This document shows, in pieces, positions 1 to 35,530 of a stretch of DNA of 35,530 nucleotides. The first letter of the stretch is position 1. Each line of letters opens with the position of its first letter. Location of the stretch: NCBI GenBank assembly GCA_002791545.1, contig PFXG01000005.1:1-35530 (forward strand), written 5' to 3'. The position numbers and the translations under genes are program-made. The notes under the pieces were generated by a model that was not told the origin of the DNA, did not search any database, and worked only from the letters and a program-made list of their open reading frames with translations. The DNA comes from Zetaproteobacteria bacterium CG_4_9_14_3_um_filter_49_83. GTDB taxonomy: Bacteria > Pseudomonadota > Zetaproteobacteria > Mariprofundales > Mariprofundaceae.

Positions 1-2112
1 CAGTTCACGTTCTATCGCTTCGTCGAGGTAGCGGCGATTGTAGAGGCCGGTCAACGGGTCGTGCAGGGCCTGTTGGCGCAGTTGTTCCTGCAACTGCTGC
101 ACTTTTTCCTCGGCGAGCTTGCGCTCGGTGATGTCGCGCGCGATGCTCAGGAAGTAGGGTTTGTCGAGTTCGAGCAGTTTGGAACTGACCTCCACAGGAA
201 AGGTAGTATCGTCCTTGCGTTGATGGATAGTTTCGAATCGCGCCTCTCCGGTTTGTCGGATCAGTGCCTGAATCTCTTTTAACTGGTTTGCAGTCATTCC
301 CGCGTCGATGTCCGATACCTTCATGGATATCAGTTCTTCCCGGCTGTAGCCCAGGTCGCGGCATTCAGTTTCGTTGATGTCCAGCAGATGCAGGGTGACA
401 GGATCGACCACTTCGATCGCATCGCTGCAATTGTCGAGAAGGGTTCGAAATAGCTGGAGTTTAATTTCGGCCTGCTTGTGTTCGGTGATATCAAAGATCA
501 CGCCGTCGATATACAGTGGCAGATCGTCCGTTCCGTAAACAGGCATGCCATGTTCTGTCAGCCAGCGTACGCCACCGCCTTTGTGCTTCAGCCGGTACTC
601 CACTGTGAAGGCACGTTTCTCTGCCATAGCGCGCCTGACTTCAGCCTTCACGCCGGGGCGGTCCTCGTCCAGAATCAGCGGCTGGATCGAGCATACCTTG
701 CCGGTTGTCATTTCATCCGCTGCATAGCCTGTGATTTGAACGGGCATGTCGTTATAGAACTGCATCCGTCCGCCTTCGCGGACGAACACCCGGTAGACCA
801 TGCCGGGCAGGTTCTTCGACAAGGTACGATAGGCTTGTTCGCTATCACGCAGCTCGGTTTCCATTTGTTTGCGCTCGGTGATGTCGGTGCCGACGCCAAT
901 CGCCAATGGACCCTGCGCAGTGTCCACTCGCGTAGCTGTTAGATTAAAGTCTCGTATGCCAGTCCTGGTGATGAGGCGCGCAATGTTGCTTGCCGTGCCC
1001 TGTTCAAAAGTTTCATGCATTTTTTGGGCGACGGACGGACGATCCGCCTCGTGAATAATATCCAGTGCATTGGCTGCCGCCATCTGTGCGTAGGAGTAGC
1101 CAAGGAGGTATCTGAGTTTGTCGTTCCAGCGAACAAACTGCCCGGTCTGGTCTAGCACGTAGAATATGTCCGGCTGGCTTGCGATCAACGTGTTTGAGAA
1201 ATTCCTTTCGTCAATGGTCGCCTGTTCTGCTTGCTTGCGCCCGGTGATATCCTGCACCGTTCCCAGCATGCTGATCGGCTGCCCGTCTTTCCCCCGGATC
1301 ACCTCGGCCTGTTCATGCACATAACGTAGCGTGCCATCCGGCTGCAGGATGCGGTGCTCTATGCTGTATGTGTGCTGCCGTACCAAAGCCTCGCGCACGT
1401 TGTCCTCCACCAACTGCCGGTCTTGCGGATGCAGCGCATTCAGAAAAGCCTCGTAGCTCGCGCCGAACTGCTGTGGGGTGAGGCCGAAGATGCGGTAAAC
1501 TTCATCTGACCAGCTCAGCTTGTCGTTAACGATATCCCATTCCCAGTTGCCGAGATGGGCGATGCGCTGTGCTTGCGTCAGGCTGGCGGTTCGCCGGGCC
1601 ACCTCCTGTTCCAGATGGGCGCGGTGCTGTTCCGGTTCCTGCTGAGCTTCCAGTAGTTGCTGAACCTTTTTTCTCAGCTTCTGGTTCAGTTTCAGGATTT
1701 TCTCTTCCGTCCGCTTGCGTTCGCTGATGTCACGCAGACGCAGCACGGCACCGAAGATTTCTCCTGCATCCCTCCGCAATGGGGCAATGACAGACTCGAA
1801 GGATCGCGCCGAATCCTCTCCGGCAATGCGGAATACGACCTCTCTGGCCCCGAGTTGTTCCCCTTTGAGGACTGCCCTGATTCTGTCGTCTTCATCCGTT
1901 AGCTTCATGAACGGGATATCAGCCAGATCCTGTCCGATCACCTGTTCCCTGTTTTTGCCGCATATCTGCTCCATGAGCGGATTCCATTGCGTGATCCGCA
2001 GGTCGATATCCACGGCGAGCACGCCATCCGGACTCGACCTGATCAGCGTGTTGGCATACTCGAGCGCCTGCGCAAGTCTCGAATCTTCACTGCTCTTGAG
2101 CTTATCGTTCAT
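1..2112 (-). CDS. Multi-PAS sensor protein with GGDEF domain, C-terminus cut by window edge
   Basis: The gene starts at ATG 2112 and its frame is open to base 1, giving 704 visible residues. Five PAS/PAC modules can be read. The first ends in RDISERKR, the second has a PAS_3-like HLGNWEWDI start, and the others end in QDITGRKQ, TDITERKQ, FDITEHKQ or RDITERKL. A short Q/E-rich coiled coil lies after the first PAS, and another leads into HDPLTGLYNRRYLDEAIERE, the canonical start of a GGDEF domain. The GGDEF signature lies outside the window, so cyclase activity cannot be judged, nor whether an EAL domain follows. No membrane segment is seen, so it is probably a cytoplasmic sensor. The ATG overlaps the TGA of the upstream small ORF as ATGA, which implies translational coupling. 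It is the last visible gene of the kaiC-kaiB operon. Confidence 0.88.
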   Translation of the reverse strand, partial: MNDKLKSSEDSRLAQALEYANTLIRSSPDGVLAVDIDLRITQWNPLMEQICGKNREQVIGQDLADIPFMKLTDEDDRIRAVLKGEQLGAREVVFRIAGEDSARSFESVIAPLRRDAGEIFGAVLRLRDISERKRTEEKILKLNQKLRKKVQQLLEAQQEPEQHRAHLEQEVARRTASLTQAQRIAHLGNWEWDIVNDKLSWSDEVYRIFGLTPQQFGASYEAFLNALHPQDRQLVEDNVREALVRQHTYSIEHRILQPDGTLRYVHEQAEVIRGKDGQPISMLGTVQDITGRKQAEQATIDERNFSNTLIASQPDIFYVLDQTGQFVRWNDKLRYLLGYSYAQMAAANALDIIHEADRPSVAQKMHETFEQGTASNIARLITRTGIRDFNLTATRVDTAQGPLAIGVGTDITERKQMETELRDSEQAYRTLSKNLPGMVYRVFVREGGRMQFYNDMPVQITGYAADEMTTGKVCSIQPLILDEDRPGVKAEVRRAMAEKRAFTVEYRLKHKGGGVRWLTEHGMPVYGTDDLPLYIDGVIFDITEHKQAEIKLQLFRTLLDNCSDAIEVVDPVTLHLLDINETECRDLGYSREELISMKVSDIDAGMTANQLKEIQALIRQTGEARFETIHQRKDDTTFPVEVSSKLLELDKPYFLSIARDITERKLAEEKVQQLQEQLRQQALHDPLTGLYNRRYLDEAIEREL

Positions 2113-2344
2113 TCGATATACGCCTTCAGCCTCACCAGCGCCTCGTCTTCTGAAGTAAAGAGCGGGTCGACAGGTTCGAATTGTTGAGGCCAAGGTAGAA
2201 ATTCGCCAATGCCCGGCTGCGCTGGAATGATGTCGGTATTGGGCGAAGCGCCCGCCATACCCAAGGCTCTTGCGCTCTGACCTGGCGTCGATAGCCCGCC
2301 TGAAAAAAAAACGGAATCGACCCTGCAATTGAAATCGGTTTCAT
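2109..2344 (-). pseudogene. Small frameshifted ORF between the EAL and PAS-GGDEF genes
   Basis: ATG 2344 lies 2 nt after the EAL gene stop and has a good AAGGAG ribosome binding site. It opens as MKPISIAGSIPFFF and then meets nine consecutive T (complement of 2303-2311). After this run the starting frame gives arginine- and tryptophan-rich sequence. A different frame gives SGGLSTPGQSARALGMAG and runs on through PWPQQFEPVDPLFTSEDEAL to a TGA at 2111-2109, overlapping the next gene's ATG as ATGA. One extra T would join both parts into a 78-residue protein. The start signal fits one frame and the coupled stop fits the other, so I read this as one gene broken or regulated at the T run. Alternatives are a sequencing error, a real mutation, or slippage of RNA polymerase or ribosome. 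I do not recognise the family; the product would be small, acidic and probably soluble. Confidence 0.6.
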
Positions 2345-2346
2345 TT

Positions 2347-5300
2347 TTACTCCTTTTTTTTCGGCGTAAGCGGCGCCAGGAAATTGGCTGAAAATATTTC
2401 CGCCGGCACCGCTTTACTGAACAGGAATCCCTGAATTTTGTCGCAGCTCAGCAGCCTGAGCAGGCGCGATTGCTCCTCGGTTTCGACGCCCTCGGCCACC
2501 ACTTCGAGTTTCAGGGAGTGCGCCAGATTGATGATGGTGGATACCAAGGCCAGCCCCTCCGGCCCTTTGGTCATTTCGATCACGAATGAGCGATCAATTT
2601 TCAGTGTGTCCACTGGTAGTTTGGCGAGGTAGCTCAGCGACGAAAAACCTGTGCCGAAATCATCGATGGCGATGGTGATGCCCATGGCGCGGATCGACTG
2701 CAGGGGGGCGATATTGAACTCGATATTGTTCATGATCACGCTTTCGGTAATCTCCAGCTCCAGCCCGCTTGCCGCATGCGCATCCAGAGCAATCACCTGC
2801 CTGATCTCGTTGATGAAGTTGATATTACGTAGTTGCAGCGGCGAGACGTTGACCGCGATGCGGACTGCGGGCAGCCCCGCCTTGCGCCAACGCATATTGT
2901 CTTCAACGGCTTTGTGCAGTGCCCAGCGCCCGACCTCATAGATCAAACCGGCCTCTTCTAGAATCGGGATAAAGATGCCCGGCGGCACTAGATCGCCGCT
3001 GCGCGGATCATTCCAGCGGATCAGCGCCTCGGCACTGGTGACTTTTTCGCTCTCCAGATTCAACTTGGGCTGGTAGTGCAGCACGAATTCATCGTTGTCG
3101 ATGGCCTGACGCAGACGATTTTCCATGGCCAGTCTGTCAGCCACCGATTCGGTCATCTTCTGAGCGTGAAACAGGAATCGATCACCGCTGAGCTTTGCCT
3201 TTTTAAGTGCGGCCTCGGCGTTCCTGAACAGGATGTCAGCGTTGTCACCGTCATTCGGAAATAGTGCCATACCAAGCTTGATGCCGATGCGAAACGTGGC
3301 GTTGTTCAGATTAAACGAATATTCCAGAAAAGCAGTAATCAAATTTTCGATCAGATTCGCTAGATGGCCATCTGATTTTACTTCTGGCAGCACGAATGCG
3401 AAATGGTCTGCATCTATGCGTGCCAACAGACTTGCATCCCCTGTTTTGCTCACCAGCCACTCCGCCACCTGTTTCAACAGGGTATCGCCAGTTGAACGAC
3501 CAAGGCTGTCGCTGATGCTTTTAAACCGTTCCAGATCGATCAGCCCTATCGCAAGCTTGTGCCCGCCGCTGGCGGCGCTTCGTATATGCTGTGCCAGTCG
3601 CTCAAGAAACAGCGTGCGGTTGGCGAGCCCGGTAAGCACATCGTAATAGGCGAGGTAATTGAGCCGTTCCTGCGTATTGATATGATCGATGGCGAAGGCG
3701 ATGTCGTCGGCCAGTTCTGCCAGCAATTTCAACTCATCTCTCTGGAAGAATTCGATCTCATTGGCGTATAACACAAGTGTTCCCAACGCTTCATCCGATA
3801 TGATTAGCGGCAATACCAACATCGAGCCCACCCCTGCTTCGGCGTACTGTTTGGCGAATATCAGTCTGGGATCGCTTTGCGTATTGTTCACCATGATGGC
3901 TTTTCTCTTGCTGATCGCCTGTGCGACCAGCGTCGTTTGCCTACCCTCACTGGATGCCATGACATCTTTGATAGCAGCCAGAAGTTCCTCATCCTTACCT
4001 GCCGATATGACTGAAATCGGCAGCATTGTGTTTCGATCTACGATCACAATCATGGCCATGCGAAATCCGCCTGCATCAATCGCGATGTTGCACGACTCCC
4101 TGAACAGCTCTTCGCGGTTATTGACGCGGACGATCAGGGTGTTGATGCCGCTCAACACCGAAAGTACCCGGTTAAGCGATTTGATGCTGGCTTCTGATCT
4201 CTTCCGTTCGCTGATGTCGCGAATAGCGCTAATCACTACGATACCTTCGTTTGTTATTAATGGGCTAAGGCTAACTTCTATGGGAAATTCGCTACCATCC
4301 TTGTGCAGCCCGAACATATCCATGCCTGAGCCCATTTGCCGTGGGCGTGGTTGCACGAAGTAGTGGTTCATAGATTCAGGATGCTGATGGCGATAACGTT
4401 CCGGCACTAGCAGATCAATCGTTTGCCCCAGCAGTTCCTCGCTATGCCAGCCGAACAACCTCACCGCCTGGGCGTTGACCAGCACGATTTCGGCTTTGTG
4501 ATTAACGATCACCATCGCATCGGGGGCAGACTCCAGAAGATCTTTGAATTTCTGTGCATCTCTTTTGCGTTCGCTGATGTCACGGGCAATCGCGATCATG
4601 TAACTCCCCTCGTTAAGGGCGACATATTTCACGCTGATTTCAACCGGAAAGGCGCTGCCATCCTTTCGCCTGTGCGCCCCCTCTACGACCATGGCATCAA
4701 CTTTTTTTACTGTGTCTAGGTGGGCATCCCAGGCAAAATCGTCCGAAATAGTCGCCTCAATTGTTGTTACATCCATCGCCAGCAGCTCATCGCGGCTGTA
4801 TCCGAGGCTGTTGCATGCCTGTTTATTCACATCAAGGAAGCGAGCACTGTTGGGGTCGACCACGAACACCGCATCGTTGGACTCGTCAATAAGATGGCGG
4901 AAACGCAGCAATTGCAGCTCGGCCTTTTTGCGCTCGCTGATATCGTGGGCACTGATGGATGCCCCGACGATCCGATCCGAACCATCACTGATGGGACAGG
5001 CTTTGATGGAGACTTCAATCAACGAGCCATCTTTGCACCTGCGGACGGTGTCCGCATAGCTTGCGTGCTCGCCGTGCCGGATGGCATTGAGCTCCTGCTT
5101 CACCTCATCAGCATGCTCAGGGCCAACCGTCAGCTTCAGCATATTCCGCCCGATTGCCTCTGCGGCGGTATAACCGTATAGATGTTCAGCGGCTCTGTTC
5201 CAACTTTCCACGATGCCGTCGAGCGTAGTTGAGATAATGGCATCGTCGGAGGATTCGACGATCAGCGCCAAATGTGCCCGTACTTCGGCGGCAGCAATCA

Positions 5301-5802
5301 CCTCGCTCAGATCGGCGAGGACGACAGAGATCAGCTTTCCTTCACTTTGCGGCAGGGGGCGCATGGAAAAGAGGGTGGGAATCGGTTTGCCGTCAACTGC
5401 CAGCAGTGTCAGCGCACCTCTGCTCTGCTCTTGCGTCGCCTGAACAAGCATGGCATCGAAACGCTCCTGATCCTGCCCGGCGAGCATCTCCTTCAGTGAA
5501 GTTCCGACAATCTGACCGGATGGCACCTTGATCCAATCGGCAAACAGGCCGTTGCAGTAGAGAATAGTGCCATCCGTCGCCAGCGTGACGGCCCCCTCGT
5601 TCATCGACTCGACCATGACCCGATAAGGCTCCAGACCACCGTTCAGTGCATGGATATAGTCACCTTCCAATCCGGATAACACCAGGGCATCCGCTTCGCC
5701 GCAGCGAATAGCGCGCAAGGTGTCTTCGGCTTGATGCAGCTGGGTGCGCAAGGATTCGTTTTCCGCGAAAAGTTGCTCTGGGGACGCGGGACTAATTGTC
5801 AT
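2347..5802 (-). CDS. PAS4-GAF-GGDEF(degenerate)-EAL protein, likely c-di-GMP phosphodiesterase
   Basis: This 1151-residue protein has a short N-terminal coiled coil (about 8-30) and PAS modules at about 60-165, 175-295, 300-412 and 418-535, the last three ending in DISERK. A GAF domain (about 560-705), a GGDEF domain (715-880) and an EAL domain (890-1140) follow. At the GGDEF signature position it reads RIDADHF (795-801), so the active-site glycines are lost and cyclase activity is unlikely. The EAL domain keeps its metal and catalytic residues: EALIRW, NVSPLQ, ITESV, IDDFGTGFSSLSYL, KIDRSF and VVAEGVET. It should hydrolyse c-di-GMP to pGpG in response to signals sensed by PAS/GAF. No membrane helix is seen. 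Its ATG overlaps the kaiB stop as TAATG, so its synthesis is coupled to KaiB. Confidence 0.93.
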   Translation of the reverse strand: MTISPASPEQLFAENESLRTQLHQAEDTLRAIRCGEADALVLSGLEGDYIHALNGGLEPYRVMVESMNEGAVTLATDGTILYCNGLFADWIKVPSGQIVGTSLKEMLAGQDQERFDAMLVQATQEQSRGALTLLAVDGKPIPTLFSMRPLPQSEGKLISVVLADLSEVIAAAEVRAHLALIVESSDDAIISTTLDGIVESWNRAAEHLYGYTAAEAIGRNMLKLTVGPEHADEVKQELNAIRHGEHASYADTVRRCKDGSLIEVSIKACPISDGSDRIVGASISAHDISERKKAELQLLRFRHLIDESNDAVFVVDPNSARFLDVNKQACNSLGYSRDELLAMDVTTIEATISDDFAWDAHLDTVKKVDAMVVEGAHRRKDGSAFPVEISVKYVALNEGSYMIAIARDISERKRDAQKFKDLLESAPDAMVIVNHKAEIVLVNAQAVRLFGWHSEELLGQTIDLLVPERYRHQHPESMNHYFVQPRPRQMGSGMDMFGLHKDGSEFPIEVSLSPLITNEGIVVISAIRDISERKRSEASIKSLNRVLSVLSGINTLIVRVNNREELFRESCNIAIDAGGFRMAMIVIVDRNTMLPISVISAGKDEELLAAIKDVMASSEGRQTTLVAQAISKRKAIMVNNTQSDPRLIFAKQYAEAGVGSMLVLPLIISDEALGTLVLYANEIEFFQRDELKLLAELADDIAFAIDHINTQERLNYLAYYDVLTGLANRTLFLERLAQHIRSAASGGHKLAIGLIDLERFKSISDSLGRSTGDTLLKQVAEWLVSKTGDASLLARIDADHFAFVLPEVKSDGHLANLIENLITAFLEYSFNLNNATFRIGIKLGMALFPNDGDNADILFRNAEAALKKAKLSGDRFLFHAQKMTESVADRLAMENRLRQAIDNDEFVLHYQPKLNLESEKVTSAEALIRWNDPRSGDLVPPGIFIPILEEAGLIYEVGRWALHKAVEDNMRWRKAGLPAVRIAVNVSPLQLRNINFINEIRQVIALDAHAASGLELEITESVIMNNIEFNIAPLQSIRAMGITIAIDDFGTGFSSLSYLAKLPVDTLKIDRSFVIEMTKGPEGLALVSTIINLAHSLKLEVVAEGVETEEQSRLLRLLSCDKIQGFLFSKAVPAEIFSANFLAPLTPKKKE

Positions 5803-6128
5803 TATGCTTGCTGGATATCCAGCCCCACTAACACACGCTCGGTGTCCGATAGATCGCCGATAATGCGGCGTAGTGGCGGGGGGATTTTTTTGATCAGTGT
5901 CGGCAGGGCGATGATCTGGTCACCTTGTGCCAGTTGCGGCTGCTCGTAGAGATCAATCACCTTCAGCTCATAACGCCCTTGTAGGTTTTCTTCGCAGATT
6001 TTTTTGATGTTGGCAATGGCGTTGAGGGATTTCGGTGACTGCCCGGCTATGTACAGCTTCAGAACGAAGTGCTCCAACGCGGCTGGGGCTGGGGTCTGCT
6101 TCTCTGTCGAGGAGGGCTTCGATTTCAT
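5802..6128 (-). CDS. kaiB: Circadian clock-type protein KaiB
   Basis: The 108-residue protein is close to the usual KaiB length of about 100. It has the family hallmarks: LKLYIAG at 23-29, [16 protein letters not shown] at 55-70, [20 protein letters not shown] at 76-95 and the VLVGLD end. About 17 N-terminal residues rich in Pro, Ser and Thr are extra. KaiB is a thioredoxin-like fold-switching protein that binds the first ring of KaiC; in cyanobacteria it also sequesters KaiA and recruits output kinases. No kaiA is present here. The ATG overlaps the kaiC TGA as ATGA, and the stop overlaps the next ATG as TAATG, so all three proteins should be made together. Recognition is by motif and by the kaiC neighbour. 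Confidence 0.95.
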
Positions 6129-7867
6129 GTCGAATCCTCCTTGTCTTTGTTCGGTTTCTCATCGACGCTACGGCTGACACCCATATCCACACGCCCCTGT
6201 GCCAGTTGCGCTTTTTCGGCGGTCTCCTGGCCGATGATTTTTATTGAAGCAACCTCCTGCACCGCAAACTCGGCGCGCAGCATGGCGATCTGCGCCTTCA
6301 GCGTGGTGCGCTTGCGCTCCAGCTCGATCCGCCGCAGTTCAACATCCTGCTTGTGAACCAACTGCGCAGCTTCATTTTCCGCCTCTTTGGTGAGCCGCGC
6401 TGAGCCGGTCAGCACCCCCTCCGGGCCGACATAGACATCGCGTAATTCCACACCATGCCCGGTGAGCAGAAACTCGCGTATCTGGTTGGAGTGCGCCATG
6501 CCGCGCGATTTCAGGATGGAGAGGCCACGATTGCGTTCGCTGCCACTATCGATATCGCGCAGCAGCAGCCAGCTGTCGATCACAGACGAAATATTCACAT
6601 CGGTTTGCCCGACCAGACTGCTGCTCTGCGCCAGATTGGTAAACAGGCCGGTGATCTGCTCTGTTTTCAGATAGTCCACCAGCCGGGTTAACATCGATTT
6701 CACTTCGATCTCATTGTCGGCAAAGATGAAACTATTCAGCGGATCGAGGATCACCACGCGCGGCTTGAAGGCATTCACCACGTTATGCATCTTGACCAGA
6801 TGTGTTTCCAGTCCTGCCGAGCTGGGTCGGGTCGCCTGAATCTGCAACAGACCTTTCTTGATCCACGGTTGCAGATTGATGCCGATGGAGGCCATATTGC
6901 GCAAGATTTGATCAGGAGATTCCTCGAAGGAAAAGTAGATCACGCGCTCGCCGCGATGGCAGGCAGCATCGGCAAAGTGTGCGGCAAGGCTGCTCTTGCC
7001 GGTGCCCGCCGTGCCGGAGATTAATATGCTGCTGCCGCGAAAATAGCCCTCGCCGCCCAGCATCGCGTCGAGTCGCGCAATGCCGCTGGATATGCGTTCA
7101 TAAGAGGCTTTGTGCGCCAGCCCCAGCGAGGTGACCGGCAGTACCGAAAAACCCTCTGCATCGATCAGGAAGGGATATTCGTTGGTGCCGTGGGTCGCGC
7201 CGCGATACTTGATCACACGCAAACGCCGCGATGAGGTCTGCTCGGTAACGCGATGATCAAGCACGATCACGCAGTCGGAGACATACTCTTCCAGCCCTTG
7301 ACGGGTGAGCATTTTTTCGCCGCGTTCCCCGGTGAGGATGGCTGTCACCCCCTTCTCCTTCAACCAACGGAACAGGCGGCGCAGCTCGGCACGCAGGATG
7401 GCCGGATTGGGCAGGCCGGAGAAGAGCGTTTCGATGGTATCAAGCACCACGCGTCGGGCACCGATGGCATCAATGGCCGCCCCCAGACGGATGAACAACC
7501 CTTCCAGATCATATTCGCCGCTTTGCTGAATCTCACTGCGCTCAATATAAACGTAGTCCAGAACGATCTTTTTCTGCGCAACCAGCTTCTGCAAATCGAA
7601 ACCGAGCGAGGCGACATTCTCGGTCAGATCCTGAATGGTCTCTTCAAACGACAGAAACACGCCAGGCTCGTTGAACTCGGTCGCACCGCGCACCAGAAAC
7701 TCCATAGCCAGCAGCGTCTTACCGCAGCCAGTACCGCCGCAGACCAGCGTCGATCGCCCCTGCGGCAGGCCGCCATTTGTAATCTGATCCAGACCGACGA
7801 TGCCTGTGGGACTCTTTTTCAGCCCTGCGGGGTGACTGGCACGGGATTTACTATCTGATTTCATCAT
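6125..7867 (-). CDS. kaiC: KaiC-like two-domain RecA ATPase with C-terminal coiled-coil extension
   Basis: This 580-residue protein has the KaiC double-RecA layout. The first domain has Walker A GGTGCGKT (44-51) and catalytic FEET (74-77). The second has GTAGTGKS (285-292) and FEES (314-317). KaiC features of the second domain are present, including DPLNSF (375-380), NISSVID (425-431) and [14 protein letters not shown] (453-466). At the place of the cyanobacterial Ser431-Thr432 phosphosites it has Ser427-Ser428, so autophosphorylation remains plausible. It is about 60 residues longer than Synechococcus KaiC: from about 490 to 550 there is a charged heptad-like helix ([20 protein letters not shown]), then a polar tail. 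The tail replaces the KaiA-binding end, in line with the absence of KaiA. The start is ATG 7867 with AAGGGTGA upstream; a second ATG follows at once. KaiB and phosphodiesterase genes are coupled downstream. Confidence 0.95.
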
Positions 7868-8017
7868 GCTTCACCCTTGAGTTATTTGTTAATATGGGAA
7901 AAATAAATAATTTATGGAATCACGAGCTGAGCGTCTGTGCGGTGTCGTACGTAAGCTGATTCCTGTAGATTTGCAGCCAAAGAGGGGATGATCATGCGCC
8001 AAACACGCCCCCCAGCG
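7868..8017 (-). promoter_or_regulatory. Intergenic region before kaiC, possible promoter
   Basis: These 150 bases separate the HD-GYP stop from the kaiC start, while the following genes overlap. The 50 bases nearest kaiC are A+T-rich (ATAAATTATTTATTTTT on the minus strand), unlike the surrounding coding sequence. No convincing -35/-10 pair is visible. No hairpin followed by T was found after the HD-GYP stop, so read-through from the HD-GYP gene is also possible. The region contains the shared motif at 7936-7951. Confidence 0.35.
7936..7951 (+). promoter_or_regulatory. Shared motif TGTGCGGT-nn-CGTACG, copy 1
   Basis: TGTGCGGTGTCGTACG lies between the HD-GYP and kaiC genes. The same pattern occurs on the opposite strand at 14332-14347 as TGTGCGGTAACGTACG, with 14 of 16 bases identical. 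The 3' half is the palindrome CGTACG. Both copies are in non-coding DNA upstream of minus-strand genes, which suggests a regulator binding site, but no regulator can be named. Confidence 0.35.
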
Positions 8018-11000
8018 TTAAACCGGCAGTTTGTAGTCGTCATCGCGGAACAGTTTGAGGCAGGCATCCACTACATCCGGTGCATAAAGCTTGCCACGGT
8101 TTTTTTCGATCTCTGTCAGGGCCAATTCCAGGCTCAGCCCCGCACGATAGGGACGGTGCGAGCACATCGCTTCCACCACATCGGCCACAGCCATGATTCG
8201 AGCTTCGAGCAGGATGGCATCACCCTTGAGCCCTTGCGGGTAGCCTGAGCCATCGAGCTTTTCATGATGCTGCAGAATGACCTGTGCTATCGGCCAGGGA
8301 AACTGCACATCCTTCAGGATGTCGTACCCGGCCTGCGGATGCTCTTGAATCAGCGCGTACTCGGCATTGCTGATTTTGCCCGGTTTGGAGAGTATCTCTG
8401 TCGGAATGTGAATCTTCCCCAGATCGTGGATGATGCCAGCAAAATGGATGCCGTTGATTTGTTCTTCCGGCAAGCCCATCTCCCGCGCAATGGCCGTGGC
8501 CAGCTCGGCAACGCGGCGTTGATGGCCGCCGGTATAGGGGTCACGCGCGGCCAGGGTATCGGCGATGGTTGCAATGGATTGCTCCAGACTCTGCCGCAGG
8601 ATGTTCGAATGCTCGCCTTGTTCGACGCGCGCACGCAAGGTGGCAATGCAATAGGAGAGGTCGTTGGCCAGCTCCTCAAGCAAGTGGATTTCCTCGTCGT
8701 CGAAAGCGTCCGCTTTAGTTGAATAGATGCTCAGGCTGCCGAATATCCTTTTGCCGTCGGACATGGGCAGTGCGATGTTTGAGGCATAAGCGAGCTTCAG
8801 GATAATATCCCGCCATGGTTTAAATGCCGGGTCGCCGACGATGTCATGGCAAACCTGCGTTTTCCCGCTACGTATGGCTCTGGAGACGGGCAATTGACCT
8901 TGTTCGGTATCGGCCCAGCTGAGGTGTTCCGCCCAGTAATGCTCGCCCTTATAACCCGACCAGGTCCTGGGGTTGATGCTCTTTTCCGGGTTGTTCTCGG
9001 CATAGTCGACCACGGCCAGAGCATAGCCGCCTTGTTTCATGATGACCCCGGTGATGACTTGCAGCAATTCATCTTCGTCCGTCGCTTGTACCATCGCCAT
9101 ATTTCCTGCCGACAGCGTTTGCAGAGCGCGATTGGATTTGATGATTTCCAGTTCGACCGACTTCAGGTTATGAATATCGGTGCCGGTGCCAAACCATTTG
9201 ATGACAGTACCGTTGCTATCCCTGACAGGCACACCACGCACCAGCCACCAGCGGTAAATCCCGTCGGCGCGTTGTAAGCGGATTTCGACGGAATAGGCGG
9301 CCAGGGTTGTCGTTGCGTTCTGCCAGGCAGCCCATGCTTGTTTCTTGTCATCCGGATGAAACGGCTTGTTCCAGCTGTGGCCCATACTCGCCTCAAGGGT
9401 GAGTCCGGTGTAGTCCATCCACTGTTGATTGAAATAGGTGATCCAACCATCGGGCCGCGCAATCCAGACAATTTGCGGCATGGCCTCGGCCAGGGTATGG
9501 AACTCTTTTTCGCTTTCACGCAGGTCATCCTCGGCCCGTTTGCGTTCGGTGATATCCTGATTGACGCCAATCAGCCGGATGGTGTTGCCCGGCAAGTCCT
9601 TCTTGATTTTGAGACGCACTTCCACCCAGACAATTTCTCCGTCCCCGGTTAAAATGCGAGTTTCGGTCGTGGCGGAATAATCCGGATCCCGGGTTTCGGA
9701 AGCCAATTGAATTTGTTTCCCAATCATGGATGCGTCTTCAGGAAAGACGTGGTGACTGGCGAAATACGCAGGGGACATCCGGTAGCCTCCCGCATCAGCC
9801 GCAGTCATTTTGTGCAGTAAATAATATTGATCGTTAAATATGAATTCATCCGTGGAAAATTCATATTCCCAGTAACCTATCCCGGCTATTTTCAGCGCTT
9901 CGGAACGTTGCTTCTCTTTATTCTGTAGTTCAAGTATGGCTTTCTTGCGTTCGCTGATGTCTCGGACGATCGCCTGCCGGAATCGCTTGCCCTCCACCTT
10001 GATGATACGTGCGCCAATCTCGACAGGGAAGGTCGAGCCGTCCTTGCGCATGAATTCTGTCTCGAAGATCACCCCCTGCTCATCAATCTGCCACTGCTCA
10101 TCCTGACCTTCGCCGGCCTGTGGCGAGCGCAACTGGCGGAGATTCATGCTCAGAAGTTCTTCATGGCTGTAGCCGCTAGCCTCGGCGGCACGCTCGTTGG
10201 CATCGAGAATCCGGTTGTCGGCATCAGCCAGCAGAAAGATGTCGTTGGCATATCTGAGTATGCTTTCGTAGTGACTTCTCAGCGCCTTGCGCTCCATCGT
10301 CTCCTGATAGTATTGCCTCATCCGGGTATGCTGTTGCTGCCGCCAGAAGAACAACAGGAAACCACCCACTATGGCAACCAGCAGCAGGGAAAGGATGAAC
10401 ACCCCCCAGCGTTGCAGGCTCAGTGAGCCATACACCTCACTCTGATCCACCTTGGCCACCATGATCCATGGCGTGCCTTCGATCTTGTTTGTTGCCGCCA
10501 GTACGGGCACGCCGCGATAATCCACCCCCTCGCTCACAGCCTGTTCGCCGCGCAAGGCCATGGCCGCAATCAGTTTCTTTTCGTTTAGATCTCTGCTGAA
10601 CTTGAGAGATTTGTCGTTGGTGTAGCGGAGCGTGTTGAGGAACACCACCTTGTCTCCCACCCTTTTGACCAGCAACGTTTCTGCTGTTCGGCTTGGTATC
10701 GGCCAGACGTGGATGAACCGCATCAGCTGAAGTTCGAATGAGGCCTGTATAACAAGCGCACCAATGGATACTTTCTCTGCGCCGTGTTTAAGTAGCAACG
10801 GTGCGATGAAATCGATATGCACGTCGCTCTCCAGGGGATCCCGGTAAAGGGGGGAACTCAAGCTTGTGCCTTTGGCAGAGGCCTCCCTGGCCAGTGATTG
10901 CAAGCTATCGCCTATGACTGCGTGTTTGGCATTGGCAAAGACGGGGTGTTGGCCCTGAGTATCCAGCAGGAAGACGTTGATATAATCATGCTCTTTGCGG

Positions 11001-11542
11001 ATGTTCTCCAGCCGCTCCGTCAAGATTGATTTTTCCTGCCCGGAAGCCTGGCCCGATAGCTCCAGCGAATAATGCCTGGCCATGTCATAATCCCGGCCAA
11101 ACAAGGTCGCGTCATGCAATCGTTCGCGCAACCAGGCTGAAACAATATCCTCTTTCAACTCGACAATGCTTTTCAGCACCTGTGATTGTTTCTGTCTTAG
11201 ATTGTTGTGCATTGAATTATCAATGCGCAGCCCGCTGCTCACAATGACAGTCAAAATAAAGGCAAAGATGAGCAGCATCGTTGCAGTCTGCCGCACGGGA
11301 AAGGGCGCAATGTAGCCTGACCGGTCATTGATTGTGTCGGGAAAGCGATAACGGATCAGCAGATAAAGCAGCAGAGCTATGCAAGCGATCATGCCTGCCA
11401 TGGCCAGATGGTCTGTCGATAAGACGACTTCGTTGGCAGAGCTGAGCAGGGTCGGAAAAATATTGATCAGCAGTACCCAGCCGCTGGCCGGAAGCAGGTA
11501 CCAGACAGTGGTGCGCAGTGCTTCCCTGTTTCTGGACATCAT
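8018..11542 (-). CDS. Membrane PAS3-GAF-HD-GYP protein, likely c-di-GMP phosphodiesterase
   Basis: The 1174-residue protein has hydrophobic helices at about 12-33, 46-64, 86-104 and 380-400. The last two bracket an extracytoplasmic sensor region (about 105-375) resembling a double Cache fold. Three PAS modules follow (about 420-535, 545-665, 675-795; two end in DISERK or DITERK), then a GAF domain (about 805-965) and an HD-GYP domain (about 985-1165). The HD-GYP motifs are intact: GIIHDLGKIHIP (His1039-Asp1040) and HHEKLDGSGYPQGL (1092-1105). Enzymes of this family hydrolyse c-di-GMP, usually with a di- or tri-iron site. It likely senses a periplasmic ligand and sets local c-di-GMP. It lies 150 bp upstream of kaiC in the same orientation and is probably functionally linked. 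The ATG overlaps the stop of the kaiC remnant as ATGA; a second ATG follows directly. Confidence 0.93.
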   Translation of the reverse strand: MMSRNREALRTTVWYLLPASGWVLLINIFPTLLSSANEVVLSTDHLAMAGMIACIALLLYLLIRYRFPDTINDRSGYIAPFPVRQTATMLLIFAFILTVIVSSGLRIDNSMHNNLRQKQSQVLKSIVELKEDIVSAWLRERLHDATLFGRDYDMARHYSLELSGQASGQEKSILTERLENIRKEHDYINVFLLDTQGQHPVFANAKHAVIGDSLQSLAREASAKGTSLSSPLYRDPLESDVHIDFIAPLLLKHGAEKVSIGALVIQASFELQLMRFIHVWPIPSRTAETLLVKRVGDKVVFLNTLRYTNDKSLKFSRDLNEKKLIAAMALRGEQAVSEGVDYRGVPVLAATNKIEGTPWIMVAKVDQSEVYGSLSLQRWGVFILSLLLVAIVGGFLLFFWRQQQHTRMRQYYQETMERKALRSHYESILRYANDIFLLADADNRILDANERAAEASGYSHEELLSMNLRQLRSPQAGEGQDEQWQIDEQGVIFETEFMRKDGSTFPVEIGARIIKVEGKRFRQAIVRDISERKKAILELQNKEKQRSEALKIAGIGYWEYEFSTDEFIFNDQYYLLHKMTAADAGGYRMSPAYFASHHVFPEDASMIGKQIQLASETRDPDYSATTETRILTGDGEIVWVEVRLKIKKDLPGNTIRLIGVNQDITERKRAEDDLRESEKEFHTLAEAMPQIVWIARPDGWITYFNQQWMDYTGLTLEASMGHSWNKPFHPDDKKQAWAAWQNATTTLAAYSVEIRLQRADGIYRWWLVRGVPVRDSNGTVIKWFGTGTDIHNLKSVELEIIKSNRALQTLSAGNMAMVQATDEDELLQVITGVIMKQGGYALAVVDYAENNPEKSINPRTWSGYKGEHYWAEHLSWADTEQGQLPVSRAIRSGKTQVCHDIVGDPAFKPWRDIILKLAYASNIALPMSDGKRIFGSLSIYSTKADAFDDEEIHLLEELANDLSYCIATLRARVEQGEHSNILRQSLEQSIATIADTLAARDPYTGGHQRRVAELATAIAREMGLPEEQINGIHFAGIIHDLGKIHIPTEILSKPGKISNAEYALIQEHPQAGYDILKDVQFPWPIAQVILQHHEKLDGSGYPQGLKGDAILLEARIMAVADVVEAMCSHRPYRAGLSLELALTEIEKNRGKLYAPDVVDACLKLFRDDDYKLPV

Positions 11543-11661
11543 GCAGCTCGGCTCGCCGTCACACCTCTATCCTTCCGCCAGCGAAACAGGCGGCGAAGTC
11601 CGGCAGGCAGGATGGCCGGGGTGGGCAGGCCGCCGATGCCGGTCATGCTCTTTTTCAGCCT
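11539..11661 (-). pseudogene. Internally deleted kaiC remnant in front of the HD-GYP gene
   Basis: On the minus strand one open frame reads RLKKSMTGIGGL and then LPTPAILPAGLRRLFRWRKD, then RGVTASRAA and a TGA. These match two separate parts of the intact KaiC here: [11 protein letters not shown] (residues 16-26, bases 7822-7790) and [20 protein letters not shown] with EKGVTA (151-176, bases 7417-7340). The intervening about 125 residues, including the first Walker A, are missing. Similarity is visible in DNA too, for example GGCTGAAAAAGAG and CCGGCCATCCTGC. From ATG 11646 a 35-codon ORF remains, ending in ATGA overlap with the HD-GYP start. It is best read as the scar of a second kaiC; it may now serve as a leader ORF. 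Confidence 0.75.
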
Positions 11662-11776
11662 TGCCACCTCTGGCGGGGGAATGAATGTTTAGTCGCTTCA
11701 AAGACATATCAGTTTTCCATGGCGTACTTTTTTTTGTCGATCAGGGAACATCAACGTTTGATTTGGCGGCTGTAAA

Positions 11777-12805
11777 TCACATCAGCCAGCGTCGTTTCAT
11801 TAATAGGTAGGAGAGATAAAACATCAGTAGTCCCAGCCCGATTAGATAGAGCCAGTCAAAGCTCATACTCGCCAATTGGCCGTCTTCCAGCAGGATGGAT
11901 TGCAGCGGTTTATACAATTGGTAGGAGGGAAGAAACGGTGCAACAGCAGTCAATTTCAGTGAAACATCAGACATCGCAGCAGGCAGCAGGTGCGGTAAAT
12001 AGAAGATCACGCCCAGCGTTCTGGCACTGGCCTGATTGCGGCAGAGAAAACCCAGAAATATCCCGCAGGCACTGAAACAAAAACTGCCGGCGAGGATGAA
12101 AATGCTATAGTCAAAAAGATGTAGCGGGCCGAATGAGCCAAGCAGGTGAAGAAAAAGGACGGCAATGAAGATCAGAACCATGCCCAGGATTACTTTGGCT
12201 ATCAGCCACTGGAGTTCGTGGATGGGGGTCTGAAGCAGCGCCAGCAGCAGTTTTTTCTCTTTTTCCTCGGCAACCTGCATCGGCAGAATAATAAAACCGA
12301 TGAGCAGGACCAGCATCAATACCCAGGTGGGCAGCGTCTCGCGTTGCACGTCGCCCCGATGCAGTGACTTAATGCTACTGATCCAATCCGGCGCATTGCC
12401 TTCCGCCGCTTTCTGCAAGGCGGAGAAATTCTGCATGATGGTTATGGCAGCAATGGAGTCTTTTTTTAAAACCAGCAAGGCAAGGCTGCCTGTGGCTTCA
12501 TCATGAGGGGTCAATATCCCGTCTATCTGGCGTTCTTTCAAGAGACGCACGCCATCCTGCTCATTCTGAACGCATGTCACTTCAATGTGTTGTTTGGCAG
12601 CCATGATGCTCTGGATAATCGCGGGTGCATAAGCATAGTGCTGAACCAGCACGATTCTGACTTTGCTTGCTTCTGCGCCGCTTTCGTCCAGCAGATTCAG
12701 CGAAACGAAGACGAACAGCGGAACAAACAGGATCAGCAGAAATGTCTTATTCCTGAATGCGATGGCCAGATCGTTGAAGGTGAGAATCAGAATATTTCTC
12801 ATCAT
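11777..12805 (-). CDS. ABC-2 type transporter permease
   Basis: This 342-residue membrane protein has one N-terminal helix (about 20-38), a soluble extracytoplasmic region (about 40-160) and a C-terminal block of about five helices (LVLLIGFIILPMQV, ILGMVLIFIAVLFLHLLG, SIFILAGSFCFSACGIFLGF, GVIFYLPHLLPAAM and the end). This is the ABC-2/NatB-like export permease layout. EEKEKKLLLALLQTP is the cytoplasmic segment typical of that fold before the second transmembrane helix. Its ATG overlaps the stop of the ATPase gene (ATGA), so the two should form one exporter. The substrate is unknown. No duplicate permease gene is present, so the transporter may be a homodimer. Confidence 0.85.
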   Translation of the reverse strand: MMRNILILTFNDLAIAFRNKTFLLILFVPLFVFVSLNLLDESGAEASKVRIVLVQHYAYAPAIIQSIMAAKQHIEVTCVQNEQDGVRLLKERQIDGILTPHDEATGSLALLVLKKDSIAAITIMQNFSALQKAAEGNAPDWISSIKSLHRGDVQRETLPTWVLMLVLLIGFIILPMQVAEEKEKKLLLALLQTPIHELQWLIAKVILGMVLIFIAVLFLHLLGSFGPLHLFDYSIFILAGSFCFSACGIFLGFLCRNQASARTLGVIFYLPHLLPAAMSDVSLKLTAVAPFLPSYQLYKPLQSILLEDGQLASMSFDWLYLIGLGLLMFYLSYLLMKRRWLM

Positions 12806-13482
12806 GCGTACAGATTTTCGTGGATTTCGGAGCGAAAATATGCTTCGCCGGGGCCGTCGAAAATCAGCCTGCTCTGGTGCAGCACCATGATACGTGTGGC
12901 CAGGCTTTTTATTTCTTCAGGTCGGTGGGAGGTGAAAAGAATTGTTTTTCCGGCTTCATGCATCGTTTTCAGCAAGCGGTGGATTTCCTTTGTCATCTCG
13001 AAATCCAGCCCCGATGTGGGCTCGTCCAGCAGAAGCAGCGAAGGATCCGACAACAAGGCGCGTCCGATGTTGACGCGTTGCTGCAAGCCTTTTGACAGCG
13101 TCTGTATTCTGTTTTTTCGAAACGCTAGCAGATTGAAATCGTCCAGGATTTCTTCGACCCGCAAGAAAGGGGTGTGGGTGAGTGCAGCGAAAAGTCTGAG
13201 ATTGTATTCAACGGAGAATACGTCGAAAAGATTGGGTACTTCCGGAATGAAACCCACTTTTCCAACAAGCGCCGCCCTGTTTTTCAGGTCGATCCCGTCA
13301 AACATGGCGATACCGGCATCCGGATTGATCCAGTTAGCCAGAACTTTCAGGAGGGTGGATTTTCCTGCGCCGTTGTGACCGACAATCGCGATCATTTCAC
13401 CTTTGCTGACGGTAAAGCTGGTTGGTGCAAGGCCTCTTTGTTGATCATAGAACCTGGCAAGATTGAGAATTTCAAGTTGCAT
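12802..13482 (-). CDS. ABC transporter ATP-binding protein
   Basis: The 226-residue protein has Walker A GHNGAGKS (35-42), signature LSKGLQQR (129-136), Walker B LLLLDEPTSGLD (149-160) and the switch histidine in FTSHRPEEI. The spacing is normal for an ABC-2 exporter ATPase such as the CcmA/NatA class. It should power the permease encoded immediately downstream with an ATGA overlap. The response regulator gene ends 46 bp upstream, so all three may share a transcript. Nothing indicates the substrate. Confidence 0.92.
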   Translation of the reverse strand: MQLEILNLARFYDQQRGLAPTSFTVSKGEMIAIVGHNGAGKSTLLKVLANWINPDAGIAMFDGIDLKNRAALVGKVGFIPEVPNLFDVFSVEYNLRLFAALTHTPFLRVEEILDDFNLLAFRKNRIQTLSKGLQQRVNIGRALLSDPSLLLLDEPTSGLDFEMTKEIHRLLKTMHEAGKTILFTSHRPEEIKSLATRIMVLHQSRLIFDGPGEAYFRSEIHENLYA

Positions 13483-13528
13483 GAATTATCGTTCCATCTG
13501 CATGAGAAAACGAACCGGTCTTTGCGGC

Positions 13529-13999
13529 CTATTGTTTCTGCAGCGTGTGTAAAAGTGGCACATGGCGATTTTCATTTTCAGGTGTTGCCCGGATAAGGGA
13601 GGCAGCATCGGTTTTACACATGTTCTTCTCAGAGGTTATGGCTTTGACAAATTCGATCAGTTCTTTGACGTTAAATGGCTTCAGCAATACGTGATCTACA
13701 TAATTACTGGAATGATGTTTGCGGGTCTCTTTGCGAGCAGATGGTTTGAAGCTGCCGTGCATCAGGATAAAAGTTACATTCGGATATTGTTGTTTGATCA
13801 GTCTGGACAGAGTACAACCGATGCCTTCAGGCTGATCCACGTCGGAAAATATCATATCCGGTGGCACGTACGCGTCATTGAGCATGTAACAAAGATAGTT
13901 GCACTCTGAAACGAATACCTTTGATTGACTGCCCGAAAACGATGCGACGGTCGATGCCAGTTCACAGACAAACGGATCATTATCAATGATGTGTATCAT
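13529..13999 (-). CDS. Single-domain response regulator (receiver)
   Basis: This 156-residue protein has one receiver domain and no output domain. The acidic pocket is DNDP (6-9), the likely phosphoacceptor is Asp53 in FSDVDQPEGIG, and the conserved lysine is in LLKPF (about 107). The usual Thr after strand 4 is replaced by the Ser in LMHGS. The 35-residue tail (about 122-156) is polar and unstructured-looking. The start is supported by GGAGGAG about 9 bases upstream. No sensor kinase is adjacent; the multi-PAS proteins nearby carry no recognisable kinase domain in the visible sequence. It may act as a phospho-relay or protein-binding switch, possibly governing the ABC exporter. Confidence 0.8.
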   Translation of the reverse strand: MIHIIDNDPFVCELASTVASFSGSQSKVFVSECNYLCYMLNDAYVPPDMIFSDVDQPEGIGCTLSRLIKQQYPNVTFILMHGSFKPSARKETRKHHSSNYVDHVLLKPFNVKELIEFVKAITSEKNMCKTDAASLIRATPENENRHVPLLHTLQKQ

Positions 14000-14164
14000 A
14001 TCGGGTTCTCCTCCCTGCGGTTGAGTTGAAAATTGAAAAGCAATGCGATTGAACGGCGAGGTTTAGAGGGGTAGGGGAAGTGGATGCCCTGCTGCAAGAT
14101 CGGGCACAATGACTGGCCTCAATGATTGACCAGAAAACTTCGCTGAATTTCAATACGCAACAAG

Positions 14165-14221
14165 TTAGGATACTTTGAGAATGACCATAACGAGAAGGAC
14201 AATGAGTAAAACACCAATCAT
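14165..14221 (-). CDS. Very small hydrophobic protein (18 residues)
   Basis: The ORF starts at ATG 14221 with TAAGGAG about seven bases upstream and encodes MIGVLLIVLLVMVILKVS followed by TAA. The product would be a single short membrane helix. The strong ribosome binding site, the palindrome at 14273-14287 and the shared motif at 14332-14347 in front of it suggest a real, regulated gene. Tiny hydrophobic membrane peptides of this type are often missed by gene callers. The function is unknown. It lies 166 bases before the response regulator gene on the same strand and could share its promoter. Confidence 0.5.
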   Translation of the reverse strand: MIGVLLIVLLVMVILKVS

Positions 14222-14272
14222 GATAAACTCCTTATATTCGGGTGGCTCGATGAAAGCCGCCGGATTTGGATT

Positions 14273-14287
14273 TAATGCTCAGCATTA
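14273..14287. promoter_or_regulatory. Perfect palindrome TAATGCT-c-AGCATTA
   Basis: A 7-base perfect inverted repeat with a one-base centre lies 52 bases upstream of the 18-codon ORF. It has operator geometry for a dimeric regulator. There is no T run next to it and the loop is too short for a terminator. Confidence 0.35.
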
Positions 14288-14331
14288 GTCCGGACCAGAT
14301 AAGAAGTCTGCTCTCGACAATACTTCGTCAC

Positions 14332-14347
14332 CGTACGTTACCGCACA
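14332..14347 (-). promoter_or_regulatory. Shared motif TGTGCGGT-nn-CGTACG, copy 2
   Basis: On the minus strand this reads TGTGCGGTAACGTACG, matching the copy at 7936-7951 except at the two central bases. It lies about 110 bases upstream of the 18-codon ORF, which would suit an activator or an alternative promoter element. Confidence 0.35.
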
Positions 14348-14470
14348 TTGCATCAAGATAAGGGGTGGCTGCGGCTGTGCTTTTTAGGAAACTGTCATTT
14401 TACAGCCGGATTTGGCAGCTTGTCCGGCAGTTATTGATCTTGAGATTGCTTGTTTGAAGGGAGCTTGTGG

Positions 14471-15190
14471 GTGTTACTGTTGCGGTCGCTTATTTTTAAT
14501 GGGTTCTTTTTTGCGGGAACAATGCTGTTCTCTACGCTTGTGGTGGTGTCGAAACCTTTCGGTTTTCGGGCGCTGTGGTTCTGGGCGAAAACGTGGAGTG
14601 CTTTTGTCCTGGGCTCAGCGCGTTTTTTTTGCGGTATTCGGGTCGAGATTCGCGGCGCAGAACATATGCCGCAAGACGCCTGCGTGGTAATGGCCAAACA
14701 TCAATCGGCTCTGGAGACAATTGCGATGCCATTGCTGGTTCCGCCCTATGTCTGGGTGCTGAAACGCGAGCTTTTTTATATTCCTTTTTTTGGCTGGGCA
14801 TTGTGGGTAGCCAATGCCATAGCGATTCGTCGTGGAAACCCGCGAGAAGCCATTAAGCAGGTCAACGATCAGGGTTGCCGATTTCTCCAGGAAGGGCGTT
14901 GGGTGGTTATTTTTCCCGAGGGAACACGATCCTCAGTGGGTGAAAAGGGTGAATATAAGGCCGGTGGTGTGACGCTGGCACAGAAAGCGGGCGTGGGTAT
15001 TTTGCCGATGGCTCATAATGCCGGTCAATGCTGGCCCAAGCGCAGTTTTATCAAAAGACCGGGGGTGGTATATATTGAGTATTTGCCATTTATTCCGCCA
15101 GAAACAGTGCAAAATACTTCGCGTAAAGATTTGATGCTGAAACTTGAAACGGATATTGAATCAGCCACGCGAAGGCTGGAAAAAATGTAA
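14471..15190 (+). CDS. plsC: 1-acyl-sn-glycerol-3-phosphate acyltransferase family (PlsC)
   Basis: PlsC-type enzymes acylate lysophosphatidic acid at the inner membrane to form phosphatidic acid. I chose GTG 14471 because GAAGGGAG (14456-14463) lies seven bases upstream and the product then begins MLLLRSLIFN, as is usual in the family; TTG 14450 or ATG 14522 are alternatives. The protein has 239 residues. One or two N-terminal membrane helices precede the catalytic block. The acyltransferase motif I is KHQSALET, so it is HX4E rather than the textbook HX4D, a variant I know from many proteobacterial homologues. FPEGTRS (motif III) is intact and is followed by KAGGVTLA. The next gene is over 100 bp away and has its own promoter-like sequence. 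Confidence 0.87.
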   Translation: MLLLRSLIFNGFFFAGTMLFSTLVVVSKPFGFRALWFWAKTWSAFVLGSARFFCGIRVEIRGAEHMPQDACVVMAKHQSALETIAMPLLVPPYVWVLKRELFYIPFFGWALWVANAIAIRRGNPREAIKQVNDQGCRFLQEGRWVVIFPEGTRSSVGEKGEYKAGGVTLAQKAGVGILPMAHNAGQCWPKRSFIKRPGVVYIEYLPFIPPETVQNTSRKDLMLKLETDIESATRRLEKM

Positions 15191-15227
15191 AGGTTTTCGT
15201 TGCGAAACAAATGGATAAACCATTTGG

Positions 15228-15255
15228 TTGACAGTTTGCTGTAGCCGGTTACGCT
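15228..15255 (+). promoter_or_regulatory. Possible sigma70-type promoter of the OmpA-like gene
   Basis: TTGACA (15228-15233) is a perfect -35 box. With a 16-base spacer it is followed by TACGCT, a weak -10 match (three of six, including the conserved TA and final T). It lies about 70 bases before the start codon of the lipoprotein gene. Confidence 0.35.
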
Positions 15256-15326
15256 AAGCGATATTCATATGTCATTTTTGCAGCAAGGGTTGATGCTATT
15301 CACAGATGGCATTTAAGGAGGATTCA

Positions 15327-15935
15327 ATGTTAAAGTGGTTGATTATGGTTGGCTTCATGCTTTCATTGACGGGGTGTTATACGCTGGACAAAGAGCACTA
15401 CGAGTCAGTGGTTACAACACCGAGTAAAATTGAAAAGCTTGAAAAAACTGATGAGCAGTTAAAGCAGGAAATTCGTTCCATTAAAGAAAGTCTCAGCAAT
15501 ATGGAACACACCATGGAAAAAGAAATTAGTGCGAACGATGTTGAACTCAAGCAAACCTCGCCGCAAAAGTTTATGGTCACAGTCAAGGAGCAGCTATTAT
15601 TCAACAGCGGTTCTGCGGATTTGAATCCTCAGGGACGCGAGTTGATTGCTAAATTTGCCAAGGCCTTTGAAAAAGCTCCGGCCACCGCGCATATCCGCGT
15701 GGTTGGCCATTCGGATAATCGTCCTGTTTCGAAAAGCAGTGGCTATAAAGATAACTGGGCACTATCTGCGGCTCGCGCCGCAGCAGTGGTTCGTTCATTG
15801 ATTTGGGGAGAAGATATCGCGCCATCCAGAATGCATATCGAAGCCTACGCTGATACCCAGCCCATAGCAGAAAACACGACTGAAGAAGGCCGTGCTAAAA
15901 ATCGTCGTATTGACCTGTTTGTCGAACAGGGCTGA
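15327..15935 (+). CDS. OmpA-family lipoprotein
   Basis: ATG 15327 is preferred over the in-frame ATG 15306 because AAGGAGG lies seven bases before it and it opens directly with a lipoprotein signal: MLKWLIMVGFMLSLTGC, with lipobox LTGC and lipidated Cys17. Residue 18 is Tyr, not Asp, so export to the outer membrane is expected. Residues about 30-70 are charged and helical, probably a coiled-coil stalk. Residues about 85-200 form an OmpA/MotB-type peptidoglycan-binding domain, with VVGHSDNRPV, LSAARAAAVV, IEAYADTQP and GRAKNRRIDLFVEQ. It should tether the outer membrane to peptidoglycan. It is like Pal but has a longer linker. The protein has 202 residues and is monocistronic. Confidence 0.88.
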   Translation: MLKWLIMVGFMLSLTGCYTLDKEHYESVVTTPSKIEKLEKTDEQLKQEIRSIKESLSNMEHTMEKEISANDVELKQTSPQKFMVTVKEQLLFNSGSADLNPQGRELIAKFAKAFEKAPATAHIRVVGHSDNRPVSKSSGYKDNWALSAARAAAVVRSLIWGEDIAPSRMHIEAYADTQPIAENTTEEGRAKNRRIDLFVEQG

Positions 15936-15979
15936 TTTAATCCGGGTTAATAAGCGTTCGTTTTATCCTTTCAGGCCCG

Positions 15980-16321
15980 CTAAAGGATAGTCAGAACATG
16001 TTCGGGAGGGCGGCCAATCGCTGCTTTTCCACCAGAAACAACAATGGGCCTTTCAATCAGACGCGGATGATTTGACATCATCTGAACAGCCTCCTGCTCA
16101 CTGAGGTTTTTGCCTTTCACCAGTAATTGATATTCATCTTCACCATGGCGCATCAGTGCATCGGCTGGCATTCCGAGCATCGCTAACAGTTGTGAAAGGG
16201 TCTCTGCTGAAGGTGGCGTAACAAGATACTCGACGATTTCCGGGTTGATGCCCCGATCTTGCAGCAAGGCCAGCGTTTGACGTGACTTTGAACATCGCGG
16301 ATTATGATAAATAGTAACCAT
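15980..16321 (-). CDS. arsC: ArsC-family reductase (glutaredoxin-type arsenate reductase-like)
   Basis: The 113-residue protein has the ArsC/Spx-like thioredoxin fold signature IYHNPRCSKSR with catalytic Cys10. Arginines in MRHGEDEY (about 59) and IERPIVV (about 92) match positions that bind arsenate in glutaredoxin-dependent ArsC. In that family the cysteine attacks arsenate and glutathione/glutaredoxin completes reduction to arsenite. No arsR, arsB or acr3 is next to it, so a housekeeping role is possible. ATG 16321 has an AAGGAGAG ribosome binding site. It is convergent with the OmpA gene. Confidence 0.85.
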   Translation of the reverse strand: MVTIYHNPRCSKSRQTLALLQDRGINPEIVEYLVTPPSAETLSQLLAMLGMPADALMRHGEDEYQLLVKGKNLSEQEAVQMMSNHPRLIERPIVVSGGKAAIGRPPEHVLTIL

Positions 16322-16381
16322 GGGTCTCTCCTTTTTTATTGAACAAGCAGCGTGCTGAAAATCAGTCTGCTGAAAAGCAGT

Positions 16382-18493
16382 TTACAGGCGTTGCAGTGAT
16401 GCGTATTTCAGCATCAGGCGTTTGATGCCGACTTTGCGAAACTGAACGCTCACCCGCGTTGCATCACCAGAACCTTCTACGCCCAGAATCGTGCCATCAC
16501 CAAATGTCGGATGCAGGACGTCATCACCGATATTGAAGGCATTTTGGCTGAATGAAACAGCGGATACCGGTCTGGCTGAAGGCGCGGGCTGCTGCGGCTG
16601 TTGAAGATGTTCTTTGGGTATGTTTAATAGAAAGCGGCTGGGTTTGGGGTATAATAAATCACCGAACAAACGGCGAACCCGGGCAGTTGTTAACAGCAGG
16701 CTGTTTTTTGCGCGGGTAATGCCAACATAAAGTAAGCGCCGCTCTTCAGATAAGGCATCTTCACCTTCATCGATGGCTCGCTGGTGCGGTAATAAACCTT
16801 CTTCAACGCCGGCAATGGCAACGACATCAAATTCGAGGCCTTTGGCACGATGTAAACTCATGAATGAGATGGTTTCCGGGTTTTCTTCATCCTTCCCGTG
16901 CACGGATTCACCCGATTGCAATAGGGCGGCACGATCCATGAATTCAATCGGTGTGATACCTTCAGCCAGCGATAATTCAATATAGCCCTGCAAGGCACGA
17001 ACGTTTTCAAGGCGCGATTCCGCCTCAATTTCACCAAGCGCTTTCAGGCTTTCCAGATAACCGGAATCTTCCAGAATGGCAGCGAATCCTGCATCAGCAG
17101 TCATGCTGATATGGCTTCTGCTGTCGGATATCAGCTCGGCGAGTGGCTTAAGTTTGCTCATGCTGCGGTCACTTTGTTTGGCGATCATATCCAGCCATTG
17201 TGAAGCATGTAAGCCACTGCTATTGAGCGAGGATGAGATGTTTTCAAGTGCTTTGGGGCCGATGCCACGCTTGGGTTTGTTGGCGATGCGTAAAAGGTGC
17301 ATGGCATCACCGCAATGATTGAGCAGCGACCAGAAAGCCAGCGCGTCTTTGATTTCCAAGCGTTCAAAAAAGCCTACGCCGCCAATGATACGGTAGGGCA
17401 TGTTCAGTTGCCTGAAGATTTGTTCCATCGCCAGCGATTGTCGGTTGGAGCGATAAAGCACCGCCATATTGCGCCACGGGATACCACCGGCATGGTGTTG
17501 CTCCAGCCAGCGAGCAATGGTTTTGGCCTCGTCGTATTCATCATTGCACGCCAATAAACCGGGTAAGCTCCCCGGACCGCGCGTGCTGCGCAGTGTTTTT
17601 TCATGGCGGTTAGGGTTGTGGCTGATGACATCGTTGGCAAGATTAAGAATCGAGCCAGTGGAGCGATAATTTTCTTCCAGTCGATGGATGCCTGCTTCAG
17701 GCCAATGCTGAGTAAACTCGAGAATATGTCTGACATCGGCACCACGCCAGCCGTAAATACTCTGGTCATCATCGCCGACAACAGTCAGATGATGATGACG
17801 ATCACACAACAGGCTGAGCCATTCATGCTGAAGCGGATTGGTATCCTGATATTCATCCACCAGAACATGGTCAAAACGCGACTGGATGGCAGCTGCAATG
17901 TCTGCTTGTTCGCGCAGCAGACGCACAACATTCAGAATCAGATCGGAAAAATCCATGCGCTCCAGATCGAACAAAGCCTGTTGATACGAGAGATACAGTT
18001 CGCGCAGGTTGAATTTGTTCCAGCTATGATCCGGTGCCTGTTCGGGCAGCAGTTCGGCATGTTTACAATGTTCAATCCAACCGATCACATAGCTGGGGTG
18101 AAGTTGTTTGCTGTCGATGTTCCGCTGTTTCAAAATGCGTTTAATCAGCGTCTTCTGATCATCCGCGTCAAGAATCTGAAATGTCCGGGGGTAACCCAGA
18201 GCATCAGCATAACGCCGCATTAAGCGCAGCGAGATCGAGTGAAATGTGCCTGAAGTAACACCGCCACCATCGTCACCGATCAGTTCGGATAAACGGGATT
18301 TTAATTCAGCAGCTGCTTTGTTGGTGAATGTTACGGCCAGAATGCGGTGGGGAGCATAACCGCGATCAGCAATCAGGTGACCAATCCGGTGAATGATGGT
18401 GCGTGTTTTGCCGGAACCGGCACCGGCAAGGATAAGTTGCGGGCCATCGGCTGCTTCAGCGGCACATTGTTGGGCGTTGTTTAACGGATGCAT
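16382..18493 (-). CDS. uvrD: UvrD/PcrA-type superfamily 1A DNA helicase
   Basis: The 703-residue protein has all the expected SF1A motifs: AGAGSGKT (23-30), AVTFTNKAAAELKSRL (Ia), VDEYQDTNPLQ (II), GDDDQSIYGWRGAD (III), ENYRSTGSILNLA (IV), SLHRAKGLEFDVVAI (V) and SEERRLLYVGITRAK (VI). The C-terminus carries the small Tudor-like domain seen in PcrA and UvrD (HPTFGDGTI, VQFRKVGIKRLMLKYA). This makes UvrD/PcrA more likely than Rep, although the N-terminus also resembles Rep. It unwinds DNA 3' to 5' in repair and replication-transcription conflicts. The gene starts 11 bases after the ClC gene stop, so it is probably co-transcribed with that gene. Confidence 0.93.
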   Translation of the reverse strand: MHPLNNAQQCAAEAADGPQLILAGAGSGKTRTIIHRIGHLIADRGYAPHRILAVTFTNKAAAELKSRLSELIGDDGGGVTSGTFHSISLRLMRRYADALGYPRTFQILDADDQKTLIKRILKQRNIDSKQLHPSYVIGWIEHCKHAELLPEQAPDHSWNKFNLRELYLSYQQALFDLERMDFSDLILNVVRLLREQADIAAAIQSRFDHVLVDEYQDTNPLQHEWLSLLCDRHHHLTVVGDDDQSIYGWRGADVRHILEFTQHWPEAGIHRLEENYRSTGSILNLANDVISHNPNRHEKTLRSTRGPGSLPGLLACNDEYDEAKTIARWLEQHHAGGIPWRNMAVLYRSNRQSLAMEQIFRQLNMPYRIIGGVGFFERLEIKDALAFWSLLNHCGDAMHLLRIANKPKRGIGPKALENISSSLNSSGLHASQWLDMIAKQSDRSMSKLKPLAELISDSRSHISMTADAGFAAILEDSGYLESLKALGEIEAESRLENVRALQGYIELSLAEGITPIEFMDRAALLQSGESVHGKDEENPETISFMSLHRAKGLEFDVVAIAGVEEGLLPHQRAIDEGEDALSEERRLLYVGITRAKNSLLLTTARVRRLFGDLLYPKPSRFLLNIPKEHLQQPQQPAPSARPVSAVSFSQNAFNIGDDVLHPTFGDGTILGVEGSGDATRVSVQFRKVGIKRLMLKYASLQRL

Positions 18494-18504
18494 CAGATAA
18501 GCGC

Positions 18505-20292
18505 TTAACTGCTACGTTCAGCCGCTTCTTCTCCATGCTGCACAATCAGTTTGTGATATTTGGAGAAAATAGCGTTGCGCGAAAGAATGCCCAGTACCTT
18601 GCGTGGATTATCTTTGGAAACAACTGGCATTTGTTCAAAGATTTCGCGGTCAAGGACGCGAATGGCATCCAGAAGGCTGGCATTTTCCGCGATGGTGAGC
18701 ACATGCTTGTTGGCAACTTCAGCCGCTATAACAATGTGATCCAGCGTTGGATCAAGCAGCCATTGTTGCAAATCGGCAAAGGTTACGATGCCGACCATGT
18801 CGCCCAGTTCGTTGACGACCTGGACGCAACCTTTGCCCGAGGTGATGTAGGTGTGTTTGAGATCTGCCAGTGAGGCATTTTCAAGGACGCTTGGAATGCC
18901 GCGCCAGGGGATGCGGGTGATCGGTACAGCTTTCATCCAGGATCGCTCCAGGCCCCATCCCGTTTCAATGCCACGCTCCTCCAGAGACTCGGTGATAGCA
19001 GACTCCTTGCCGAAAATTCGCTTCACCAGAGCTGCAACAACGCAGGCCGCCATCAGTGGAATCATAATCTCATAGTTTCCGGATAATTCGAACACCATCA
19101 GAATGGTGCTCATCGGGGCTTGAATGGTTGCTGCCAGAAGGGCGCCGCTGGCCACCAGTGCATAAGCGCCATAGGTCTCGGAGATCTCCGGAAAAACCGA
19201 GTGAGCAATACCGCCATACAAAGCACCGACAGAAATGCCGATAAAAATGGATGGGCCAATCATGCCGCCGCCAAATCCGGCACCGGAACAAATGACGCTG
19301 GTGAGGATTTTCGAAACAATGAGAATAAACAGAAAAATAGTGACGGGGATGGCCATGCCCAGAATCCGGGAGTCAATATTTTCCATCAGGATATTTTCCA
19401 CAACGCCATAGCCGATGGACATCACCTCAGGAACAATCAGGGCATAGACACCAATGATTAAGCCGGCAATCATCGGGCGGAACATGATGTCCGGAACATG
19501 TATTGCAAATAATCGCCGCGAAACAGGCATAAGTCGGACAATCAGTGCGCCAATCAGTCCGCAGCAAACGCCCATGCCGATGTAGGCCGGAATTTCAAGG
19601 CTTGAGACCAGCCGGAATTCAGGGATGTCGTACATCGGCAACCCTCCCAGATGAGCACGAGTGATGACCGTAGCGATCACCGATGAAAGTACGATGGGCG
19701 TGAAGGTGGCGACAGCATAATCAGCTAAAATAACCTCCAGAGAAAAAAGCACGCCGGCAATCGGCGCATTGAATGAGGCGGCAATGCCCGCCGCGACACC
19801 GCAACCCACCAGCGTACGCAATTGTTTGTCGGACAATCTGAATAACTGACCGCAAAGCGAAGCCAGAGATGCACCCAAAGCAACCGTGGGTGCTTCACGC
19901 CCCATCGAAGCGCCACTTCCTACCGATACGGTATTGCTGATGAATTCAGAAATGGTTTTTTTCGGACTGATGCGGCCGTTTTTTTCAGATAAAGCTTCCA
20001 GTACGCCGGGGATAACACGCGCTTCACCGGCCAGAAGGTGTTTGTTGATGATGCCGACGAGAAGTCCGGCAGAGGTTGGGGCAATGATATATATATACCA
20101 GGGGATGAAACCGATGGCCTGTGACCAGGCGATTTGACCGGTCCAAAACGCACTAACGCTCTCTATGCCAAAGCGGATACCCAGCGCGCCGTAACCTGCC
20201 AGTGCGCCAATAGCGAGTGCCAGTGCACCAAGATACAGTTGTTCCTGCGAGCGTATCCAATGGCGAATAGCGTGTGTTAGCTGGGTAAACAT
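18505..20292 (-). CDS. ClC-family chloride channel/antiporter with CBS pair
   Basis: The 595-residue membrane protein has the ClC signatures: SVGSGASMGREAPTVALGA, where GREAP corresponds to GREGP and contains the gating glutamate, AGIAASFNAPIAGVLFSLE, and GAGFGGGMIGPSIFIG. About ten or more membrane helices fill residues 20-430. Two CBS domains follow (about 460-575), with GIVTFADLQQWL and GILSRNAIFSKY; such pairs bind adenine nucleotides and regulate transport. ClC proteins move chloride, either as a channel or in exchange for protons; the mechanism cannot be told here. The ATG at 20292 faces the AEC carrier gene across a 98-base divergent region. Confidence 0.92.
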   Translation of the reverse strand: MFTQLTHAIRHWIRSQEQLYLGALALAIGALAGYGALGIRFGIESVSAFWTGQIAWSQAIGFIPWYIYIIAPTSAGLLVGIINKHLLAGEARVIPGVLEALSEKNGRISPKKTISEFISNTVSVGSGASMGREAPTVALGASLASLCGQLFRLSDKQLRTLVGCGVAAGIAASFNAPIAGVLFSLEVILADYAVATFTPIVLSSVIATVITRAHLGGLPMYDIPEFRLVSSLEIPAYIGMGVCCGLIGALIVRLMPVSRRLFAIHVPDIMFRPMIAGLIIGVYALIVPEVMSIGYGVVENILMENIDSRILGMAIPVTIFLFILIVSKILTSVICSGAGFGGGMIGPSIFIGISVGALYGGIAHSVFPEISETYGAYALVASGALLAATIQAPMSTILMVFELSGNYEIMIPLMAACVVAALVKRIFGKESAITESLEERGIETGWGLERSWMKAVPITRIPWRGIPSVLENASLADLKHTYITSGKGCVQVVNELGDMVGIVTFADLQQWLLDPTLDHIVIAAEVANKHVLTIAENASLLDAIRVLDREIFEQMPVVSKDNPRKVLGILSRNAIFSKYHKLIVQHGEEAAERSS

Positions 20293-20390
20293 ATGTGGAC
20301 TGCTAGCTCCTCTGACTTTAACCCGGATAAGGCAATGAAATTGAAATCGGGATAGTAACGTTTAACGGCTAAAGCTGGTAGTGTTTGCTG

Positions 20391-21335
20391 ATGTTTTCGA
20401 TTCTATTGGCAATGGCCTGCATCATCCTGATTGGCGTATTGTGGCGTTTATATCTGGGTGCCAAAGTGGCCGATATCATCCGTTCACATCTGGCAAAATC
20501 CGTCTATGAGATTTTTCTTCCTGCGCTGGTTCTGCATGTTCTCTGGCAGGCGGAATTGTCGTTGAATACAGTGCGGATTCCTGTGGTGGCGGCTTTGAGC
20601 GTGTTGCTTTGCCTGCTTGCGACGTTCCTGATTTATGGCAATGGATTGCTGATTAAAAAGATGCTCGGGCCCAATGCTGTCGGTAAGAAAATGGGCGCTT
20701 TGATGCTGGCCGCTGCCTTCGGTAATTTTTCCTATCTGGGCATACCTGTGCTGACGCAGGTGTTCGGTTCGTGGTCGCAATTTGTCGCGGTACATTTTGA
20801 TATGCTGGCCAGTACACCGCTGCTGTTCACGGTGGGTATTCTGGTGGCCGGCCATTACGGCAAAGCCGAAAGTGCCGGTGCCAGCCCGTTTGAATTACTG
20901 AAGGTTCCGGCGCTATGGGCTGCTGCACTGGGTTTGATTGCCAGTGCCAACCACTTGTTTATGCCTGACTGGCTGGAAAAAATATTATCGTTGCTGGGCT
21001 CGGCCGTTGTGCCGCTGATGCTGCTTTCGGTGGGTATGGCGCTACGCTGGCGTGCAGGCTGGTTTGTCAGAATACCGCTGATATTTCCGGTTATTGCTAT
21101 CCAGCTGATGTTGATGCCGCTGATCGCCTGGACGGCAAGTGTGGGCGTGCGGATGCCGGAAAATCTTATCGCACCGGTGGTGATTGAAGGTGCTATGCCT
21201 AGTATGGTGCTCGGCTTGGTGATTTGTGATCGCTTTAAACTTGATACGGCATTATATGCGGAAATTGTCACGCTTTCGACAGCGCTATCGTTGTTGAGTT
21301 TGCCATTCTGGATGGCCTGGCTGCATGTGGCTTGA
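20391..21335 (+). CDS. AEC (auxin efflux carrier) family transporter
   Basis: The 314-residue protein is almost wholly hydrophobic, with about ten helices in two halves of five. Family-like segments include LAKSVYEIFLPALVLHVLW near the N-terminus, AAAFGNFSYLGIPVL in the middle, LLSLLGSAVVPLMLLSVGMAL, and EGAMPSMVLGLVICDRF near the end. AEC members export or exchange small organic anions; the substrate is unknown. ATG 20391 is preferred to the upstream in-frame TTG 20385. The ribosome binding site is weak. A hairpin terminator lies just after the stop. Confidence 0.88.
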   Translation: MFSILLAMACIILIGVLWRLYLGAKVADIIRSHLAKSVYEIFLPALVLHVLWQAELSLNTVRIPVVAALSVLLCLLATFLIYGNGLLIKKMLGPNAVGKKMGALMLAAAFGNFSYLGIPVLTQVFGSWSQFVAVHFDMLASTPLLFTVGILVAGHYGKAESAGASPFELLKVPALWAAALGLIASANHLFMPDWLEKILSLLGSAVVPLMLLSVGMALRWRAGWFVRIPLIFPVIAIQLMLMPLIAWTASVGVRMPENLIAPVVIEGAMPSMVLGLVICDRFKLDTALYAEIVTLSTALSLLSLPFWMAWLHVA

Positions 21336-21338
21336 ACT

Positions 21339-21364
21339 ATCCCGCAAATGTGGGATGGTTTTTT
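21339..21364 (+). terminator. Rho-independent terminator after the AEC gene
   Basis: ATCCCGC-AAAT-GTGGGAT forms a seven-pair stem (one G-T pair) with a four-base loop, followed by GG and six T. It begins four bases after the AEC stop codon. Confidence 0.75.
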
Positions 21365-21457
21365 CTGGCAACACGGCAGAGTGCCGCCCGCCATGGGTTG
21401 TTGGCATGGAAGAAGTGGTGTGCAGTAATAATTTTCTTTAGCGGAAGGGGATAAGTT

Positions 21458-23236
21458 TTGGCTGATCATGGAATGATGTTAAATATAGTGACGTATCTGG
21501 CTGCAGCTGTGGTGATGGTGCCCATTGCCAGTCGTCTCGGTCTGGGCTCGGTGCTCGGTTATCTGGTGGCAGGGGTGGTGATCGGGCCATGGTGTCTGAA
21601 GCTGATCACGGATGCTGAAGCTATTTTGCATTTTGCCGAGTTTGGCGTGGTGTTATTGCTTTTTCTGGTTGGTCTGGAGTTGCAGCCGAAACAGCTGTGG
21701 GCATTGCGCAAGCCTATTTTTGGTATGGGTGGCGGGCAGTTGTTGCTTTCGACGTTGTGTCTGATGCCTTTGCTGCACCTGTTTTCATTGTCATGGCAGG
21801 CGAGTCTGGTGGCTGCACTGGCCATCTCATTATCGTCTACTGCGATTGCTCTGCAAATTCTGAATGAAAAGAATCTGTTCAATACGCGTGCTGGCGGCAT
21901 AAGTTTTTCAATCCTGCTGTTTCAGGATCTGGCTGTGATTCCGATGATGGCATTGATTCCTTTGCTGGGTGTCAGCGATGTTGCATCTGGCCAGCCTGTC
22001 TGGGTGGCTGTGCTGGAAGCCATTGGTGTGGTGGGAGGCATTATTTTAGCCGGGCACTATTTGTTACCTGTTGTGATGCGATTTATTGCCAAGACGGGAA
22101 TCCATGAATTGTTCACTGCTTTTGCCCTGCTGCTGGTTATCGGTATTTCTCAACTGATGGATATTGTCGGTTTATCCATGGCGCTGGGAACATTCATCGC
22201 CGGTATGATTCTTGCCGAGTCGGAGTATCGGCACGCGCTGGAAACGGTGATCGATCCGTTGAAAGGATTGTTGATGGGTTTGTTCTTCATGGCTGTGGGT
22301 ATGTCTGTCGACTTCGGTCTGCTGATGACGCATCCGTGGAAAGTGGCGTTGTTGGTGTTGTTGTTGCTGGTGGTGAAGATTGCTGTGCTGTCGTTCCTCG
22401 GTTATTTCGGCAAAGTGAGCCCTAAACAGACCCCGTTTTTTGCATTTTTACTGTCACAGGGTGGTGAGTTTGCCTTTGTGGTCTTTTCACTGGCGGTCAG
22501 CACTCATGTGATGAGCCGCGTTGATGCTGATCTGATGATTCTGGTGGTGGCTGTTTCGATGATGTCGACACCCTTGCTGATGATCCTCAATACACGTTTC
22601 ATTGAGCCGCGTTTTCAGGTGGTAAAACAGGAAATGGTGATGGAACATGAACAGGGAAATCCGGTGATTATCGCCGGGTTTGGCCGGTTCGGTCAGGTGG
22701 TCGGGCGATTGCTGCACGCTAAAGATATCGGCGTAACCCTGCTTGATCATGATCCCGATCGGATTGAGCAATCACAACGACATGGTTTCAAAGTGTTTTT
22801 TGGCGATGCAGCCAGACTGGATCTGTTGCGGGTTGCCGGTGCAGCTAAGGCAAAGATGCTGGTGATTGCGGTTGATGACAAGGAAAAGGCTACTGAAATC
22901 ATGGAAGTGGTCAGGAATAATTTTCCGCATCTGCGCATTGTTGCCCGGGTCTGGGATATGAAGCACATGTTCAAGTTTTATGATGCCGGTCTGGATGAGG
23001 GGGACGTTCATCGTGAAACCTTTGAAAGTGCGATGAAAGCGGCTGGCAGTGTGTTGCATGGGCTTGGCTTTGAGCGGCAGGATGTCGATGAAATCAAGCG
23101 GGAATACCGGGAGCATGATACCGAGGTGATTGCGCATTTGTATGAGGCGCATCATCAAGGCGACGATTCATATTTTCATGCGAGTTTGCGTATGCGTGAA
23201 GAATTGAGTAGAAAGTTGCTACGGGTCAAGGAGTGA
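21458..23236 (+). CDS. kefC: KefC-type glutathione-gated K+/H+ antiporter (CPA2)
   Basis: The 592-residue protein has about twelve helices (residues 8-385) and a cytosolic TrkA-N (RCK) domain (about 400-520). The opening LGLGSVLGYLVAGVVIGPW and HFAEFGVVLLLFLVGLEL, and the HALLDHDPD-type nucleotide site (VIIAGFGRFGQ, LLDHDPDRIEQS, FGDAARLDLLRVAGAAKAK), resemble E. coli KefB and KefC. KefC exports K+ and acidifies the cytoplasm when electrophiles deplete glutathione. TTG 21458 is supported by GGAAGGGG seven bases upstream; ATG 21473 is the alternative. No KefF/KefG-type partner is adjacent, but a small Fe-S-like gene starts three bases after the stop. Confidence 0.92.
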   Translation: MADHGMMLNIVTYLAAAVVMVPIASRLGLGSVLGYLVAGVVIGPWCLKLITDAEAILHFAEFGVVLLLFLVGLELQPKQLWALRKPIFGMGGGQLLLSTLCLMPLLHLFSLSWQASLVAALAISLSSTAIALQILNEKNLFNTRAGGISFSILLFQDLAVIPMMALIPLLGVSDVASGQPVWVAVLEAIGVVGGIILAGHYLLPVVMRFIAKTGIHELFTAFALLLVIGISQLMDIVGLSMALGTFIAGMILAESEYRHALETVIDPLKGLLMGLFFMAVGMSVDFGLLMTHPWKVALLVLLLLVVKIAVLSFLGYFGKVSPKQTPFFAFLLSQGGEFAFVVFSLAVSTHVMSRVDADLMILVVAVSMMSTPLLMILNTRFIEPRFQVVKQEMVMEHEQGNPVIIAGFGRFGQVVGRLLHAKDIGVTLLDHDPDRIEQSQRHGFKVFFGDAARLDLLRVAGAAKAKMLVIAVDDKEKATEIMEVVRNNFPHLRIVARVWDMKHMFKFYDAGLDEGDVHRETFESAMKAAGSVLHGLGFERQDVDEIKREYREHDTEVIAHLYEAHHQGDDSYFHASLRMREELSRKLLRVKE

Positions 23237-23239
23237 TAC

Positions 23240-23443
23240 ATGTCGGAAGAAATGCTGGTAGATCGGTGTGAATGTCTGGGTAAGACATTTAGTCAGTTGA
23301 AAGCGTGTGGTTCGCTGGAAACAGCTATGGCAACCGGCGCTGGCGTAGAATGTGAAGGATGTCTGCCTTATCTGAAGCTGGTGTTTGCCAGTGGTGAGAT
23401 TGAATTTGACCTCGAAGATCCAAGGCTTGCCGCATTTGAATAA
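23240..23443 (+). CDS. Small BFD-like [2Fe-2S] domain protein
   Basis: This 67-residue protein has Cys10-x-Cys12 and Cys38-x-x-Cys41, in the contexts DRCECLGKTF and GAGVECEGCLPYL. A CxC...CxxC layout with a preceding T-G-A-G turn is typical of bacterioferritin-associated ferredoxin-like domains that bind a [2Fe-2S] cluster. The gap between the pairs is 25 residues, shorter than the about 32 of E. coli Bfd. An additional Cys23 lies between. No bacterioferritin gene is near. It sits three bases after kefC and just before the AI-2E gene, so the three are probably co-transcribed. A redox-sensing role beside KefC is only speculation. Confidence 0.6.
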   Translation: MSEEMLVDRCECLGKTFSQLKACGSLETAMATGAGVECEGCLPYLKLVFASGEIEFDLEDPRLAAFE

Positions 23444-23444
23444 A

Positions 23445-24482
23445 ATGCTGAAGCAGCCTGAGATTCTTCATCAGTCTCATCGGGGCTCGATGTTGTTGTC
23501 GCTGGCGGCGCTGGTGATTGTTCTGGCGGCGATTAAAATGGCGAAGGATCTCATGGTTCCCCTGTTGATGGCAGGCTTCATGGCCATTATTTGTATGCCG
23601 CTGCTGCAAGTGCTTATCCGGCGTGGTGTTTCATCCGGTTGGGCAGTTTTGTTGACCATGGTGTCGATTGTGATTGCCCTGCTTGGCACCGGCTTGCTGC
23701 TGGGTTCGTCCATTGCCGATTTTTCGAGTCGACTGCCTGTGTATCAGGATAATCTTCAGCATCAGATGCAAGGCCTGTTACACTGGCTGGATAGTATGGG
23801 TATTTCGATGTCGGGCGGTTTTCTGGCTGATGTGCTCGATCCTTCCTCGGCCATGAAACTGGCAGGAAATCTGTTGAGTGCATTTGGCAATATTCTGACC
23901 AACAGCTTTTTCATTTTGCTGACCGTCATCTTTTTGTTGTTTGAGTTTATCGCTATTCCGCACAAATGGGCGCTGATTGCAGAGCATGCGCCGGATACCA
24001 GTCATTTACATGCTTTCCTTGAGAGTGTGAATCGTTATCTGGCCATGAAAACCGGCATCAGCCTGATGACAGGTCTGTCGGTGGGTTTGTTAACGTGGGG
24101 TTTCGGTCTGGATTATCCGGTGTTGTGGGGCTTTCTGGCATTTTTGTTTAACTTTGTACCGAATATCGGATCCATTATCGCAGCCGTGCCAGCACTTTTG
24201 CTGGCTGTTATTCAGTTGGGCGTTGGTGATGCGGCACTGATCGGTGTCGGGTATATCATCATTAACGTGTTATTTGGCAATGTGATTGAACCGCGCCTGT
24301 TGGGTCGAGGTGTCGGTTTGTCGACGCTGGTGGTATTTCTTTCGCTGGTCTTCTGGGGCTGGTTGCTCGGCCCTGTCGGTATGCTGCTATCGATTCCATT
24401 AACGATGATTGTCAAACTGGCACTTGAAGCTGATCCGGAAAAGCGCTGGATAGCTGTGTTGCTCGGCCCGGATGTTGATTAA
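23445..24482 (+). CDS. AI-2E/PerM family membrane transporter
   Basis: From ATG 23445 the protein has 345 residues and the usual family layout. Two or three N-terminal helices (LLSLAALVIVLAAIKMA, LMVPLLMAGFMAIICMPLL, WAVLLTMVSIVIALLG) precede an amphipathic region (about 90-155). The C-terminal helical core contains FLAFLFNFVPNIGSIIAAVP and a PRLLGRGVGLSTLVVFLSL-like end with GPVGMLLSIPLTMIVKLALE, as in PerM/TqsA homologues. The family includes autoinducer-2 exporters and Na+/H+ antiporters; function is not predictable here. The start is uncertain: no strong ribosome binding site precedes ATG 23445, and TTG codons at 23427 and 23436 overlap the preceding gene. Confidence 0.88.
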   Translation: MLKQPEILHQSHRGSMLLSLAALVIVLAAIKMAKDLMVPLLMAGFMAIICMPLLQVLIRRGVSSGWAVLLTMVSIVIALLGTGLLLGSSIADFSSRLPVYQDNLQHQMQGLLHWLDSMGISMSGGFLADVLDPSSAMKLAGNLLSAFGNILTNSFFILLTVIFLLFEFIAIPHKWALIAEHAPDTSHLHAFLESVNRYLAMKTGISLMTGLSVGLLTWGFGLDYPVLWGFLAFLFNFVPNIGSIIAAVPALLLAVIQLGVGDAALIGVGYIIINVLFGNVIEPRLLGRGVGLSTLVVFLSLVFWGWLLGPVGMLLSIPLTMIVKLALEADPEKRWIAVLLGPDVD

Positions 24483-24787
24483 ACACTGATTCTTTGCACT
24501 TCCATGTAAGACTCCTTAAGTTGGATTATTCATCAATTTTGTTGCGCCCCCGGGACTTGATCCTTGGCAGTTTACCTGCAATAAATTCATCATCAATTGA
24601 CCGTATGCGCGCTGTGTACGTCGTTTTCATCATACTTTGCCATCATCTCAATGGGTCATGAATGCCAGTTTTAGAGTTCCTGAGTGAAATACGGGGTGAA
24701 ATTTACGCTAAATTACCTTGCTATTTTATAAGCTATGATTAAAATACATTAACAATATATCATTTGGAATGTCTGGTGGAGGTGATT
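24483..24787 (+). promoter_or_regulatory. Upstream region of the cbb3 oxidase operon
   Basis: These 305 bases must carry the promoter of ccoN. The last 70 bases are strongly A+T-rich and include TATGAT at 24734-24739, a possible -10 box, with no good -35 partner. I looked for an FNR/Anr box (TTGAT-N4-ATCAA) and did not find one. No terminator hairpin is visible after the AI-2E stop. GGAGG at 24778-24782 is the ribosome binding site of ccoN. Confidence 0.4.
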
Positions 24788-26206
24788 GTGGCAGAGAATG
24801 TTTCATCCGAAGGTCAGCGTTACAACTTTACGATTGTTAAATGGTTTTCTATTTGTGCGGTAATATATCTGGTTGTTGGCGCACTGGTTGGCGACATCAT
24901 TGCCTGGCAACTGGCTTTCCCGTCTTTAAATCTGAACGAGTATCTCAGCTTTGGCCGTTTGCGCCCACTGCATACCAATGCGGTGATTTTCGCATTTGGC
25001 GGTTGTACGCTGATGGCAACGGCATTTTACGTGGTGCAACGAACCTGTGGCGTGCCATTGTGGAGTGACAAGCTGGCCTGGTTCACCTTCTGGGGCTGGA
25101 ATGCGATTATTGTCGGTGCCGTGGTTTCATTTCCCATGGGCTGGACATCCGGTAAAGAATACGCCGAACTGGAATGGCCGTTTGATATTGCCATTGCCAT
25201 CGTCTGGCTCAGCTATATGGGTAATTTCATCATGACGCTGGCGCACCGTAAATCGTCGCATATTTATGTGGCGAACTGGTTCTTCCTCGGTATGATGATC
25301 ATGATCACCTACCTGCATGTGGTGAACTCACTGGCGATTCCGGTCACCATGACCAAGTCCTACTCCATCTTTTCCGGTGTGCATGATGCGATGATCCAGT
25401 GGTGGTGGGGACATAACGCCGTAGGTTTCTTCCTGACAGCAGGCTTCCTTGGTATCATGTATTACTTCATCCCCAAGCAGGCTAATCTGCCGATTTACTC
25501 TTATCGCTTATCCGTGCTGCACTTCTGGGCGCTGATGTTCGGTTATGTCTGGCTGGGCGCGCATCATCTGCAATATACGGCACTGCCTGACTGGGCCGGT
25601 TCACTGGGTGCAGCGGTCTCCATTGCGATGATTATTCCATCGTGGGGTGGTGCAGTGAACGGTCTGATGACCCTCTCCGGCGCCTGGCACAAGCTCCGTG
25701 ATGATTATGTGCTGCGCTTTCTGGTTGTGTCGCTGGCGTTTTATGCCATGTCGACATTTGAAGGGCCGGTGATGTCATTAAAAACCGTCAACGCTTTGAG
25801 TCATTACACTGACTGGACCATTGGCCATGTACATTCCGGCGCTTTGGGCTGGGTCGTGATGGTATCGGTCGGTGCTATTTATCATCTGTTGACCCGTTTG
25901 TGGGGCCGTGAAATTTACTCGGTAAGCCTGGTGAATACGCATTTCTGGATTCACACCATCGGCACAGTGATCTACATCTGCGCCATGTGGGTGTCCGGTA
26001 TCATGCAGGGTCTGATGTGGCGTGCTACTGATGATTACGGCAATTTGTCTTACACCTTTGCTGAAACTGTTGTCGCCATGCATCCATATTATGTGCTGCG
26101 TTCTGTCGGCGGGCTGCTGGTGTTAGCGGGTGGCCTGATCATGCTGTACAATGTTGTGATGACAATTCGCTACGGGCGGCCACAAACTGCCTCGGCGCAG
26201 CACTGA
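24788..26206 (+). CDS. ccoN: cbb3-type cytochrome c oxidase subunit I
   Basis: This is the catalytic haem-copper subunit, which reduces O2 to water with high affinity. I chose GTG 24788 because GGAGG lies five bases before it; the protein then starts [14 protein letters not shown] and has 472 residues, the normal length. Twelve or more helices are visible. Haem and CuB ligands can be seen: His62 in RPLHTNAV, His209 in WWWGHNAV, His259-His260 in GAHHLQYT, and His347 and His349 in [11 protein letters not shown]. Tyr-containing [13 protein letters not shown] is the helix carrying the crosslinked tyrosine in this family. It is the first gene of ccoNOQP. Confidence 0.97.
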
Positions 26207-26217
26207 GGGGGTCGATC

Positions 26218-26928
26218 ATGGGACTGAGCAGAATCATTGGTAACTATTTATCCCGGTCGGTTGAGCCACAGAAGCGTCGTGAAAGAAAATCATTTCAGGA
26301 ATCGATGGAAAAGAACGTCTGGGGCTTCGCTATCATGATTGCTATCGTGGTGTCGATTGGCGGTATTGTAGAAATCGTACCGCTGTTTTATCTCGATAAT
26401 ACCATTGAGAAATTAACCAAAGAAGAAGATGGCATCCGCCCTTATACGGCACTGGAGCTGGAGGGTCGTGATATATACATCCGTGAAGGCTGCTATTTAT
26501 GCCATTCGCAGATGATCCGTCCATTCCGCGATGAAAAAGAACGCTACGGTCATTATTCGCTGGCGGCAGAGTCGAAATACGATCACCCGTTTCAGTGGGG
26601 TTCCAAACGTACGGGTCCGGATTTGGCGCGTGTAGGCGGCAAATATTCCAATGAATGGCAAATTCAGCATTTGCGTGCACCTCGCTCGCTGGTGCCTGAG
26701 TCAGTGATGCCGAACTATGCATTTCTTGAGCGTGCGCCGATTGATGATGCAATTACCGAGAAAAAACTGCGGGCAATGGCTGCTGTGGGTGTGCCGTACA
26801 GTGAAGCTGATTTTGCCGGTGCGGCGGCTGCGGTACGCGGTAAAAATGAAATGGATGCTCTGATCGCTTATATGCAGGTGCTGGGCACGATGGTGAAGTT
26901 TGAGCCGGGGAAAGAGTACCGTGAGTGA
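26218..26928 (+). CDS. ccoO: cbb3 oxidase subunit II, monohaem cytochrome c
   Basis: The 236-residue subunit has one N-terminal membrane helix (about 34-58) and a periplasmic haem c domain with CYLCH (92-96) in the conserved context [29 protein letters not shown] and [11 protein letters not shown], which holds the axial methionine, follow. It carries electrons from CcoP to the CcoN haems. It is somewhat longer than Pseudomonas CcoO because of a roughly 30-residue N-terminal cytoplasmic extension and an insertion near the C-terminus (about 185-210). ATG 26218 is preceded by GAGGGGG. It follows ccoN by 11 bases and overlaps ccoQ. Confidence 0.96.
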
Positions 26929-27145
26929 TTTGATTCAGGATTTCTTTCACACCGATTGGCAGGCCATGACGCGAGCCGATTGGACGGGGCTGGCTATCGT
27001 GTTGGTTTTGACCGTGTTGATGATTGCTCTTTATGCCTGGGTTTTCAGACCATCAAACAAGCAGAAATTTGAGCAATATCGTGATTTTGTTAATGATGAA
27101 CAGGAAGAAGAGAGGAGGGAAGTTGAACATGGCCAAACAAGATAA
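26921..27145 (+). CDS. ccoQ: cbb3 oxidase small subunit CcoQ
   Basis: The 74-residue protein has one membrane helix (about 26-44, [20 protein letters not shown]) followed by a polar, acidic C-terminal tail. Its place between ccoO and ccoP identifies it as CcoQ/FixQ, which stabilises the CcoP-core interaction. GTG 26921 overlaps the ccoO stop by eight bases and has GGGGAAAGAG upstream. It also overlaps the start of ccoP by 17 bases. The N-terminal 20 residues ([20 protein letters not shown]) are longer than in short CcoQ proteins. Confidence 0.85.
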
Positions 27146-27995
27146 ACAGCCACAACACGCTCCAGATACCGGACATGAATGGGATGGTATCCGCGAGCTG
27201 ACCAATCCCCCACCACGCTGGTGGATGATTTCTTTCCATGCGAGTTGGATCTTTTGTGTGGTGTATTTCATCCTTTATCCGTCAATTCCACTGGTCAATG
27301 AAGCGACCAAAGGTGTATTGGGCTGGACGCAGATTGGCGAGTTGAACGAAGCTGTCGCAGAAAATGATAAGATTCGTGCGCCATTCCTGAAACAAGTTGC
27401 ACAAATGAATGGTCAGCAGTTGCTGGCTGACGATGGCATGCGTAACTTTGCCGAGTCTTCCGCAAAAGCAATTTATGGTGATAACTGTGCCGGCTGTCAT
27501 GGTGCAGGCGGTGAAGGCGCACCCGGTTTATTCCCTGTTCTGGCCGATGATGACTGGTTGTTCGGTGGTGATATCGACACCATCACGGAATCCATTGCTG
27601 ATGGTCGTATGGGACAAATGCCCGCACATGCTGAGATGTTGAGTCCGGATGAGATCGGTCAGCTGGCTGATATGGTGCTTGCAGCATCTGAGGGCAAGGC
27701 AACGCCGGAGCAGTTTGCGCAGTTCAACGACATCGGTTGCTCAGGCTGCCATGGTGAAGATGCCGCTGGCGGCGTGATCAATGATCTTGGCAATGGCGCA
27801 GCCAATCTGACAGATCGAATCTGGCGTTTCTCAAACAGTCGTGAAGAGATTATCCGCACCATCAGTTATGGCGTGAATCAGGAAGATGTGCCGAACACAC
27901 GTGTGGCGATTATGCCTGCATTCGGAGAGAAACTTTCTCCGGAAGATATTAAAATGCTGGCGGTCAAAGTGCATCAATTTGGCGGCGGTAAATAG
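27129..27995 (+). CDS. ccoP: cbb3 oxidase subunit III, dihaem cytochrome c
   Basis: The 288-residue protein begins with a soluble region containing HEWDGIRELTNPPPRWW, the family's N-terminal signature, and one membrane helix (about 31-52). Two cytochrome c domains follow, with haem sites CAGCH (120-124) and CSGCH (204-208). Methionines that can be axial ligands are in GQMPAH and AIMPAF. It accepts electrons from soluble cytochrome c and passes them to CcoO. ATG 27129 is preceded by GGAGGGAAG. It is the last of the four structural genes; an extra small ORF lies 31 bases downstream. Confidence 0.96.
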   Translation: MAKQDKQPQHAPDTGHEWDGIRELTNPPPRWWMISFHASWIFCVVYFILYPSIPLVNEATKGVLGWTQIGELNEAVAENDKIRAPFLKQVAQMNGQQLLADDGMRNFAESSAKAIYGDNCAGCHGAGGEGAPGLFPVLADDDWLFGGDIDTITESIADGRMGQMPAHAEMLSPDEIGQLADMVLAASEGKATPEQFAQFNDIGCSGCHGEDAAGGVINDLGNGAANLTDRIWRFSNSREEIIRTISYGVNQEDVPNTRVAIMPAFGEKLSPEDIKMLAVKVHQFGGGK

Positions 27996-28026
27996 CCTGC
28001 ATTGAAAAAAATGGTAGGAGGCTCGT

Positions 28027-28140
28027 ATGGATGCAGTGGTTATAGGTACCATTATCAGTTTGGCAGGTACCATCCTGATATTCGGTTATCTGGCTTATCG
28101 ATTTTTCAAGATAATCGCTACAGATAAAGATGAAGAGTAA
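28027..28140 (+). CDS. 37-residue single-helix protein after ccoP, candidate cbb3 small subunit
   Basis: ATG 28027 has GGTAGGAGG ending six bases upstream, one of the best ribosome binding sites in the locus. The product begins MDAVVIGTIISLAGTILIFG, forms one membrane helix (about 4-28) and ends in the polar tail KIIATDKDEE. It lies between ccoP and the terminator, so it belongs to the structural operon. It is distinct from CcoQ and CcoS, which are both present elsewhere in the locus. Pseudomonas stutzeri cbb3 oxidase contains an extra one-helix subunit of similar size, CcoM, and this ORF could be its counterpart. Sequence resemblance to CcoM cannot be established by eye. Confidence 0.65.
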   Translation: MDAVVIGTIISLAGTILIFGYLAYRFFKIIATDKDEE

Positions 28141-28163
28141 GTGAACTCAACAATTTGAAGGGA

Positions 28164-28194
28164 GGGGTGCGCCAGGCGTACCCCTTTTTGTTTT
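28164..28194 (+). terminator. Rho-independent terminator between ccoNOQP and ccoG
   Basis: GGGGTGCG-CCAGG-CGTACCCC forms an eight-pair stem (one G-T pair) with a five-base loop and is followed by TTTTTGTTTT. It lies 23 bases after the 37-residue ORF and 27 bases before ccoG. It should separate structural from maturation genes or reduce read-through. Confidence 0.8.
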
Positions 28195-28221
28195 GAAAAT
28201 GACAATGCGGCGGGAGCAATC

Positions 28222-29688
28222 ATGACCCAGGAAAAGGATACAGCACAGGACGAAGTCAGAGCAAAGGGCGAAGGCACAGAACAAGCCATTGAAGAGATCT
28301 ATGCCGACGCCGTTCACTGGCATGTCAATACAGGTGGCGAAACCATACATGCCATGCGTATCGGTGGCAGATTCAGACGTTTAAAATGGTATGCCGGAGC
28401 ATTGTGGTTAAGTTATTTTTTACTGCCTTATGTACGCTGGGAGGGGCAGCAAGCCATTCTGTTTGATGTTCCGGGAAGGCAATTCCACTTTTTCTCACTG
28501 ACCATCTGGCCGCAGGACATCTGGATGTTGTCACTGGTGCTGATATTGCTGGCCATGACATTGTTTGGCGTGACGGCGGTTGCAGGGCGTGTTTGGTGCG
28601 GTTATTTCTGTTTTCAGACCGTGTGGACGGACTGGTTCACCTGGCTGGAAGATAAAATTGAAGGCAACCCGATTCAGCGGCGTAAACTTGATGCCGCGCC
28701 ATGGGGCGCCCATAAAATCACACTGAAGCTTTTCAAACACGCGATCTGGATGCTGATCGCCGTGGTAACCGGCGTGACATTTGCTGCCTATTTCACTGAT
28801 GCTTTTGACCTGTGGTATCGCTACATCACGCTGGATGCACCCATGGTTGCCTGGGTGGTATTGGCAGCGTTCGTTTTTGGCACCTACGTGTTTGCCGGTT
28901 TTATGCGTGAACAGGTCTGCTTCTGGTTATGCCCGTATGCCCGGATTCAGAGTGTGATGATGGATAAAGATACCATTGTGCCCACCTATGATGAAGCGCG
29001 TGGAGAGCCACGTGGAAAAGTTAAGGGAAAAATTGAGAGGGGAGATACAACGGCTCGCGGAGATTGTGTGGACTGCCATTTGTGCGTTGGTGTATGTCCG
29101 ACCGGCGTGGATATACGGGAAGGTTTGCAGGAGGGTTGCATCATGTGCGGTATGTGTATCGATGCCTGTAACGGGGTGATGGGAAAGGTTGGACGGCCTG
29201 GCGATTTGATCCGCTACACCTCGCGCAAGGAGCTCTCAGGTGAAAGGTTGCCGTATTGGCTCAAGCGACCACGTGTGCTGACCTATCTGACCATCTTTAC
29301 TCTGGCAGTATCGGGTATCACCTACGGACTGACCCATATTCCACCGGTCGAACTGTCCATAGTGCATGAAAGACAACCGCTCTATTTGCAGATGTCCGAT
29401 GGCAGCATTCAGAACAAGTACACCATCAAAGCCGTCAATAAAACGCCGGATGATCTGCATTTACGCGTCAGCATTGAGGGGCTGGATGGTGTTGAACTGA
29501 GAATTGATGGTGGTCACGAAGTTCTGTTGCGGGCTGGTAAGCTGATTCCAATCCACGCTTATTTGCGTGCAATGCCTACGCAATTGAGCGAAGAAAATAG
29601 CAAGATTCGTTTTGTGTTTGAGAGCGTGGGCAGCCCTGATAAGATCAGCCTTACAAAAGGTTCCGTATTTATCGGGCCGAAGAAATAA
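28222..29688 (+). CDS. ccoG: cbb3 oxidase accessory protein CcoG (FixG), ferredoxin-like
   Basis: This 488-residue membrane protein has helices near 57-72, 100-120, 173-192 and 207-227, and a last one at 342-362. Two ferredoxin-type 4Fe-4S motifs are at CVDCHLCVGVCP (282-293) and CIMCGMCIDACN (306-317). Upstream motifs VWCGYFCFQTVWTD and QVCFWLCPYARIQ are typical of the NapH/CcoG family. The C-terminal 110 residues form a periplasmic immunoglobulin-like FixG_C domain. CcoG reduces Cu(II) to Cu(I) for assembly of the CuB centre. GGGAG five bases before ATG 28222 supports the start. It opens the maturation gene set ccoG-fixH-ccoI-ccoS. Confidence 0.96.
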   Translation: MTQEKDTAQDEVRAKGEGTEQAIEEIYADAVHWHVNTGGETIHAMRIGGRFRRLKWYAGALWLSYFLLPYVRWEGQQAILFDVPGRQFHFFSLTIWPQDIWMLSLVLILLAMTLFGVTAVAGRVWCGYFCFQTVWTDWFTWLEDKIEGNPIQRRKLDAAPWGAHKITLKLFKHAIWMLIAVVTGVTFAAYFTDAFDLWYRYITLDAPMVAWVVLAAFVFGTYVFAGFMREQVCFWLCPYARIQSVMMDKDTIVPTYDEARGEPRGKVKGKIERGDTTARGDCVDCHLCVGVCPTGVDIREGLQEGCIMCGMCIDACNGVMGKVGRPGDLIRYTSRKELSGERLPYWLKRPRVLTYLTIFTLAVSGITYGLTHIPPVELSIVHERQPLYLQMSDGSIQNKYTIKAVNKTPDDLHLRVSIEGLDGVELRIDGGHEVLLRAGKLIPIHAYLRAMPTQLSEENSKIRFVFESVGSPDKISLTKGSVFIGPKK

Positions 29689-29711
29689 CACATGATGGGC
29701 GGAGACAAACG

Positions 29712-30218
29712 ATGAGTGTGATGAGCGAGCAGTTGAAAGAAGACATGAAAAACCCATGGCTTCGGGCGGTCATAGCAACTGTGGCCGTCACTGTGCTGGT
29801 CAATTTTATCTTTATTGGATACGCCTTTTTATCGCCTCCGAATCTGGTGGTGCAGGACTATTATGAGAAAGGTAAAACCTATTTTCACGATCAGGAGGCT
29901 ATCCGCAAAGAGGCCGGGCAGGCGTGGCGATTACAGTTGCTGGTGCCGCAGCATGTGGTGCTGAATGAACAACAGCCATTTCGTTTGTATGCCATGGATC
30001 ATCAGGGTAAACCCGTATCGGCAGGCGATGTTACGCTTTATGCCTACCGCCCCAGTGATGCCGCGCTGGATTTTCAGTCGAAGCTGGCCATGACTGATAT
30101 CGGTACATTTACCGCCACGGTGCTTTTCCCACAACCGGGGCATTGGGATCTGATTGCCCGAATCACTTCGGATGCCGGAGCCTTCGATATAGCCCAGCGC
30201 ATTTTTGTCGAAAAATAA
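29712..30218 (+). CDS. fixH: FixH/CcoH family cbb3 assembly protein
   Basis: The 168-residue protein has one membrane helix (about 17-39) followed by NLVVQDYYEKGKTY, the motif that marks the FixH family, and a beta-rich periplasmic domain (about 65-165). CcoH interacts with the oxidase and stabilises late assembly intermediates. GGAG seven bases before ATG 29712 supports the start. It lies 23 bases after ccoG and 16 bases before ccoI, as in other cbb3 loci. Confidence 0.9.
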   Translation: MSVMSEQLKEDMKNPWLRAVIATVAVTVLVNFIFIGYAFLSPPNLVVQDYYEKGKTYFHDQEAIRKEAGQAWRLQLLVPQHVVLNEQQPFRLYAMDHQGKPVSAGDVTLYAYRPSDAALDFQSKLAMTDIGTFTATVLFPQPGHWDLIARITSDAGAFDIAQRIFVEK

Positions 30219-30234
30219 TTCAATAACCGCTGCC

Positions 30235-32682
30235 ATGAAGAACTGCCGACATTGTGGACTTCCGGCTGTCGGTGCGACTGCCTGCCACGGCGAAGTGGCC
30301 GGAGAGCAATATGTCTTTTGCTGCGCCGGTTGTCTGACGGTTTGTCAGGCTATCTCCGAGGCCGGACTTGACGGCTTTTATGAGCGGGTCCGGCAGCGTG
30401 AAAGTACACTGCAACCACCACCGGATATGCCATCCGACATCGATCAATACGATCTGGAAGAGGTTCAGCAGGATATGGTTATCCGCCATGCCGATGGTCG
30501 TCGTGAAGCACTGCTGCTGATCGAGGGTATCCATTGTCCGGCATGTATCTGGCTGATTGAAAAAGGTCTTGCGGAATTGTCAGGTATAACGCTTGCCGAG
30601 GTGAATTTGTCCCGTCAGCGGCTACGTGTGGTGTGGGATCAACAGCAGCTGAAGCTGTCGAGTATCATGCAGCGACTTGCGGCGCTGGGTTATGCAGCTG
30701 TTCCCTATAATCAGGAAACAGCCGAAGGACAGATTTTCAAACAAAACCGGCGCTTGCTGTTTCGCATGGGTTTTGCCGCATTTGGCGCGATGAACATCAT
30801 GTGGATTTCGATTGCACTGTATGCCGGAGACGCTTCAGGCATCAGTGTGGAACATCGGCAGTTCTTTCACTGGGTGAGTCTGGCCATTGCCACGCCGGTG
30901 TTGCTGTACTCCGGTGGGCCGTTTTTATCGGCAGCGGGGCGGGGCCTGAGGCAAGGGCAATTGGGCATGGACTTGCCGATAGCCATTGGTGCAGTGGCTA
31001 CATTCGGATACTCACTGTGGCAGACGCTGAACCACGGCACACACGTCTATTTTGATACGGTGGTCAGTTTTTTGTTTGTGATTCTGATCGGACGTTATCT
31101 GGAAGCGATGGCGCGGCGCAATGCCTCTTCAGCATCGTTGCGCTTGATGGAATTACAACCGCGGATGGCTACGTTACTACATGCGGGGACAGAACAACGC
31201 GTGGCAGTGCGAAAGTTGCAGATCGCAGACCGAATCCTGATTCGCGCCGGTGATAAAGTACCGGTTGATGGCGATGTGGAAGAAGGGGTAAGTCATCTGG
31301 ATGAATCAATGCTGAGCGGAGAATCCAATATGGTGCGTAAGCAGCAGGGGGATCCGGTATCAGCCGGTACACTGAATGTTGATGCGCCATTGATTGTTGT
31401 TGTCCGTTATACAGCTAACAACACAAAATTGGCCCGCATGATTCATCTGGTTGAAGCTGCACAGGCCAGCAAAGCACCGGTGCAAAAGCTGGCAGACCGG
31501 ATTGTTCCGTGGTTTGTTGCAATGACACTGGGACTGGCTGCTTTGACCTTCGTTTACTGGCTGCCGTACGACATAAATACGGCGCTGCTGGCTGCTTTTG
31601 CGGTATTGATTATCACTTGTCCGTGCGCCTTGGGGCTGGCTACGCCGATGGCGATTGCGGTGAGCTCCGGAGTGGGCGCCAAAGCCGGAGTGCTGGTGCG
31701 AAATGGGGATGCACTGGAGCGCTTGTCCGGAGTTGACCATGTCGTATTTGATAAAACAGGAACACTGACGCATGGCCGTATGCGCGTGGTGCAGGTTGAT
31801 TCACTGAGCCAGGCCATTGGCAAGCAGCAGGTGTTGCAGCTGGCTGCTTCTGTCGAGCGCAATTTTCCACATCCGCTTGCCCGCGCAATTTGTCATGAAG
31901 CCGAATCACAGGGCTGTGCATGTCTGCCGACGCTGGAACACGCGATGATTCCGGGAATGGGTGTTGAGGCACAATGGGCGGGCCGGAAGTTGTATCTGGG
32001 AAATGCCAGGCTGATGCGTCAACGCGGTGTGATTTTGTCAGTTGAGTTGCAGTCCCGGGAACAAGGTATTGAGGATTCCATGGGTATCTGCGTTTGGCTG
32101 GCTATGGATGCTGAGTTGATCGGACTCATTCACGTGCAGGATAGCTTGCGTGATGGTGCGATCGAGGTGATTGCGGCGCTGCGTCAGGCCGGCATGGGTC
32201 TGACCATGTTAACCGGTGACTCTGCGCGGGCGGCGGCGTATGTGCGCCAGCAACTGGGCGAGATGGATGTGGTGGCCGAAGTGTTGCCAGAGAAAAAAGC
32301 ACAATTAGTAAGACAATTGCGGGAGTCCGGTAAAACCGTATTGATGGTGGGCGACGGTGTCAACGATGCGCCAGCGCTGGCGCTCGCCGATGTCGCCATT
32401 GCCATGGGCTCCGGCTCGGATGCATCGATGGAAACATCTGATGTGGTGCTGATGAGTTCGGACATCCGGCATGTACTGTATGCGGTGAATCTTGGCCGAC
32501 AAACCTTGAAGACCATCCGGCAGAATCTCATGCTGTCACTGGCCTATAACGTGCTGTTGGTGCCTGTGGCGATGGCGGCACTGATTACGCCGGTGTTTGC
32601 TGCCATTGCCATGCCGCTGAGTTCGCTGATGGTGATCGGCAACGCCATGCTGATTCGCCGGCGGATGAAGGGGAGCAAATGA
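30235..32682 (+). CDS. ccoI: Copper-transporting P1B-type ATPase CcoI (FixI)
   Basis: The 815-residue protein has an N-terminal Cys-rich metal-binding stretch (CRHCGLPAV, YVFCCAGC), then a heavy-metal-associated domain with GIHCPACIWLIEKGL (98-112). Eight membrane helices are expected; the sixth contains CPC (462-464). The P-domain has DKTGTLT (Asp506 phosphorylated), SGES in the actuator domain, and GDGVNDAPALALADVAIAMG in the hinge. CcoI exports Cu(I) to the periplasm for cbb3 assembly rather than for detoxification. ATG 30235 is chosen; no strong ribosome binding site is seen, and an in-frame TTG at 30205 would overlap fixH. The stop overlaps the ccoS start as ATGA. Confidence 0.95.
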   Translation: MKNCRHCGLPAVGATACHGEVAGEQYVFCCAGCLTVCQAISEAGLDGFYERVRQRESTLQPPPDMPSDIDQYDLEEVQQDMVIRHADGRREALLLIEGIHCPACIWLIEKGLAELSGITLAEVNLSRQRLRVVWDQQQLKLSSIMQRLAALGYAAVPYNQETAEGQIFKQNRRLLFRMGFAAFGAMNIMWISIALYAGDASGISVEHRQFFHWVSLAIATPVLLYSGGPFLSAAGRGLRQGQLGMDLPIAIGAVATFGYSLWQTLNHGTHVYFDTVVSFLFVILIGRYLEAMARRNASSASLRLMELQPRMATLLHAGTEQRVAVRKLQIADRILIRAGDKVPVDGDVEEGVSHLDESMLSGESNMVRKQQGDPVSAGTLNVDAPLIVVVRYTANNTKLARMIHLVEAAQASKAPVQKLADRIVPWFVAMTLGLAALTFVYWLPYDINTALLAAFAVLIITCPCALGLATPMAIAVSSGVGAKAGVLVRNGDALERLSGVDHVVFDKTGTLTHGRMRVVQVDSLSQAIGKQQVLQLAASVERNFPHPLARAICHEAESQGCACLPTLEHAMIPGMGVEAQWAGRKLYLGNARLMRQRGVILSVELQSREQGIEDSMGICVWLAMDAELIGLIHVQDSLRDGAIEVIAALRQAGMGLTMLTGDSARAAAYVRQQLGEMDVVAEVLPEKKAQLVRQLRESGKTVLMVGDGVNDAPALALADVAIAMGSGSDASMETSDVVLMSSDIRHVLYAVNLGRQTLKTIRQNLMLSLAYNVLLVPVAMAALITPVFAAIAMPLSSLMVIGNAMLIRRRMKGSK

Positions 32683-32849
32683 GTGTAATTTACGGGCTGA
32701 TTCCCGGCATGATACTGCTGGGACTGATCAGTGTACTGATTTTTTTCTGGGCGGTACGCAGCGGGCAATATGACGACATGGAAGGTCCGGCACATCGCAT
32801 TCTTGATGATGACGATCTCGATGATGCTGATTCCGGACCGACCAAATGA
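32679..32849 (+). CDS. ccoS: cbb3 oxidase maturation protein CcoS
   Basis: The 56-residue protein has one membrane helix (about 5-25) followed by the family hallmark FFWAVRSGQYDDMEGPAHRI and a very acidic tail with DDDDLDD. CcoS is needed to insert haem b and copper into CcoN. Its ATG overlaps the ccoI stop (ATGA), and GGGGAGC upstream serves as the ribosome binding site. Confidence 0.95.
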   Translation: MSVIYGLIPGMILLGLISVLIFFWAVRSGQYDDMEGPAHRILDDDDLDDADSGPTK

Positions 32850-32858
32850 TGCCCAAAC

Positions 32859-33632
32859 ATGACTGATTTAATCTTATCCCTTGGACTGATGCTTACGATG
32901 GGCATCTTCGGCAGCCTGCATTGTATCGGTATGTGCGGCGGATTGGTCGCCGCGCTTTCTGTGAGTAGCAAAAGCATCTTCTGGCGCGGATTGATTCTGT
33001 ATCAGTTCGGAAGAGTCGTAACCTATATGCTGCTGGGATTAGTCGCAGGTGCATCCGGTATGCTGCTGATCAGTTTCACCGGCGACTGGTTGCAACGCGG
33101 ATTGGCTCTATTTGCAGGTATAGTGATGATGATATTTGCGCTGAACCTGGGTGGCTGGCTTGCCGATCCGCTGAGCCGGATGTCACTGGCCGTTAGTCGG
33201 CATTTGGGCTTGGTGCAACTTGTCCGTTCGGCGGCGCAGCAGGCACGTTCACAAAGCTGGATGGCTCTGGGTATGGCCAATGGTTTGCTGCCCTGTGGTC
33301 TGGTTTATGCGGCTCTGGCCATGGCAGCCGCCACGGCAAACGTCGTCGATGCAGTGCTGATGATGGCCGCTTTTGGTTTGGGTACGGTGCCGGCCATGTT
33401 ATTGGCCCCGTCCGTGCTTGCGATGCTAAAACCGAACCAGCGTGCGATATTACTGAAATTCTCGGCTGTGCTGGTGTTGCTGCTGGGGGTAATGATGCTG
33501 ATGCGCGGCTTCAATAGTCATGACATGCAGCATCAGCACAGGGTTATGGAAGTGAGTTCGGGTTGGCAAAGTGTAAGCGGGTGGCATCGTCCTTTGACAA
33601 GGTTACCGTCAAGCCTGCTGCCGGGTATTTAA
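32859..33632 (+). CDS. TauE/SafE-like (DsbD_2-type) membrane protein of the cbb3 locus
   Basis: This 257-residue protein has about six helices and the family's N-terminal motif GSLHCIGMCGGLVAAL, with paired cysteines in the first helix. ANGLLPCGLVYAAL, in the middle, repeats the Cys-containing helix. A relative of this type follows ccoS in many proteobacterial cbb3 loci, usually annotated as sulfite exporter TauE/SafE. The paired cysteines suggest a role in metal or redox transfer, but no function is proven. It starts nine bases after ccoS with no obvious ribosome binding site. Its last 89 bases overlap the convergent gene on the other strand. Confidence 0.87.
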   Translation: MTDLILSLGLMLTMGIFGSLHCIGMCGGLVAALSVSSKSIFWRGLILYQFGRVVTYMLLGLVAGASGMLLISFTGDWLQRGLALFAGIVMMIFALNLGGWLADPLSRMSLAVSRHLGLVQLVRSAAQQARSQSWMALGMANGLLPCGLVYAALAMAAATANVVDAVLMMAAFGLGTVPAMLLAPSVLAMLKPNQRAILLKFSAVLVLLLGVMMLMRGFNSHDMQHQHRVMEVSSGWQSVSGWHRPLTRLPSSLLPGI

Positions 33633-34191
33633 GCCGCAAGCTTCCTTCCTCCGGACTTACTTCTTGTTCAGGCTGGCCGAAGCGGGCCATGATACTTTTC
33701 AGATCAACTTCAACACTTGGGATCAGAGTCAGCTCTTTCACCACAAGCTGCTGCGCCAGCTGCGTATCGGCCGGGCTCAGATTCATGCGGGCCACCGCGT
33801 TGGGATACAGATGTGGCACGGAGGCACGTTCCTCAATCGCATGCAACAGCGGAATATCAGCATCCAGTAACAAAATAATTTTGGAGTGGTCGGCAATCGA
33901 AGGGAAAAAAGCTTCCAGCGTCATGCCTGCCGCCGGATGGCCTTCCGGATAAATATATAAGGCGATATCGCTGCGGCTTTGCAGCATGTTCTCGGCCTGA
34001 CGTAAGGTGGTTTCGCCCAGCGTGACTCCCAGCACATGTACATGGCCGCGCTCGTCAATCATGCTTCCCTGTTTTCCGTCGGACTGATAGTGGCTGCTGG
34101 TCCACATAAAAAGGCCTGCTGTGACCAGTAATGTGAGCACCAATATGCTTATCCACAATTTGTCGCCGGAATGTGCGGCTTGTTGAGTCAT
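33544..34191 (-). CDS. Unrecognised membrane-anchored protein
   Basis: I prefer ATG 34191, with AAAGGA six bases upstream, over the longer 246-residue reading from 34284, whose N-terminus is atypical. The 215-residue product has one membrane helix (about 13-31, WISILVLTLLVTAGLFMW) and a large region outside or inside the membrane. Two parts resemble each other loosely: HVLGVTLGETTLRQAENML (52-70) and KSIMARFGQPEQEV with LKYPAAGLTVTLSKDD near the end. The latter is reminiscent of the SmpA/BamE-like fold (a helix followed by F-G-x-P and a hydrophobic strand), so a periplasmic or outer membrane role is possible. I cannot name the family. It converges with and overlaps the TauE-like gene. Confidence 0.7.
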   Translation of the reverse strand: MTQQAAHSGDKLWISILVLTLLVTAGLFMWTSSHYQSDGKQGSMIDERGHVHVLGVTLGETTLRQAENMLQSRSDIALYIYPEGHPAAGMTLEAFFPSIADHSKIILLLDADIPLLHAIEERASVPHLYPNAVARMNLSPADTQLAQQLVVKELTLIPSVEVDLKSIMARFGQPEQEVSPEEGSLRLKYPAAGLTVTLSKDDATRLHFANPNSLP

Positions 34192-34349
34192 GGCGATTCC
34201 TTTTTTGAATCTGAACGCGATCTGGCACATCATGCTTGAAAGCACGTTGAATTGCATCAGGCCTTGTGCGGCAGTCACCAACATCAGTCACGCCAGACTT
34301 GCATCGATCTGGTATCCGTAACATGCTTCGCGGCCTTTGGGGGTAACAC

Positions 34350-34916
34350 ATGCAGGATCAATCGTTTGAGTATTTCGAGTCCAACAGACCGATGGAAACA
34401 TTTTTGCCGGTCATTAAAGCATTAATCAAGACACCGAAAGCTTTTTTCGAACAGATGTCACCCGCCTATTTCTTTCGTGATGGCATCTTTTTTGTATCGA
34501 TTATTATTTTCCTGGCGACATTTGTTTCCATGCCATTCAGCAATGTGCTTTTTCTGTTTTTGTTACCCGTAACATGGGGTCTTCTGTTGGTGTCGTTGCG
34601 CTTTTGGTCGGTGTATATGGCATGGGCTGTACGTGTATTCGCCAAACAGAAATTATCGACCAGGCAGGCATTTCAAATTTCCACTTATGCAGCATTTCCC
34701 ATGGTGTTCGTCGCAGTACCGGTACTCGGAGTGCTTGCATCGATCTGGAATCTTTATCTGATGTGGGTTGGCCTGGTCTCATATTGCAAGATTTCCGGCA
34801 AGAGCGCCGCAATGATTATCATGATACCAGTGATCATTCTGCTGGTTTCAACTGTATTTCTGATCACGCTGTTGATTGCTGTTTTTCCGCAACTGGCCGG
34901 TGGGTTACCCCACTGA
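34350..34916 (+). CDS. Yip1-like membrane protein
   Basis: The 188-residue protein has a short N-terminal polar region, then LIKTPKAFFEQMSP, which matches the start of bacterial Yip1-domain proteins. About five helices follow (50-68, 70-88, 115-140, 140-160, 160-185). The function of this bacterial family is not defined. ATG 34350 has GGGGGT about six bases upstream. The gene is divergent from the unrecognised gene at 33544-34191. Its last 12 bases overlap the convergent YqaA-like gene. Confidence 0.7.
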   Translation: MQDQSFEYFESNRPMETFLPVIKALIKTPKAFFEQMSPAYFFRDGIFFVSIIIFLATFVSMPFSNVLFLFLLPVTWGLLLVSLRFWSVYMAWAVRVFAKQKLSTRQAFQISTYAAFPMVFVAVPVLGVLASIWNLYLMWVGLVSYCKISGKSAAMIIMIPVIILLVSTVFLITLLIAVFPQLAGGLPH

Positions 34917-35345
34917 TCCGACGCCCACCGACCCGACAATAGCGGCAAGCACGGCATAACGTAAAAACTTGCCGATCGTTATCAGTAATACAAATAACAT
35001 AACATGGCTGCGCATCATCCCGGCGATAAAGCATAACGGGTCACCGACGATGGGCAGCCAGGCAAATATAAGGGCGGGTTGTCCGAACTTTGCGAACCAT
35101 GTTTCGGCGGTGCTTAAATGCTTCGGATTCATGCGGAAGCGGGAGTTTTGAAATGTCTGATTCAAAAATCGCCCCATGCCATAAGTGATGAGACTGCCCA
35201 GCACATTACCCAGCGTGGCGATAGCAACCAGCATATAAACATTGCCACCATCAATAATAAGATAGCTTAACAGAGCCTCCGAACCACCCGGCATCAGGGT
35301 GGAAGAAATCAGCGCTGAGAAAAAGAGAGTCCAATACACCCTCAA
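34905..35345 (-). CDS. yqaA: YqaA family (SNARE-associated/DedA-like) membrane protein
   Basis: The 146-residue protein has the YqaA pattern: SSTLMPGGSEALLSYL near the start, ATLGNVLGSLITYGMGRF, and FAWLPIVGDPLCFIAGMMR followed by GKFLRYAVLAA. E. coli YqaA reads much the same at each of these places. Members belong to the VTT/DedA-like fold linked to lipid transport. The start is uncertain: TTG 35345 overlaps the stop of a small upstream ORF, and GTG 35339 is an alternative; neither has a clear ribosome binding site. The C-terminus ends in a VGSVGVGSVG repeat. Confidence 0.85.
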   Translation of the reverse strand: MRVYWTLFFSALISSTLMPGGSEALLSYLIIDGGNVYMLVAIATLGNVLGSLITYGMGRFLNQTFQNSRFRMNPKHLSTAETWFAKFGQPALIFAWLPIVGDPLCFIAGMMRSHVMLFVLLITIGKFLRYAVLAAIVGSVGVGSVG

Positions 35346-35443
35346 ACTCTAGCCGAACGAATAAAATCCTCCATGTAAGCTCTGAGCATGGCGTATTCAC
35401 TTTTAGTCAACAAGTCTTCAACTTCCAATGTTGGAACCGACAT
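35342..35443 (-). CDS. Possible small ORF or 3' end of a broken gene before yqaA
   Basis: From ATG 35443 the frame encodes 33 residues: MSVPTLEVEDLLTKSEYAML then RAYMEDFIRSARV. It has protein-like composition and a likely amphipathic helix. The same frame is open a further 20 codons upstream (GFIPEIKSYGCG) until a TAA. The TGA overlaps the yqaA TTG, suggesting coupling. No strong ribosome binding site is seen, so this could equally be the end of a frameshifted gene that extends beyond the window edge. The family is not recognised. Confidence 0.35.
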   Translation of the reverse strand: MSVPTLEVEDLLTKSEYAMLRAYMEDFIRSARV

Positions 35444-35530
35444 TCCGCACCCATAACTTTTAATTTCAGGAATAAAACCTGAGATAGCAATTTCCCATTA
35501 ACCGCAACAGTTTCTCATGTTGATTATTGA
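35444..35530. other. Window end, no supported feature
   Basis: These 87 bases hold part of the open frame described for the small ORF at 35342-35443 and a second minus-strand frame (HEKLLRLMGNCYLRFYS) that stops at once. They may be the tail of a gene lying outside the window. Confidence 0.3.

Follow-up and report, generated by a model that had tools for sequence, protein, structure and literature searches.

A conserved one-helix ORF between ccoP and ccoG, linked to one type of cbb3 oxidase in Zetaproteobacteria and a Nitrosomonadales family

Small one-helix oxidase proteins and the cco operon of the window

One known small protein of a cbb3 oxidase is CcoM of Pseudomonas stutzeri (PDB 5djq_N; NCBIfam model NF041600), a single helix of 36 amino acids with an acidic residue close to the N-terminus and a basic tail. 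It is a subunit of the enzyme, according to the accessible text of one report (PMC10433244), and is required for its stability, not its activity, according to that of another (PMC8267372). CcoQ/FixQ (PF05545) is a small cbb3 component with one transmembrane helix as well, and is encoded in the oxidase operon. In Campylobacter jejuni, the single-helix proteins CcoX (Cj1486c, DUF4006) and CcoY (Cj1485c, 33 amino acids) are encoded directly after ccoP; in the accessible text, deletion of ccoX abolished oxidase activity, deletion of ccoY lowered it, and CcoX was detected by mass spectrometry in gel bands together with oxidase subunits (PMC8267372). In a different oxidase superfamily, the bd-type oxidases, CioY of C. 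jejuni and CydX of Escherichia coli are small single-helix components, and CioY (34 amino acids) is described as encoded immediately beyond the genes of its oxidase (PMC11955535, accessible part).

The window analyzed here is a stretch of 35,530 nucleotides (contig PFXG01000005.1) from Zetaproteobacteria bacterium CG_4_9_14_3_um_filter_49_83. It carries a cco operon, and Pfam models identify its CcoN, O, Q, P, G, H and S:

24764..26206, forward strand: ccoN (PF00115, E 9.2e-114; start from the mechanical ORF list)
26218..26928, forward strand: ccoO (PF02433 FixO, E 2.9e-85)
26900..27145, start approximate, forward strand: ccoQ (PF05545 FixQ, 29.6 bits against a cut-off of 29)
27129..27995, forward strand: ccoP (PF14715 FixP_N and PF13442)
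28016..28021, forward strand: ribosome-binding site AGGAGG, 5 nt upstream of the ATG of the ORF
28027..28140, forward strand: ORF for a 37-amino-acid protein with a single transmembrane helix, ATG start and TAA stop (placeholder name: post-ccoP small protein)
28159..28189, forward strand: terminator-like hairpin closing the ccoNOQP-ORF unit (RNA fold)
28222..29688, forward strand: ccoG (PF13746 and PF11614 FixG_C)
29712..30218, forward strand: ccoH (PF05751 FixH, E 1.7e-21)
30205..32682, forward strand: ccoI-like copper P-type ATPase (translation, position and tblastn synteny in named loci)
32679..32849, forward strand: ccoS (PF03597 FixS, E 5.8e-22)

The gene order is ccoN, ccoO, ccoQ, ccoP, ORF, hairpin, ccoG, ccoH, ccoI, ccoS, and the start of the ORF lies 31 nt beyond the ccoP stop codon (27993-27995). 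The original prediction of a one-helix ORF of 37 residues with a good ribosome-binding site between ccoP and a terminator is borne out, as is its statement that CcoQ and CcoS are present apart from the ORF; CcoG and CcoH have separate genes too. The hairpin folds at -22.1 kcal/mol (z -2.96), with two out of 200 shuffles folding equally well, and is not among the sites listed by a consensus terminator scan, so that the terminator call rests on the fold. Lying after ccoP and before the hairpin, the ORF closes the structural gene unit, as judged from sequence.

Conservation and linkage to one CcoP type

A query with the single protein against 61 genomes gave matches at E<=10 in 13 of them, and in 11, including the genome of the window itself, the match lies between ccoP and ccoG. 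With a profile of 11 rows, matches at E<=4.2e-7 occur in 26 out of the 78 genomes in the class, and the best of the remainder has an E-value of 0.022. All 26 carriers (two of them identified as ORFs rather than through tblastn) have the ORF between ccoP and ccoG, and in 15 the coordinates place its start only 9 nt from the ccoP stop. No homologue away from ccoP was found in these 78 genomes. The carriers include the cultured Mariprofundus ferrooxydans PV-1, M. micogutta and M. erugo. Absence from relatives had been proposed as one outcome that would speak against the prediction; homologues are present after ccoP, and the claim withstands this check.

The ORF is not a chance reading frame, because its homologues occupy the same place in many genomes. 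A ribosome-binding-like site precedes 27 of the 28 zetaproteobacterial-type sequences and all 20 second-family sequences (see below). Pairwise median dN/dS values, calculated only from pairs with 0.2<dS<2, are 0.35 for the former and 0.22 for the latter; these medians are rough because synonymous sites are near saturation, and single pairs reach 2.99. A genuine, conserved gene occupies 28027-28140, and the medians indicate that it is under purifying selection.

The presence of the ORF follows the type of CcoP. A sample of 398 genomes of the phylum includes 42 from Zetaproteobacteria in which CcoP is matched at E<=1e-25. The ORF occurs in 25 out of 25 genomes with a CcoP at least 63% identical to that of the window and in none of the 17 with a weaker match (best E 2.2e-49), while in the 26th carrier (G064) ccoP is cut by a contig end. 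Hence, the ORF is linked to one oxidase type.

A second branch was reached through a phylum search with a profile of 28 rows, in which one weak match outside the class (genome G363, E 0.01) adjoins ccoP. Within the order to which G363 belongs (280 genomes), strong matches (n = 4) occur only in one family, here called f82, and four other matches (E>=0.003) lie in long frames. This family is probably Gallionellaceae, a name that we infer. The ORF profile matches 29 out of 80 f82 genomes at E<1e-6; the 25 loci retrieved from these all have the ORF between ccoP and ccoG, and the remaining four have it after ccoP. A CcoP match is present in 52 out of 80. For the 23 CcoP-bearing genomes missed by the profile, which is weighted toward the zetaproteobacterial sequences, the regions downstream of ccoP were read: 20 have this CcoP or a similar one, and three have a different CcoP type. 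A more divergent form of the ORF (MSHDFVYWALMI...) follows ccoP in 14 of the 20, five have no ORF there and one more is cut by a contig end; in the three with the different CcoP type, no ORF was found after ccoP on reading. In total, 43 out of 52 CcoP-bearing f82 genomes carry the ORF after ccoP. The branch is divergent (pattern MN[HQ]D.VFWGVII...), and its profile matches the zetaproteobacterial one at P 2.1e-10. The five genomes without the ORF despite the same CcoP type (G471, G408, G424, G462 and G453; loci L244, L247, L250, L254 and L255) are natural losses; the ORF is therefore dispensable at least there, and they are useful for testing dispensability.

In 67 ccoP-downstream regions from other families of Pseudomonadota, four of which are short through contig ends (425, 311, 640 and 1044 bases), no match was found at E<=1e-3. 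The profile used for these regions does find the divergent f82 forms, which had contributed to its construction. Among the sampled genomes, the ORF family seems confined to two lineages.

Two Nitrosomonadales MAGs from groundwater (L081 and L083), which belong to f82 (the coordinates of G477 and G478 coincide with those of G407 and G426), have a ccoNOQP-ORF-GHI operon of zetaproteobacterial type. They nest within the zetaproteobacterial clade of a 68-row CcoP tree (support 100/90), while the 23 native f82 rows form a clade of their own (100/100). The same tree separates Zetaproteobacteria, f82 and the alternative CcoP type of Zetaproteobacteria from the remaining Pseudomonadota sampled (100/99), a grouping for which the program warned of long branches. 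The operon of both MAGs was apparently acquired by horizontal transfer, as judged from the tree. The ORF of L081 and L083 is of the zetaproteobacterial type and native f82 genomes carry the other; taken with the CcoP tree, the ORF type therefore tracks the oxidase and not the host.

Comparison with CcoM, CcoX, CcoY and other family models

AlphaFold2 models the ORF product of the window as one helix (residues 3-34, mean pLDDT 87.5) and carries no information on partners. Lysine and arginine average 0 in the first eight residues of the 28 and 20 sequences of the two types and are more numerous on the C-terminal side in 28 out of 28 and 20 out of 20. By the positive-inside rule, this bias implies an N-out/C-in orientation for all 48 proteins checked, and a single helix of this topology is predicted. 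Weighted conservation peaks at Asp2 and Val4 (98% each). The conserved helix positions 4, 7, 11, 14, 18 and 21 share one face (peak at 101 degrees) and are mostly small residues (V4, G7, S/A11, G14, V/I18, Y/W21). Across the whole family, 306 out of 5000 shuffles are equally periodic, against 574 when only the zetaproteobacterial-type sequences are used and 2226 with the f82 sequences alone, and the stripe is therefore only suggestive.

With 37 residues, a helix over positions 3-34 and this charge bias, the ORF product has a CcoM-like build, and CcoM, named as a precedent in the original prediction, is usable as a working precedent. Tests of homology to CcoM did not establish it. A true but diverged CcoM that was relocated into the oxidase operon is an unlikely reading, to which several observations nonetheless lend some weight. 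Aligned by hhalign, the ORF family and CcoM show an ungapped match with the Asp in register (P 1.1e-4 for the zetaproteobacterial profile and 3.8e-5 for the whole family), none of 300 full-column shuffles of the whole family aligns as well, and members of the second family begin with Met, two residues and Asp, like most CcoM sequences. Against this stands that 28 out of 300 shuffles score as well once Asp4 and the tail are kept. For the f82 set alone, the counts are one (full-column) and 121 (Asp4 and tail kept) out of 300; for a 45-row set they are one and 12, and for the 28-row set zero, zero and four, out of 300. A CcoQ decoy scores about equally (23.3 versus 24.3 for CcoM). Moreover, the NCBIfam CcoM model NF041600, a curated equivalog with a 40-bit cut-off, matches 0/28 and 0/22 members at E-values up to 10, and a CcoM profile recovers none of the post-ccoP ORFs in 78 genomes. 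Known ccoM genes also lie elsewhere: in 21 out of 21 loci checked, no cco gene occurs within about 1.5 kb on either side. The likeness in the transmembrane core is thus not beyond controls. On the NCBIfam model, the PDB profile search, the genome search with the CcoM profile, the column shuffles and the CcoQ decoy, an identification of the ORF as CcoM was not accepted as shown. The two proteins share a similar architecture, and their in-register resemblance, no stronger than that of the CcoQ decoy, is suggestive. As a side observation, one CcoM (L102, from family f35) matches the FixQ model below its cut-off (E 1.1e-4), and CcoS does likewise; this could mean that FixQ describes one-helix cbb3 proteins only loosely, or that they have a common origin.

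By position, we regard C. jejuni ccoX and ccoY, which sit directly after ccoP (PMC8267372, accessible text), as the nearest precedents, and the original prediction overlooked them. The downstream neighbors differ, being ccoZ and ccoH in C. jejuni and ccoG beside the ORF. DUF4006 has no match in the ORF of the window (E up to 10) or in 28 aligned relatives (E up to 1), and CcoY resembles the ORF by position and size only, as a one-helix ORF of about 33 amino acids shortly after ccoP. In our analysis, P. stutzeri CcoM and C. jejuni ccoX and ccoY would serve as the best working precedents.

PF05545 matches neither the ORF of the window nor its aligned relatives, and CcoQ is encoded separately at 26900-27145. 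Locus L086 of M. ferrooxydans PV-1 likewise encodes both CcoQ and the post-ccoP ORF. Its ccoQ lies at L086:2905-3141, with a product 67% identical to the CcoQ of the window; the PV-1 genome paper, in its accessible part, states that none is apparently encoded. The NCBIfam model NF045534 (small_EYxxD) describes a small membrane protein of like size and kind (37 positions); with relatives scored singly, its best score is 26.2 bits against a cut-off of 29, for a second-family member, and the ORF of the window has no match. No Pfam or NCBIfam family exceeds its cut-off for the ORF family. Weak matches to Syndecan (Pfam, E 0.039) and to pilin and TrbE models of NCBIfam were taken as generic helix matches, and two ORFs from family f9 (L131 and L132, E 0.003-0.014) were set aside as DUF3149-like and not near ccoP. 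Both f9 ORFs encode one helix, contain a DPVV stretch and neighbor ABC-F-like genes; one scores just above the Pfam cut-off and one below. No report of the post-ccoP ORF family was found in the literature, as covered outside most subscription journals. In Sideroxydans ES-1, two cbb3 clusters are described, with proximal-type ccoN and ccoO up on Fe(II)-citrate (PMC8788666, accessible part). The post-ccoP ORF is a new family of an already known kind of small oxidase protein.

A different conserved ORF was seen in the zetaproteobacterial genus g8 (L193-L198). In six out of six regions read, 60-72 amino acids are encoded some 57-142 nt beyond the stop codon of ccoP, apparently as two helices (pattern ...FSIDSMFGI.WP.Y...RIF.W.PT.LIG.YWL.FGG...). 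One sequence was scanned and has no Pfam or NCBIfam family above cut-off. This ORF is a candidate for another oxidase small protein.

Proposed role and the iron-oxidizer context

The product of the ORF most likely serves the cbb3 oxidase as a small accessory subunit or as an assembly factor, as far as its genomic pattern tells. We consider it quite probable that it is a small accessory protein of its own oxidase acting as follows. Translation of the ORF at the end of the ccoNOQP transcript would yield a product that inserts as one transmembrane helix, with the N-terminus (nearly invariant Asp2 and Val4) on the periplasmic side and the charged tail in the cytoplasm. The conserved stripe would then probably pack against helices of CcoP, CcoN or CcoH, and this packing would stabilize the assembly of the CcoNO and CcoQP halves, in a mode of action like that of CcoM, CcoQ or the C. 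jejuni proteins CcoX and CcoY. Thus, the claim of an extra cbb3 component holds for a conserved, cbb3-linked small membrane protein, on synteny, co-occurrence, transfer and selection; binding partner, stabilizing role and stable membership in the oxidase are what we infer beyond it.

The product could instead be a transient helper of assembly or copper insertion that works with CcoG, H, I and S and is no subunit of the finished enzyme. We find this rather improbable, even though the ORF adjoins ccoGHIS, such a helper would leave the same genomic pattern as a subunit, and the sole experimental positional analogues found affect activity through roles that are unclear in the accessible text (PMC8267372). 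In the window, the ORF precedes the hairpin and so stands with the structural genes, not with those from ccoG onward, and the spacing to ccoP is tight in 15 out of 26 zetaproteobacterial genomes. A regulatory ORF or leader peptide acting on ccoG, in which the peptide itself would not matter, would suit a short ORF beside a hairpin upstream of ccoG and is very unlikely in view of the amino-acid conservation (weighted 98% for Asp2 and for Val4), the dN/dS medians below 1 and the ORF's own ribosome-binding site. Hitch-hiking in the operon by a membrane protein unrelated to the oxidase, for which some genomes with the same oxidase and no ORF might speak, can be largely dismissed, as the class search never places the ORF away from ccoP (26 carriers at E<=4.2e-7, the closest other match at 0.022) and the ORF was transferred along with its oxidase.

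A far-reaching and quite doubtful proposal is that the ORF defines a new, unnamed cbb3 subunit family, not derived from CcoM, of one oxidase clade common to Zetaproteobacteria and a Nitrosomonadales family (probably Gallionellaceae), and that it adapts the enzyme to microaerobic respiration fed by Fe(II). If true, the adaptation might act, for example, via docking of a periplasmic electron donor or via stability of the oxidase at very low O2. Microaerophilic iron oxidation is a known trait of both lineages, given the probable name of the second, and the confinement of the ORF family to a single oxidase clade within them makes a link to this lifestyle testable. Terminal oxidases can have tiny one-helix subunits that annotation easily overlooks, and a genetically linked candidate in cultured Mariprofundus strains makes the role of such a helix in cbb3 oxidases testable.
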